Shown: positions 1-47,944 of the stretch, in pieces
Layout: each line of letters opens with the position of its first letter
Numbering within the stretch: the first letter of the stretch is position 1
Assembly (NCBI GenBank): GCA_012735145.1
Contig: JAAYIA010000041.1
Location: forward strand, 1 to 47,944
Reading direction: 5' to 3'
Source of the DNA: Clostridiales bacterium
GTDB lineage: Bacteria; Bacillota; Clostridia; Peptostreptococcales; Anaerovoracaceae
DNA length: 47,944 bases
Translations under genes and position numbers: made by a program
The notes under the pieces: generated by a model
The model's database searches: none
What the model was told of the DNA's origin: nothing
Seen by the model: only the letters and a program-made list of their open reading frames with translations

Positions 1-42
1 AAAACCCTCATTTCCTTTTAACTACAAGGATTTGAGGGTTTT
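1..42 (-). terminator. Intrinsic terminator downstream of tRNA-Thr
   Basis: Inverted repeat AAAACCCTCA (1-10) and TGAGGGTTTT (33-42). Read on the minus strand, the hairpin follows the tRNA 3' end by a few bases and ends in a T run. It probably ends the tRNA-Thr transcript and could act in both directions. Confidence 0.75.
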
Positions 43-48
43 GTTATT

Positions 49-123
49 TGGAGCTGATGAGGGGAGTCGAACCCCTAACCTCCTCGTTACGAATGAGGTG
101 CTCTGCCATTAAGCTACATCAGC
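49..123 (-). tRNA. tRNA-Thr (anticodon CGT)
   Basis: The minus strand folds as a complete cloverleaf. It has a 7-bp acceptor stem GCTGATG/CATCAGC, a D arm GCTT/GAGC and a T arm AGGGG/CCCCT around TTCGACT. The anticodon loop TTCGTAA carries CGT, which reads the threonine codon ACG. The discriminator is T and CCA is encoded (49-51). The anticodon stem has one A-C mismatch at its loop-proximal pair. The gene has its own promoter and terminator. Confidence 0.95.
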
Positions 124-136
124 ATATCGCTCGATT

Positions 137-165
137 ATTATAACCGAGCTATCTTTAATTTGCAA
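137..165 (-). promoter_or_regulatory. Promoter of tRNA-Thr
   Basis: Minus-strand -35 TTGCAA (160-165) and -10 TATAAT (137-142) are separated by exactly 17 bp, with the -10 about 14 bp before the mature tRNA. An inverted repeat GCTCG/CGAGC (129-133, 145-149) flanks the -10. It may be an operator or a remnant terminator of the gene upstream. Confidence 0.7.
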
Positions 166-170
166 TTATT

Positions 171-1682
171 CTATTTAGAATATAAGTTGTTATTCGAAAA
201 CTCAGGATTCGATGTTATATCGATACCGAGGGCTTTAAGGACTTGTTCATCTTTATCCGAAAGTATTGCTGTGCAATGAGCCACACAACCTGCAAGATTA
301 TGCAATTCCCTAAGGGCAAGCTCAGCAAATGGGTTTGTCATCTTGGTAAGTGTTAAAGCCATGATAATCTCCTCTAAGTTGAGGCTCGATTTATCATGAA
401 AAATATTGACTTTTGTATTTGCCATGCTCTCAAATATCGTAGGTGAAACAATGAGCATATCTTCCTGTATCCCTGCGAGTTTTTTAATTGCATTGAGAAC
501 CATAGCTGCGGTTGCAACCATTCTCTTCGAGGATCTTCCGGTCACTATGCTCCCATCCGGTAGTTGAATAGCAGAAACGACAACGTTTTCATACCTCTCC
601 GGATTCTGTGCCCTTTTCTCTTCGGCATATGCTTCTGCCTCAGCTACCGCAGGCCTATCGTATTTTGTCGCACCAATCTCTTCCATCAACAGTTTGCATC
701 GTTCTAGAGTCGGTTCATCGACAAGTCCTTTTCTGTATGAACACTCAGCTATCAGGTATCTCCTTATTACTTCCTGTATTGCTGCCTTTCTACAAACCTC
801 GTCATCGATAATACCAAAGCCTGCTCTGTTCACTCCCATATCGGTGGGGGACCTATATCCATCATCCGAATCTGTAATCGCACTCAATATTCTTTTTATT
901 AAAGGAAAAGCATCTATGTCACGATTGTAGTTTACGGCAGTTTCTCCATATTGCTCCAAGTGGAAAGGATCAATCATATTTATATCTCTAAGATCTGCTG
1001 TAGCGGCTTCATAAGCTATATTCACAGGATGTTTTAAAGGTAAATTCCATATAGGAAATGTCTCAAATTTTGCATATCTTGCTTGCCTGCCTGTTCTATA
1101 CTCGTGATATATCTGCGATAATGAAGTAGCAAGCTTTCCGGAGCCACCGCCCGGCCCTGTAACAACAACAAGAGGCTTTGAAACTTCAATATAGGGGTTT
1201 GCCCCATATCCTTCATCTGAAACGATGGTATCAACATCTGTAGGATAGCCCTTTGTAAAAGAATGTTTATATGTTTTGATTCCTCTTCGTTCGAGCTTGT
1301 TTATAAATTGGTTTACGACGGGCGAATCCTCATATCGCGTCAGAACGACAGAATTGACTTCAAGTTCATAGCTTCTGAAAACATCAATAAGCCTCATTAC
1401 CTCTATGTCATATGTAATACCGAAGTCCTGCCTTGTCTTGCTCTTGATGATATCCCCCGCATATATGCAGATGATTATCTCTATCTCAGCTTTCATCTTG
1501 TTTAGAAGTTTAACCTTGGCATTTTCATCAAAGCCTGGAAGAACTCTCATCGCATGCTTGTCCCCAACAAGTTTACCGCCAAATTCAAGATACAGTCTCC
1601 CTTCGCCACCTTCTATTCTTTCGAGAATATATTTTGTCTGTTCCTCCATATATTTCTCTGCACTGAAACCTCTCCTGTCCAT
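171..1682 (-). CDS. DUF1846 (UPF0371) family protein
   Basis: A 503-residue cytosolic protein of the UPF0371/DUF1846 family, about the full family length. Its biochemical role is not established, so none is assigned. The start at 1682 (MDRRGFSAEKYMEEQ) follows a strong AAGGAAGGTGG site by 2-6 bases. An in-frame ATG 12 codons upstream has no comparable site. A glycine-rich VTGPGGGSGK segment near residue 175 looks like a phosphate-binding loop, which is inference. It lies 119 bp downstream of the DUF1934 gene on the same strand and is followed by tRNA-Thr. The tRNA promoter starts just past its stop codon. Confidence 0.88.
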   Translation of the reverse strand: MDRRGFSAEKYMEEQTKYILERIEGGEGRLYLEFGGKLVGDKHAMRVLPGFDENAKVKLLNKMKAEIEIIICIYAGDIIKSKTRQDFGITYDIEVMRLIDVFRSYELEVNSVVLTRYEDSPVVNQFINKLERRGIKTYKHSFTKGYPTDVDTIVSDEGYGANPYIEVSKPLVVVTGPGGGSGKLATSLSQIYHEYRTGRQARYAKFETFPIWNLPLKHPVNIAYEAATADLRDINMIDPFHLEQYGETAVNYNRDIDAFPLIKRILSAITDSDDGYRSPTDMGVNRAGFGIIDDEVCRKAAIQEVIRRYLIAECSYRKGLVDEPTLERCKLLMEEIGATKYDRPAVAEAEAYAEEKRAQNPERYENVVVSAIQLPDGSIVTGRSSKRMVATAAMVLNAIKKLAGIQEDMLIVSPTIFESMANTKVNIFHDKSSLNLEEIIMALTLTKMTNPFAELALRELHNLAGCVAHCTAILSDKDEQVLKALGIDITSNPEFSNNNLYSK

Positions 1683-1801
1683 TACCACCTTCCTTGCTTC
1701 TATATTTTCTCTTACCATCTTGTTTTCTTCTTATTTCACTTTTGGTCTTGCTTCATTATCTGTTTATAATATTATTTCGGTATATTATTTGTTTTCTATT
1801 A

Positions 1802-2290
1802 TTATGACAATGAGGGTTTTACTTCTATCTCCAAAATATTGCGCCTGGTGAAAAACTGGTCGAGTTTTATTCTATAATCTACTGAGATTTTTCCATATCC
1901 GTTTTCATCGAGATTTTCATCAAGGCTATTAGTATAAAGTTCGAGCTCTAGAAAAGGAAGCGTAGGTGCTTTATACCTTGTTATATTACGCATGCCCGGT
2001 TTAAGTTCCATATCCATATCCATATTCATGTCGGTATCATCTTTGCCATAACGGCGTATACTAAGCGCCCCTTCGTTAAGCTTAACGAGAGTCCTTGTAT
2101 CTTCAAGACCGGCCTTTTCTGTCTCATCGTATAAGATATACATTGCATTACCCTTTGAATAAAGCGTACCCTCTGTGTGTATCTCGATTGAGTCCTCTTT
2201 TTCCAGTTCTCTAAGGAAAGTTTCTCCGCTCGGTTTTAAATTCTCAACATATTGCGTACTTGTGATTTTTAAATTTACATTCTTCTTCAT
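1802..2290 (-). CDS. DUF1934 (YwiB-like) domain protein
   Basis: A 162-residue protein matching the DUF1934/YwiB family. These are small cytosolic proteins with a predicted lipocalin-like beta-barrel and unknown function. Family-like features are the C-terminal alternating beta pattern ending in VDYRIKLDQ and ILEIEVKPSLS. A Met/Asp-rich stretch (MNMDMDMELKPGM, around residue 88) is unusual but sits in the expected loop region. No strong ribosome binding site precedes the ATG. A plausible promoter lies at 2300-2329. It probably heads a two-gene unit with the DUF1846 gene. Confidence 0.75.
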   Translation of the reverse strand: MKKNVNLKITSTQYVENLKPSGETFLRELEKEDSIEIHTEGTLYSKGNAMYILYDETEKAGLEDTRTLVKLNEGALSIRRYGKDDTDMNMDMDMELKPGMRNITRYKAPTLPFLELELYTNSLDENLDENGYGKISVDYRIKLDQFFTRRNILEIEVKPSLS

Positions 2291-2299
2291 AACTTATTC

Positions 2300-2329
2300 A
2301 TTATATATTGCTTTCATCAACGAATACAA
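2300..2329 (-). promoter_or_regulatory. Candidate promoter of the DUF1934 gene
   Basis: Minus-strand -35 TTGTAT (2324-2329) and -10 TATAAT (2300-2305) with an 18-bp spacer. The -10 lies only about 10 bp before the start at 2290, so the leader would be very short. The -35 sits inside the first copy of the 68-bp repeat. Confidence 0.5.
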
Positions 2330-2379
2330 GACCGTCATATTTTAATTCTATTATATTTCGTGTATTATTATATTAAAAT
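2312..2379 (+). repeat. 68-bp direct repeat, copy A
   Basis: It matches 2398-2465 at 63 of 68 positions by direct comparison (5 substitutions, no gaps), 86 bp apart start to start. Each copy has AATACAAG near one end and CTTGTATT (or a wobble-paired variant) near the other, so each can fold into a long AT-rich hairpin. The repeats fill the intergenic region between the DUF1934 gene (-) and the htrA-like gene (+). Confidence 0.9.
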
Positions 2380-2397
2380 CAAAACAAACACAAACAA

Positions 2398-2465
2398 TTT
2401 CATCAACGAATACAAGACTGTCATATTTTAATTCTATTATACTTCTTGTATTACTATATCAAAAT
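2398..2465 (+). repeat. 68-bp direct repeat, copy B
   Basis: Second copy of the element at 2312-2379. Here the inverted arms AATACAAG (2409-2416) and CTTGTATT (2445-2452) are perfectly complementary. The copy runs into the likely promoter of the htrA-like gene. Confidence 0.9.
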
Positions 2466-2479
2466 GCAAAGCATATACT
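2451..2479 (+). promoter_or_regulatory. Candidate promoter of the htrA-like gene
   Basis: -35 TTACTA (2451-2456), 17-bp spacer, -10 TATACT (2474-2479). The -35 overlaps the right arm of repeat copy B, so factors binding the repeat could control it. The -35 is a weak match. Confidence 0.45.
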
Positions 2480-2516
2480 AAACATAAAATTTTTCTTATA
2501 GGAGGGATGCACTACT

Positions 2517-3797
2517 ATGGATAATAAAGACAAACAATTTGTTACATTTACAGACGACGAGAATGATTCTGTTCAGAATAGCTCAGATATTCCCAAAAGC
2601 AATTTAGAAGAAAAGCCTGCTGATACTCCTGCCATTAAGAAAGAGCGATCACATACAATTCTAAGCAAAAATAAAAGCTCTGAAAAAGAAAAAAAATCCG
2701 AATATGTAACTAAGAAAGCTCTTGTGCTATACATGGTCTTATCTATCGTTATCAGCACCATTCTGGGTGCTGGTGTTGGTATGACCCTTACTTCACATTT
2801 AAATAGTAATGGGAGCGATAGTCGTCAAAACCTATCAAACTTATCTTTAAGCGATTCAACCGGCAGTCGTCTCACTGTATCCGAAATAATTAACAAAAAT
2901 GAAGATTCCGTGGTTGAAATCATAGTCTCAGGAACAACCGAGGGAGTCTTTGGACAGGTGGAGCTGTCTGAGGGAGCCGGTTCTGGTGTAATTATCAATG
3001 CAGATGGCTATATTGTCACAAATTATCATGTTATCGAAGGCTCTAATAAAGTTCAAGTGACTCTTCATAACGGAGATTCCTATTCAGCTAAGATAGTAGG
3101 TGGCGACAGCGATAACGATATTGCAGTCATCAAAATCAATGCCAAGGACCTTACACCCGTAACTCTTGGGGATAGCAGCAAATGCGAGGTTGGTGATCTT
3201 GCTGTTGCTATCGGAAATCCTCTTGGTCAGCTCGGGGGTACAGCAACATCCGGAATCATCAGTGCCCTTGACCGAAGGCTCAACATAGATGGCAGAACTA
3301 TGTCATTGCTACAAACAGATGCCGCTATTAACCCGGGTAACTCCGGTGGAGGTCTATTCAACGGAGCAGGTGAACTTATTGGAATAGTTGACGCCAAAAG
3401 TTCAGGGGCAGATATCGAAGGTCTGGCTTTTGCAATTCCTATCAATAACGTAGATGATATTATCAACGACCTCGTTACAACAGGCAAAGTCAGAGCTAAG
3501 CCTTCAATAGGAATAATGATTCAAGATGTATCAGCAGAAAATGCCGAATACTATGACCTTGATGAAGCAGGTGTTTATATCGCAGAGATAACAGGTGATA
3601 ATGCAAAAAAAGCCGGGTTCAAGAAAGGGGATCGTATCATTTCTATAAACAACAAAAAAATAGAAAACAGCAGCGATCTTATATCCAGAGTTCGTTCATA
3701 CAAAATCGGTGATACAGTAACTGTTATCATAAAGAGAGAGGGCCAAGAAATTTCCATAAAAACTGTATTGGAAGAAAATAATTCCGCAACAGAATAG
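2517..3797 (+). CDS. HtrA/DegP-like membrane-anchored serine protease with PDZ domain
   Basis: A 426-residue S1C-family protease for quality control of extracytoplasmic proteins. The order is a charged cytoplasmic tail (1-66), one membrane segment (about 68-92), a trypsin-like domain (about 120-320) and one PDZ domain (about 330-415). The catalytic triad is visible: His171 in TNYHVIEG, Asp201 in DNDIAVIK and Ser276 in NPGNSGGGL. It has no cleavable signal, as expected for Gram-positive HtrA. AGGAGGG precedes the ATG by about 10 bases. It stands alone on the plus strand between a repeat-bearing promoter region and a bidirectional terminator. Stress regulation would fit but is not shown by the sequence. 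Confidence 0.93.
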   Translation: MDNKDKQFVTFTDDENDSVQNSSDIPKSNLEEKPADTPAIKKERSHTILSKNKSSEKEKKSEYVTKKALVLYMVLSIVISTILGAGVGMTLTSHLNSNGSDSRQNLSNLSLSDSTGSRLTVSEIINKNEDSVVEIIVSGTTEGVFGQVELSEGAGSGVIINADGYIVTNYHVIEGSNKVQVTLHNGDSYSAKIVGGDSDNDIAVIKINAKDLTPVTLGDSSKCEVGDLAVAIGNPLGQLGGTATSGIISALDRRLNIDGRTMSLLQTDAAINPGNSGGGLFNGAGELIGIVDAKSSGADIEGLAFAIPINNVDDIINDLVTTGKVRAKPSIGIMIQDVSAENAEYYDLDEAGVYIAEITGDNAKKAGFKKGDRIISINNKKIENSSDLISRVRSYKIGDTVTVIIKREGQEISIKTVLEENNSATE

Positions 3798-3827
3798 ATA
3801 TATAATAAACCACATTATAAATATTTT

Positions 3828-3860
3828 AAAACCCGTCCTCACTAGAGAACGGGTTTTATT
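3828..3860. terminator. Bidirectional terminator between htrA-like and gntR genes
   Basis: Perfect 9-bp stem AAAACCCGT (3828-3836) / ACGGGTTTT (3849-3857), with an inner CTC/GAG extension and a T-rich tail on the plus side. It sits between two convergent genes and ends directly beside the stop codon of the gntR gene, so it probably serves both. Confidence 0.85.
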
Positions 3861-3866
3861 TTTTTA

Positions 3867-4559
3867 TTATTCCGCTTGTTCGGATTGAGCGGGTTCCTCC
3901 ATTTTTTTGCCCAATTCATATACAAACTTCTTAAGTTCATTTACATGAGCCTCAGATTCCTCTCGAGCGATTTCTTCATCACCGCTAATTATGGCTGTTA
4001 CAATCCTATTATGCTGATCTGTTGTTGATTCATAGAGGGAAGAATCATCATAATACAAGTAACGAAATCTCAATGATAGCTCTTGTACATAACGAACAAG
4101 CTGGCTTAGTGTTTCATTCTTGCAACAGGCTACAATAAAGTTGTGGAATTTTTCGTCAAGCTCGATAATTTCTTCTTTATTATCACCTTTCATCGCTTCT
4201 TCGCAATCTATTGCAATGCTGCGAAGATTTTCTTTCTCTGCATCATTTATTCTTTGTGTTGCCAACTGAGCGACGAAGCCTTCGAGATCTTCTCTGACTT
4301 CAAATACGTCTATCATGTCTTTAATAGAAATATTTGCAACATATGCTCCACGCCTTGGTTCAACTTTTACAAGTCCATCCTCGGCCAATCTCTTAATTGC
4401 CTCTCTTATTGGAGTTCTGCTCACATTCATCGTCTCAGATAGATTGATTTCCATCAATCTCGTCTGCGCAAGAATCTCTCCCGTTAAAATTTTATGCTTG
4501 AGTTCAAGATATACGAGTTCTTTCAATGGCTTCTGTACTTTAAGCTGAAAATCTATCAT
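3867..4559 (-). CDS. GntR family regulator, FadR/FCD subfamily
   Basis: A DNA-binding regulator of 230 residues. An N-terminal winged helix-turn-helix (SETMNVSRTPIREAIKRLAEDG) is followed by PRRGAYVANIS. A C-terminal all-helical FCD ligand-binding domain carries the spaced Asp/His residues typical of metal-binding members (DEKFHNF, DQHNRIV). The start at 4559 is chosen because AAAGGAG sits 8 bases before it. The longer reading would run back into ispE. It follows ispE by 14 bp and is probably co-transcribed. The effector cannot be told from sequence. FCD regulators usually respond to small organic acids. Confidence 0.88.
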   Translation of the reverse strand: MIDFQLKVQKPLKELVYLELKHKILTGEILAQTRLMEINLSETMNVSRTPIREAIKRLAEDGLVKVEPRRGAYVANISIKDMIDVFEVREDLEGFVAQLATQRINDAEKENLRSIAIDCEEAMKGDNKEEIIELDEKFHNFIVACCKNETLSQLVRYVQELSLRFRYLYYDDSSLYESTTDQHNRIVTAIISGDEEIAREESEAHVNELKKFVYELGKKMEEPAQSEQAE

Positions 4560-4573
4560 ATCAATTGCTCCTT

Positions 4574-5530
4574 TTATCTTTGGCTGCCGGTTTCGGTCAA
4601 CCATACCCGCAGGTTGTCCCTGCCGTAGCCGTATTCTTTAATTGTTATAAAATTCTCTTCAGCAATGGCTTTATCAGAATAATAAGCCACCATCGTGGGT
4701 CCACTCCCGCTCATCAAAACGCTATCCGCACAAAGATTATTCTGCATATATTTTTTGAGTTCTGCAGCTTCCGGATATGCACCCAGAGTATATTCTTCGA
4801 AATCGTTCTCGAACAACTCTATATTTTGCGTTCCTATAGCAGAGCCGTCAATAGCTTCATAGGCCTCTCTTGTCGATATCGATATACCCGGATTCGCAAG
4901 TATTATATATTTATGAATAGGTTCTTTAGGTTCTACAATATCCCCTATACCACGGATAAGGGCTGCGGAACTCGACTCCTCTATGCCACAGAGCTTTTTC
5001 AATTTTGATAAGTTCCTGTGCGCATTCATCATCAGTGAAAACGGAACATCTGCTCCTACCGAAATCCCGATATTCATAAGATCTCTTAAACTCAACGGAT
5101 AACCTAATATTGCGTTCAATCCAAGCATGCTTACCGCAGCATTACCGCTCCCGCCTGCGATACCAGCTGCAACCGGTAGTCTCTTGTCAATGCCTATCTT
5201 TAAAGCCTTTAAATCCTTAAATTTGGCCGCCGGCAGAGCTTCTAAGACAGCTCTCACACCTTTGAGTGCAAGGTTGTCCATACCTGCAGGTATTTCTTTT
5301 GCTTCTGAATATAAATATACAACAACTCCAAAAATATCGCAATGCGCCACCGTGCACTTTGTACTATCAGGTAAGCATTTTTCAATATTTACCACATCGT
5401 AAAGTCCGATATCCTGCATCAAAGAGGTAATGTTATGGTATCCATCAGGTCTTTTTTCATGCACAGTAAGCGATAAATTGATCTTGGCATGGGCAAATAA
5501 TTCAATTCTGTGAATCATATCATTCATCAT
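4574..5530 (-). CDS. ispE: 4-diphosphocytidyl-2-C-methyl-D-erythritol kinase
   Basis: A GHMP-family kinase of the MEP isoprenoid pathway. It phosphorylates CDP-methylerythritol with ATP. Visible motifs are AHAKINLSL with the catalytic Lys near residue 16, the ATP loop LPVAAGIAGGSGNAA (about 118-132), GADVPF with the catalytic Asp near 161, and C-terminal MSGSGPT. The ATP loop has GGSGNA where GGGSSDA/NA is usual, a mild departure. The ATG at 5530 follows AAAGG closely. A GTG two codons earlier and ATGs at 5527 and 5518 are alternatives. About 318 residues, slightly longer than typical. The GntR gene follows directly. Confidence 0.93.
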   Translation of the reverse strand: MMNDMIHRIELFAHAKINLSLTVHEKRPDGYHNITSLMQDIGLYDVVNIEKCLPDSTKCTVAHCDIFGVVVYLYSEAKEIPAGMDNLALKGVRAVLEALPAAKFKDLKALKIGIDKRLPVAAGIAGGSGNAAVSMLGLNAILGYPLSLRDLMNIGISVGADVPFSLMMNAHRNLSKLKKLCGIEESSSAALIRGIGDIVEPKEPIHKYIILANPGISISTREAYEAIDGSAIGTQNIELFENDFEEYTLGAYPEAAELKKYMQNNLCADSVLMSGSGPTMVAYYSDKAIAEENFITIKEYGYGRDNLRVWLTETGSQR

Positions 5531-5560
5531 TCGCACCTTTTCGAAAAAAATTTAATAACG

Positions 5561-5588
5561 AAAAACGCGGGAAGCCTCAGCTTCCCGC
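5561..5588 (-). terminator. Intrinsic terminator after the Ig-like membrane protein gene
   Basis: Perfect 9-bp GC-rich stem GCGGGAAGC/GCTTCCCGC (5567-5575, 5580-5588) with a 4-base loop. On the minus strand it is followed by GTTTTT. It separates the tadA unit from ispE, so ispE needs read-through or a promoter close to its start. Confidence 0.85.
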
Positions 5589-5594
5589 TTATGT

Positions 5595-6443
5595 CTATTT
5601 CTTGTTCGATTTGCTCTTGACTTTCTTATGTTTGGAATTCTTTTCAACTCTTCTCATAGATTTTAACGCTTCTATTGATCTGTCTTCTTTGCTTATTGGT
5701 GCAGGTGCAGAAACATGGTAAACATTTTTGAGGTACTCTGCACAGATATCTACCTTCTTCTCTGTAATCGGCTCCTCTTCCTTAGCTTTTTTTGCTTTTT
5801 TCTTGGCAAGCTTGGCTTCCTTTTTCTCCTGCTCAGCTATAATTTCTTCAACGGAACGGCCCGTTCTCTTTGCTTCTTTATAGGGATTAAACACCGCTTC
5901 CTTTGGTTCGTTCTCTTCGATTTCATCTTCTTTTTTCTTATTCTGGCGGACAGAAATTACCATAATTCCTCCGAACATTATGACCATCATAACCATATTG
6001 ACGACATTATTTACCTTCTGATTATAAGTTTTGAAAGATATTGTCGTATCCTCTCCAAGAGTCTTTCCGTCATTATCAACAAAAGCTCCATTGATTGTGA
6101 GATTGTACTCTGCGTTATTCTTCGCAGTAAATCCTGTGCCATCTGTATTAGCTATCGCCAGTACCAAACCTTTCTCAGAGTCGCTATATAGGACTTGGAT
6201 AGGAACAAGTACTCCATCATTGTCTGTAAGCTGAATCATGTTAGCATTTGATTTCTTTGCTTCTTTTGAATTAACCGCCTTGCTAAATTTGAGTTTAACA
6301 CCGAGGTTTTCTATCGATGTATTCTTCTGCCCATTTTCCGGGTATGAGGATAAAAGTGCAAAGTCATTTGCCGCAAAGCTCAATGTCGCACTTATCATCA
6401 CTATTGTCGCTGCCAATAAGGCAATCAGAGATTTTCTCTTCAT
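5595..6443 (-). CDS. Membrane-anchored SbsA/Big_5 Ig-like domain protein
   Basis: 282 residues. A signal peptide (1-24, cut after SFA) leads into an extracellular SbsA-type Ig-like domain (about 28-143; motifs YPENGQKNTSI, LKFSKAV, ISFKTYN). One membrane helix (about 146-163) follows. The cytoplasmic tail of about 115 residues is very rich in Lys and Glu (AKLAKKKAKKAKEEE). The gene overlaps tadA by one base (TAATG) with GGAGG ahead of its start, so translation is coupled. The ligand of the Ig domain and the role of the tail are unknown. A surface or envelope sensor/anchor is possible but is inference. Confidence 0.75.
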   Translation of the reverse strand: MKRKSLIALLAATIVMISATLSFAANDFALLSSYPENGQKNTSIENLGVKLKFSKAVNSKEAKKSNANMIQLTDNDGVLVPIQVLYSDSEKGLVLAIANTDGTGFTAKNNAEYNLTINGAFVDNDGKTLGEDTTISFKTYNQKVNNVVNMVMMVIMFGGIMVISVRQNKKKEDEIEENEPKEAVFNPYKEAKRTGRSVEEIIAEQEKKEAKLAKKKAKKAKEEEPITEKKVDICAEYLKNVYHVSAPAPISKEDRSIEALKSMRRVEKNSKHKKVKSKSNKK

Positions 6444-6943
6444 TAGTTAATTTCCTCCGTGTTATTCGTATCTCTTTTCCGACGAAAGAATTCTGTCAGC
6501 TGTCTGCTGCATTCTTCCTCCAAAACGCCGGTAGTCACATCAATTCGGTGATTGAGATTATTATTATTAACAACATTTATAACAGAACCGCAAGCCCCAC
6601 TCTTTGGATCTTTGGCTCCTATAACCAGTCTGCTGATTCTTGCAAGGACCATTGAGCCCGCACACATACAACATGGTTCAAGAGTAACGTAGAGAACTGC
6701 CCCATTTAGCCATTTTGAGCCAAGCTGCATCTCTGCTTTTGCAATCGCAATCATTTCGGCATGTGCCGACGAGCTTTTGCCTGCTTCTACTCTATTGTGT
6801 GCAGCAGCTATAATCTCTCCGTCTTTAACAATGACAGCCCCAACGGGAACTTCATCAGCTTGGGCTGCCTTCTGTGCCTCGCGAAGAGCCTCTATCATAT
6901 ACTTCTCATCATCTGTTCTGTATTCTTTTTTTTCAAAATCCAT
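6443..6943 (-). CDS. tadA: tRNA-specific adenosine deaminase
   Basis: It converts A34 of tRNA-Arg(ACG) to inosine. A cytidine-deaminase fold with zinc ligands His61 (SAHAEM, with Glu63 as proton shuttle), Cys91 and Cys94 (TLEPCCMCAGSMV). The C-terminal region (GACGSVINVVNNNNLNHRI) has the tRNA-binding character of TadA rather than guanine deaminase. 166 residues, full length. The start is not preceded by a clear ribosome binding site, and Met16 is an alternative. The Ig-like membrane protein overlaps its stop. Confidence 0.92.
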   Translation of the reverse strand: MDFEKKEYRTDDEKYMIEALREAQKAAQADEVPVGAVIVKDGEIIAAAHNRVEAGKSSSAHAEMIAIAKAEMQLGSKWLNGAVLYVTLEPCCMCAGSMVLARISRLVIGAKDPKSGACGSVINVVNNNNLNHRIDVTTGVLEEECSRQLTEFFRRKRDTNNTEEIN

Positions 6944-7028
6944 AGCTGTGATATTTTATCATAATAACCATAAGGGTTTCAAGCCTTCTGCCTTCCGGGA
7001 GTAATCTTTTGCAGCCTATTTCTATAAA

Positions 7029-7056
7029 CGAAAACAGGACCTTAGCCCTGTCTTCG
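7029..7056 (-). terminator. Possible terminator after metQ
   Basis: 10-bp stem CGAAAACAGG/CCTGTCTTCG with one mismatch. On the minus strand it is followed by a short TTTATAG rather than a solid T run. It lies about 40 bp past the metQ stop, where the met operon should end. Confidence 0.5.
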
Positions 7057-7094
7057 TATAAATATTCGCTACTATGATCGTAAGTATTTTCTCT

Positions 7095-7913
7095 TTAGAA
7101 GAATGCCTTTACTGAACCTTTATATTTATCCTCGATAAACTTCTTAACTTCGTCTGTTTGGAGTGCACCTACAAGAGCTTTGGTCTTATCTGTTTCTTCA
7201 TTACCTGCTGCAACAGCTATAATATTTACATATGTCTGTGCTGCCTCTGAATCTGTTCCCTCATAAGCTATTGAATCTTCAGCTGTAAGGTCTGCGGAAA
7301 GCGCATAATTACCGTTAATTACTGCAAGACTGAGGTCAGGAAGAGCTGCCGGAATTGTCGCTGCTTCAAGCTCAACAATTTCTATCCCTTTAGGATTCTC
7401 AACAATATCCTCCTTTGTAGCTGTAAGTCCTGCTCCTTCTTTCAGTTTGATAACTCCGTTAGCTGCGAGTAACTGAAGAGCTCTTGCTTCGTTTGTTACA
7501 TCATTAGGAACGCCAACCTTATCTCCTTCTGTCAATTCATCGAAGGTGGCCTTCTGTCCCTTGTATACTCCGAGAGGTTCAAAGTGAATTTTTGCAACCG
7601 ACTTGATATCTGTTTCGTTCTCTTCGTTATATTGCTCAAGATATGGCTCGTGCTGGAAGAAGTTTGCATCGCAGTCTCCGCTTGTCACAGCTTCGTTTGG
7701 CTGTACATAGTCTTCAAATTCGATTACTTCTAATGTCCAACCCTCATCTGCAAGCGTGTCTTTAACTGATTCAAGAATTTCTGCGTGAGGTGTCGGCGAT
7801 GCAGCTACCTTGATTGTCTTATCCTCTGATGATGAGCCTCCACATGCTGTTAACAAAGCGAATGTCAGTGCGAGTATCGCTGCAAGTAGTCCTGTTTTCT
7901 TAATGTTCTTCAT
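7095..7913 (-). CDS. metQ: Methionine ABC transporter substrate-binding lipoprotein (NlpA/MetQ)
   Basis: The extracellular binding component of the MetNIQ importer for L- and D-methionine. A lipoprotein signal peptide with lipobox LLTAC puts the lipidated cysteine at residue 24, followed by a flexible GGSSSEDK linker. Family motifs are KVAASPTPHAEIL, VQPNEAV, DANFFQHEPYL and the C-terminal VKKFIEDKYKGSVKAFF. 272 residues, normal length. GGAGAA precedes the ATG. It is the third gene of metN-metI-metQ, separated from metI by 98 bp. Confidence 0.93.
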   Translation of the reverse strand: MKNIKKTGLLAAILALTFALLTACGGSSSEDKTIKVAASPTPHAEILESVKDTLADEGWTLEVIEFEDYVQPNEAVTSGDCDANFFQHEPYLEQYNEENETDIKSVAKIHFEPLGVYKGQKATFDELTEGDKVGVPNDVTNEARALQLLAANGVIKLKEGAGLTATKEDIVENPKGIEIVELEAATIPAALPDLSLAVINGNYALSADLTAEDSIAYEGTDSEAAQTYVNIIAVAAGNEETDKTKALVGALQTDEVKKFIEDKYKGSVKAFF

Positions 7914-8011
7914 TGTTTTTTCTCCGTTTTTTACAAATTGTTTTTTGATGATGAGTTCATCGCTTTCTTTAGTGATAGCTTGTATTTTTAATACCCTTTA
8001 AGGTTCTTAAA

Positions 8012-8674
8012 CTAGTTAATTCTGTTGTCGAGCTTCGTTGCAATCTTTATTCCGATTTCTTGCATTAACTGAACCAGTATTACCAGCACAACTACGGTAA
8101 TCCACATTATTGCAGGCTGGAATCTGTGAAGTCCATATCTTATAGCAATGCTTCCAAGGCCTCCGCCTCCTATGGCGCCCGCCATAGCCGAATATCCTAG
8201 AATAGTTATTGTAGCAACAGCTCCACCGTTCAGTAGCGAAGGTACTGATTCCGCTATTAGAACTTTCCTGATAATCTGCATATTGCTTGCTCCCATCGCT
8301 TGAGCCGCCTCTACAACACCGGGATCAACTTCCAGAAGAGACTGTTCAACCATTCTTGCTACAAAAGGTGCCGCCGCCACTATCAGGGCTGCCGTTGTGG
8401 CTCCAGTACCGATACCCGTTCCAATCACCTTACGAATGTATGGCATCAAAGCAATCATCAATATCAGGAAAGGTACAGATCTTACAACGTTTACAATAAA
8501 ACCAACAATCTTGTTGTAAATAGGTATAGGCTTGATGCCATTGCTAGATGTAACTATCAAAGACACCCCGATAGGTAATCCTATTATGTATGCGACAAAT
8601 GTTCCTGCCAAAGTCATATACATTGTCTGAAGAAGGCCTTCCCAAAGCATTTTGATAAGAGTTCCTGTATCCAT
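8012..8674 (-). CDS. metI: Methionine ABC transporter permease
   Basis: The membrane subunit of the methionine importer. 220 residues with about five hydrophobic helices. The ABC-permease coupling loop (EAAQAMGASNMQIIRKVLI) docks onto the MetN ATPase. The C-terminal AGAIGGGGLGSIAIRYGLHRF is typical of MetI. It starts 2 bp after the metN stop. Its ribosome binding site GGGAGGGAG overlaps the end of metN, so translation is probably coupled. Confidence 0.95.
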   Translation of the reverse strand: MDTGTLIKMLWEGLLQTMYMTLAGTFVAYIIGLPIGVSLIVTSSNGIKPIPIYNKIVGFIVNVVRSVPFLILMIALMPYIRKVIGTGIGTGATTAALIVAAAPFVARMVEQSLLEVDPGVVEAAQAMGASNMQIIRKVLIAESVPSLLNGGAVATITILGYSAMAGAIGGGGLGSIAIRYGLHRFQPAIMWITVVVLVILVQLMQEIGIKIATKLDNRIN

Positions 8675-8676
8675 TT

Positions 8677-9711
8677 CTATGCTCCCTCCCCTTCTTCTAT
8701 TATTTCTGTAAAATCAACCTCTGCTTTTCTAAGGAACTCTTTCTGTTGTTCCGCCTTCTGGGGATCGTCTGCAAGACATATTACCATCTGGCCCTTTTGC
8801 TGGTCCCCTATCACATCCATGTCTGCATAAAGGAAGTTAACCGGTGCTTGCAATTCCATTATCATTTCGGAAATGATTGGTTCATATGCCGATCTGCCAT
8901 CAAACACGAGTCTCAGCCTATGTCTTGTTGAAGTCTTCCCGCTTGCGAAGACTTCTTTATTTTCTCCGACCGGGAAGAATAGTTTCCTTGCCGCTTGAGT
9001 CTTGGGATATGTGAAGATTTCCTGCACATCACCTCTCTCGACTATTTGACCATTCTCTATAACCGCTACTTTTTTACAAATCTGCTTGATAACCTCCATT
9101 TCGTGAGTAATCACCACTAAGGTTATCCCTCTTTCCTCATTAATCTTCTTGAGCAAGGCAAGAATCGATCTCGTTGTCTTAGGGTCGAGTGCCGATGTTG
9201 CTTCGTCACACAGAATGACTTCCGGATCCGATGCCAAAGCTCTTGCAATAGCGACTCTCTGCTTCTGCCCTCCCGATAATTGTGAAGGGTAGGAGTTTGC
9301 TCTGTCCTCAAGATTGACCACCTTGAGCAGCTCTTTGGCTTTCTTTATAGCTTCTTCCTTAGGATATCCAGCAATCTCAAGTGGAAAACAAATGTTTCCG
9401 ATAGCATCCCTTTGCATGAGCAGGTTGAACTGCTGGAATATCATTGAAATCTTACGTCTACTTAAATTAAGATCATTATTCTTGAGACCTGTAAGAATTT
9501 TTCCATCGAAGAGAACTTTTCCTTCCGTTGGATGCTCGAGCAGGTTTATCGTTCTTACCAGAGTTGATTTGCCTGCACCTGAGAGTCCGATAATTCCGTA
9601 AGAATCTCCGTGGTTGATGTCAAGGTCGATATCCTTAAGCGCTGTTATTTTGCCGTTCTTGGTATCGAATTCCTTACTTACACCCTGCAGACTTATAATG
9701 TGATCGCTCAA
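8677..9711 (-). CDS. metN: Methionine ABC transporter ATP-binding protein
   Basis: The ATPase of the methionine importer, about 345 residues. Visible are Walker A (GLSGAGKST), the Q-loop MIFQQFNLL, the signature LSGGQKQRVAIARAL, Walker B (VILCDEATSALD) and the H-loop VITHEM. A C-terminal NIL domain (about 265-345) acts in family members as the methionine-sensing inhibitory domain. A TTG at 9711 lies 5 bases after a perfect AAAGGAG, whereas the ATGs at 9732 and 9726 lie on or before that site, so the TTG start is preferred. The gene begins right after an attenuator-like terminator, which should set operon expression. Confidence 0.92.
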   Translation of the reverse strand: MSDHIISLQGVSKEFDTKNGKITALKDIDLDINHGDSYGIIGLSGAGKSTLVRTINLLEHPTEGKVLFDGKILTGLKNNDLNLSRRKISMIFQQFNLLMQRDAIGNICFPLEIAGYPKEEAIKKAKELLKVVNLEDRANSYPSQLSGGQKQRVAIARALASDPEVILCDEATSALDPKTTRSILALLKKINEERGITLVVITHEMEVIKQICKKVAVIENGQIVERGDVQEIFTYPKTQAARKLFFPVGENKEVFASGKTSTRHRLRLVFDGRSAYEPIISEMIMELQAPVNFLYADMDVIGDQQKGQMVICLADDPQKAEQQKEFLRKAEVDFTEIIEEGEGA

Positions 9712-9726
9712 TTTTTCTCCTTTCAT

Positions 9727-9764
9727 AAACAAAACGAGGGCACGGTCTCAACAACCTGCCCCCG
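9727..9764 (-). terminator. Putative transcription attenuator in the metNIQ leader
   Basis: On the minus strand, an 8-bp GC-rich stem CGGGGGCA (9757-9764) / TGCCCTCG (9735-9742), with an inner GGT/ACC extension, is followed by TTTTGTTT. It lies between the Met-rich leader ORF and metN, about 57 bp past the leader stop. Upstream GGTCT (about 9811-9815) is complementary to AGACC in the terminator (9745-9749). CAACA in the leader can pair with TGTTG. These are candidate antiterminator partners. Confidence 0.7.
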
Positions 9765-9821
9765 AAAAAATAATCTATCATGAGAAAACTCATAGTGTTG
9801 GCTTCGTTATCAGACCTTATC

Positions 9822-9899
9822 CTATGCTATATCGGCATTGCACATGCGCATGCCCATCATTCCCATGTTCATCATGTTTACATTATAAATAGTAATCAT
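9822..9899 (-). CDS. Methionine-rich leader peptide (25 aa) of the metNIQ operon
   Basis: A short ORF of 25 codons with AAAGGAG 9 bases before its ATG. Eight of 25 residues are Met. Seven of them fall in the 11-residue run MMNMGMMGMRM (residues 9-19), and a Cys follows at residue 20. It lies between a strong promoter and a terminator that immediately precedes metN. This is the layout of ribosome-mediated attenuation leaders such as trpL or hisL. With low charged Met-tRNA the ribosome would stall in the Met run and favour an antiterminator. The link to methionine is inferred from composition plus the downstream genes. A Met-rich metal-binding peptide is the less likely alternative. Confidence 0.75.
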   Translation of the reverse strand: MITIYNVNMMNMGMMGMRMCNADIA

Positions 9900-9937
9900 A
9901 CGGATGTGCTCCTTTCATAGAATAAGTTCTTGGGTAG

Positions 9938-9966
9938 ACTATAACAATATGACATGTGTATGTCAA
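9938..9966 (-). promoter_or_regulatory. metNIQ promoter with overlapping palindromic operator
   Basis: Minus-strand -35 TTGACA (9961-9966), 17-bp spacer, -10 TATAGT (9938-9943). A perfect inverted repeat TGACAT-N4-ATGTCA (9950-9965) covers the -35 and most of the spacer, suggesting a dimeric repressor site. Transcription should start near 9931, just ahead of the leader-peptide ribosome binding site. Confidence 0.75.
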
Positions 9967-9978
9967 CTGAATTTATCG

Positions 9979-10006
9979 AAGTTTTTGTGTATTTAAACAA
10001 AAACTT
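9979..10006 (-). terminator. AT-rich hairpin overlapping the stop of the YcxB-like gene
   Basis: Perfect 10-bp inverted repeat AAGTTTTTGT/ACAAAAACTT (9979-9988, 9997-10006) with an 8-base loop, on the stop codon of the YcxB-like gene. It may act as a weak terminator for that operon. It lacks a clear T tail, so the role is uncertain. Confidence 0.4.
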
Positions 10007-10565
10007 AATTTGTCTCAGCTTTTGGATTTTTTTCAATTAACCACATATATGTATCTTCCATTTCTCTGACCGTCCTAAAAGCGTGAGCCGGAAGAGGCAT
10101 TATTATCTTGTCACTCATCCACACATATATACCTTCTTCAGTCAAATCAACCAATTTGATATCTGTATATGTAAACGTGCTTTCATCCGCCCCGGCAATA
10201 GTGCTGAGGAATTCATCATAGAATGTAATTTTATTTTCCGCAGGTCGAACACGCTCAATATCCATGCTGGAGGCATCTATAGCTCTTGCCTGTTGCTTCA
10301 GAACCATATTCTTCGACATAGCCACCCCACACAGACCCGCAACAGTCATGATTGCCACTGTCATCTTGAAAACTTTCGCTCCTACCGGAAACAGTGCAAA
10401 AATTATGATTACCCCTATTGCAACTATTATAAAGGTCCATCTTTGTTTGTTTACAATCCTTTGTCCATCCCGTGTGTAAAGTATGCGATATCTCCCAAAT
10501 GCTTTGTAATCATCGTCGTTAAGAGTGAATTTCAGCTCTCTGATGTTTTTGTTATTTGTGGCCAT
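10005..10565 (-). CDS. YcxB-like membrane protein
   Basis: 186 residues. A soluble N-terminal stretch has the pattern FTLNDDDYKAFGRYRILYT. Two adjacent membrane helices (about 42-62 and 65-83) follow, then a C-terminal YcxB-like domain (ENKITFYDEF, FTYTDIKLVDLTEEGIYVWMSDKIIMPLPAHAF), a beta-rich PH-like module. The function of the family is unknown. The gene overlaps the preceding UGA-containing gene by 14 bp, so the two are probably translationally coupled in one operon with the phosphatase at 11246-11890. Confidence 0.75.
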   Translation of the reverse strand: MATNNKNIRELKFTLNDDDYKAFGRYRILYTRDGQRIVNKQRWTFIIVAIGVIIIFALFPVGAKVFKMTVAIMTVAGLCGVAMSKNMVLKQQARAIDASSMDIERVRPAENKITFYDEFLSTIAGADESTFTYTDIKLVDLTEEGIYVWMSDKIIMPLPAHAFRTVREMEDTYMWLIEKNPKAETN

Positions 10566-11253
10566 AGTTTTCTCCTTGCTCGCTTCTGTTCATTGCTAAA
10601 TAATTTTGTATATATTCTTTAAATTCTGGCGTAACACTATCTTCAAAGAACATCCAGAAGTCTTGATTTTGTCGAAATTTGGTAAGAACTGTTTGCATAG
10701 TTACATTGTATATCGCTTCATCTCCTTCTCTCCACATATTCTCAACAAAGCCACAAAACTTGGCAACCATCTTGTGCTTGCGCTCGTCCTGAAAGCTATT
10801 CATGAAATAGCCTGCGGCATGCCCAAAATATCGATGAGCATCCAATTCTCCATCAGCACTATATTCATTATAGAGATCGTAAGCATCACGATAAATTGTG
10901 CTGAGAGATTGAACAAAAGCTTCAACCTTTTTGGATCCAAACCCTGTCCTCCTAGGTAACGCTGCCTTAACACCGTCTACCTCAAACTGTTCTATCCAAG
11001 GATGCTTCTCATATCTTACCGCTATTGGTCCCGTAATTGTTATACCTTCTTTTTGAATATAGACATTCCCGAGAACGGATGTGTCTATATTATATTTTTC
11101 TTCAAATTCTGACTTATCCTTGTCGGTAAAACTTACCGCAACCTCCATTTTTGGAGGATCGCATCAAGTCGTGAACTTAACAACTTCGAGGATTATATCT
11201 TTAAATTCCGTTCTATTTATATATTCAATTGCGTTCTCATTTAATTTAATCAT
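10552..11253 (-). CDS. Candidate selenoprotein: HesB/IscA-like N-terminal region (U-C motif) plus helical C-terminal domain
   Basis: Read through one in-frame TGA (11164-11166), this is a 233-residue protein. The reading starts at the ATG at 11253, which overlaps the phosphatase stop by 8 bp. The TGA is codon 30 and is followed by a Cys codon (FTT-U-CDPPK). Directly after it the RNA can fold a hairpin: CCTCC/GGAGG closed by an A-T pair over an A-rich loop, a lower stem extending to TGCGA/TTGCG, and one bulged U. The loop begins 11-12 nt after UGA, the usual bacterial SECIS spacing. The alternative start at 11148 has no ribosome binding site and lies in that hairpin. Residues 1-90 resemble small HesB-like clostridial proteins with a UC or CC motif. 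Residues 95-233 are helical and DUF7674-like (tentative). A nonsense mutation is the main alternative. Confidence 0.65.
11120..11166 (-). promoter_or_regulatory. Putative bacterial SECIS hairpin after in-frame UGA
   Basis: On the minus strand, UGA (11164-11166) is followed at once by a hairpin with upper stem CCTCCA/TGGAGG and an AAAA loop. A bulged U precedes CCTCC, and the lower stem TGCGA/TTGCG contains G-U pairs. The bulged U and spacing fit bacterial SECIS elements. The loop lacks the G usually found among its first bases, so it is not a textbook match. Confidence 0.5.
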
Positions 11254-11890
11254 TTTTTTTCGACCTCACCGGGTGTCCCATACCTCCACATATGCCAATT
11301 GTTCCCCAGCTTACAGGTATATCGTCTTGAAGTTCTATCGAATATCCGCAACCTGGGAAAGGCGTCCATTCCCACATATCTTCCATGGCATCCGGAAATA
11401 GCGACTGCATCAGATATGACATCACTCCGCCGTGAATAACAGCTATAATTCTGTCTACGCCGCGCTCTGTCGCTTCTTGAATAATCTCCCTTAACCCTTG
11501 ACTGACTCTGGTCCTAAAGCCATCTATGCTGTCTCCGCCTTCAAACTCCGGTTCTCCAATCTCTCCTCTAAGCCATGCTTTTCCATAATCGTCATTGAGA
11601 ATTTCGTCGATTGTCATCATTTCGAATTTGCCAAAGTTTATCTCACGAAGCAGAGGTTCTACACTATGTTCTGCATCGCCATATATTGCCTCAAAAGTCT
11701 GCTCTGTACGGAGCATGCCCGATGTGTACAAGATTGCATCTTGAGGATCAGGATACACTTCCTGAGCCGCCATCCTGTGAATCTCACGCAAACCCTCTTC
11801 GGTAATCGGCAATTCCGTCGCACCATACATAATATTCTGTTCTGTTCCGGCAGTATGTCCGTGTCTAATAAGATATACAATCTGTCTCAT
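11246..11890 (-). CDS. Histidine phosphatase family protein (phosphoglycerate mutase-like)
   Basis: 214 residues of the histidine phosphatase superfamily. The catalytic LIRHGHT motif has His10 as the phospho-acceptor. LLREINFGKFE supplies the acidic residue and VIHGGVMSYL the second catalytic His. The family includes cofactor-dependent phosphoglycerate mutases and broad phosphatases such as CobC-like and PhoE-like enzymes. The substrate cannot be assigned here. No convincing Shine-Dalgarno site precedes the start. It heads a three-gene unit with the candidate selenoprotein and the YcxB-like gene, and diverges from tRNA-Arg. Confidence 0.88.
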   Translation of the reverse strand: MRQIVYLIRHGHTAGTEQNIMYGATELPITEEGLREIHRMAAQEVYPDPQDAILYTSGMLRTEQTFEAIYGDAEHSVEPLLREINFGKFEMMTIDEILNDDYGKAWLRGEIGEPEFEGGDSIDGFRTRVSQGLREIIQEATERGVDRIIAVIHGGVMSYLMQSLFPDAMEDMWEWTPFPGCGYSIELQDDIPVSWGTIGICGGMGHPVRSKKND

Positions 11891-11971
11891 GTCTCGTATT
11901 TACCCAGTATCCTTATATATTTATTAAGTGATTGTACCATATCTATCATTTCATTTTGTGCAAATCATGTG

Positions 11972-11977
11972 TATAAT
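11972..11977 (+). promoter_or_regulatory. -10 element of tRNA-Arg
   Basis: TATAAT lies 11 bp before the tRNA 5' end, the normal distance. No good -35 is visible at 16-18 bp. Confidence 0.55.
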
Positions 11978-11988
11978 GCTCTTGATAT

Positions 11989-12064
11989 GCGCCGGTAGCT
12001 CAGTGGATAGAGTGTCTCACTCCGAATGAGAAGGCCGCGGGTTCAATCCCCGCTCGGCGCACCA
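11989..12064 (+). tRNA. tRNA-Arg (anticodon CCG)
   Basis: Full cloverleaf with acceptor GCGCCGG/TCGGCGC (one G-T pair), D arm GCTC/GAGT, anticodon stem TCTCA/TGAGA and T arm GCGGG/CCCGC. The loop CTCCGAA carries CCG and reads the arginine codon CGG. The discriminator is A and CCA is encoded (12062-12064). Confidence 0.95.
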
Positions 12065-12077
12065 GACATAATATCAT

Positions 12078-12098
12078 TATTTATTTGCAAAATAAATA
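12078..12098. terminator. AT-rich hairpin between tRNA-Arg and the DUF2974 gene
   Basis: Perfect 9-bp stem TATTTATTT/AAATAAATA with a 3-base loop, between two convergent genes. It lacks a strong T tail on either strand, so termination is only plausible. Confidence 0.35.
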
Positions 12099-12108
12099 TG
12101 CAGTACTA

Positions 12109-13266
12109 CTATAGTTCTTTTCTCCTATCTAATAAATCTGAAGCCAAGGTTTCTTTTATTTTGTTTGGAGCTTTCTTCATTTCCTCTGTAATACTCTCCC
12201 AGCTGGAGGACAAGAGCTTGTTAAATCCTTCCGTTACCAGTTTCTGTGTATCATTGTCCATTCCTCTCATTGCCTTAACGAGAGCGTTAAACGATACCCT
12301 CTTGTTTCCCTTTATCTCTGTAAATGTATCAGCCCCGGTTGCCCCCAGTAAGTTAAACATTACAGATATCAGTTCTTTTGCCTGTTCTCTTTTCAATGAG
12401 TCAAACCACTTGCTGAACGTTTCTTCCACTATTATGCTGGTCAAAGTCTGTTTTTCTGCCTCTTGAAACTTAGTTCCCAAAACTTGCCAAGTATATGGAT
12501 TATGTTGTTTAACACCCAATCCATTACTATCTATTATTTTTCTTTCGTTTTTATTAGACAGAAGAATTCCAACTACGGAAAACTCCGGTATGAACATTTG
12601 CACTCGACTCAATATACCTTGATATTCCGATGTCTGCACTACATCCGGATTGAAGCCCGGTCCATCATTAGAATATACAGAGATTATTTGATCTTTATAT
12701 TTTTCTTCGCAAAAAGCCGCTGCATAAACGGCAAGATTACCTCCCTTGGAATGGCCTCCAACTCTTACTGCTCTGCCAACCTTAATACAAACATTGGTCA
12801 GATAGTTTCTTGCATGGTTCTGACCCTCTGTTCTTTTTAAATATACAAAATTAAAATCCTCTCGCCAACCTGCTATCGAATTATCAGTACCCTTGTATGC
12901 AACATACACCGTACCGTCCTCAAGAAAAAAAGTTACCGCTGTAAACTGAAACTCCTGCTCCGCGCTTATCTCTTTCTCATAGTATCCAAGTCTAATCTTC
13001 CTAAATCGCTCAGATTCTGCCGCTTTATTCAATGCCATTGAAGGGTTATTTCCCAAAAAACCCTGCCCCCTCTCCAAAGCATTATATTTTTCCCCAGCCT
13101 CTTGCAGAGTTATTGTTTCTTCACTCTCCAAACCCTCGACGATGTTATCAAAGTTAGCATAAGCAATTTCAGATAATATCAGATTATCGACCTCATTAAA
13201 TGGGGATATAATCATAGAAAGATCTCCCCTCCAATCGATATAATCGAGCATATTCATCTCTTGCAT
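12109..13266 (-). CDS. DUF2974 (Mbeg1-like) alpha/beta hydrolase
   Basis: 385 residues of the DUF2974 family, related to class-3 lipases. The N-terminal LDYIDWRGDLS is a family hallmark. The nucleophile elbow GGHSKGGN places the catalytic Ser at 173, and SNDGPGF follows in the expected acid-residue region. There is no signal peptide, so it is probably cytosolic. The substrate is unknown. AGGAGAG is placed 6 bases before Met1 and overlaps the stop of the nuclease gene, so the two genes are coupled (11 bp apart). Confidence 0.85.
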   Translation of the reverse strand: MQEMNMLDYIDWRGDLSMIISPFNEVDNLILSEIAYANFDNIVEGLESEETITLQEAGEKYNALERGQGFLGNNPSMALNKAAESERFRKIRLGYYEKEISAEQEFQFTAVTFFLEDGTVYVAYKGTDNSIAGWREDFNFVYLKRTEGQNHARNYLTNVCIKVGRAVRVGGHSKGGNLAVYAAAFCEEKYKDQIISVYSNDGPGFNPDVVQTSEYQGILSRVQMFIPEFSVVGILLSNKNERKIIDSNGLGVKQHNPYTWQVLGTKFQEAEKQTLTSIIVEETFSKWFDSLKREQAKELISVMFNLLGATGADTFTEIKGNKRVSFNALVKAMRGMDNDTQKLVTEGFNKLLSSSWESITEEMKKAPNKIKETLASDLLDRRKEL

Positions 13267-13277
13267 ATTTTTCTCTC

Positions 13278-14051
13278 CTATTGCAAATCCTTACTTGAAT
13301 GACCTGTTTTGTAATTTATTTTAACACCGGGCTGAACATTATAACAATATACATTTACGTGAAACTTTTCTCCCTTTGTCTTAACATCAGCCGCCTCAAT
13401 ATGCACACCTCGTGCAACAAGCTCCCTCCCAATAAAAATCGGAGTCACCCTGTATATTATCCTTTCTTCGTATCTCTTAATCCAGTTCATTGTAGCCATT
13501 TCATATGGGAGCATACCCCTTGAATTCATATACCTTGTACCGGTAATTAAATTCCTAGGTTCTGCGCCCAGTCCGGACATTGCGTACATCAACAGATGGG
13601 ATCTATTGTACAAAGCCCCGCCATTATCAATCGCATCATAGATTTCTTGCTCCCATCCCGTGGGATATATATTATAAATGCTCTCTCTACTTTCATTCGT
13701 CAAGGTATCTGGCCCAAAGCTTGCCATACAAGTGCCGCATCTTCCCCTAAAATCCAGCTTGGATAGCTGGATAAATCGTTTCTCTCCTCTTCGATACTCC
13801 TTATCCGTGAACTGAGGTCTATTCTTATTTATTATATGTGCAGGCATTCCCGAATATTCGGGAATATCCTCAAAGGAAAAGGCATTATCCCTTCCCCTAT
13901 CTAGTACAATAGGATGCAATATCTCGTGCGATGACAGGATATACATTATTGCAATCACAAACAATAAGAGGATGGTAAAAATTGTTTTTATCCTCTTAAT
14001 CTTTTGTTTTGCTGTCCGATATTTTCTTTTTTTGTTTCTATAATACTGCAT
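13278..14051 (-). CDS. Membrane-anchored DNA/RNA non-specific endonuclease (EndA-like)
   Basis: 257 residues. A basic N-terminus and one membrane helix (about 22-40) anchor the enzyme, with the nuclease domain outside (about 65-245). The active-site segment reads YNRSHLLMYAMSG with His152 as the general base. DRGH is the commoner form, but NRSHL occurs in the EndA/streptococcal group. GTRYMNSRGM supplies the metal-binding Asn176 and YEMA a further acidic residue. A FRGRCGTCMA segment could hold a disulphide. Family members degrade DNA at the cell surface for uptake or nutrition. It is transcribed with the DUF2974 hydrolase. Confidence 0.85.
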   Translation of the reverse strand: MQYYRNKKRKYRTAKQKIKRIKTIFTILLLFVIAIMYILSSHEILHPIVLDRGRDNAFSFEDIPEYSGMPAHIINKNRPQFTDKEYRRGEKRFIQLSKLDFRGRCGTCMASFGPDTLTNESRESIYNIYPTGWEQEIYDAIDNGGALYNRSHLLMYAMSGLGAEPRNLITGTRYMNSRGMLPYEMATMNWIKRYEERIIYRVTPIFIGRELVARGVHIEAADVKTKGEKFHVNVYCYNVQPGVKINYKTGHSSKDLQ

Positions 14052-14078
14052 TTTGAAATGATTATATCACAAAAAGAC

Positions 14079-14107
14079 TTGACTATAATCACTCACACTA
14101 ATATACT
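14079..14107 (+). promoter_or_regulatory. Promoter of rplM-rpsI
   Basis: -35 TTGACT (14079-14084), 17-bp spacer, -10 TATACT (14102-14107). It predicts a leader of about 180 nt before rplM. Confidence 0.75.
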
Positions 14108-14146
14108 ATTTGAGCGTGTACATGAAAACTAATTCATGTCACCAAC

Positions 14147-14280
14147 AGGGGCAGATCAAAGATCGACAGCCCCAACACTAATAATTTATTTATAGTTTTG
14201 CCGAAACAGAATACGTTCCCAGTAGGCAGGCCGAAAACGTTCATTGCACATTTAGTGCAAAGGGAATCAAGTAGGTAGAA
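14147..14280 (+). promoter_or_regulatory. Ribosomal protein L13-type mRNA leader
   Basis: A structured leader directly ahead of rplM. It holds a hairpin GGGGC...GCCCC (about 14147-14173), a perfect 6-bp hairpin TTGCAC/GTGCAA (around 14244-14260), and a longer-range pairing GTTCCC (14215-14220) with GGGAAT (about 14262-14267). The central part (14200-14245) resembles the conserved L13 leader of Firmicutes, thought to bind L13 for autoregulation. The family assignment is from memory, without a covariance search. Confidence 0.6.
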
Positions 14281-14291
14281 AGGATTAACAA

Positions 14292-14720
14292 ATGAAGTCA
14301 TTTATTGCTAAGCCTTCAGATATCGATCGCAAGTGGTTTATTATCGACGCAGAAGGCAAGACTCTTGGTAAAGTAGCTGTTGAAGCTGCTATGATACTGA
14401 GAGGAAAACGGAAACCAATTTATACGCCTCATATCGACACTGGAGATTACGTTGTTGTTATCAACGCAGAAAAAGTAGCCGTATCGGGCAAAAAGGAAAC
14501 TGACAAAGTTTACAAGAGGCACAGTGGCTATCCGGGCGGTCTCAAGGAAACTACTCTCGGTGAGATGAGAGCTAAGAAACCTGAAGAAATCATCATCCAC
14601 GCTGTTAAGGGAATGATGCCAAAGGGTAAGCTTGGTCGTCAAATGTTTAAGAAGCTTAAAGTCTATGCAGGTCCTGAGCACCCACATGCAGCTCAGCAAC
14701 CTGAAGAGTGGAATTTCTAG
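14292..14720 (+). CDS. rplM: 50S ribosomal protein L13
   Basis: 142 residues, full length. The family signature lies in [24 protein letters not shown], with [12 protein letters not shown] and SGYPGGLKE as expected. L13 is an early assembly protein of the large subunit. AAAGG precedes the ATG. It is followed by rpsI after 17 bp, the usual bacterial pairing. Probably autoregulated through the structured leader upstream. Confidence 0.97.
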
Positions 14721-14737
14721 GAAAGGGGGAATAAATT

Positions 14738-15136
14738 ATGGCTAAGACAATGTATCAAGCAACGGGTAGAAGAAAATCTTCCATAGCAAGAGTCAGACTT
14801 CTCCCTGGTTCAGGAAATATCATAATCAACAAAAGAGACCTCGATTCTTATTTTGGCGAAAGAGAAGTCGTCAAGAGTGAAGTTCAGAGACCTTTCGAGA
14901 TTACAGGTACTGCAGGGAAGTACGACGTTATCGCTACGGTTAACGGCGGTGGATTTACCGGACAGGCAGGAGCGCTCAGACACGGAATTTCAAGAGCTCT
15001 TTGCGAGATAGACGAAGAAGCTTTCAGACCTATGCTCAAAGCAGCAGGCTTCCTTACAAGAGATCCAAGAATGAAGGAAAGAAAAAAACCGGGTCTCAAG
15101 AAGGCAAGAAAATCCAGCCAGTTCAGCAAGAGATAG
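14738..15136 (+). CDS. rpsI: 30S ribosomal protein S9
   Basis: 132 residues, full length. Visible are the N-terminal [33 protein letters not shown], and the C-terminal basic tail [14 protein letters not shown] that reaches the P-site tRNA in ribosome structures. AAAGGGGG lies ahead of the start. Second gene of the L13-S9 operon, closed by a strong terminator. Confidence 0.97.
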
Positions 15137-15170
15137 TTGCTACTGCAAAATATTTTCGATTAAGAATTTT

Positions 15171-15198
15171 AAAACCCCTCAGTATCCTGAGGGGTTTT
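15171..15198 (+). terminator. Terminator of rplM-rpsI
   Basis: Perfect 12-bp stem AAAACCCCTCAG/CTGAGGGGTTTT with a 4-base loop, about 35 bp past rpsI. The A and T runs at both ends would let it also work on the minus strand. Confidence 0.9.
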
Positions 15199-15274
15199 CC
15201 ATGTTTTAAATCTTAACTCTATAAAAATATGGTATAAGCAGACGATTTCCTGTCTATATAGTAATCAAAAATTT

Positions 15275-16072
15275 TTATTTCTCTAATTCCAGTTCTTTCT
15301 TATGGTCTATAAGAAATCTTCTGCGATATTTAAGCACGGCATAATCACCTATCCTCTCCATGTATATGAAGTCGTATGCTCCCCCGACCGCTCCTACTAT
15401 AGGTATTCCTTGCAAAAATTTCATATACAGAAGAGCCCTGCTCATTGCAATTGCCGCTTCTTCAATAAGTTCATCCACAGTTTTCTCATCGTATATCTGT
15501 CCTATTTCTATCAGGGTATTGATTTCTTTGTCCGCTGCAGCAATTCTATCCCCATATTGCAAGGAAGCAGCAATAATCCTTAGTACAAATTTTCGCTCTT
15601 GCTCAGTATCATAATCGTAACCGTAACGCATGGAAATTTCATAGATATTCCTCAACAGCAAAGAGGTAAACACTGCTACATCAGGTATTCCCACTCCGAC
15701 AATCCCCATCGCTGTACCGACTAAAGTTGAAGCCATTGTGTGAACTACACCTGTCCCGCCTGCTCGGTAGCCAAAGCGTTTGAGATCTCTCCTTCTTCCA
15801 TACACGCTCAGTTTTTGTGCATCTTTGTCAAATGAATCGCCCAATTTTTTCATCGGATAGGTTTTCTCGATTATTATGGTACCCTTTGAAAATATAATAC
15901 GAAAAGCCTTCACAAACGCTTTATCGAGAGTTTCCTCGAGCTTGTCCGGTATCTTTTCAGCCAAAAGTCTGTCCAGTTTGGTATCCCGCTTCTCTTTGTA
16001 TTTACTCAAAAACCTGGCTTCTGTACGTTTCAAGCTTTCTATTTCTTTGTATATCGCATCGTTTTTCTTCAT
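15275..16072 (-). CDS. EcsC family protein
   Basis: 265 residues matching the EcsC family, named after the third gene of the Bacillus ecs ABC locus. Its molecular role is unknown. A basic N-terminal half precedes a glycine/alanine-rich hydrophobic segment (about 107-140, STLVGTAMGIVGVGIPDVAVF) and a second hydrophobic part near 222-240 (GIPIVGAVGGAYDFIYM). Both are typical of the family. It lies downstream of an ABC operon but 76 bp away, so co-transcription is possible and not shown. Confidence 0.82.
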   Translation of the reverse strand: MKKNDAIYKEIESLKRTEARFLSKYKEKRDTKLDRLLAEKIPDKLEETLDKAFVKAFRIIFSKGTIIIEKTYPMKKLGDSFDKDAQKLSVYGRRRDLKRFGYRAGGTGVVHTMASTLVGTAMGIVGVGIPDVAVFTSLLLRNIYEISMRYGYDYDTEQERKFVLRIIAASLQYGDRIAAADKEINTLIEIGQIYDEKTVDELIEEAAIAMSRALLYMKFLQGIPIVGAVGGAYDFIYMERIGDYAVLKYRRRFLIDHKKELELEK

Positions 16073-16148
16073 GTTACATTCTATATTTAATTCGAATAAC
16101 GCGAATTAATATTATCACAGCGAACAACACAATCTATTTTATAGTGTA

Positions 16149-17990
16149 TCACTCATAGAAGTCTGTTTTGTTATTTTTAGAAAATATTTCCGGATGGTCT
16201 TCCAAGAATTTAGCTATATGAATATCGCTTGCATTAAAAGTTATATTTATATATAAATATAACTCTTCCGGGTTGTACAGACCCTCATTGATGTTAATCC
16301 TAAGATCAACTGTAGGCTCACCGGCATTTGACTCTTCGGTATCAAACCAGTGTCTGTTCTCCACAGTCCAGTTCATAATATCTTTGTTAACTGCCTGTAA
16401 CAAACCTTTCATAAGATTCTTTGGCACTCTATATGAAGTTAATCCTTTTTCATCAGCAGCGTAACTTATCACTTCTATTGATACACTCTTCTTATTCAAT
16501 ACGGATAGATCGATTTGTTCTCGAGATCTGATATCGCTATCATTATATAAAAACGCATACTCTTTTAGAGCCTTTTCGCTTACCTCGTTGTATGTTCTTT
16601 TGAGGATTCTTCCGTTCTTAAGGTGATATTCAACCTCAAAAAATGCCGGGTATGAATTGTCGTCTACAGGTTCTGCGCTTACAATTGCTTTGTGCAGCTT
16701 TGTAATCTTCTGTATGGTTTTCGGATTATCAATATCTATGATACCTCCCTCGCTCCCATAGTAACCATTTTCTATTCCGCTTGTTACCTGTATATTCACC
16801 GTTTTAATCTCTGAGGCTTGTGGTATCTTCTTCTCAAAACCACTTATATCAAACATAGTAAACATCAATGTCAAGCAGATAAGTACAGCATATATCCCCA
16901 AAACCTTCATATTGTAACTGTTGAAAACTCTAAAGCTTTGATCCGCAATCATACAGAATATAGGGAAGCATATGGCAGTAGCCAGTATAATAACCACTAT
17001 ACTGATTCCTACAGACCCACTGCTTTCGATAATCGTATCGCTTATCAGCAAAATCGTAGAAGCCGACATAAATGTAAGAATTACAACTAATACCGACGAT
17101 GCATATGGTACTACTATCGAATTTTCTTCGTTCTCAAGATGAATTTTCTTATATATTGAGAGCGATACCAATGCGAGCAAAACCATAAATGCAATATATA
17201 TAATAGGTATTGCCGAAATTGATGATAAAGGATAATCTCCTATACTGAACATGTATATGTACGGTGAAAGATATCGTGCCCAGTCAAATCCTGAGCTGTA
17301 TCCTCTAACATACACGCTGAGATATCCTTCAAATATTGAATATATAGCAGTAGGTAAAAACATTAAGAATATGGACAAGAGAGTCTGTATCAAGCTTGTT
17401 CCCGCTAACATACCGGCAAAACAGGAAACACAGTATGCAAAGCCAACCATTATAAAATTAGCTAAAACCCACCCCACCACATTCTTTGCACTAAGCAATT
17501 CTTCAACCTTAAAATCCATCCCATACATCATCATAGCTTCTTTATCAATGCTTGCGGATACATGGGCACCCTGCACACACAAATAGAAAAGACCGGTAAT
17601 TATTACAGGAACAAAAAGCATCACCAAGCCCGCTGTGAAAGACGCTTTGAAGAGGGATTTTCTCGTAAGCGGTCTGCTGTGCGCATCTGTCACAGAAGCA
17701 CTTTTGTGCAAATATCCAAAAACTGCACTTGCAGCCACGACACCGGATCCTATAGCCAGAAATATATTCAGAACATTTCCCATATTCATGCTTATATTCA
17801 CATAATATGCAATTCTTTCAAACCTACCATAAAAGATTAAAACAGGTAATATATTACTAAAAAAATACATAATAGTGAGTAGAATCGGTATAAGCTTAAA
17901 GCGCCTGAGCATCTCCATCAGCCATGCTTTTTCAGGATTCAATTTCTTCATTTCCGTACCTTTCGGATTAAAGGATATCTTTGAAGTCAT
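16149..17990 (-). CDS. ABC transporter permease with large extracellular C-terminal domain (DUF6449-like)
   Basis: 613 residues. The N-terminal part (about 20-400) holds roughly eight to ten hydrophobic helices. A soluble C-terminal region (about 400-613) probably faces outside and resembles the DUF6449-type domain found in such permeases, which is a tentative name. The start at 17990 is set by GGGAGGAG 6 bases upstream, and it overlaps the ATPase gene by 23 bp. A longer ORF reaching 18092 has no such site. With the adjacent ATPase and YtrA-type GntR regulator it resembles the ytr loci of Firmicutes, which respond to cell-wall antibiotics. The substrate is unknown. Confidence 0.82.
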   Translation of the reverse strand: MTSKISFNPKGTEMKKLNPEKAWLMEMLRRFKLIPILLTIMYFFSNILPVLIFYGRFERIAYYVNISMNMGNVLNIFLAIGSGVVAASAVFGYLHKSASVTDAHSRPLTRKSLFKASFTAGLVMLFVPVIITGLFYLCVQGAHVSASIDKEAMMMYGMDFKVEELLSAKNVVGWVLANFIMVGFAYCVSCFAGMLAGTSLIQTLLSIFLMFLPTAIYSIFEGYLSVYVRGYSSGFDWARYLSPYIYMFSIGDYPLSSISAIPIIYIAFMVLLALVSLSIYKKIHLENEENSIVVPYASSVLVVILTFMSASTILLISDTIIESSGSVGISIVVIILATAICFPIFCMIADQSFRVFNSYNMKVLGIYAVLICLTLMFTMFDISGFEKKIPQASEIKTVNIQVTSGIENGYYGSEGGIIDIDNPKTIQKITKLHKAIVSAEPVDDNSYPAFFEVEYHLKNGRILKRTYNEVSEKALKEYAFLYNDSDIRSREQIDLSVLNKKSVSIEVISYAADEKGLTSYRVPKNLMKGLLQAVNKDIMNWTVENRHWFDTEESNAGEPTVDLRININEGLYNPEELYLYINITFNASDIHIAKFLEDHPEIFSKNNKTDFYE

Positions 17991-18873
17991 ATTTTTCTCC
18001 TCCCAATTCATATATAAACACTTCTTCAAGAGACAACGGTAAGATATCAAGAAGAAGTGGATGTATAGGCTCAAGGGTTTTCTCGATAACATCTATATTC
18101 TCGCGAACAATCAATAAATTGATTGATCCATGCTTTTCGCGATGAAGAACATCCAGTTTGGCAATAGCTTTTTCTCCCCTGTCTCTGTTATCGTTGCTAA
18201 AGGACACCTGAACCTTGCATAATCCGTCTCGGACAGTTTCTATTTCTCTTTCGATAACTGTTTTTCCGTTATCAATAATTCCAATACTGTCACAGATTGT
18301 TTCCATATCACGCAGATTATGCGAAGATACAAGTACCGTTGTTCCCCTGTCTGACGCATCATCAATGATTTGTTTCCACACAAGCTTGCGCACTATCGGA
18401 TCAAGCCCGTCTATCGGCTCGTCCAGCAGAAGATATTGAGGCATCTTCGCTAATGTCAAAGCAAACATTGCCTGCTTCTTCATGCCCTTAGAAAAATTCC
18501 GAAGGGAGTTATGTGCATCCAGCTTAAACATTTCTGTCAGCTTATAGCATCTTTCCTCGTTCCAATTATCGTATGTTGCCGCATACTGTCTTGCCATATC
18601 TTTGATTGAATAATTGTTTGGAAAATATAGCTCATCCGGAATCAATCCAATCTTCTGCTTGACTGCAACATTTTCAAATATCGGCTCGCCGTCATAGAGA
18701 ATCTCTCCCGAATCATTTTTTAATACACCTGCCAAATGTTTGATTATCGTCGTCTTTCCTGATCCGTTAGTGCCGACAAGTCCATAAATAGATCCATCGT
18801 GTATGTTAAGATTAACTCCGGCAAGTGCCTCTGTTTTTCCAAAAGTCTTATATAAATCACGAACTTCTATCAT
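17968..18873 (-). CDS. ABC transporter ATP-binding protein (YtrB/BcrA-like)
   Basis: 301 residues. Visible are Walker A (GTNGSGKTT), the signature region LRNFSKGMKKQ (FSKGM in place of LSGGQ, normal for this exporter group), Walker B (YLLLDEPIDGLD) and the H-loop VSSHNLRD. A C-terminal extension of about 85 residues follows. It pairs with the downstream permease. The start overlaps the GntR gene stop by 4 bp, so the operon is tightly coupled and probably repressed by its own first gene product. Confidence 0.92.
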   Translation of the reverse strand: MIEVRDLYKTFGKTEALAGVNLNIHDGSIYGLVGTNGSGKTTIIKHLAGVLKNDSGEILYDGEPIFENVAVKQKIGLIPDELYFPNNYSIKDMARQYAATYDNWNEERCYKLTEMFKLDAHNSLRNFSKGMKKQAMFALTLAKMPQYLLLDEPIDGLDPIVRKLVWKQIIDDASDRGTTVLVSSHNLRDMETICDSIGIIDNGKTVIEREIETVRDGLCKVQVSFSNDNRDRGEKAIAKLDVLHREKHGSINLLIVRENIDVIEKTLEPIHPLLLDILPLSLEEVFIYELGGEKYDFKDIL

Positions 18874-19265
18874 TTTTTACCACCCCCTGTCTTGAATGAA
18901 TTCTTTGCGATCCCCATCAAGATTTCTTCAACCTCATTGCGTGAAACCCCGATAAAATACAGTTCTCTCACATTTTGTTCTATCAATCCGGTCACCCTGT
19001 CAATCGACTCTTGATCCACTTCCTTCTCATCTCTTTTGCAGACGAAAGTACCCTTGCCTGCAACAGTGTAAATGAATCCCTGACGCTCAAGCTCTTTGAA
19101 TGACTTCTGTACTGTATTTGGATTCACCGCCAATACTTTTGAAAGATCTCGAACCGAAGGCAGTTTACTATCTGCTTCAATGGCACCACATACAATCAAC
19201 TCTTTAATATTGTCTATGACTTGCTCATATATTGAGAGATGACTCCTCAAGTCGAGTTGAAACAT
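18870..19265 (-). CDS. GntR family regulator, YtrA subfamily
   Basis: 131 residues. An N-terminal winged helix (SIYEQVIDNIKELIVCGAIE, LPSVRDLSKVLAVNPNTVQKSFKELERQGFI) precedes a short C-terminal helical dimerisation part of about 55 residues, the length that defines the YtrA subfamily. AAAGGAGG precedes the ATG. It is the first gene of the operon with the ABC ATPase and permease. Subfamily members repress their own ABC operon, and a suitable inverted repeat lies upstream. Confidence 0.9.
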   Translation of the reverse strand: MFQLDLRSHLSIYEQVIDNIKELIVCGAIEADSKLPSVRDLSKVLAVNPNTVQKSFKELERQGFIYTVAGKGTFVCKRDEKEVDQESIDRVTGLIEQNVRELYFIGVSRNEVEEILMGIAKNSFKTGGGKK

Positions 19266-19285
19266 AATGCCTCCTTTCTTCTTAA

Positions 19286-19337
19286 GTGTTAATATCCTTG
19301 TGTCCTAACTGTACTACTTCACATATTACACTGTCAA
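19286..19337 (-). promoter_or_regulatory. Promoter and candidate operator of the YtrA-type operon
   Basis: Minus-strand -35 TTGACA (19332-19337) and -10 TACAGT (19308-19313), 18-bp spacer. Imperfect inverted arms GTGTAATAT (19323-19331) and ATATTAACAC (19286-19295) flank the -10 and start site. This is a likely autoregulator site. Confidence 0.55.
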
Positions 19338-19381
19338 CATTTTTCTAATTTTATTTGTAAATTTTTCAAATACGCAAGAAA

Positions 19382-19412
19382 AAATCGCAGACATAGCTCT
19401 TCTCTGCGATTT
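19382..19412 (-). terminator. Terminator after the small membrane protein gene
   Basis: Perfect 10-bp stem AAATCGCAGA/TCTGCGATTT (19382-19391, 19403-19412). On the minus strand it is followed by a TTTTTT run. It separates the small membrane protein gene from the ABC operon promoter. Confidence 0.85.
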
Positions 19413-19493
19413 CTTCCGTGATGTGTTTAGTGTACATTAATCGGGTTATAATATTTTGATTATGCTAGGACTTCCGTTGAAATAAGTGGTTAT

Positions 19494-19718
19494 CTATGCC
19501 GAATGCTCAAGTGCATCAGCCGATACTGAAGATCTATCTTCCTTTTTTGTGTCGTCTTTCTGCATTAAGGCGAGGCTTGTCATATACACAGCTCCAAACG
19601 CAAATGATAAACCTAACATTATTGTACGAACAACTTCTCCGGTTGCTATAAAACTTCCTATAATAGATACCAATATTGCTGCTATAAAGCATACCATTGC
19701 TACTGTGCTATCTCTCAT
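19494..19718 (-). CDS. Small two-helix membrane protein, function unknown
   Basis: 74 residues from the ATG at 19718, which follows AAGGAGG by 9 bases. A longer ORF to 19769 has no comparable site. Two hydrophobic helices (about 7-26 and 32-51) are followed by a charged tail (MQKDDTKKEDRSS). I do not recognise a family. It diverges from the LysR gene 131 bp away and has its own terminator. As the divergent neighbour of a LysR regulator it is a candidate target gene. Confidence 0.7.
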   Translation of the reverse strand: MRDSTVAMVCFIAAILVSIIGSFIATGEVVRTIMLGLSFAFGAVYMTSLALMQKDDTKKEDRSSVSADALEHSA

Positions 19719-19749
19719 TTTCAAATTCCTCCTTCTTATACAGTCTCTC

Positions 19750-19814
19750 TTGCAATTACAATTTATCATGCTAAAATGTATTTGTAAAACTAATAAATTA
19801 AATAAAACTTATTA
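19750..19814 (+). promoter_or_regulatory. Candidate lysR promoter and LysR-type site
   Basis: -35 TTGCAA (19750-19755), 16-bp spacer, -10 TAAAAT (19772-19777). Downstream lies an inverted repeat TAATAA-N12-TTATTA (19791-19796, 19809-19814) that could be an autoregulatory LysR site. Very AT-rich, so chance is possible. Confidence 0.4.
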
Positions 19815-19849
19815 ATTTTTCTAATAGTGCAGGAGGATTACATAAATAC

Positions 19850-20740
19850 ATGGAAACAAGAAATTTGAATGCATTTCTAAGAGTTGCAGAGCTTGGAAGC
19901 TTTACAGCAGCCGCTATAGAGCTGGGCTACTCACAAGGATCTATAACGGTACAGGTCCAGCAGCTAGAAGACGAGCTTGGGACAAAATTATTTGACAGAA
20001 TGGGGAGGCTTACGACATTGACAAGCCATGGCGAAGCTTTTATCCCTTATGCCCAATCTGTTCTACAGGCGATTCAAGAAGCTGAAAACTTTGCCCACAA
20101 TCGTCATGAAATGCACGGTGTTTTGAGATTATGTTCCTCAACCTCTCTTGCTACAAATATTCTCCCAAGCCTCATTGCCAATTTTAATCGATCTTATCCT
20201 AATATTGAGATTATCATGCGTTTGTCAGACTATATGGAAGAGATGACAATCAGGATGAGACAAAACGAAGTCGATATTGTTTGCCATCTAGACACAAGAA
20301 ATTTTTTTACCGACACTATAACTTTCTATGAAAAAAAAGAAGCCGTCATAGCCGTAGCCAACAAAGACTATCCTCTCGTGGGCAAGAAGCATGTAAAGCT
20401 AAGGGAACTACTTCACGAGCCTTTGCTTGTTACCGAAAGATCTATTGGTCACACGAATTATCTTGAAAAAATCATAAATGATATGGGAGAGGTTCTTAAT
20501 CCTACAATAGAAGTCAGCTCATCAGTTACTCTACGAGAAATTCTTATAAACAGTGAGCGCAGTGCTTCCATCGTACCTTATTTGGTTGTACAAGAGGCAG
20601 TTGAAGCCGGACACCTTGTTCTTCTCGATGTCGAAGATCTCGATATACCGATGTGGAGCCAATTCGTATACCACAAAAGTAAATGGGTAAGCCCATCAAT
20701 GAAAGCCTTTATCGACTTCGTATCAGAACCTACCCATTAG
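19850..20740 (+). CDS. LysR family transcriptional regulator
   Basis: 296 residues, typical length. The N-terminal winged helix-turn-helix (METRNLNAFLRVAELGSFTAAAIELGYSQGSITVQVQQLEDELGTKLF in short segments) is textbook. It is followed by the linker helix and a periplasmic-binding-like effector domain (about 90-296). AGGAGG lies 11 bases before the ATG. It is divergent from the small membrane protein gene and convergent with the ABC exporter. The effector is not predictable. Confidence 0.92.
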   Translation: METRNLNAFLRVAELGSFTAAAIELGYSQGSITVQVQQLEDELGTKLFDRMGRLTTLTSHGEAFIPYAQSVLQAIQEAENFAHNRHEMHGVLRLCSSTSLATNILPSLIANFNRSYPNIEIIMRLSDYMEEMTIRMRQNEVDIVCHLDTRNFFTDTITFYEKKEAVIAVANKDYPLVGKKHVKLRELLHEPLLVTERSIGHTNYLEKIINDMGEVLNPTIEVSSSVTLREILINSERSASIVPYLVVQEAVEAGHLVLLDVEDLDIPMWSQFVYHKSKWVSPSMKAFIDFVSEPTH

Positions 20741-20826
20741 TTGACTATTTTTAATTATATTGTTTTGCCTATATATATTTTTTTATTATTTTACAATTAT
20801 TTGTATTATATTACGATAATAGTATT

Positions 20827-22578
20827 TTACAGGGAATACATTCTATACATACCTGCATATATTCCATCCTTTTCCATCAGTTCCTCGTGTCCACCTTCTT
20901 CAGCTACGCCTTCTTCTGTAAGGACGATAATTCTATCGGCATTTCTCACAGTCGTCAGCCTGTGTGCAATTGTTATAGTCGTTCTTCCAACCGCAAGATC
21001 TGCCAAAGACTTTTGAACAATCATCTCACTCTCATTGTCCAGTGCAGATGTCGCTTCGTCAAGAATTAGAATGGGTGGATTCTTAAGGAAAACTCTCGCT
21101 ATACTTATCCTCTGCTTCTGTCCGCCGGATAGTCTGGTTCCTCGTTCTCCGACGTGAGTATTATATCCATAAGGCATCTCTCTAATAAACTCATCTGCTC
21201 CTGCAAGTTTTGCAGCCTTGATTATGTCTTCTTTACTTGCTCCCGGTCTTCCATATTCGATATTTCCTGCAATCGTGTCAGCAAATAGATAAACATCCTG
21301 CTGAACCATACCTATATTAGATCTTAGAGAATGTAATTTGATATCGCGAATATCCTGATCATCTATCAAAATCCTGCCGGAATTAACATCATAAAATCTT
21401 GGAATAAGATTGCAAAATGTAGTTTTTCCCGCTCCGCTTGGTCCGACTAGCGCTATGTTTTCTCCTGCCTTGATATTCAGATTAATATCACTCAGTATGT
21501 CATCTCCGTCACCATAATGAAAAGACACATCTTCAAATGTTATTCTGCCTTCAATATTGATTAGCTCCTGTGCATCCTCTGCATCATCCACCTCGATGTT
21601 GGCATCCATAACCTCAATAAATCTCTCTATTCCGGTAATTCCTTTCTGGAATTGCTCCGTAAATTCAACTACCCTGCGAATCGACTCGAGGAGCATGCCT
21701 ACATATAGAAGATAGGCTATGAATTCTCCCGCCGTAATTTCACCCTTCATCAGCAAAACAGATCCAAGAAAAACAGTCGCAATATACATTAGCCCATCAA
21801 AGAACTTCGTAACGCTTCGGAAGGCTGCCATATTCTTATAGCTAACCTTCTTAGTTTTAAGAAAGCGTTCGTTTCCGGACCGAAATTTTTTCTGCTCAAC
21901 ATCCTCATTTGCGAATGATTTTGAAACTCTGATTCCTAGCAAGCTATCCTCAACATGGGCATTGATTTCTCCAAGCTCTGAGCGCTGCCACTTAAATGCG
22001 GATCTCAGCTTATTCCTATATCTCATAGCGAAGAATATCATCAGAGGAATCATCAGGAAAAGCACAAGAGTCATCATAATATTCACTCTTATGAGAATAA
22101 CAAAAGCTACTATTATTTTGACCGCTGCAATAAAGTACTCCTCCGGACAATGGTGTGCAAATTCCGCAATATCAAACAGATCGCTGGTAATCCTCGAAAT
22201 TAGCTGTCCTGTTTTATTCTCAGAATAGTACGAGTATGAAAGCTGTTGATACTTTGAGAATAGGTCTCTTCTCATATCCGTTTCAATGCTTGCTCCCATA
22301 ACATGCCCCGTGTTTTGCATGTAATAGTTCGCAAGAACATCTATAAGCCTGAGCATCATATATAAAGCTGTTATTCTTACAACCAGCGAAACTGACAGGT
22401 TTCCAGGATTTAAATTAGCAGTGTCGGTTATGAATCTGATAATTATTGGCAGAACCAAGTCACATACGCTCGTGAATGCCGCACACAATAAGTCGAAAAT
22501 CAATATCTTCCTGTACGGCTTAAAGTACGGGTAAAAACGTTTTATCAAATACCCTGTCGTCATCTTACTATCTTTCAT
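20827..22578 (-). CDS. ABC transporter, fused permease and ATPase (MsbA/LmrA-like exporter)
   Basis: About 583 residues. A six-helix exporter membrane domain (about 1-310) is fused to an ATPase with Walker A (GPSGAGKTT), Q-loop VQQDVYLFADT, signature RLSGGQKQRISIARVFL, Walker B (ILILDEATSALD) and H-loop IAHRLTTV. The start at 22578 has AGGAGA 5 bases upstream and overlaps the Lar-like gene stop by one base (TAATG). A longer reading to 22620 would cover that gene. One half-transporter, so it should work as a homodimer. The substrate is unknown. Confidence 0.92.
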   Translation of the reverse strand: MKDSKMTTGYLIKRFYPYFKPYRKILIFDLLCAAFTSVCDLVLPIIIRFITDTANLNPGNLSVSLVVRITALYMMLRLIDVLANYYMQNTGHVMGASIETDMRRDLFSKYQQLSYSYYSENKTGQLISRITSDLFDIAEFAHHCPEEYFIAAVKIIVAFVILIRVNIMMTLVLFLMIPLMIFFAMRYRNKLRSAFKWQRSELGEINAHVEDSLLGIRVSKSFANEDVEQKKFRSGNERFLKTKKVSYKNMAAFRSVTKFFDGLMYIATVFLGSVLLMKGEITAGEFIAYLLYVGMLLESIRRVVEFTEQFQKGITGIERFIEVMDANIEVDDAEDAQELINIEGRITFEDVSFHYGDGDDILSDINLNIKAGENIALVGPSGAGKTTFCNLIPRFYDVNSGRILIDDQDIRDIKLHSLRSNIGMVQQDVYLFADTIAGNIEYGRPGASKEDIIKAAKLAGADEFIREMPYGYNTHVGERGTRLSGGQKQRISIARVFLKNPPILILDEATSALDNESEMIVQKSLADLAVGRTTITIAHRLTTVRNADRIIVLTEEGVAEEGGHEELMEKDGIYAGMYRMYSL

Positions 22579-22799
22579 TATTCTCCTGCTCCCATTTTTG
22601 ACACTTTTCCCATATTCCAAATGCGTGCCGCTGTTTGTGCTGCCTCTATGCGCTCATCAGGACAACTATACTCAAATATGGCTGTTTGCGAACCACAGTC
22701 CGCACATACAACATACCAACCATCACCCTCTTCCTCCAACAGGCCCGCTCCTCTGCAGAAGGGACAATCCTCTATATTAATATCCTTGTAAATATCCAT
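22578..22799 (-). CDS. Lar-like small zinc-ribbon protein
   Basis: 73 residues with two cysteine pairs, CPFCRGAG and CADCGSQ. The C-terminal EAAQTAARIWN is the arrangement of Lar/restriction-alleviation-like proteins (CPFCG...C..CG...W+). Named members come mostly from phage and prophage, where Lar modulates type I restriction. Here no phage or restriction genes are nearby, so that role is doubtful. It sits within a co-directional gene run, 35 bp after the kinase-like gene, and its stop overlaps the ABC exporter start. Confidence 0.7.
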   Translation of the reverse strand: MDIYKDINIEDCPFCRGAGLLEEEGDGWYVVCADCGSQTAIFEYSCPDERIEAAQTAARIWNMGKVSKMGAGE

Positions 22800-22834
22800 T
22801 TTTCTTTCCTCCCTTTATCTATTTCTTGCCAAAA

Positions 22835-23833
22835 TTATTTTTTCATAATCCCATACTCCTTGAGTATTCTGATTATCAATTCGACAGATCCTTCAATACC
22901 GTACACAGATGTGTTTAGGCACAAATCATAATTACTCGTAGCGCCCCATTCTTTACCGGTATAATATGTATACATGCTTCTATGAGCTTGATCAGCTTCC
23001 ATTGCTTTTTTTTTGGCCGCATTATAGCTCACATTATTAACCTTCATGGCTCGCCTTATTCTTTCTCTGATTGGTGCAGTTATAAATATGCTGACATGCG
23101 GAATCATCGCATTTGTAAGCACCGTGTCAGAGCCTCTTCCAACAACGACCAAGGATCCCTTCTTTGCCATCTCCGTTATAATCTTGCTTTCCTTAAAAAA
23201 GATTGCATCACGTGTCGGTAGGCCATGGTATCTGCTTACATTTCTGATTGCCTCTTTCGCAGCATCAAGGTCTTCATTGTATTTTGTTCTCTTGGTATAT
23301 AGTTTCTTAATATACTCAGCTTCGTCTACCGTTTCATCTATATCCTCACGACTGAGCATCTTCTGAAGCACATCTGCATCAAGATAGTTTATGTGCAATG
23401 TATCCGCAACAGCAAAGGCAATATCTTCACCGCCAGAGCCATAGGTTCTGCCGATTGATATAACAATATTATCATCGCTTTGAAACCTTGTGAGTAGGTT
23501 AAGAGATTTGTGCCAATCATTATCGGAATCTTCTCTCAATATATTTTCTGTAAATTTTGAAAACCTGTCCATTATAAGGCTATACTCAGTAAGTCTGGCC
23601 TTCCTCACATCAGGTTCTTCTATATTCCTTGCCATATTACCGATCAAGGCAATTTCGCTCCTGAGTGTTCCAAGGTCTCTATCTTCAACCGCATTTACGA
23701 TTGCAGTGATAATGCTTTCTTTCGCTCCGTTAAATACGTGACCAAGATTGGATCCAACAGCTTCGCATACCTTCTGGTCAAGGTCGAAAATATCACCTGC
23801 TAACTTATATATATCTATGTTTTCTTTCATCAT
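22835..23833 (-). CDS. Cytidylate kinase-like family protein with N-terminal helical extension
   Basis: 332 residues. The C-terminal 210 residues match the cytidylate-kinase-like (AAA_26-type) family: P-loop ISIGRTYGSGGEDIA (about 125-139), LDADVLQKML, VVVGRGSD and the LID-like IRERIRRAM. Family proteins of about 200 residues are common in Clostridia, and their substrate is unproven. The first 115 residues form an extra, probably helical domain I do not recognise. AGGAGG precedes tandem ATGs (23833 and 23830). It follows the antiporter gene by 12 bp. Confidence 0.82.
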   Translation of the reverse strand: MMKENIDIYKLAGDIFDLDQKVCEAVGSNLGHVFNGAKESIITAIVNAVEDRDLGTLRSEIALIGNMARNIEEPDVRKARLTEYSLIMDRFSKFTENILREDSDNDWHKSLNLLTRFQSDDNIVISIGRTYGSGGEDIAFAVADTLHINYLDADVLQKMLSREDIDETVDEAEYIKKLYTKRTKYNEDLDAAKEAIRNVSRYHGLPTRDAIFFKESKIITEMAKKGSLVVVGRGSDTVLTNAMIPHVSIFITAPIRERIRRAMKVNNVSYNAAKKKAMEADQAHRSMYTYYTGKEWGATSNYDLCLNTSVYGIEGSVELIIRILKEYGIMKK

Positions 23834-23845
23834 CTATACCTCCTT

Positions 23846-25189
23846 CTATATAAAGAAGAAAATTGTATCTAGAACGAATACCGGAACCAAGCACACAATA
23901 GACCACTTCATATATCCAAAAAATGATGGCATATTAATTCCATTCTCGGATGAAAGTGTCTTAACCATGAAATTCGGCGCATTGCCTATATATGTTATAG
24001 CTCCCATAAATACAGATCCACATGAAATAGCCATCAGCATCTGCTCAGGTATTACACCAAGAGCTGTACTCATTCCCTCTGAGAACCCCATAGATCCGGC
24101 TGTTGTCATAAAAACGAGATATGTAGGGGTGTTATCCAAGAAACTGGAAAGCGACCCTGCTGCCCAGAACATCTGCGCAGATTGTGTTAACCCAAGATCA
24201 GGTCCGATTTGCTTAAGCAACATAAGCGCAGGTTGCATCGTAATAAATATCCCTATGAACAGAAGAGCAACCTCCTGAATTGCATTCCATGTCATATTGT
24301 TTTTGCGCCTTAATTCTTTGTCAGTTGTTACAAAAGATAGCTTTGCAGCAATCAGTATAACCGCTATCTCAATAATTTGAGGTAATGTAAGATATACATC
24401 TGCAAATAGCTTGATTCCCAGAACTTCTCCATTACTATTTTGAAACATCGGCATATCCGGCATCATCCCGCTAGAAATTACAGCCCCGACTATCATACCG
24501 ATAAAAATGATATTATGCAGGCCTCCAAACTTAATCATAGTCTTTGGCGAGCTTATATCCGGTGCGAAGCCCTGAGCAATATCCCTTCTATACCTCTTAG
24601 TATCAATCATGTAGAACATCGATAGAACGATTATCATATTGAAAAGAAGAACCGGAAGTATTTTCAAGCTCCACGTAAAAGGAACTCCTTGCATAAAACC
24701 TATAAGAAGTGGTGGGTCTCCTATCGGTGTTAGGGAACCCCCCATGTTCGAGATTAAAAATATAAAGAAAATCATAATATGAGACCTGTTACGACGCCAA
24801 GAGTTCATTTTGATTATAGGTCTTACCATTAGCATACTCGCTCCTGTAGTTCCGACTATACTTGCCAGAAAGGTACCAATAATCAGAAGCACTACATTAA
24901 CTCTCGGTGAACCTGCGAGGTCCCCTTCAAATGTTATATTACCTGCAACGCAATATAAGCCGAACAACAAGACAATAAATACAAGATAATCACTTATGAT
25001 GCACTCCAGAACTACGCTCACCGTGTCTGTTAGCCCTAATCCTATAAACATCATTACTATTACTGCAACAGTCCAAAACAATACTATGAATACTTTAAAC
25101 TTATCCCAGAATTTGGGAAGCACAATCGGTCCCAATGCTATGGAAAACAAAATCCCTCCGAACGGGATGCACATTAATGCCAAAAACAT
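23846..25189 (-). CDS. Na+/H+ antiporter or citrate-type transporter (NhaD/ArsB-like, CitMHS_2)
   Basis: 447 residues with about 11-12 membrane helices of the ion transporter superfamily. Characteristic re-entrant segments are visible: GTTGASMLMVRPIIK and SNMGGSLTPIGDPPLLIGF in the first half, and SSFLDNTPTYLVF plus GAITYIGNAPNFMVKTLS in the second. This pattern is shared by NhaD-type antiporters and the putative citrate group. Ion versus organic-acid specificity cannot be decided. GAGAGG lies ahead of the ATG. It is part of the long minus-strand gene run. Confidence 0.82.
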   Translation of the reverse strand: MFLALMCIPFGGILFSIALGPIVLPKFWDKFKVFIVLFWTVAVIVMMFIGLGLTDTVSVVLECIISDYLVFIVLLFGLYCVAGNITFEGDLAGSPRVNVVLLIIGTFLASIVGTTGASMLMVRPIIKMNSWRRNRSHIMIFFIFLISNMGGSLTPIGDPPLLIGFMQGVPFTWSLKILPVLLFNMIIVLSMFYMIDTKRYRRDIAQGFAPDISSPKTMIKFGGLHNIIFIGMIVGAVISSGMMPDMPMFQNSNGEVLGIKLFADVYLTLPQIIEIAVILIAAKLSFVTTDKELRRKNNMTWNAIQEVALLFIGIFITMQPALMLLKQIGPDLGLTQSAQMFWAAGSLSSFLDNTPTYLVFMTTAGSMGFSEGMSTALGVIPEQMLMAISCGSVFMGAITYIGNAPNFMVKTLSSENGINMPSFFGYMKWSIVCLVPVFVLDTIFFFI

Positions 25190-25205
25190 ATTAGCCTCTC
25201 ACTAT

Positions 25206-25241
25206 CTTATATATATTATTTTTCTTATATATATTATTTTT
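25206..25241. repeat. Perfect 18-bp tandem duplication
   Basis: CTTATATATATTATTTTT occurs twice in direct succession (25206-25223, 25224-25241). The second copy spans the yerC stop codon. It looks like a simple slippage duplication. Confidence 0.85.
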
Positions 25242-25530
25242 TCTCTATCAGTCCCAATCTATCCAGAACGATATTATATCCACCCGGACCGTAGTTGAGA
25301 CATTTATTAACTCGGCCAATCGTTGCTGAGCTCGACCCGGTTTCCCTGCTTATATCGCTAAAGACTTCCCCATTGCTTAGACGTCTTGCAACTTCGAGAC
25401 GGTACGTCATATCCTGTAATTCTTTAATGGTACACACATCTTCAAAAAACGCTTCACATTCTTCCTCTGTTTTAAGAGAAAGAACCGCTTTAAAGAAATT
25501 CTCCAAATATTTGTTTTCTTTTTTGCCCAT
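25234..25530 (-). CDS. YerC/YecD family TrpR-related protein
   Basis: 98 residues of the TrpR-like YerC family. The helix-turn-helix is evident (TYRLEVARRLSNGEVFSDISRETGSSSATIGRVNKCLNYG in parts). A C-terminal GYNIVLDRLGL is typical. It is a small DNA-binding protein of uncertain target. Unlike TrpR, it has no proven tryptophan link. It lies 56 bp after feoB and 44 bp before the antiporter gene in the same direction. Confidence 0.88.
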   Translation of the reverse strand: MGKKENKYLENFFKAVLSLKTEEECEAFFEDVCTIKELQDMTYRLEVARRLSNGEVFSDISRETGSSSATIGRVNKCLNYGPGGYNIVLDRLGLIEKK

Positions 25531-25586
25531 TTTTTTAATACCATCCTTCTAAGTTCAAGCAGCTATATTTCAATTATCTCCCATAG

Positions 25587-27956
25587 CTACAATATCAACG
25601 ACCCTATCTGATATACCAGTACCGATGCCAACCATGCTATAGTACATTGCCACAGAACAACCCCTACTGCAATTTTTGATCCGAGTTCTCGTCTGACAGA
25701 AGCGATTGCCGCAACACAAGGGGTGTACAGTACACTGAACACCAGTAGACTGAAGGCCTGCAAACTGTTCATTATTGCCTGAATATCCGTACCTGCGTAA
25801 AGAACATTCATTACTGATACTACGCTTTCTTTTGCAATAAATCCACTGATAAGGGAAACGCTTATTCTCCAGTCATTGATACCTGCAAGAGTGAAAATTG
25901 GAGCAATCGCCCCTCCCATTACTGCCAAAATACTGTCTTCATTATTCGCTGCCAAATTAAATTGTGTATCAAAGCTCTGCAGGAACCATACAATAACAGT
26001 CGCTACGAGGATTATCGAGAAAGCCCTTTGGAGGAAATCTCTCGCCTTCTCCCATAAAAGTTGTGCTACATTCTTAAGCCTCGGGATTCTATAGTTAGGA
26101 AGCTCCATTACAAACGGCACAGGCTCTCCTTGGAATATGGTGCGTTTGAAAATCAGAGCAACCAGTATTCCCACGACTATTCCGATTAGATACATAGCAA
26201 CCATTACGATTCCGCCGTGATTCGGAAAGAACACACTGACAAAAAATGCATAAATAGGAAGCTTTGCCGTGCAGCTCATGAACGGAGTCAGGAGAATTGT
26301 CATCTTCCTATCCCTTTCACTTGGCAGAATCCTTGTCGACATTATCGCCGGAACCGTACAGCCAAATCCTATAAGCAAGGGAACTATGCTCCGTCCGGAT
26401 AAACCGATCTTCCTGAGCAGTTTGTCCATAAAAAAAGCAACTCTTGCAGTATATCCACTGTCTTCCAATATAGAGAGGAAGAAGAATAACGTTATAATTA
26501 TCGGTAAGAAGCTGAGAACACTGCCAACACCTTCAAATATTCCATCAATTATCAACCCCCTTAGTACATTGTTGACGTCCCAGTTCACGAGGGCATTTTC
26601 TGTCATAAGAGTAAAACTCTCTATCCCTCCTTCCAAGAGATTCTGCAACCTCGTTCCTATAACATCGAAGGTTAAGAAAAATATCGCACTCATTATTAAG
26701 GCAAATGTCGGGATTGCAGTATATTTTCCCGTTAAGATGCGGTCCATCTTATGGCTCCTGTCATACTCCTTACTATGACGGGATTTAGAAACACATTCCT
26801 CGGTTACTTTATTGATAAAAGCAAAACGCATATCAGCAATCGCAGCGCCTCTGTCAAGGCCTCTTTCGTTTTCCATATCTACAATGATATGTTCAAGCGT
26901 TGCTTTTTTTTCTTCATCAAGGCCAAGTTTTTCTAATATCAACTTATCTCCCTCGATAACCTTGGTCGCAGCAAAACGAACCGGGATTTCAGCATGTATA
27001 GCACTATCTTCTATGAGATGTGCAACTGCATGAAGACAGCGATGAACTGCACCATCATTATCTTCCAAGCTACAATAGTCCTGCTTGAGTGGCTTCTCCT
27101 GATAACGTGCGATATGTACCGCATGGCTTATCAGTTCTTGAACTCCCTCGTCTTTGGCCGCAGATATTGGAATAGTAGGCACTCCGAGCATTTCTTCCAT
27201 GAGATTGACGTCAATATATCCACCGTTCCCACGCAGCTCGTCCATCATATTGAGGGCGAGTATCATCGGTACACCAAGCTCTAAAAGCTGCATCGTTAGG
27301 TACATATTTCTCTCAATATTTGTCGCATCAACAATATTGATTAAAGCATCAGGCTTCTCGTTAAGAACAAAATCTCTCGATAAAATTTCCTCATTTGAGT
27401 ACGGTGACATAGAGTATATACCGGGAAGATCAACCAGAGCTGTATTTTTGTACCCCTTAATTACTCCTTCCTTACGCTCAACAGTGACACCGGGAAAATT
27501 TCCTATCCTTTGATTGGATCCGGTCAAACTATTGAACAAAGTTGTCTTGCCACTGTTTTGGTTGCCAACTAGTGCAAAGCGAAGCACTCTATCTTCCGGA
27601 AGCGGATTGCCTTCTCCTTTTCTGTGAAATCTGCCTTCCTCTCCAAGTCCAAGATGTTCAATTCTCCTCCTTGGCTCATCCATATCCTGGGCTTTTTTAT
27701 TACAAGCTGTTTCAAAATTTTCCGAAATATTTTCTATCTTCTCTACGGTGATATTCTCGGCATCTTCCAATCTCAAGGTTAACTCATAACAATTCACCCT
27801 AATCTCCATAGGATCTCCCATAGGGGCGAATTTGATGAGGGTTAGCTCAACGCCGGGAATCAATCCCATGTCCAGCAGATGCTGCCTGAGTGCACCACTA
27901 GAACCTACATCTATAATTCGTACACTCTCACCTACTGATAATTCGTTTAACTTCAT
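25587..27956 (-). CDS. feoB: Ferrous iron transporter, FeoA-FeoB fusion
   Basis: 789 residues. An SH3-like FeoA domain (1-75, LNELSVGESVRIIDVG) is fused ahead of the FeoB GTPase, followed by the membrane core. GTPase motifs are G1 GNQNSGKT (131-138; Gln where Pro is commoner), G3 DLPG (176-179) and G4 NMMD (236-239). The membrane part carries the two Gate motifs (LLIGFGCTVPAIMSTR and LYTPCVAAIASVRRE), each with the conserved Cys. It imports Fe2+ under anoxic conditions. The fusion replaces a separate feoA. It follows ddl by 41 bp, and no Fur-type box was recognised in the gap. Confidence 0.95.
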   Translation of the reverse strand: MKLNELSVGESVRIIDVGSSGALRQHLLDMGLIPGVELTLIKFAPMGDPMEIRVNCYELTLRLEDAENITVEKIENISENFETACNKKAQDMDEPRRRIEHLGLGEEGRFHRKGEGNPLPEDRVLRFALVGNQNSGKTTLFNSLTGSNQRIGNFPGVTVERKEGVIKGYKNTALVDLPGIYSMSPYSNEEILSRDFVLNEKPDALINIVDATNIERNMYLTMQLLELGVPMILALNMMDELRGNGGYIDVNLMEEMLGVPTIPISAAKDEGVQELISHAVHIARYQEKPLKQDYCSLEDNDGAVHRCLHAVAHLIEDSAIHAEIPVRFAATKVIEGDKLILEKLGLDEEKKATLEHIIVDMENERGLDRGAAIADMRFAFINKVTEECVSKSRHSKEYDRSHKMDRILTGKYTAIPTFALIMSAIFFLTFDVIGTRLQNLLEGGIESFTLMTENALVNWDVNNVLRGLIIDGIFEGVGSVLSFLPIIITLFFFLSILEDSGYTARVAFFMDKLLRKIGLSGRSIVPLLIGFGCTVPAIMSTRILPSERDRKMTILLTPFMSCTAKLPIYAFFVSVFFPNHGGIVMVAMYLIGIVVGILVALIFKRTIFQGEPVPFVMELPNYRIPRLKNVAQLLWEKARDFLQRAFSIILVATVIVWFLQSFDTQFNLAANNEDSILAVMGGAIAPIFTLAGINDWRISVSLISGFIAKESVVSVMNVLYAGTDIQAIMNSLQAFSLLVFSVLYTPCVAAIASVRRELGSKIAVGVVLWQCTIAWLASVLVYQIGSLIL

Positions 27957-27997
27957 TTCTTCTCCTTAACTTACTATTTTTTTGTCTTCTCTTGCCG

Positions 27998-29203
27998 TTA
28001 CTGCTTAGACCCTTTTCCATTTTGTATATTAGCGTCTTTGAGTATATTGGTATCAAACGCAAAAGTCAGACTTTCTTCCAATCTCTGTCTCTTAATTGCG
28101 AGTTGTATAACTCTATCAAGCAATTCTCTATATGAAACGCCAATAGGTTCCCAGAGGTAAAACGCAAGGGATCCCGGAATAGTGTTTATCTCGTTAAAAT
28201 ACAGTTTACCCGTATCCTCATCTATCATAAAGTCAATTCTCGAAACCCCGTTACAGCCCAGAGCTTTAAAAGCTTTGACCGCCATATTTCTGATATTTTC
28301 TCTCTGTTCGCTGCTTATTTCGGCAGGTATTTTGCGTGAAAGGCTTGCCATTCCGGATGCCTTGCCCTTGCTTCCCACACCTGTTTTATTCTTACTTCCA
28401 CCTCCGGCATATTTATCTTCATAACTCAATATATCCTTGGTATGCATAGGTTCTTCACATTCCGAAGCGATGGCCTCATTCTCATCTCCAAGAACAGAAC
28501 AATTGATTTCCCTGAGATTGGATATTGCTCGTTCAACAATAATCTTGGTTGAGTATATAAAAGCGTCGTCCACAGCTTGTACCAAAGTCGCTCTGTCTCC
28601 GGCAACACCTATACCCACGCTTGAGCCAAGATTGACAGGCTTGACAATCACCGGGTAAGCAAAATCTGATTCTATATCTGTCAAGAGCTTCTCTATTTCT
28701 GCATACTCTGCCATCGTATATACTTTGGCATCAAGGACAGGAACATCATACTCCTTGAGTATCGTTTTCATGATGAATTTGTCCATTCCGACAGCAGATG
28801 AGGTAACATCCGGTCCAACAAAAGGGATTCCTAGCGTTTTGAGATATCCCTGAAGGACTCCATCCTCGACATTCGTTCCATGCACAATAGGAAAGGCCAC
28901 ATCAAACTCTACACATTTTTTTCTTCCGAACTTTTTTCCTTTGTATGGAACGAGTAAAAATCTGTTGCCCTCTCTCAGCATGATCACATGCTCAGAACAT
29001 TCAAGCAGAGACTTTATGTCTTTGTATGATGCAATCTTTCCGAGATCTTCTCCGATATACATATCGTTCGTCTTCGTCATATATACAGGAATCACTTCAT
29101 ATTTGTCAGTATCCATACTTATAATGGCTTGTATGGCGGATATGACCGACACCTCATGCTCTACGGATTTACCGCCAAAAATCACAGCAACTCTTGTTTT
29201 CAT
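27998..29203 (-). CDS. ddl: D-alanine--D-alanine ligase
   Basis: An ATP-grasp enzyme that makes D-Ala-D-Ala for peptidoglycan. Visible are FGGKSVEHEVSVISA, FPIVHGTNVEDGVLQG, PVIVKPVNLGSSVGIG and C-terminal FNEINTIPGS. 401 residues, longer than the usual 310-370. Part of the excess is a Gly/Ser/Lys-rich low-complexity insert (GGGSKNKTGVGSKGKASG) in the loop after YEDKYA. A C-terminal tail of about 30 residues adds more. The D-Ala-D-Ala type fits better than D-Lac, although the omega loop is altered by the insert. It directly follows the MurF-like gene, whose product uses D-Ala-D-Ala. Confidence 0.92.
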   Translation of the reverse strand: MKTRVAVIFGGKSVEHEVSVISAIQAIISMDTDKYEVIPVYMTKTNDMYIGEDLGKIASYKDIKSLLECSEHVIMLREGNRFLLVPYKGKKFGRKKCVEFDVAFPIVHGTNVEDGVLQGYLKTLGIPFVGPDVTSSAVGMDKFIMKTILKEYDVPVLDAKVYTMAEYAEIEKLLTDIESDFAYPVIVKPVNLGSSVGIGVAGDRATLVQAVDDAFIYSTKIIVERAISNLREINCSVLGDENEAIASECEEPMHTKDILSYEDKYAGGGSKNKTGVGSKGKASGMASLSRKIPAEISSEQRENIRNMAVKAFKALGCNGVSRIDFMIDEDTGKLYFNEINTIPGSLAFYLWEPIGVSYRELLDRVIQLAIKRQRLEESLTFAFDTNILKDANIQNGKGSKQ

Positions 29204-29218
29204 GTTAAATACCTCGCG

Positions 29219-30850
29219 TTAATAATTATCCGGCAGGTCATTTTCAAGCAGAATATACTTGTGCTCCTGCCCCCTTATGGCGTATGCATAAGAAATAGCA
29301 TCTTCAACCTTTGCAAAAACTCTGCAGTTATTCTCGGAAAAGCCTGCGCTCAAAGCTCCCTCTCTTATAGGCTCAGTATGCTTCTCTCCGACTAGAAGTA
29401 TATAGTCGCAAGCCGCAGCCGCATAGGTTCCGAATTTATAGTTATATTCTTCCTCTTTATCTCCCAGTTCAATCATGCCCGGTGTTATAAGTATTCTGAT
29501 TCCATCAAACAGGGCAAGAGTTTCAATCGCTGCCTTAGATCCGATAGGATTAGAATTGAATGCGTCATCTATTATTGTAACTTTCCCGTGGTCTTTGATT
29601 TCCATCCTGTGCGGAACCGGCTTTAATTTTCTTATAGCTATCCTCAGAGATCTAAGCGACACTCCTAACTTGTTCGCAACGGCAATAGCTCCCATTACAT
29701 TGATAACATTATGCCCTCCAATAAGCTTCATATTGAAGGCCTCTTGTTCTCCCGATGGAGAGATAGCTGTAAAGTCCGTTCCAAATCTAGATAGCTTAAT
29801 ATCCTTTGCATAGTATCCGCCATTATTACAGCAAATTTCGTCATTACCGCAACAGACTTCTTTATTATTCTCATCTGAATAGTAGCAAACGATATCTCTA
29901 TCCTTGAATTCTTCTTCTTTTTCCTTAATATATTCATTATCACAATTCAGAAAAAGCATTCCTCCGGGAGGAACCGCATCGGCCAGCTCAAATTTTGTCT
30001 TAATAACATTATCAATTCCGCCAAAAGTCTCAAGATGCTGAGGACCTATGGAAGTAATAAGACCGTGGTCCGGATGAACAATATCGCAAATTTCTTTAAT
30101 CTCGCCTACATATCTCGCACCCATCTCGCAAATAAAGACTTCATGAGTCGGTCTCAGTGAACTTCTGATTGTTTTGACTATTCCCATCGGGGTATTGTAA
30201 CTTTCAGGCGTTACAAGAACGTTAAAATGTTCTTGTAGCAATCTCTGAAGATAGAATTTTACGCTTGTCTTCCCGTAGCTTCCAGTAACTCCTATAATAG
30301 TCAAGTTGGGATTTGATTTAATTATTCGCTTTGCATCGTTGATATAATAATTCTTTACACCGACTTCTAGCGGATGATTGACAGTATTTGTAATCATACC
30401 GAGAAATATCTGTCCCCCAACAAGGACTACAACCATTCCGGCTATGTAGGGAAGACCACCTATTATAAATGTCACAAGAATAATGAAGAAAGTAATTACG
30501 ATGTTCGTCGCAATCATTCTCTTCACTCTCGGTGTAAACACTAGTTTCTTCTTGTTGCTGATTCTGATAAGCGCCTTGTATACCAAAATAATAAGTATGA
30601 GTGTAAACCAGGACAAAATATCAGTGACAATAATAAAGACTGACGATTTCAGTCCGCAAGCAAGCAAATTCAAAATGCCAAGCACAATGGCAAAAATTAA
30701 TAACCACTGCTGCTTAATGTTCTTCTTAAGCCACACTCTTTGCTCACTATTTATATACACATTAAGCTGTAGCATATGCATATTATGTCTAAGTGCCAGC
30801 CATAAAGCTTGTACACCTAATATTAATGTTATAATCGTTCTAATTCCCAT
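29219..30850 (-). CDS. murF: MurF-like UDP-N-acetylmuramoyl-tripeptide--D-Ala-D-Ala ligase with N-terminal membrane domain
   Basis: 543 residues. The first 165 hold about four membrane helices, absent from standard MurF. The remainder is a Mur ligase: ATP loop VTGSYGKTSVKFYL, CEMGARYVGEIKEI, INVMGAIAVANKLG and IDDAFNSNPIGSKAAIETLA, the last two MurF-like. It adds D-Ala-D-Ala to the UDP-MurNAc-tripeptide. The membrane-domain form occurs in Clostridia and could localise the step at the membrane (inference). It starts 3 bp after the alpha/beta hydrolase gene and lies 15 bp before ddl, which supports the substrate assignment. Confidence 0.87.
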   Translation of the reverse strand: MGIRTIITLILGVQALWLALRHNMHMLQLNVYINSEQRVWLKKNIKQQWLLIFAIVLGILNLLACGLKSSVFIIVTDILSWFTLILIILVYKALIRISNKKKLVFTPRVKRMIATNIVITFFIILVTFIIGGLPYIAGMVVVLVGGQIFLGMITNTVNHPLEVGVKNYYINDAKRIIKSNPNLTIIGVTGSYGKTSVKFYLQRLLQEHFNVLVTPESYNTPMGIVKTIRSSLRPTHEVFICEMGARYVGEIKEICDIVHPDHGLITSIGPQHLETFGGIDNVIKTKFELADAVPPGGMLFLNCDNEYIKEKEEEFKDRDIVCYYSDENNKEVCCGNDEICCNNGGYYAKDIKLSRFGTDFTAISPSGEQEAFNMKLIGGHNVINVMGAIAVANKLGVSLRSLRIAIRKLKPVPHRMEIKDHGKVTIIDDAFNSNPIGSKAAIETLALFDGIRILITPGMIELGDKEEEYNYKFGTYAAAACDYILLVGEKHTEPIREGALSAGFSENNCRVFAKVEDAISYAYAIRGQEHKYILLENDLPDNY

Positions 30851-30853
30851 TTG

Positions 30854-31633
30854 CTAACCCTCAATATTTAGAAACGACCTTATAATTCCAGCAAAAATTG
30901 CCGGCTGTTCAAGAAATGAATAGTGCCCTGTTCCTGCAATAACCGCAAGTCCTGACTTCGGAATCGTCTTCTCCATTAGTTTCGCATCTTCAATAGGAGT
31001 ATCGCGATCCAAATCTCCCCATACTAAAAGAGTTTCCTTATCTATTTGCGGTAAAAGATGAGTCAAATCTTCATTAACGGCTTTGACTAAGCACTGCCTC
31101 ATTATAGGACTCGCATTCCTGTAGTCATCTGAACCCTGTCTATTCTTCCAGTCGTCTATAACCTCTTCGAAAAGATAATGAACTATCTTGTTAAGCAATA
31201 TCTTCTTAAGAATTTTATAGCGTATTATTCTGATCTTCTGCCTCGTTGACCTCTTAGGCATTATTCCGGCACTATCTACGAGTACTATTTTACTTATCTC
31301 AAACGGGAGATTATGCCTCGTTGCAAGCCTGATTATCATTCTTCCGCCATAGGAGTGGCCTATCAGAACTGTCTCTTTAATCTCTAGCGCCTGCATAAAC
31401 TTACAGAAAAAATCCGAATACTCTTCTACACTCCAAGCCTTTTTCGGCTCTTCACTTGCTCCGAATCCCGGCAGGTCAAATTGGACAACCTTGTATTCGT
31501 CTGCAATTGAACCAGCCATCGTATCGTACATTCCAAGCTCTGTTCCCCAGCCTTGCAGAATAACAGCCGTCTTATCATTATTATCGCCTGTAATTTTATA
31601 ACTTATATTGTAACCGTCTACCTGAATATTCAT
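30854..31633 (-). CDS. Alpha/beta hydrolase
   Basis: 259 residues with the complete alpha/beta-hydrolase layout. The oxyanion region is LQGWGTELGMYD, the nucleophile elbow GHSYGGRM (Ser near 95), the acid region LLVWGDLDRDTP and the catalytic His in GTGHYSFLEQP. There is no signal peptide. The substrate is unknown. It overlaps closely with the MurF-like gene (3 bp gap) and appears to start the long minus-strand operon. A cell-wall-related role is only guilt by association. Confidence 0.88.
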   Translation of the reverse strand: MNIQVDGYNISYKITGDNNDKTAVILQGWGTELGMYDTMAGSIADEYKVVQFDLPGFGASEEPKKAWSVEEYSDFFCKFMQALEIKETVLIGHSYGGRMIIRLATRHNLPFEISKIVLVDSAGIMPKRSTRQKIRIIRYKILKKILLNKIVHYLFEEVIDDWKNRQGSDDYRNASPIMRQCLVKAVNEDLTHLLPQIDKETLLVWGDLDRDTPIEDAKLMEKTIPKSGLAVIAGTGHYSFLEQPAIFAGIIRSFLNIEG

Positions 31634-31739
31634 TTTCTTCTCGTTATTTACTTTCCTATAACTCTTAAACTGTTCTTTAATTACTCTTATTTCTTCCGAG
31701 ATTATCCTTTGTTTATCGCTTGTTATCGTCTCCTCGAAG

Positions 31740-31764
31740 GAATATTTTCTAATAAAATATTCCT
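31740..31764. repeat. Perfect AT-rich hairpin in the 31.63-31.93 kb divergent intergenic region
   Basis: 10-bp inverted repeat GGAATATTTT (31740-31749) / AAAATATTCC (31755-31764), loop 5. It lies between the divergent hydrolase operon and the orphan gene. It could be an operator or a leader hairpin. The rest of this 294-bp gap is AT-rich, with a TATAAT on the minus strand just beyond the hairpin (about 31768) and nothing else I can name. Confidence 0.6.
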
Positions 31765-31927
31765 ATTATATGTTCCCTCTAACTTTATAAGTTTACCACA
31801 GACATATGAGTATTGAAAGAATTGACGCCCAGATTACCAAGTAAAGCTCAGCCTATGTGCCCCAATCAAGTTTTAATATGATAAAATCATAATAATGAGT
31901 AAGGACATCTGTTTGGAGGCTATCGAA

Positions 31928-32455
31928 ATGAGAAAATTTCAAACACTTAAACAAGTATCTCCCCTTCTCTGTTATGAGTATAAAGATGCTCGCTTCGGAG
32001 ATTGCATGGAAAAAATATATCTGAATTTTGAACCTACACATGCGGAATTTCGCCTTATAATTTCGGAACCTGTTCACAGGCCTGTAGTAAATTTTGATGC
32101 CAGAATTATCTACGTATGTAATTATGGCAAAGATATAAACTTAGAACATGGCTATTTCTTCGGTGATATTGGAATCATGTGGGACGAAGAAAAAAAAGAA
32201 GCAAGCCTATCGAATGGAACATACGAAGGTTTTGTTTCATGGAAAGTTGCAACTAATCAAAAACTGACCTCCCCACGTCCCGATATGAACGAATTCTTTA
32301 ATTTCAACCTAAACAACAGCCTAGAGCAAGACAAATCTTTTATAGCTCATAGTATTTATGAGGATATAAAAGACATTTGGTTCACTCAGCCCATTATAAT
32401 TCTGAGGCCTAATACAAACCTATTTGAGGGCTTGCGAAAAGTCGGCTTAATGTAA
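31928..32455 (+). CDS. Uncharacterised protein (orphan)
   Basis: 175 residues from the ATG at 31928, chosen because GGAGG lies 8 bases upstream. An ORF start at 31895 has none. No signal peptide or membrane segment. The protein is acidic and aromatic-rich with a probable beta-rich core (MEKIYLNFEPTHAEFRLIISEP, FDARIIYVCNYG, GYFFGDIGIMWDE). I do not recognise a family. It is a single-gene plus-strand unit between two minus-strand operons, with its own terminator. Confidence 0.65.
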   Translation: MRKFQTLKQVSPLLCYEYKDARFGDCMEKIYLNFEPTHAEFRLIISEPVHRPVVNFDARIIYVCNYGKDINLEHGYFFGDIGIMWDEEKKEASLSNGTYEGFVSWKVATNQKLTSPRPDMNEFFNFNLNNSLEQDKSFIAHSIYEDIKDIWFTQPIIILRPNTNLFEGLRKVGLM

Positions 32456-32486
32456 AAGCGGCGTTTCGGAATTATGAACGCCGCTT
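32456..32486. terminator. Bidirectional terminator between the orphan gene and buk
   Basis: Perfect 10-bp stem AAGCGGCGTT (32456-32465) / AACGCCGCTT (32477-32486) with an 11-base loop. It lies 1 bp past the orphan stop and about 40 bp past the butyrate kinase stop on the other strand. Confidence 0.8.
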
Positions 32487-32528
32487 ATTATACCTATAAA
32501 TTTAACCTCTTCCTATTTTTTGAACATT

Positions 32529-33710
32529 CTATTCAAAATACTTGGTCGGTACAGTTCCCGGTTCAAGTCCCGGGAAAATGCTTATCCTATCATTTGCTGC
32601 GACAGCAATTTCGCCGAAGTCCTGAAGCTTTTCTTTTCCTTGAAGCACTCTCAGTGCTCCGGCAGCCAAAGCTTCCATCTCATATTCTCCACCCATTACC
32701 TCTACAGGAGCTATAAATGATACCTTATCTGTTATATATTCTGTAATGAATTTAGAGTACGAAAGTCCTCCCGTCAGAATAATGCGATCAACCTTTCCGC
32801 TAACTACAGTTGCAAGTGTACCTATATCCTTTGCAACGTTAAATGCGAGAGCCTCATATACTAGTTTTGCATACTCATCGCCGTTTGCAATCATACCCTC
32901 CACTTCAAGCGCATCCTTAGTGCCCAGATGAGCACTCATGCCCCCGTCTCCGTGTGCTTTTTTTGTCATTTCTTTGTGTGAATACTTTCCTGAATAGCAT
33001 AGATTAATCAGCTCTTTAGCACCTATTCGTCCACACCTTTCGCATGAGAAATTTCCTTCATCATCATTCACGCTATCAATATTTATACCGTCCTTATACA
33101 AACGGATTGAGCTTCCGCCTCCGAGATGAGCTACGATAAATGTGCATTCTTCGAATGATTTGCCCAGTTTTTCTTCAGCACACTTTATAGCCATTGCACG
33201 AGTGTTCAAGGTATGTCCAACCGTGAAATGCGGGAGTTCAGGCATTCCACTGACTCTTGCAAGTGGCATCTTTTCATCTGTACCTATCGCATCATATATA
33301 CATGCAGGTATGCCCAGTTCTTTGTGTAATTTAAAAGCAATCATGCTGCCAAAAATCGATGCATGTTTCGCATGGTCTTCGGGTCTTGTGAGATAGTCTA
33401 TCATCGCTTGATCAATAGCAATAGCTCCATGCGGACACGGCAAAATATTGCCTCCCCTTGATACTATAGCTGTAAGACTCGAAACAGAAATACCGTTTTC
33501 GTTTAGTGAGTTTAAAACCTTTTCTTCTCTAAACCCATACTGTTCTAACACATCATCAAAATGACCGAGCTCTTCCTTAGAGTGTCTTATTGTATCCTTG
33601 AATACTTCACAGCCATCATCGTAAACAGCGATTTTGCTTGACGTCGAGCCAAGATTCATAACCAGAATCCTCTCCTCGTACTTTTTGTTGTCTTTATTTA
33701 ATTCGGCCAT
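32529..33710 (-). CDS. buk: Butyrate kinase
   Basis: 393 residues of the acetate/butyrate kinase (ASKHA) family. It interconverts butyryl phosphate plus ADP with butyrate plus ATP. Motifs are LVMNLGSTSSKIAVYD, AIVSRGGNILPCPHGA, HAKHASIFGSMIA, FIVAHLGGGSSIRLY and the C-terminal PVEVMGGEYEMEALAAGALRVL. The PGEFEM-type segment (here GGEYEM) and length favour butyrate over acetate kinase. Branched-chain acids are possible substrates too. AGGAGG sits 6 bases before the ATG at 33710. No phosphotransbutyrylase gene is in the window. It follows panF by about 100 bp on the same strand. Confidence 0.88.
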   Translation of the reverse strand: MAELNKDNKKYEERILVMNLGSTSSKIAVYDDGCEVFKDTIRHSKEELGHFDDVLEQYGFREEKVLNSLNENGISVSSLTAIVSRGGNILPCPHGAIAIDQAMIDYLTRPEDHAKHASIFGSMIAFKLHKELGIPACIYDAIGTDEKMPLARVSGMPELPHFTVGHTLNTRAMAIKCAEEKLGKSFEECTFIVAHLGGGSSIRLYKDGINIDSVNDDEGNFSCERCGRIGAKELINLCYSGKYSHKEMTKKAHGDGGMSAHLGTKDALEVEGMIANGDEYAKLVYEALAFNVAKDIGTLATVVSGKVDRIILTGGLSYSKFITEYITDKVSFIAPVEVMGGEYEMEALAAGALRVLQGKEKLQDFGEIAVAANDRISIFPGLEPGTVPTKYFE

Positions 33711-33812
33711 ATCTACCTCCTGCGTTGTTATATACCAGTTGCTCAAATATATTATTATGAAACTACTATCCCGTCAAGTCTCCCTATCGGGGTACGTTTT
33801 ACGAACTACCAG

Positions 33813-35300
33813 TTAGAAGCACTTATCCAATATATCTTTATCAAGACCATTCTTACATGTTGTTTGTCCTACTGCAAAATATAAAATCCCTCCTGCAATC
33901 AGACCCCATACAACACTATTAATTCCTGCCACACTCACATAGTAGTGACAGAATATATATACTACAGTTGCGCCAATTGAGCTTGCCAAGGCAGCCTTGC
34001 CATTTCCTTTTTTCCAAAACAATCCTCCAACTATAGGCCAGAAGAATGTACATTCCAATCCGCCAAAGGCAAACAGGTTGATGAAAAATATTATGTCCGG
34101 AGGATTTAATGTAAGAACAATAACAAGACCTCCAATTAAGATTGTGAGTATTGAACTATATTTTTGTACATTCTTATTATATTTCTGAATCTTGATATTA
34201 TCATCTTTGACAATATAATTACGCCATAAATCTTTAATTATTGCTGCACTCGACATCAACAATATTGAATCCACAGTTGACATTACAGCAGCCATAGGGG
34301 CGGCAAGAAACACTCCTGCAACGCCTACCGGCATTATCTTCTGCACAACATATGGAATAAAGTAGTCCGAGGTCGGCAAATCCGTCGGATCTACTAACGC
34401 TCCTGCCCATGCTCCGGCAAGGTGCATTCCTACCAAAATAAAACTACTTGTAATCGCTCCTATTATCATCGCATTATGAAGGCTTTTGGTATCTCTGAAT
34501 CCCATTCCACGCACAGCTGTCTGTGGTAGTCCCAATGTCCCGAATCCTACAAGAACCCAGTAACTCAAAAGCGCTCCCGGTGCATACACAGAAAACAGAT
34601 TATCATACGCATTAGGCAGATTTGCCTGTAAACCTGCATCTATACCGGCTAAACCTCCCCCTGCACGTAGAACAAAGAAAATTAAAAGAAATGTTCCAAT
34701 GCACATTACGATTCCTTGAATAGCATCCGTTATCGCTACGGCAGCAAACCCTCCGAATGCAGTATAAATAATTACAACTGCTCCAAAAATAAGAAGAGAG
34801 CTGACGTGATTGAGCCCGGTAATAGAGGCAATAAGCGTAGCTCCTCCCGTAAACTGTCCTATCATCTGTGCAATAAAAAACGCGACCATTGATAAACTTG
34901 TTATTATTACAAGTGCGTCATTTTTGTACCTTGCTTTAAGATAACCTGCTATTGTAACAGACCCTGTACGCCTCGATATCAGTGCCATTTTGTTGCCAAG
35001 GACACCGAGCACAAGAAATGTAACCGGCACTTGTACTGCTGCAACCCAGACCTGTGCATATCCGTATGTGAGGCCTGCTGCTCCCGGTCCTGATATAAAT
35101 GAACTAGCCGATATGTATGTTGCCATCGTAGTCATAGCTAGAACAAAACCTCCGAGCGAGCGTCCACCTATAAAATATATTTTTTCTCCCGATAGATTAC
35201 TCTTTGCCTTCTCCCTTTGTCCATAGAAAATACCTATCAGCATATTCAATGCGAGATATCCGATGAAGGTGCTCAAGATAATGATTTGATTTTTTCCCAT
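33813..35300 (-). CDS. panF: Sodium/pantothenate symporter
   Basis: 495 residues of the sodium:solute symporter (SSS) family with about 13 helices. It carries pantothenate into the cell with Na+. The SSS patterns are visible in GGRSLGGFVLAMTTMATYISASSFISGPGAAG and YTAFGGFAAVAITDAIQG (short parts). The assignment to PanF rests on similarity and on the yhdT gene directly upstream, the usual partner. ATG at 35300 overlaps the yhdT stop (TGATG). A GTG one codon earlier is also possible. Confidence 0.9.
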   Translation of the reverse strand: MGKNQIIILSTFIGYLALNMLIGIFYGQREKAKSNLSGEKIYFIGGRSLGGFVLAMTTMATYISASSFISGPGAAGLTYGYAQVWVAAVQVPVTFLVLGVLGNKMALISRRTGSVTIAGYLKARYKNDALVIITSLSMVAFFIAQMIGQFTGGATLIASITGLNHVSSLLIFGAVVIIYTAFGGFAAVAITDAIQGIVMCIGTFLLIFFVLRAGGGLAGIDAGLQANLPNAYDNLFSVYAPGALLSYWVLVGFGTLGLPQTAVRGMGFRDTKSLHNAMIIGAITSSFILVGMHLAGAWAGALVDPTDLPTSDYFIPYVVQKIMPVGVAGVFLAAPMAAVMSTVDSILLMSSAAIIKDLWRNYIVKDDNIKIQKYNKNVQKYSSILTILIGGLVIVLTLNPPDIIFFINLFAFGGLECTFFWPIVGGLFWKKGNGKAALASSIGATVVYIFCHYYVSVAGINSVVWGLIAGGILYFAVGQTTCKNGLDKDILDKCF

Positions 35301-35563
35301 CACTCATCCTCCTCTTCATCATCATATTCAAAATCAATAAATACAAATTTAAGCAGATATACTACGCCTGCCAAAGCAAGAATAATAGTTCCTAGTACCG
35401 AAACACTAAACCATGCAGGCATTCCGAGAAAATAAAGATTCTTACCACTAAGCAAAAATGCTGTTGATATATGCCATATACAGCAAATAAGCGTAACGAT
35501 TAGAGTTCCTTTGATCTCGCGTGTGCACTGCTCATGTTTCTCCTGTCGAGATAATTTTTTCAT
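35300..35563 (-). CDS. yhdT: YhdT family membrane protein
   Basis: 87 residues. It has two membrane helices (about 21-40 and 52-73) and a strongly acidic C-terminus (DFEYDDEEEDE). YhdT proteins are nearly always encoded beside PanF and may assist it. Their exact role is unknown. ATG at 35563 follows AGGAGA by 7 bases, so it is preferred to the ATG 6 codons upstream. The stop overlaps the panF start by one base. Confidence 0.88.
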   Translation of the reverse strand: MKKLSRQEKHEQCTREIKGTLIVTLICCIWHISTAFLLSGKNLYFLGMPAWFSVSVLGTIILALAGVVYLLKFVFIDFEYDDEEEDE

Positions 35564-35604
35564 TGCGAGTCTCCTGTTCATTGATGTCAGGCTCCGATTT
35601 ATCG

Positions 35605-35649
35605 GATACCTGCAAATTGTATTATATATAATACTCAGGTATCACACAA
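35605..35649 (-). promoter_or_regulatory. Promoter of yhdT-panF(-buk) with a perfect operator palindrome
   Basis: Minus-strand -35 TTGTGT (35644-35649), 17-bp spacer, -10 TATAAT (35621-35626). Perfect 8-bp inverted arms GATACCTG/CAGGTATC (35605-35612, 35636-35643) enclose the -10, and an inner palindrome GTATTATATATAATAC lies between them. It could be a repressor operator or a 5' hairpin. The regulator is unknown. Confidence 0.65.
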
Positions 35650-35709
35650 TACAGAAACGGGAATGGCATGATAACAACATCCGAACCACATAAGTCATTT
35701 AACAAATAT

Positions 35710-35744
35710 AAAAAAGTGGTTTCTGCAACAAGCAAAAGCCACTT
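35710..35744 (-). terminator. Terminator after the 36-kb orphan gene
   Basis: Minus-strand hairpin with outer stem AAGTGG/CCACTT and inner stem TTTTGC/GCAGAA (one G-T pair), followed by TTTTTTATA. It lies just past the stop at 35760. Confidence 0.75.
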
Positions 35745-35759
35745 CTATATAATAATGAT

Positions 35760-36263
35760 CTACTTTTTATTCCGAAAAAATCTTCCTATAAAATTACCTG
35801 CCGTCTCAACATCCTCTATCTTCCTTGTTATTTCCTGATATTCATCATAAATACCAGCTTCTTCCATTACTTCTCTTTCTGCTGTCCTCGCCTTACTGTC
35901 TAGTTCCATAGCAAGTGATTCGGCCGCATCCATAGCTGCATGTCCTGCAATTTTGGCCGCTATCTTCATCGGATCATTTGTTCCATACGCAAGTTCAGCC
36001 GCCAGAGCCTTAGACTGGATCTTTTCTTCATCTGTCATCGGTCTTGCACGAGGTGTAAGCTTCTGAAAAATATCATTGTATTCATCTTGCAGCTCTACTG
36101 CAAAAAGTCTCTCAAATTCCTCCGCATCTTTTGCTTTGTCTCCCAGAGTCTTAATCTTTGCAATAAGTGAATCCATCTCTGAACCAACATCGCTTTGTAC
36201 TTCAAAATAGTCCGTGAATACTTTTATTTTGGCTTCTATACTCGATTTTACCTGTGAATTCAT
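35760..36263 (-). CDS. Uncharacterised helical protein (orphan)
   Basis: 167 residues, almost entirely helical and highly charged, with no signal or membrane segment. It shows heptad-like runs (SEMDSLIAKIKTLGDKAKDAEEFERLF, and AKIAGHAAMDAAESLAMELDSKART in parts), so coiled-coil is likely. I do not recognise a family. AAGGAGG precedes the start by 6 bases and a promoter candidate lies upstream, so it looks like a genuine single-gene transcript with its own terminator. Confidence 0.7.
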   Translation of the reverse strand: MNSQVKSSIEAKIKVFTDYFEVQSDVGSEMDSLIAKIKTLGDKAKDAEEFERLFAVELQDEYNDIFQKLTPRARPMTDEEKIQSKALAAELAYGTNDPMKIAAKIAGHAAMDAAESLAMELDSKARTAEREVMEEAGIYDEYQEITRKIEDVETAGNFIGRFFRNKK

Positions 36264-36297
36264 ACTCTTCCTCCTTATCAGAAACGTTAGAAATAAC

Positions 36298-36327
36298 TAT
36301 AAATGCAATTACCACAGAGCAACAACC
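36298..36327 (-). promoter_or_regulatory. Candidate promoter of the 36-kb orphan gene
   Basis: Minus-strand -35 TTGTTG (36322-36327), 18-bp spacer, -10 TATAGT (36298-36303), about 35 bp before the start codon. Confidence 0.45.
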
Positions 36328-36407
36328 TTAGAGTTTTTTAAAAGCGTTCACACTATCCTTCTCCCCTATCAAAACTGATAGCACTTTAGCAATCAATTAG
36401 TAATATA

Positions 36408-37709
36408 TTATTTATCGCCTATTGTTAAATTTGGGTTAATACCCAGTATCTTCCTGATTGACTTCATTGCCGGACGATTTGAGGCTTCGGTCAACTTCAG
36501 CATTTCAGATTCCAATGTCGATACTCTGCAGCCACCGCTTCTGAGAACGTCAGCTGCCATCCGATGTTCATGCGGAGAGGTCGAAGCACAGCAATCTTCA
36601 ATTATTGTTACCTCATAGCCCCTTCTCACAGCTTCTTCTGCTGTTTGAAGAATACTTGTATGCGTTTCTGTTCCCGCCATTATGATTTTTCTTGAATTTG
36701 AAACCGACATAATTCTATCGAAATCAGATGAACTCCATATATTAAAGACATCTTTGACAACAATTTCAGATCTATCTAAATTGTTTGTTATTCCATCAAG
36801 GGTATGTCCCCATCCGTACCCTTCAACTACGATGGCCGGAATATCAAGTCTGTTCACGCATTTTGCCAGAGCTATCATATTCTCCCTTAATGTCGCTTCA
36901 CCTTCCATGCTTTTAAGCTTCCTATCCTGAGCATCCACAAAAATAACTATAGTATCGTCAGTCGAAGCTAATCCTTGCAGTTTCATGAGAGAAGCCGGAT
37001 CATTCAAGCTGAAGGATATAGGGGAAATTGCAACATATCCTGAAGTCACCGCATTATAATCATTCAGTATCTGCAAATCGGGTTCATCTCTGTCAACTCT
37101 CATCCTATAAGTTTCATCTCCAAGAACATCAAACGCATATGTCTCTCCATAACCATAGGGGGCCGGACTTACCATCTTCACTCCCTTTACCTTCCATGCA
37201 GGTATATCAGGTGCATTCACACTCAAAACTGTACTGACAGGGATTTCTTTAGATAATTCCATAAGTTGGGAAAGCATACCACACAAATACTCGAAGTGGC
37301 TTGCTTTATGACTTTGCACGGACAAAGCTATCGATCTTATTCCGTTCAAAGAACCTTCTACGGCCGCACTGATTGTTCCGGAATAGTAAGCAGCAGCACC
37401 ACAGTTACCTCCCATGTTAATTCCACTTATTACATAGTCAAATTCCACGCCTTCTTCCGCAAGCTTATATATCGCCCATTTTACACAATCTGTCGGAGTT
37501 CCCTCAACCGCATAGGCTTTCTTAACACCTCGTATCTTGACCTCTTCAACTGTCATTTCTCTAAGAAAAGTAATACTCTGACCCTTGGCGCTCTGCTGCC
37601 GAGCGGGCGCAACTACATATACTTCTGCAAACTCCACAAGGGCTTCTGTAAGAGTCCTTATTCCGTCTGCGTTAATACCATCATCGTTTGTAACCAGTAC
37701 CTTATACAT
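36408..37709 (-). CDS. surE: SurE 5'-nucleotidase fused to an isochorismatase-like domain
   Basis: 433 residues. Residues 1-245 are a SurE nucleotidase: VTNDDGINADG with metal ligands Asp9 and Asp10, Ser40 (PARQQSAKG), GTPTDCVK, and SGINMGGNCG with Asn98. It should dephosphorylate nucleoside 5'/3'-monophosphates. Residues 250-405 match the isochorismatase/cysteine-hydrolase fold (IVIFVDAQD, IIMAGTETHTSILQTAEEAVRRGYEV, IIEDCCAS). The motif ETHVCVLQTA reads ETHTSILQTA, so the catalytic Cys is Ser352. Asp259 and Lys319 appear kept. SurE is usually about 250 residues alone, so this fusion is unusual, and the second domain may be inactive or regulatory. It follows apbE by about 64 bp. Confidence 0.87.
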   Translation of the reverse strand: MYKVLVTNDDGINADGIRTLTEALVEFAEVYVVAPARQQSAKGQSITFLREMTVEEVKIRGVKKAYAVEGTPTDCVKWAIYKLAEEGVEFDYVISGINMGGNCGAAAYYSGTISAAVEGSLNGIRSIALSVQSHKASHFEYLCGMLSQLMELSKEIPVSTVLSVNAPDIPAWKVKGVKMVSPAPYGYGETYAFDVLGDETYRMRVDRDEPDLQILNDYNAVTSGYVAISPISFSLNDPASLMKLQGLASTDDTIVIFVDAQDRKLKSMEGEATLRENMIALAKCVNRLDIPAIVVEGYGWGHTLDGITNNLDRSEIVVKDVFNIWSSSDFDRIMSVSNSRKIIMAGTETHTSILQTAEEAVRRGYEVTIIEDCCASTSPHEHRMAADVLRSGGCRVSTLESEMLKLTEASNRPAMKSIRKILGINPNLTIGDK

Positions 37710-37773
37710 ATTCTTCCTTTCTACCTATATTGTTGACCGATAATCTTATATCCACAATCCCTTTTCAATGCAC

Positions 37774-38790
37774 TTACTTCTCCATATCGACTCCATCTGT
37801 CTGCTTGATTGTTCCGTCAGAGAGAATAAATATAGCATCAATCCCATCCATCTGCCCTATAAACTTCATTCCTTCTTTATAACCTTTGATCAGGCATATT
37901 GTACTCATGGCATCGATATCCATTGAATGTCCTTTTTCCGCTATAAGGGTCACCGATTTAAGATCGGTGTTAACCGGATAGCCTGTCTCCGTACTTAGGA
38001 TGTGATGGTATGTTTTACCATCAGCTGTAAAAGCTCTTTCATATACTCCCGATGTTACTAGAGTTTTGTCTGCAGCTTTAACACTTCCGATAATGTCTTT
38101 CTTATCTTTGACAGGAGCTTCTATGCCTATATTAAACCCTTCAGAGTTCGGCTTACTTCCTATACATATAACATTACCACCCAAATTAACTATTCCGGAT
38201 GTCACGCCTTCTTCTTCAAGAAGCTCCACCATTCTATCTCCTATATAGCCTTTTGCAATTCCCCCTAGATCAATCTTTGCTTTCGGATCTGCCAACCGCA
38301 ACATATTGCCATCAATCATAATATTCTTATAGTCTACATGGCTGACAGCTTCGCTGAGTTTGTCAGCTTCAGGAACAACAGGTTTTTCGCTATGAAAATC
38401 CCATAGGTCTGTGACTCCACCAATCGAGATATCAAATAATCCACCAGAAAGCTCAGAGTACTTAATACCTCCCTTAACTACATCTATCGTGTCTTCGCTT
38501 ACTTCTACCCACTCGCCGCCTGCTTTATTCAACTTACTTATATCGGATGTATCTAATGTTCGACTAAGTTTCTTCTCCAGAGAGGCACATAGATCATAAG
38601 ATTTGTCTATGGCTTCTTGAGCTTCCTTATCTCCTCCCTCGACCATCTCATATATGCTTACCGTACAAGTTGTATCGAGCATATAATTGGTCTTAGTTGT
38701 GGGCTCAACTTCTCGGCTACAGCTCGTCTGTGTTATAATCAGAGCAACCATTATTAAGGTTATTATCCATATATTTTTAATATTTTTCAT
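37774..38790 (-). CDS. apbE: FAD:protein FMN transferase (lipoprotein)
   Basis: 338 residues. ApbE attaches FMN from FAD through a phosphodiester bond to Thr in target proteins such as RnfG and RnfD. The N-terminus is a signal peptide with a lipobox-like QTSC (Cys near 24). Motifs are MLDTTCTVSIYE, DIGGVTDLWDFH-type residues (ISIGGVTDLW), KIDLGGIAKGYIGDRM, GIVNLGGNVICIG and the C-terminal metal/FAD segment MDIDAMSTICLI. ATG at 38790 begins the signal peptide. A TTG ten codons upstream is disfavoured. It diverges from the NusG-II gene by only 21 bp and lies about 5 kb from its likely rnf targets. Confidence 0.92.
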   Translation of the reverse strand: MKNIKNIWIITLIMVALIITQTSCSREVEPTTKTNYMLDTTCTVSIYEMVEGGDKEAQEAIDKSYDLCASLEKKLSRTLDTSDISKLNKAGGEWVEVSEDTIDVVKGGIKYSELSGGLFDISIGGVTDLWDFHSEKPVVPEADKLSEAVSHVDYKNIMIDGNMLRLADPKAKIDLGGIAKGYIGDRMVELLEEEGVTSGIVNLGGNVICIGSKPNSEGFNIGIEAPVKDKKDIIGSVKAADKTLVTSGVYERAFTADGKTYHHILSTETGYPVNTDLKSVTLIAEKGHSMDIDAMSTICLIKGYKEGMKFIGQMDGIDAIFILSDGTIKQTDGVDMEK

Positions 38791-38811
38791 TAAACAAAGG
38801 TTCCTTTCCGA

Positions 38812-39192
38812 ATGAAGCAATATATCAGAAAAGCAGATATTATTCTACTAATAATACTCATTATTATCGGTGTTGCATCCACCATTTTTGTTGTGCAATC
38901 TAAATCAGGTGGAGACACGGTAATAATTGAGTCAAATGGCAAGCTCTACGGCAAGTATTCTCTATATGAGCATCATGAAATAACCGTTGAAGCTCAGGAT
39001 AAAGCACATAGTCACAATGTCGTTATCATTGATAATGGCAAAGTCTTTGTAGCCGAGTCATCCTGCCAGAATCAAGTCTGCGTCCAGCACAGAGCCATCA
39101 GTCGCACAGGAGAAAGCATAATCTGTCTTCCGAATAGACTTGTTGTCCGCATAGAAGGAAAAGGAGGTGGATATGACACAATCACCTCGTAA
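38812..39192 (+). CDS. NusG domain II-containing membrane-anchored protein
   Basis: 126 residues. One N-terminal membrane helix (about 9-28) is followed by an extracellular NusG-domain-II fold (about 35-120). The family patterns are AESSCQNQVCVQHRAIS, with two cysteines that may pair, and GESIICLPNRLVVRIEG. Such proteins commonly sit beside Gx/HepT, ApbE and Rnf genes in Clostridia. Their function is unknown, and a part in flavinylated electron-transfer systems is inferred. AAAGG lies 11 bases before the ATG, within a palindrome shared with the apbE start region. Confidence 0.85.
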   Translation: MKQYIRKADIILLIILIIIGVASTIFVVQSKSGGDTVIIESNGKLYGKYSLYEHHEITVEAQDKAHSHNVVIIDNGKVFVAESSCQNQVCVQHRAISRTGESIICLPNRLVVRIEGKGGGYDTITS

Positions 39193-39688
39193 ACACTCCA
39201 CTGCACAGTGGATCGCAAGAGTCGCCATTATGACTTCTCTCGCACTTATCTTCTCATATGTTGAATCAATTATACCATATAATCCGGGGATTCCCGGTAT
39301 CAAACTTGGAATAGCAAACGCTGTTACCATCATAGCACTATACACATTCGGATCTAAAGACGCTTTCACTGTAAACGTTATAAGAATAATTCTTGCAGGT
39401 CTTCTTTTCAACGGGATATTCGGTATGCTTTATTCTCTTGCCGGTTCCATGCTCAGCTTGGCCGGCATGATTATCCTCAAAAAAACCAAGCTGTTTTCAA
39501 TTATTGGCGTGAGTATGGCAGGAGGGGTTCTTCATAACTTAGGACAGTTGCTTATTGCAGCTGCCCTGATTGAGGATATAAGAATTTTCTTCTACTTCCC
39601 CGTCCTACTATTCAGCGGAATAGCAGCCGGAATAGCCATAGGAATTGTAGCTACGTTGATAATGAGAGTAGCAAAGCAAGCGATTTGA
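39173..39688 (+). CDS. Gx transporter family membrane protein (HepT/heptaprenyl diphosphate synthase component I-like)
   Basis: 171 residues with about five membrane helices. The motif PGIPGIKLGIANAVTIIALY, with ECF-S-like topology, marks the Gx family (Hpre_diP_synt_I). Older databases call it heptaprenyl diphosphate synthase component I. A small-molecule transport role is thought more likely but is unproven. ATG at 39173 follows AAAGGAGGTGG by a few bases. The start overlaps the NusG-II gene by 20 bp, so the two are co-translated. Confidence 0.87.
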   Translation: MTQSPRKHSTAQWIARVAIMTSLALIFSYVESIIPYNPGIPGIKLGIANAVTIIALYTFGSKDAFTVNVIRIILAGLLFNGIFGMLYSLAGSMLSLAGMIILKKTKLFSIIGVSMAGGVLHNLGQLLIAAALIEDIRIFFYFPVLLFSGIAAGIAIGIVATLIMRVAKQAI

Positions 39689-39752
39689 TTATCTTTAATC
39701 AACACCTCTGTCCTCTTACACTTTTTATCAAAAGCCGTAATATCTTCGTCAT

Positions 39753-39780
39753 AAAAGAGGCGTTTGTTAACGCCTCTTTT
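39753..39780. terminator. Bidirectional terminator between the Gx gene and rnfB
   Basis: Perfect 12-bp stem AAAAGAGGCGTT/AACGCCTCTTTT with a TGTT loop, between convergent genes. A and T runs on both sides. Confidence 0.9.
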
Positions 39781-39810
39781 ATCATTATTGTCTTATTATT
39801 CAGTTCATGA

Positions 39811-40719
39811 TTACTGCTGTGCTGCTGCTTTTTTTGCCGCTTTCTTTGCCTTGAGCTCCTCTATCTGCTCCGGTGTCAGTTTTGGTGAAGCCGGCTTATT
39901 CTCAGTCTTCTTCTTAGGCTTGAGTTTGCGGAAGCTATTGATAGCTCCTGTAGGACACTCATATACGCAAAGTCCACAAGATGTACATTTAGAGTAGTCG
40001 ATTCTTGCCAAATTATCCTCGACGTGAATAGCGTCGAAATTACATACCTTGACACACTTCATACATCCGATGCAAGCATTATCACAATTCTTGCGAGCAA
40101 CAGCTCCTTTATCTGTGGATGAGCACAGAACATGAACTTTACTCTTAACAGGCACGAGCTTGATTATGCTCTGAGGACACGTCTTTACACACATACCACA
40201 TGCTGTGCAATTTTCCCTGTTAACAACAGCGACGCCGTCAATAATTCCTATAGCATCAAATTCGCATACATTCACACAATCTCCAAGACCGATACATCCA
40301 AACATACAGGCATTAGGTGATGTGAACCATCCTTTTGCACCCTTGCACGATTGAAATCCCTGCCACTCGTGATTTTTTCTTGTTTTATCACATACTCCGT
40401 TACAGAGAACTTGTGCAACTTCAGGTTCGATACTTCCTACAGATTTTCCGAGAAGTTCCGCAATCGCCTCTGCTGCTGCAGCTCCTCCCGGAGAGCAAAG
40501 CGTACAAGGGACAGATTCATCTGCCACCAAATTAGCCGCATAGTCATCGCAGCCTGCGAATCCGCATCCACCGCAATTAGCTCCCGGCAAGCACTCTCTT
40601 ACTTGAGTAACCCTTTCGTCTACTGCAACATGGAAAACCTTGGATGCTATTACAAGCAGTCCCGCACAGATGAGCCCAATAACCGAAATCAGTATTACCG
40701 GTGTTATAATATTAGTCAT
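39811..40719 (-). CDS. rnfB: Rnf complex subunit RnfB
   Basis: 302 residues. The ferredoxin-facing iron-sulphur subunit of the ferredoxin:NAD+ oxidoreductase (Rnf). One N-terminal membrane helix (about 5-25) comes first. A 4Fe-4S-type motif follows with Cys43, 49, 52 and 57 (CLPGANCGGCGFAGC). Then come two pairs of ferredoxin clusters (Cys 138-152 and 171-181; Cys 212-226 and 245-255). The C-terminus is a Lys/Ala-rich tail (EELKAKKAAKKAAAQQ). The long form with extra clusters is typical of Clostridia. Last gene of rnfCDGEAB. Confidence 0.95.
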   Translation of the reverse strand: MTNIITPVILISVIGLICAGLLVIASKVFHVAVDERVTQVRECLPGANCGGCGFAGCDDYAANLVADESVPCTLCSPGGAAAAEAIAELLGKSVGSIEPEVAQVLCNGVCDKTRKNHEWQGFQSCKGAKGWFTSPNACMFGCIGLGDCVNVCEFDAIGIIDGVAVVNRENCTACGMCVKTCPQSIIKLVPVKSKVHVLCSSTDKGAVARKNCDNACIGCMKCVKVCNFDAIHVEDNLARIDYSKCTSCGLCVYECPTGAINSFRKLKPKKKTENKPASPKLTPEQIEELKAKKAAKKAAAQQ

Positions 40720-40731
40720 TATCGCACCTCC

Positions 40732-41313
40732 TTACTGGAACATTCCTGCGAAGCCCATGAATGAAAGTGACATAATAGCTGCACTTACGAGAATCAGAGG
40801 AACCCCTTTGAATGAAGTAGGAACGCCCTCTTCATTATAAAGCTTCTCTTCTCTTACTCCTGCGAAGAGTATCATAGCTATCATGTAACCGACACCTGCT
40901 CCGAAAGAATATATCATTGACTCTGCGAATGAATAACCAAATGTGATAGCGTTAATCGTAGCTCCAAGAATTGCGCAGTTGGTTGTGATCAGTGGAAGGA
41001 AGATCCCCAGTGCCTTCTGAAGTGCAGGGAGGTATTTCTTCATGAACATTTCTACAAACTGTACGAGAGCTGCAATTACGAGAATGAATACTACTGTTTG
41101 TAAATATCCCATCTCAAATTTATTAAGTACTTGCTGTATAGGCCATGTAACTGCTTCTGCGATAACCATTACGAAAACTACCGCTCCACCCATACCTACA
41201 GCAGAACTCATTTTATTTGAAACACCGAGGAACGAACAAATTCCAAGGAACTGCGATAGTACGAAGTTGTTGACAAATACTATCGACATAAAGATGACTA
41301 TTAAATTTACCAT
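40732..41313 (-). CDS. rnfA: Rnf complex subunit RnfA
   Basis: 193 residues, six membrane helices. RnfA and RnfE form an inverted pair in the membrane around a shared iron-sulphur centre in known structures. Motifs are NNFVLSQFLGICSFLGVS and ITTNCAILGATI, each with the conserved Cys. The start abuts the rnfE stop (1-bp overlap), and rnfB follows after 12 bp. Confidence 0.95.
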   Translation of the reverse strand: MVNLIVIFMSIVFVNNFVLSQFLGICSFLGVSNKMSSAVGMGGAVVFVMVIAEAVTWPIQQVLNKFEMGYLQTVVFILVIAALVQFVEMFMKKYLPALQKALGIFLPLITTNCAILGATINAITFGYSFAESMIYSFGAGVGYMIAMILFAGVREEKLYNEEGVPTSFKGVPLILVSAAIMSLSFMGFAGMFQ

Positions 41314-42029
41314 TATGCCTGCGCTCCTTTCTGTGTCATGGCTGCTTTTTCGGCAGCAATCTCCTCGTTAGCTTCTGCTAAGTTGCATGAGTTGTACATA
41401 GGACAAACGCCACAGCTGAAGCTCTTTGTCTTGAGAGCTTTTCCTTTTGTTACCTTCATAAGAATAGCAATCAGCATTCCATATACGAAAAATCCTCCCG
41501 GTGGCAGGTTAAAGAACCCGATTGAAAATCCCGGAATAAGTGTATGTCCAAGCAATCCGCCTGTTCCCAGAAGCTCTCTTATTGTTCCCATCAATGCCAG
41601 AGCAAATGTAAAGCCAATACCCATTCCAATTCCGTCCATTGCAGAATCCAGGATGCTGTTCTTGTTAGCAAATGCCTCAGCTCTTCCAAGGATGATACAG
41701 TTTACAACTATCAGCGGGATAAATACTCCCAATGCTTTATTCAAGTCTGGAGCATATGCCTGGAGTATGAACTGAACAACTGTTACAAAGCCTGCGATTA
41801 CTACAATGTAACACGGTATTCTGACTTTTTCAGGAATCACCTTACGCAACATCGAAATTGCAATGTTTGAACAAATCAGTACAACAGTAGCTGATATTCC
41901 CATCCCCAGTGCATTAAGCAAAGAGGTAGAAACAGCCAATGTCGGACATGTACCTATAAGGAGTACAAAAACCGGGTTCTCCTTAATAATCCCATTTGTC
42001 AATATAGAAAGTCTGTTTTTCTTTTCCAT
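41313..42029 (-). CDS. rnfE: Rnf complex subunit RnfE
   Basis: 238 residues, six membrane helices. Motifs ENPVFVLLIGTCPTLAVS and IPLIVVNCIILGRAEAF carry the conserved cysteines matching those in RnfA. After the last helix a short tail contains CGVCPMYNSCN, a cysteine cluster seen in clostridial RnfE and of unclear role. Overlaps its neighbours by one base on each side. Confidence 0.95.
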   Translation of the reverse strand: MEKKNRLSILTNGIIKENPVFVLLIGTCPTLAVSTSLLNALGMGISATVVLICSNIAISMLRKVIPEKVRIPCYIVVIAGFVTVVQFILQAYAPDLNKALGVFIPLIVVNCIILGRAEAFANKNSILDSAMDGIGMGIGFTFALALMGTIRELLGTGGLLGHTLIPGFSIGFFNLPPGGFFVYGMLIAILMKVTKGKALKTKSFSCGVCPMYNSCNLAEANEEIAAEKAAMTQKGAQA

Positions 42030-42607
42030 TATTTAACACCTCCCATAGCTTTGAACTGCTCAAGAGCACAGAATACAGCTCTATGTACTGCTCCCGATGA
42101 AATGGTCGCTCCCGTAACTGCATTTACTTCTGTGTCTTGTTTAACTTCATAAGCCGTTAGCTTTGAGAGCCCGTTATACTGCGCTAGATGATTTACAGAC
42201 TGCGCCTTTGTTCCGACGCCCGGTGTATCCGAGTGTTCAGTTACCTTTACAGAAGAAATGGCACCGTCCTTATCAATTCCTATCATAGCCTTGAGAGGCC
42301 CTCCATAAGAGCTGCTCTCAACCGTAACAACCATTCCAGTTCCATTAGTAGCAACATAGCAGTCTTCTACAGATACTTTGCCTTCTTCTTGAACCAAAAG
42401 ATCTCCTGTGTAAGCTTCAAACTCACCGTCAGCAGATTCAAGAAGCTCAGTTCTTGCTACACTTGCCGCTTTCTCAGTATTTGTCTTAATAATCGGAGCT
42501 GTTATACCGTATGTGAACGCGAGCAGGAAAGTAACCACAAAACAGATAATCACAAGAACCAAAATAGGAGAAACAAATTCCTTGAACGTACTATTCTTAT
42601 TTTCCAT
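42029..42607 (-). CDS. rnfG: Rnf complex subunit RnfG (covalent FMN)
   Basis: 192 residues. One N-terminal helix (about 15-37) is followed by an extracellular FMN-binding domain. The flavinylation motif VTGATISSGAV places the FMN-bearing Thr near residue 168, the ApbE target. SDTPGVGTK is also typical. ATG at 42607 follows AAGGAGG by 8 bases. The gene overlaps the rnfD end by 11 bp. Confidence 0.95.
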   Translation of the reverse strand: MENKNSTFKEFVSPILVLVIICFVVTFLLAFTYGITAPIIKTNTEKAASVARTELLESADGEFEAYTGDLLVQEEGKVSVEDCYVATNGTGMVVTVESSSYGGPLKAMIGIDKDGAISSVKVTEHSDTPGVGTKAQSVNHLAQYNGLSKLTAYEVKQDTEVNAVTGATISSGAVHRAVFCALEQFKAMGGVK

Positions 42608-43568
42608 CCTTGGCACCTCCCTCCTTAAGATAGAACTTATATGATAACTTGTTAATCAGAGGTGTACATATATTCATGAGGAGAATCGAGAACGACACCC
42701 CTTCAGGATAAGATCCATACAGCCTGATTGCCATTGTTATAAGTCCACATGCAATTCCGAAAATCAGCTGACCAAGTGGCAGCTTAGGTGATGTTACATA
42801 GTCTGTAGCCATGAAGAATGCACCGAGCATAACTCCACCTGCCAATACATGGAAAGCTCCCATATATACGCTTCCGGTTGCAATCCATCCAAATACGAAT
42901 ACTGTACCGATAAATGCAAGTGGAATAATAGGACTGATAACTTTCCTGATTATAAGATAAATTCCTCCGACCAAGAGAGCAAGAGCACAAACCTCCCCTG
43001 TGGATCCACCGTGGAATCCGAGGAACATCTGGCCTAGGCTTGGAAGTGTCTGGGATCCGCCTTCTGCCAAAAGTCCAAGAGGTGTAGGTCCTGTTACTGC
43101 ATCAGTAGCGTTCGACAGTCTTGTTAACGGCCAGGACGACATATTCGCTGCAAACGAAATGAACAAGAAAATTCTTGCAGTAATAGCCGGATTGGTAAAG
43201 TTCCTTCCTATTCCACCATAGAGCTGCTTAACGATTACGATTGCAAACAAACAACCGAGTATAGCCTGCCAAAGGGGAAAACTGGATGGAACATTAAAAG
43301 CAATCAGCAATCCTGTCAGCGCTGCTGAAAGATCTCCGATTGTTTGTTTCTTATGTGTAACAACATTATACAGGTACTCAAACAGGACACTTGCCACTAC
43401 ACATACTGCACTCAATAGAATAACTCTTCCACCGAATATGTAGACACTTGCTATTAGGGATGGCATAAGTGCCAGTATTACTGTACCCATCAATCTTGTA
43501 GTATCTGATTCCGTAACGATATGTGGTGCGGAGGATACTATCAAATTGGTATGAAACTTCTTCTCCAT
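42597..43568 (-). CDS. rnfD: Rnf complex subunit RnfD (covalent FMN)
   Basis: 323 residues with about nine membrane helices. It is homologous to NqrB and takes part in ion transport. Motifs are GGIGRNFTNPAITARIFL and FMATDYVTSPKLPLGQ. The expected flavin site lies in DAVTGPTPLG with Thr near 162. The residue before that Thr is Pro, where Ala is usual (GATPL or TATPL). Overlaps rnfG. Confidence 0.94.
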   Translation of the reverse strand: MEKKFHTNLIVSSAPHIVTESDTTRLMGTVILALMPSLIASVYIFGGRVILLSAVCVVASVLFEYLYNVVTHKKQTIGDLSAALTGLLIAFNVPSSFPLWQAILGCLFAIVIVKQLYGGIGRNFTNPAITARIFLFISFAANMSSWPLTRLSNATDAVTGPTPLGLLAEGGSQTLPSLGQMFLGFHGGSTGEVCALALLVGGIYLIIRKVISPIIPLAFIGTVFVFGWIATGSVYMGAFHVLAGGVMLGAFFMATDYVTSPKLPLGQLIFGIACGLITMAIRLYGSYPEGVSFSILLMNICTPLINKLSYKFYLKEGGAKDGK

Positions 43569-43569
43569 A

Positions 43570-44880
43570 TTACTTCGATGCCTCCTTTACCATAATCTTT
43601 GACATTTTATTGGTCATGCTCAATGGACGTCTTGCGGGACATATGTATGAACAACTTCCGCACTCCATACACTGCATTACATTAAATCTGTTAAGCATAT
43701 CCACATCATGGTTTTCATATGCCTCAGCAAATATACTTGGCATCAGCCCGAAAGGACAAGCTTCATGACACCTCTGGCAATTGATACATCCCGTCTCCGT
43801 CTTAACTTCGGCCATCTCTTGGCTAAAGCAAAGAATTGCCGATGTATTCTTCATCGTCACGGAATCGTCGGCCATGGTTGCTCTCCCCATCATAGGCCCT
43901 CCCATAACGATTTTACGAGGCTCTTTCTTGTATCCTCCACAGAACTCGATTACATCAGCAATCTGTGCTCCGATTGGAATAAATACATTCTTAGGCTCCG
44001 ATACCGCATCTCCGTCAATAGTAACTCTTCTTCGTACTATTGGCATTCCTGTCTTGAAATATACTCCAAGATGACCTATCGTCGATACGTTTGCTAAAAT
44101 AACTCCAAGTTGGGCAGGAAGAACTCCGGCATCCATTACCTGACCTGTCACTTCGTAAACGAGTACACGTTCAGCTCCCTTCGGGTAGCTTGATGGCAGA
44201 GTTACAATCTCTACATCATTCATCTCATTCTGCTCAATAAGTATCTTGAGATTCTCGATTGCATCAGGTTTATTACTCTCAATACCGATATACCCCTTCT
44301 CAAGATTAAGATGATGCATAATCATCTTCATACCATCCAAGATGTCTTGACCATTCTCAACCATCTCCCTATTGTCTGTTGTGATGAAAGGTTCGCACTC
44401 TGCTGCATTCACAACGAGGTACTTGCATTCATCCAAATTCTTAGGGTTCAGTTTAACATGGGTTGGGAAGGAGGCTCCTCCGAGACCAACCATACCGCTA
44501 TCTCTTGCAGCTTTGATAAGGTCATCAAAACTTTCAATAACCGGTGCTACAACCTCTTCACTTATTTCTTGTTTCTTATCTGTCTCAATTACGACAAGTG
44601 TTTCAAAACCACCCATCGATCCACGGCTCTGTACTATATCTTTAACATTGCCTGAAACGCTTGAGAAGATAGGTGCGCTTACAAAGGCATCGACATCTCC
44701 TATCCTTTGTCCTACCTTAACGTAATCCCCTTTTTCTACAAGAGGTTTACAAGGAGCGCCAATGTTCTGCGACATACAAATTTTAACCACATCCGGTACA
44801 GGCATCACAACGGTTTCTAAACCGGCGGTATTTTTGTGATGAGGTACATGAATGCTTGGCAAATGTTTCCTTTGGCTCAT
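43570..44880 (-). CDS. rnfC: Rnf complex subunit RnfC
   Basis: 436 residues. The NADH-binding peripheral subunit. It has an N-terminal barrel-sandwich-like segment (GDYVKVGQRIGD), a Rossmann-like FMN/NADH region (GLGGASFPTHVKL, VNAAECEPFITTDNR), an SLBB domain and two 4Fe-4S motifs (CINCQRCHEACP and CMECGSCSYICP). ATG at 44880 lies 11 bases after AAAGGAG. A GTG seven codons earlier overlaps that site. First gene of the operon, 1 bp ahead of rnfD. No convincing promoter was picked in the AT-rich 187-bp region upstream. Confidence 0.95.
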   Translation of the reverse strand: MSQRKHLPSIHVPHHKNTAGLETVVMPVPDVVKICMSQNIGAPCKPLVEKGDYVKVGQRIGDVDAFVSAPIFSSVSGNVKDIVQSRGSMGGFETLVVIETDKKQEISEEVVAPVIESFDDLIKAARDSGMVGLGGASFPTHVKLNPKNLDECKYLVVNAAECEPFITTDNREMVENGQDILDGMKMIMHHLNLEKGYIGIESNKPDAIENLKILIEQNEMNDVEIVTLPSSYPKGAERVLVYEVTGQVMDAGVLPAQLGVILANVSTIGHLGVYFKTGMPIVRRRVTIDGDAVSEPKNVFIPIGAQIADVIEFCGGYKKEPRKIVMGGPMMGRATMADDSVTMKNTSAILCFSQEMAEVKTETGCINCQRCHEACPFGLMPSIFAEAYENHDVDMLNRFNVMQCMECGSCSYICPARRPLSMTNKMSKIMVKEASK

Positions 44881-45046
44881 CCCTATAGAAACTCCTTTCA
44901 CTAAATATTTTACATTATATTAATACACATACAGCCTTATTAGTATATACCATTTTCACAAAAAAAACACATTTCTTCACAAAACAACTTACATTAGAAA
45001 TGTCTTATTTGTAATGCAATTACGTTATTTTTTTTCTTTTAGTCTT

Positions 45047-45066
45047 AAAAAGGCCATTAACAGCCT
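45047..45066 (-). terminator. Weak terminator after the decarboxylase gene
   Basis: Minus-strand short stem AGGC (45063-45066) / GCCT (45051-45054) followed by TTTTT, directly past the stop at 45068. The stem is only 4-5 bp. Confidence 0.4.
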
Positions 45067-45067
45067 A

Positions 45068-46591
45068 TCACATTCCGACTAGTATTTGTCCTTCTTCATC
45101 GACGCCTGACACTTTCTCACCTCTCTGAATCGTATTTGCTATATAACTTATGACATCTATATTCATTATCTCACCCGGACATGCTATTGGCGATCCAGGA
45201 GGATAAGTTATTATAGGGTCATATAAAACTCTGCCTTCAGAAGCATACAAAGGAATCCTCTCTTTATGTTCAGGTACTGAAGTCACACCCAAAGCGAATT
45301 CCATATTAGAACGACTCTGATTTTTGGAATTGAATCCGATGCCGTATCCATCTGCAATGGATTCGAGTGCGGCCAACAGCTTGTCATAGTCAAATCTGTT
45401 ATTACCGGCTCCACTCAGCAGCATAACATATTCACCATGAACCATCTCGGCTACAATTCCTCTATATCTAAGTTCCCTTTCGAGCTGCTCTCCTGATATG
45501 CCAAGTTTTGACATGCTTATATTTATCTTAGTCGGATCCATTCTTGCTTTTATAATTTCCTGTGCTGTGTTTTCTGTTACTAGTTCTTTTGGCTGCAAAT
45601 TCTCACTTATTACAAGAGTAAGTCCTGATATTTTAGAAGCTTTTTTATAGAAATATTTAATATCGCTTATCCACGAACGTATAATATCAATTCCATATTT
45701 TCTCATTATCTTCTCATTGATATCAAGACTGCCCATCAATAAATATGATGGGCTAGTAGTTTGTATCATCTTGAGGGTTTCAGATACAGCCTCCGAATCT
45801 ACTCTATCACTGCATATATTCAGAATCCCCGTTCCTGTAAAGCTAAAAAGCGTTTTGTGCGTACTATTTACCGTAATATCAGCACCGAGTCCTTCCGCAG
45901 CAGTCTTAAGCAAGTCTGCTTTTTTGTATAACTCTCTTTGTTCTTTCTTAATTTCTGCCTGTCTATACTCGGCTTCATAATCCATAAATCTTAAATGAGC
46001 TCCGTGAGCCTGGTCAACGATAAGAACTTTATTAAATTCGTGTGCAATATTCGACAACATCTCAATATCCGAAAGCATTCCATAGTAATTCGGGCTGGTT
46101 ATCAAAACTGCAGATGCATCGGGATTCTCTTCGCAGGCTGCTGTAAGTTCCTCATGCGATACCGTGGTCTGGAGTCCGTAAATAGGATCGACCAGTGGCC
46201 TAAGATAAACAGGTTCTATTCCTCCAAGTCTAAGAGCACTAAAAGCGGCGTGGTGAGAGTTCCTGCCTAAAATAAGCTTACCTCCTCTGGGCACGCAGGC
46301 CAAAATAGCCGCTATGACACCGGCGCTTGCCCCGTTGATAAGAAGTTCGGTGTGCCTCACTCCATAGAGGGAGGCATAGTGCTCCATAACAGCCAATATC
46401 GTCGATTGAGGGCAGAACAAAGCATCTGCTCCAGGTATCTCCGTAATGTCTTCCGCTAACATGTCACGAAAAAACTCTGCATATCCCGCTCTCTGAAATA
46501 TTTCCAATCTGCCTTTGTGTCCGGGCATGTGAAACGATACAGTCTCGTTTCTCTTATTCTCCACAAGAAAATCGCTTATAGTCTTTCTCAT
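45068..46591 (-). CDS. Orn/Lys/Arg decarboxylase family PLP enzyme (SpeA-like)
   Basis: 507 residues of the fold-type-I basic amino acid decarboxylases found in Firmicutes. N-terminal SFHMPGHKGR and DITEIPGADAL are family hallmarks. DQAHGAH (Asp near 193) holds the pyridine ring and THKTLFSFTG carries the PLP Lys (near 246). The C-terminal domain ends with YPPGSPIACPGE. Members act on arginine, lysine or ornithine, and which one is not clear here. ATG at 46591 has AGGAG about 11 bases upstream. It lies after the serS terminator, so it probably has its own promoter. Confidence 0.85.
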   Translation of the reverse strand: MRKTISDFLVENKRNETVSFHMPGHKGRLEIFQRAGYAEFFRDMLAEDITEIPGADALFCPQSTILAVMEHYASLYGVRHTELLINGASAGVIAAILACVPRGGKLILGRNSHHAAFSALRLGGIEPVYLRPLVDPIYGLQTTVSHEELTAACEENPDASAVLITSPNYYGMLSDIEMLSNIAHEFNKVLIVDQAHGAHLRFMDYEAEYRQAEIKKEQRELYKKADLLKTAAEGLGADITVNSTHKTLFSFTGTGILNICSDRVDSEAVSETLKMIQTTSPSYLLMGSLDINEKIMRKYGIDIIRSWISDIKYFYKKASKISGLTLVISENLQPKELVTENTAQEIIKARMDPTKINISMSKLGISGEQLERELRYRGIVAEMVHGEYVMLLSGAGNNRFDYDKLLAALESIADGYGIGFNSKNQSRSNMEFALGVTSVPEHKERIPLYASEGRVLYDPIITYPPGSPIACPGEIMNIDVISYIANTIQRGEKVSGVDEEGQILVGM

Positions 46592-46613
46592 ATCAAACTT
46601 TTCTCCTATCAGT

Positions 46614-46647
46614 AAAAAGACCGGCAGCATGTCTGTCGGTCTTTTTT
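46614..46647 (-). terminator. Terminator of serS
   Basis: 9-bp stem GACCGGCAG/CTGTCGGTC (one G-T pair) flanked by A5 and T6. On the minus strand the T run is TTTTT. It lies 10 bp past the serS stop. Confidence 0.88.
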
Positions 46648-46656
46648 CTTATATTT

Positions 46657-47943
<1,287 letters not shown>

Positions 47944-47944
47944 C

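Follow-up and report, generated by a model that had tools for sequence, protein, structure and literature searches.

The methionine importer operon metNIQ of a clostridial genome is preceded by a short ORF rich in methionine codons and by a terminator-like hairpin, and we consider it quite probable, from comparison of this locus with its relatives, that the region acts as a ribosome-mediated transcription attenuator which senses charged Met-tRNA, possibly also Cys-tRNA, and thereby controls metNIQ. The window, by which we mean the whole analysed stretch of 47,944 nucleotides, belongs to a Clostridiales bacterium whose genome amounts to 1.13 Mb in 91 contigs and is 83% complete; the nearest MetN among named records, 87% identical, is that of a Mogibacterium MAG (DUVP01000018.1). 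A preliminary description of the locus had already proposed ribosome-mediated attenuation, and this reading is supported by the recurrence of the leader, by the terminator, by the complementary arms and by the gene context, all of which find support in the comparison of sequences reported here.

The elements lie on the minus strand in the order promoter, arm 1, Shine-Dalgarno (SD) sequence, leader ORF, 57 nt of spacer counted from the leader stop, terminator-like hairpin, metN, metI and metQ. The promoter is of the sigma-70 type, TTGACA-17-TATAGT (9938..9966), with TTGACA at 9966-9961 and, after 17 nt, TATAGT at 9943-9938; it has 11 of 12 consensus matches and a TG ahead of the second hexamer, and such a match alone is not significant, one being found against 1.7 +- 1.2 in shuffles. 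Arm 1 (ACTTATTCTATG, 9916..9927) and the SD sequence AAAGGAG (9909..9915) stand before the leader ORF, MITIYNVNMMNMGMMGMRMCNADIA plus stop (9822..9899), which runs from an ATG at 9899 to a stop at 9822 and carries eight Met in 25 codons, seven of them within a run of 11 residues. Around the leader, arm 1 pairs with arm 2 in a helix that we call H1; the first part of arm 2 (CATAGGATAAG, 9816..9826) overlaps the leader stop and has arm 1 or, via its CATAG, positions 9795-9791 as its partner. The 5' arm of the antiterminator (GGTCTGATAACGAAGCC, 9800..9816) can form a duplex with 9760-9744, and the terminator-like hairpin (CGGGGGCAGGTTGTTGAGACCGTGCCCTCG, 9735..9764) has a predicted energy of -18.4 kcal/mol and a tail TTTTGTTTAT at 9734-9725. 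The promoter, the AAAGGAG and the 25-codon ORF with its Met run were all found in the sequence as first described, and the terminator placed before metN is there as a hairpin with a T-rich tail, although the consensus terminator scan of the window returned no terminator; the stem contains a bulge and the run of T is broken. The stretch 9930-9722 folds more stably than its own shuffles (z -3.19, 0/200). We also observed a small ATGAG-TTTT-CTCAT hairpin that is situated between the leader and the terminator, at 9779-9795 of the window and likewise in many members of the genus, and that competes with the pairing of CATAG and CTATG.

The operon behind the leader consists of metN (8677..9711, minus strand, with a TTG start at 9711) for the importer ATPase, metI (8012..8674, minus strand) for the permease and metQ (7095..7913, minus strand) for the substrate-binding lipoprotein. 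Each protein has its own NCBIfam model as best match and falls below the curated cut-off of that model (MetN, TIGR02314, 356 bits, cut-off 499.7; MetI, NF008049, 198 bits, cut-off 212; MetQ, NF008285, 189.8 bits, cut-off 374), and MetI and MetQ pass the Pfam cut-offs of PF00528 and of PF03180 (NlpA lipoprotein, 268.7 bits), respectively.

Methionine genes in Bacillota are generally held to be under SAM riboswitches, T-boxes or proteins. An Rfam scan of the window gave no S-box (RF00162) or T-box (RF00230) at the gathering score, and with E up to 5 the region 9700-9990 returned only an 11-bit snoRNA match, so that the early remark that neither RNA is recognisable at this locus is borne out. In the same genome a SAM-I riboswitch (L175; G000:C89:18961-19072, minus strand) precedes metK (TIGR01034, 555.9 bits). 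S-boxes were detected in 27 of 30 genus genomes, and T-boxes in 22 of 30 at E 0.001 with one over the cut-off. The leader is carried by 19 of the 80 named loci and a T-box or S-box before metN or metQ by nine, and none has both.

Within the genus the leader goes with metN almost throughout. Of 47 genomes of the same genus, 44 have MetN, with 46 copies in all, and a Met-rich leader lies upstream of 45 of these 46 copies, usually in the form MMM-E-MGMMGMCMC with a nearly invariant core MMGMCMC; nearly all genus loci that keep metN have thus kept the ORF and its Met codons as well, a point on which the preliminary description had staked its reading. At L212, where 133 bp of upstream sequence are available, the reading frame of the leader is broken, the leader of L220 is cut at the contig start, and that of L233 has no SD sequence. 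Some genus members were seen to miss single elements though the Met block stays, namely arm 2 in L221 and L228, the 3' half of the terminator in L224, the leader SD and arm 1 in L233 and most of arm 1 in L256, which may be either assembly errors or true losses. A tight DNA pattern for MGM-x-MC matched in 39 of 296 family genomes, and the reversed pattern in one genome among the matches listed; 25 of the 30 family-pattern loci fetched have metN downstream, the others being L032, L045, L052, L053 and L055. The pattern is present in 19 of 21 genus genomes, in single copy in 18 of these. An extra place in G265 (L045), considered as a second target in the genus, was treated as chance, because no metN lies behind it.

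For the genus alignment, the 46 metN places gave 40 segments, 34 of which were aligned: no segment was obtained from L212, L213, L214, L226 and L257, where the terminator expression did not fit, or from the duplicate L255, and L220 (contig end) and the five segments without an element (L221, L224, L228, L233, L256) were left unaligned. Over the 34 sequences H1 has 96.0% of its cells paired, as high as in none of 500 shuffles, and slid versions reach at most 66%. The remaining measures are weaker: two H1 cells have both sides changed, matched by 15 of 500 shuffles, and the number of pairs with both sides changed is reached by 123/500 shuffles and the covariation score by 96/500. In L215 a C-G replaces the usual U-A of H1; in L003, L253 and L260, which are more divergent genus members with Met block and terminator kept, H1 is not formed. 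The antiterminator helix of GGTC-TAACG with CGTTA-GACC has 94.1% of its cells paired in the genus, a level from which slid versions, with no more than 51%, stay far away; its pairing is reached by 157 of 500 shuffles, with no covariation beyond them, because the helix hardly varies. The comparison within the genus upholds one half of what had been suggested for it, the conservation of Met-codon runs, but not the covariation of the antiterminator arms. It also adds a feature that the preliminary description did not contain: the antiterminator arm begins within the stop codon region, continues beyond it and adjoins H1, the last base of the H1 3' arm being next to the first base of the antiterminator arm when H1 forms without its outermost pair.

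Regarding the competing pairings that had been put forward, their fates differ. CATAG at the stop and CTATG (9791..9795, minus strand) can pair in 34/34 aligned genus sequences, with three combinations of pair types. GGTCT and AGACC are present inside a longer duplex, but the antiterminator pairing of the window alone is not above shuffles (z -1.13, p 0.14). As for GGCAT/ATGCC, the window has the required ATGCC downstream of the Met run, whereas inspection shows it replaced in the other rows of the genus alignment, and this pairing was dropped, as it is not kept in relatives.

A terminator-like hairpin between leader and first gene is found at 54 of 55 leader loci, with T-rich tails of varying quality; at 13 loci it was set by hand, automatic selection having given no hairpin or a badly positioned one, and L069 has lost the 3' half of its terminator. 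For the pairing test L069 was left out, and a stretch that starts where the Met block ends and extends 40 nt beyond the stop was paired with the terminator and compared with dinucleotide shuffles of that stretch. Outside the genus (n=34) the mean z is -1.62 with a standard error of 0.25, optimistic since the rows are partly related, and 12 loci have p<0.05 and 17 have p<0.1. The corresponding mean z for the genus is -2.09 (n=20). The non-genus controls gave mean z values of -0.30 for the 5' UTR, 0.04 for the Met block, -0.26 for the region past the terminator and -0.20 for the reversed stretch, with 3, 5, 2 and 3 of 34, respectively, at p<0.05. Good single cases are L022, L146, L148, L151, L161, L162 and L115. 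A simulation of co-transcriptional folding, done at equilibrium with masked ribosome footprints, did not separate the stalled and stop states in the genus; with the RNA 5 nt short, at least 2 bp more terminator formed with the ribosome at the stop in 9 of 34 non-genus loci (the opposite in 3/34) and in 2 of 20 genus loci (the opposite in 3/20).

Beyond the genus the leader is patchy, because many relatives do not have it, so that the expectation that relatives with metN keep the leader holds in the genus (45/46) but not among many loci outside it. The leader scan required five or more Met within 14 residues together with an SD sequence, up to 1.6 kb upstream of metN; sense-strand matches without SD (L015/L106, L116, L128 and a second ORF in L065) were excluded from the leader count, and the weaker candidates L125 and L151 were counted. 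An antisense control scan with the same Met threshold returned only the reverse complements of the leaders themselves (window, L320). Among the other metN-like loci of the family that have 200 bp or more of upstream sequence, 13 of 38 carry a leader, a count that leaves out the genus loci and L018, L030 and L083 (under 100 bp upstream). Of the named non-genus loci, 16 of 77 carry one; L114, with 2 bp upstream, is among these 77, and the family and named sets partly overlap, L099 and L017 being the same contig. Named carriers include Lacrimispora celerecrescens, a Hungatella MAG, a Christensenella MAG and Firmicutes bacterium CAG:103. In an even class sample, one of 39 further metN loci has a leader. 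Leaders before metQ-first operons were possibly missed at L071-L082, since only 264 to 807 bp are present there. A MetN tree built with FastTree from 161 rows, 40 of them leader rows, requires at least 22 state changes, a number in which gain and loss are indistinguishable and sub-threshold leaders are scored absent. A looser pattern of SD plus MMM matched in 78 of 296 genomes, many of the matches not being leaders; 12 regions fetched from it comprised the new leaders L235 and L236, the genus leader L240, the metF leader L246 and eight without a leader. With a phylum-wide pattern in 398 genomes, no leader was seen among the 30 loci examined, more than 100 other places being listed. Met/Cys-rich proteins of 70-74 aa (e.g. 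MDKMCMEMMMNMCMDDMMSKMNCMKMGME...) were observed at L265 (1510-1732), L268 (minus strand) and L269 (1513-1726), in three genomes of one large-genome family, and are not metN leaders.

The genes behind the leaders serve the amino acid enriched in them, being metN, MetQ-type genes and, once, metF. In G147 (L246, G147:C15) the leader MSLINLSLAMMMGMMMCMAMYGMCMFSRVLIRNGFSSHKAAL and a terminator lie ahead of metF (TIGR00676, 311.7 bits, over cut-off), and this is the only target found other than metNIQ. We rejected metF as a common target, with a leader at one of 30 family metF loci; L321, the metF copy nearest to the leader-bearing one, has just 67 bp of upstream sequence. Eight leader loci have a MetQ-type gene in first position, with PF03180 in 8/8 (L022, L029, L065, L066, L148, L153, L161, L162). 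A separate observation is that MetQ is seemingly circularly permuted in seven of these eight operons, L022 having the usual order: a signal peptide is followed by a part matching about 130-268 of the window MetQ and then by a part matching about 32-127 (L029:540-1394, L065:719-1642, L066:1390-2241, L148:588-1439, L153:452-1372, L161:567-1418, L162:497-1369). A literature search on MetQ circular permutation found no paper combining all three terms.

The composition of the leaders brought an unexpected element, absent from the preliminary description, in that cysteine accompanies methionine. In a set of 31 representative leaders, Met accounts for 57% and Cys for 11% of the block residues, and each of the 31 has a Cys within the block or directly after it; before the block Cys makes up 1 of 176 residues, and the ratio of TGC to TGT is 47:8 (30 representatives). 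Across lineages the Met/Cys content is kept and the order and spacing are not, and the leader length ranges from 19 to 43 residues at 55 loci, with 49 in L292. For the window and its genus an RNA reason for Cys is possible, because ATGTGC can pair there with GCACAT near the SD sequence.

The last Met of the block stands 6 to 19 codons before the stop (30 representatives), and therefore a ribosome early in the block would free the stop region and a ribosome at the stop would cover it. We infer from this layout a sequence of events which begins with translation of the leader. When methionine is ample, the ribosome would reach the leader stop and mask the antiterminator arm that overlaps or abuts it, whereupon the terminator would form and the importer would be off. 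When Met-tRNA is short, the ribosome would stall in the Met block and leave the antiterminator arm free, and this arm could pair with the terminator sequence during its transcription, so that RNA polymerase would continue into metNIQ; a dependence on methionine supply, and whatever part Cys may play, likewise belong to this inferred scheme. A wider form of it, to which we give only tentative credence, is a dual Met/Cys attenuator in which stalling at either codon would turn on methionine uptake and, in contrast to the trp attenuator, an untranslated leader would also be read through. Since shortage of Met also starves initiation, only completed translation of the leader should then give the OFF state, and the genus H1 and the antiterminator helix, which meet at neighbouring bases, might stack on each other and so bias the RNA towards ON when no ribosome is present.

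Three other explanations were weighed. The nearly invariant MMGMCMC of the genus goes beyond what codon sensing needs and might point to nascent-peptide arrest, in which a MGM-x-MC peptide in the exit tunnel would stall the ribosome on methionine, SAM or another ligand; arrest peptides normally retain a defined sequence, however, and with Met/Cys content kept across lineages but order and spacing not, we regard this as unlikely. The same lack of conserved residue order weighs against a functional Met/Cys-rich mini-protein, for instance a metal-binding one or an oxidant sink, that would merely share the metNIQ transcript. The 70-74 aa proteins at L265, L268 and L269 show that small proteins of such composition exist elsewhere in the phylum, yet the leaders have the shorter lengths given above and precede metN, metQ or metF with an intervening terminator and complementary arms, and of all the readings considered we give this one the least credit.

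An RNA element that binds a metabolite or tRNA, such as a variant riboswitch or T-box not recognised as such, with the ORF incidental to it, would account for the conservation of the leader-enclosing H1 in most of the genus and for the leader and terminator fold that outdoes its shuffles. Against it stand the single 11-bit Rfam match in 9700-9990 at E up to 5, the absence of H1 from three divergent genus members that keep Met block and terminator, and the fact that what the families share is a Met/Cys-rich ORF with a terminator; we therefore hold it to be very improbable. If attenuation by a translating ribosome is true, the recurrent Met/Cys leader would be a further RNA strategy for methionine genes in Bacillota, and one genome would split its control, with the SAM level acting on metK through the S-box and charged tRNA acting on uptake. 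A Met attenuator would also be a testable model, because Met starvation weakens initiation on its own leader, unlike the case of Trp or His, and the leaders might help to predict how metNIQ is controlled in Clostridia that have not been cultured.

The classical ribosome-mediated attenuators are the trp, his, leu, ilv, thr and phe leaders; the lineage of the window usually uses S-box and T-box RNAs for such control, unlike the classical case. The leader of the window differs from those leaders in its Met codon combined with Cys and in that the antiterminator arm of its genus overlaps and follows the stop. SAM-I riboswitches (RF00162) and T-boxes (RF00230) precede metN or metQ in other Clostridia analysed here, and neither scores at the window locus. 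The likeness of the classical attenuators to the locus lies in a short ORF with a run of regulatory codons, a terminator, an antiterminator (here a putative one) that competes with it and genes for the same amino acid (PMC1262725). Leader-peptide attenuation in Firmicutes appears in the His leader peptides before hisS/hisZ in bacilli, which there replace T-boxes and differ from the leader of the window in having His rather than Met and other genes (PMC2965389). For the Cys of the leader there are two comparisons: uORFC-8-2 of Rhodobacterales, a Cys-codon uORF before the Cys-tRNA gene cysS (PMC8632094), and the cys operon leaders of Mycobacterium, Cys-codon uORFs before sulfur genes which, unlike the locus described here, are without terminators (PMC1262725); in those portions of the two papers no Met run is mentioned for either, and both concern other genes and phyla (PMC8632094, PMC1262725). 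The nearest published case that we found is metL of Streptomyces lividans TK24, for which a role as leader of metNIQ has been proposed (PMC8079986). Compared by composition, metL resembles the leader of the window in its metNIQ operon and in a peptide, MSTTSDRTPATEATTTPGARCMCRRMCAF, that mixes Met with Cys; it differs in having two Met besides the start and no dense run, a leaderless start, another phylum and, by its authors' account there, no typical terminator (PMC8079986). The preliminary remark that no such Met leader had been described in Clostridia agrees with the open-access literature, where we recognised none, most subscription journals lying outside that body.
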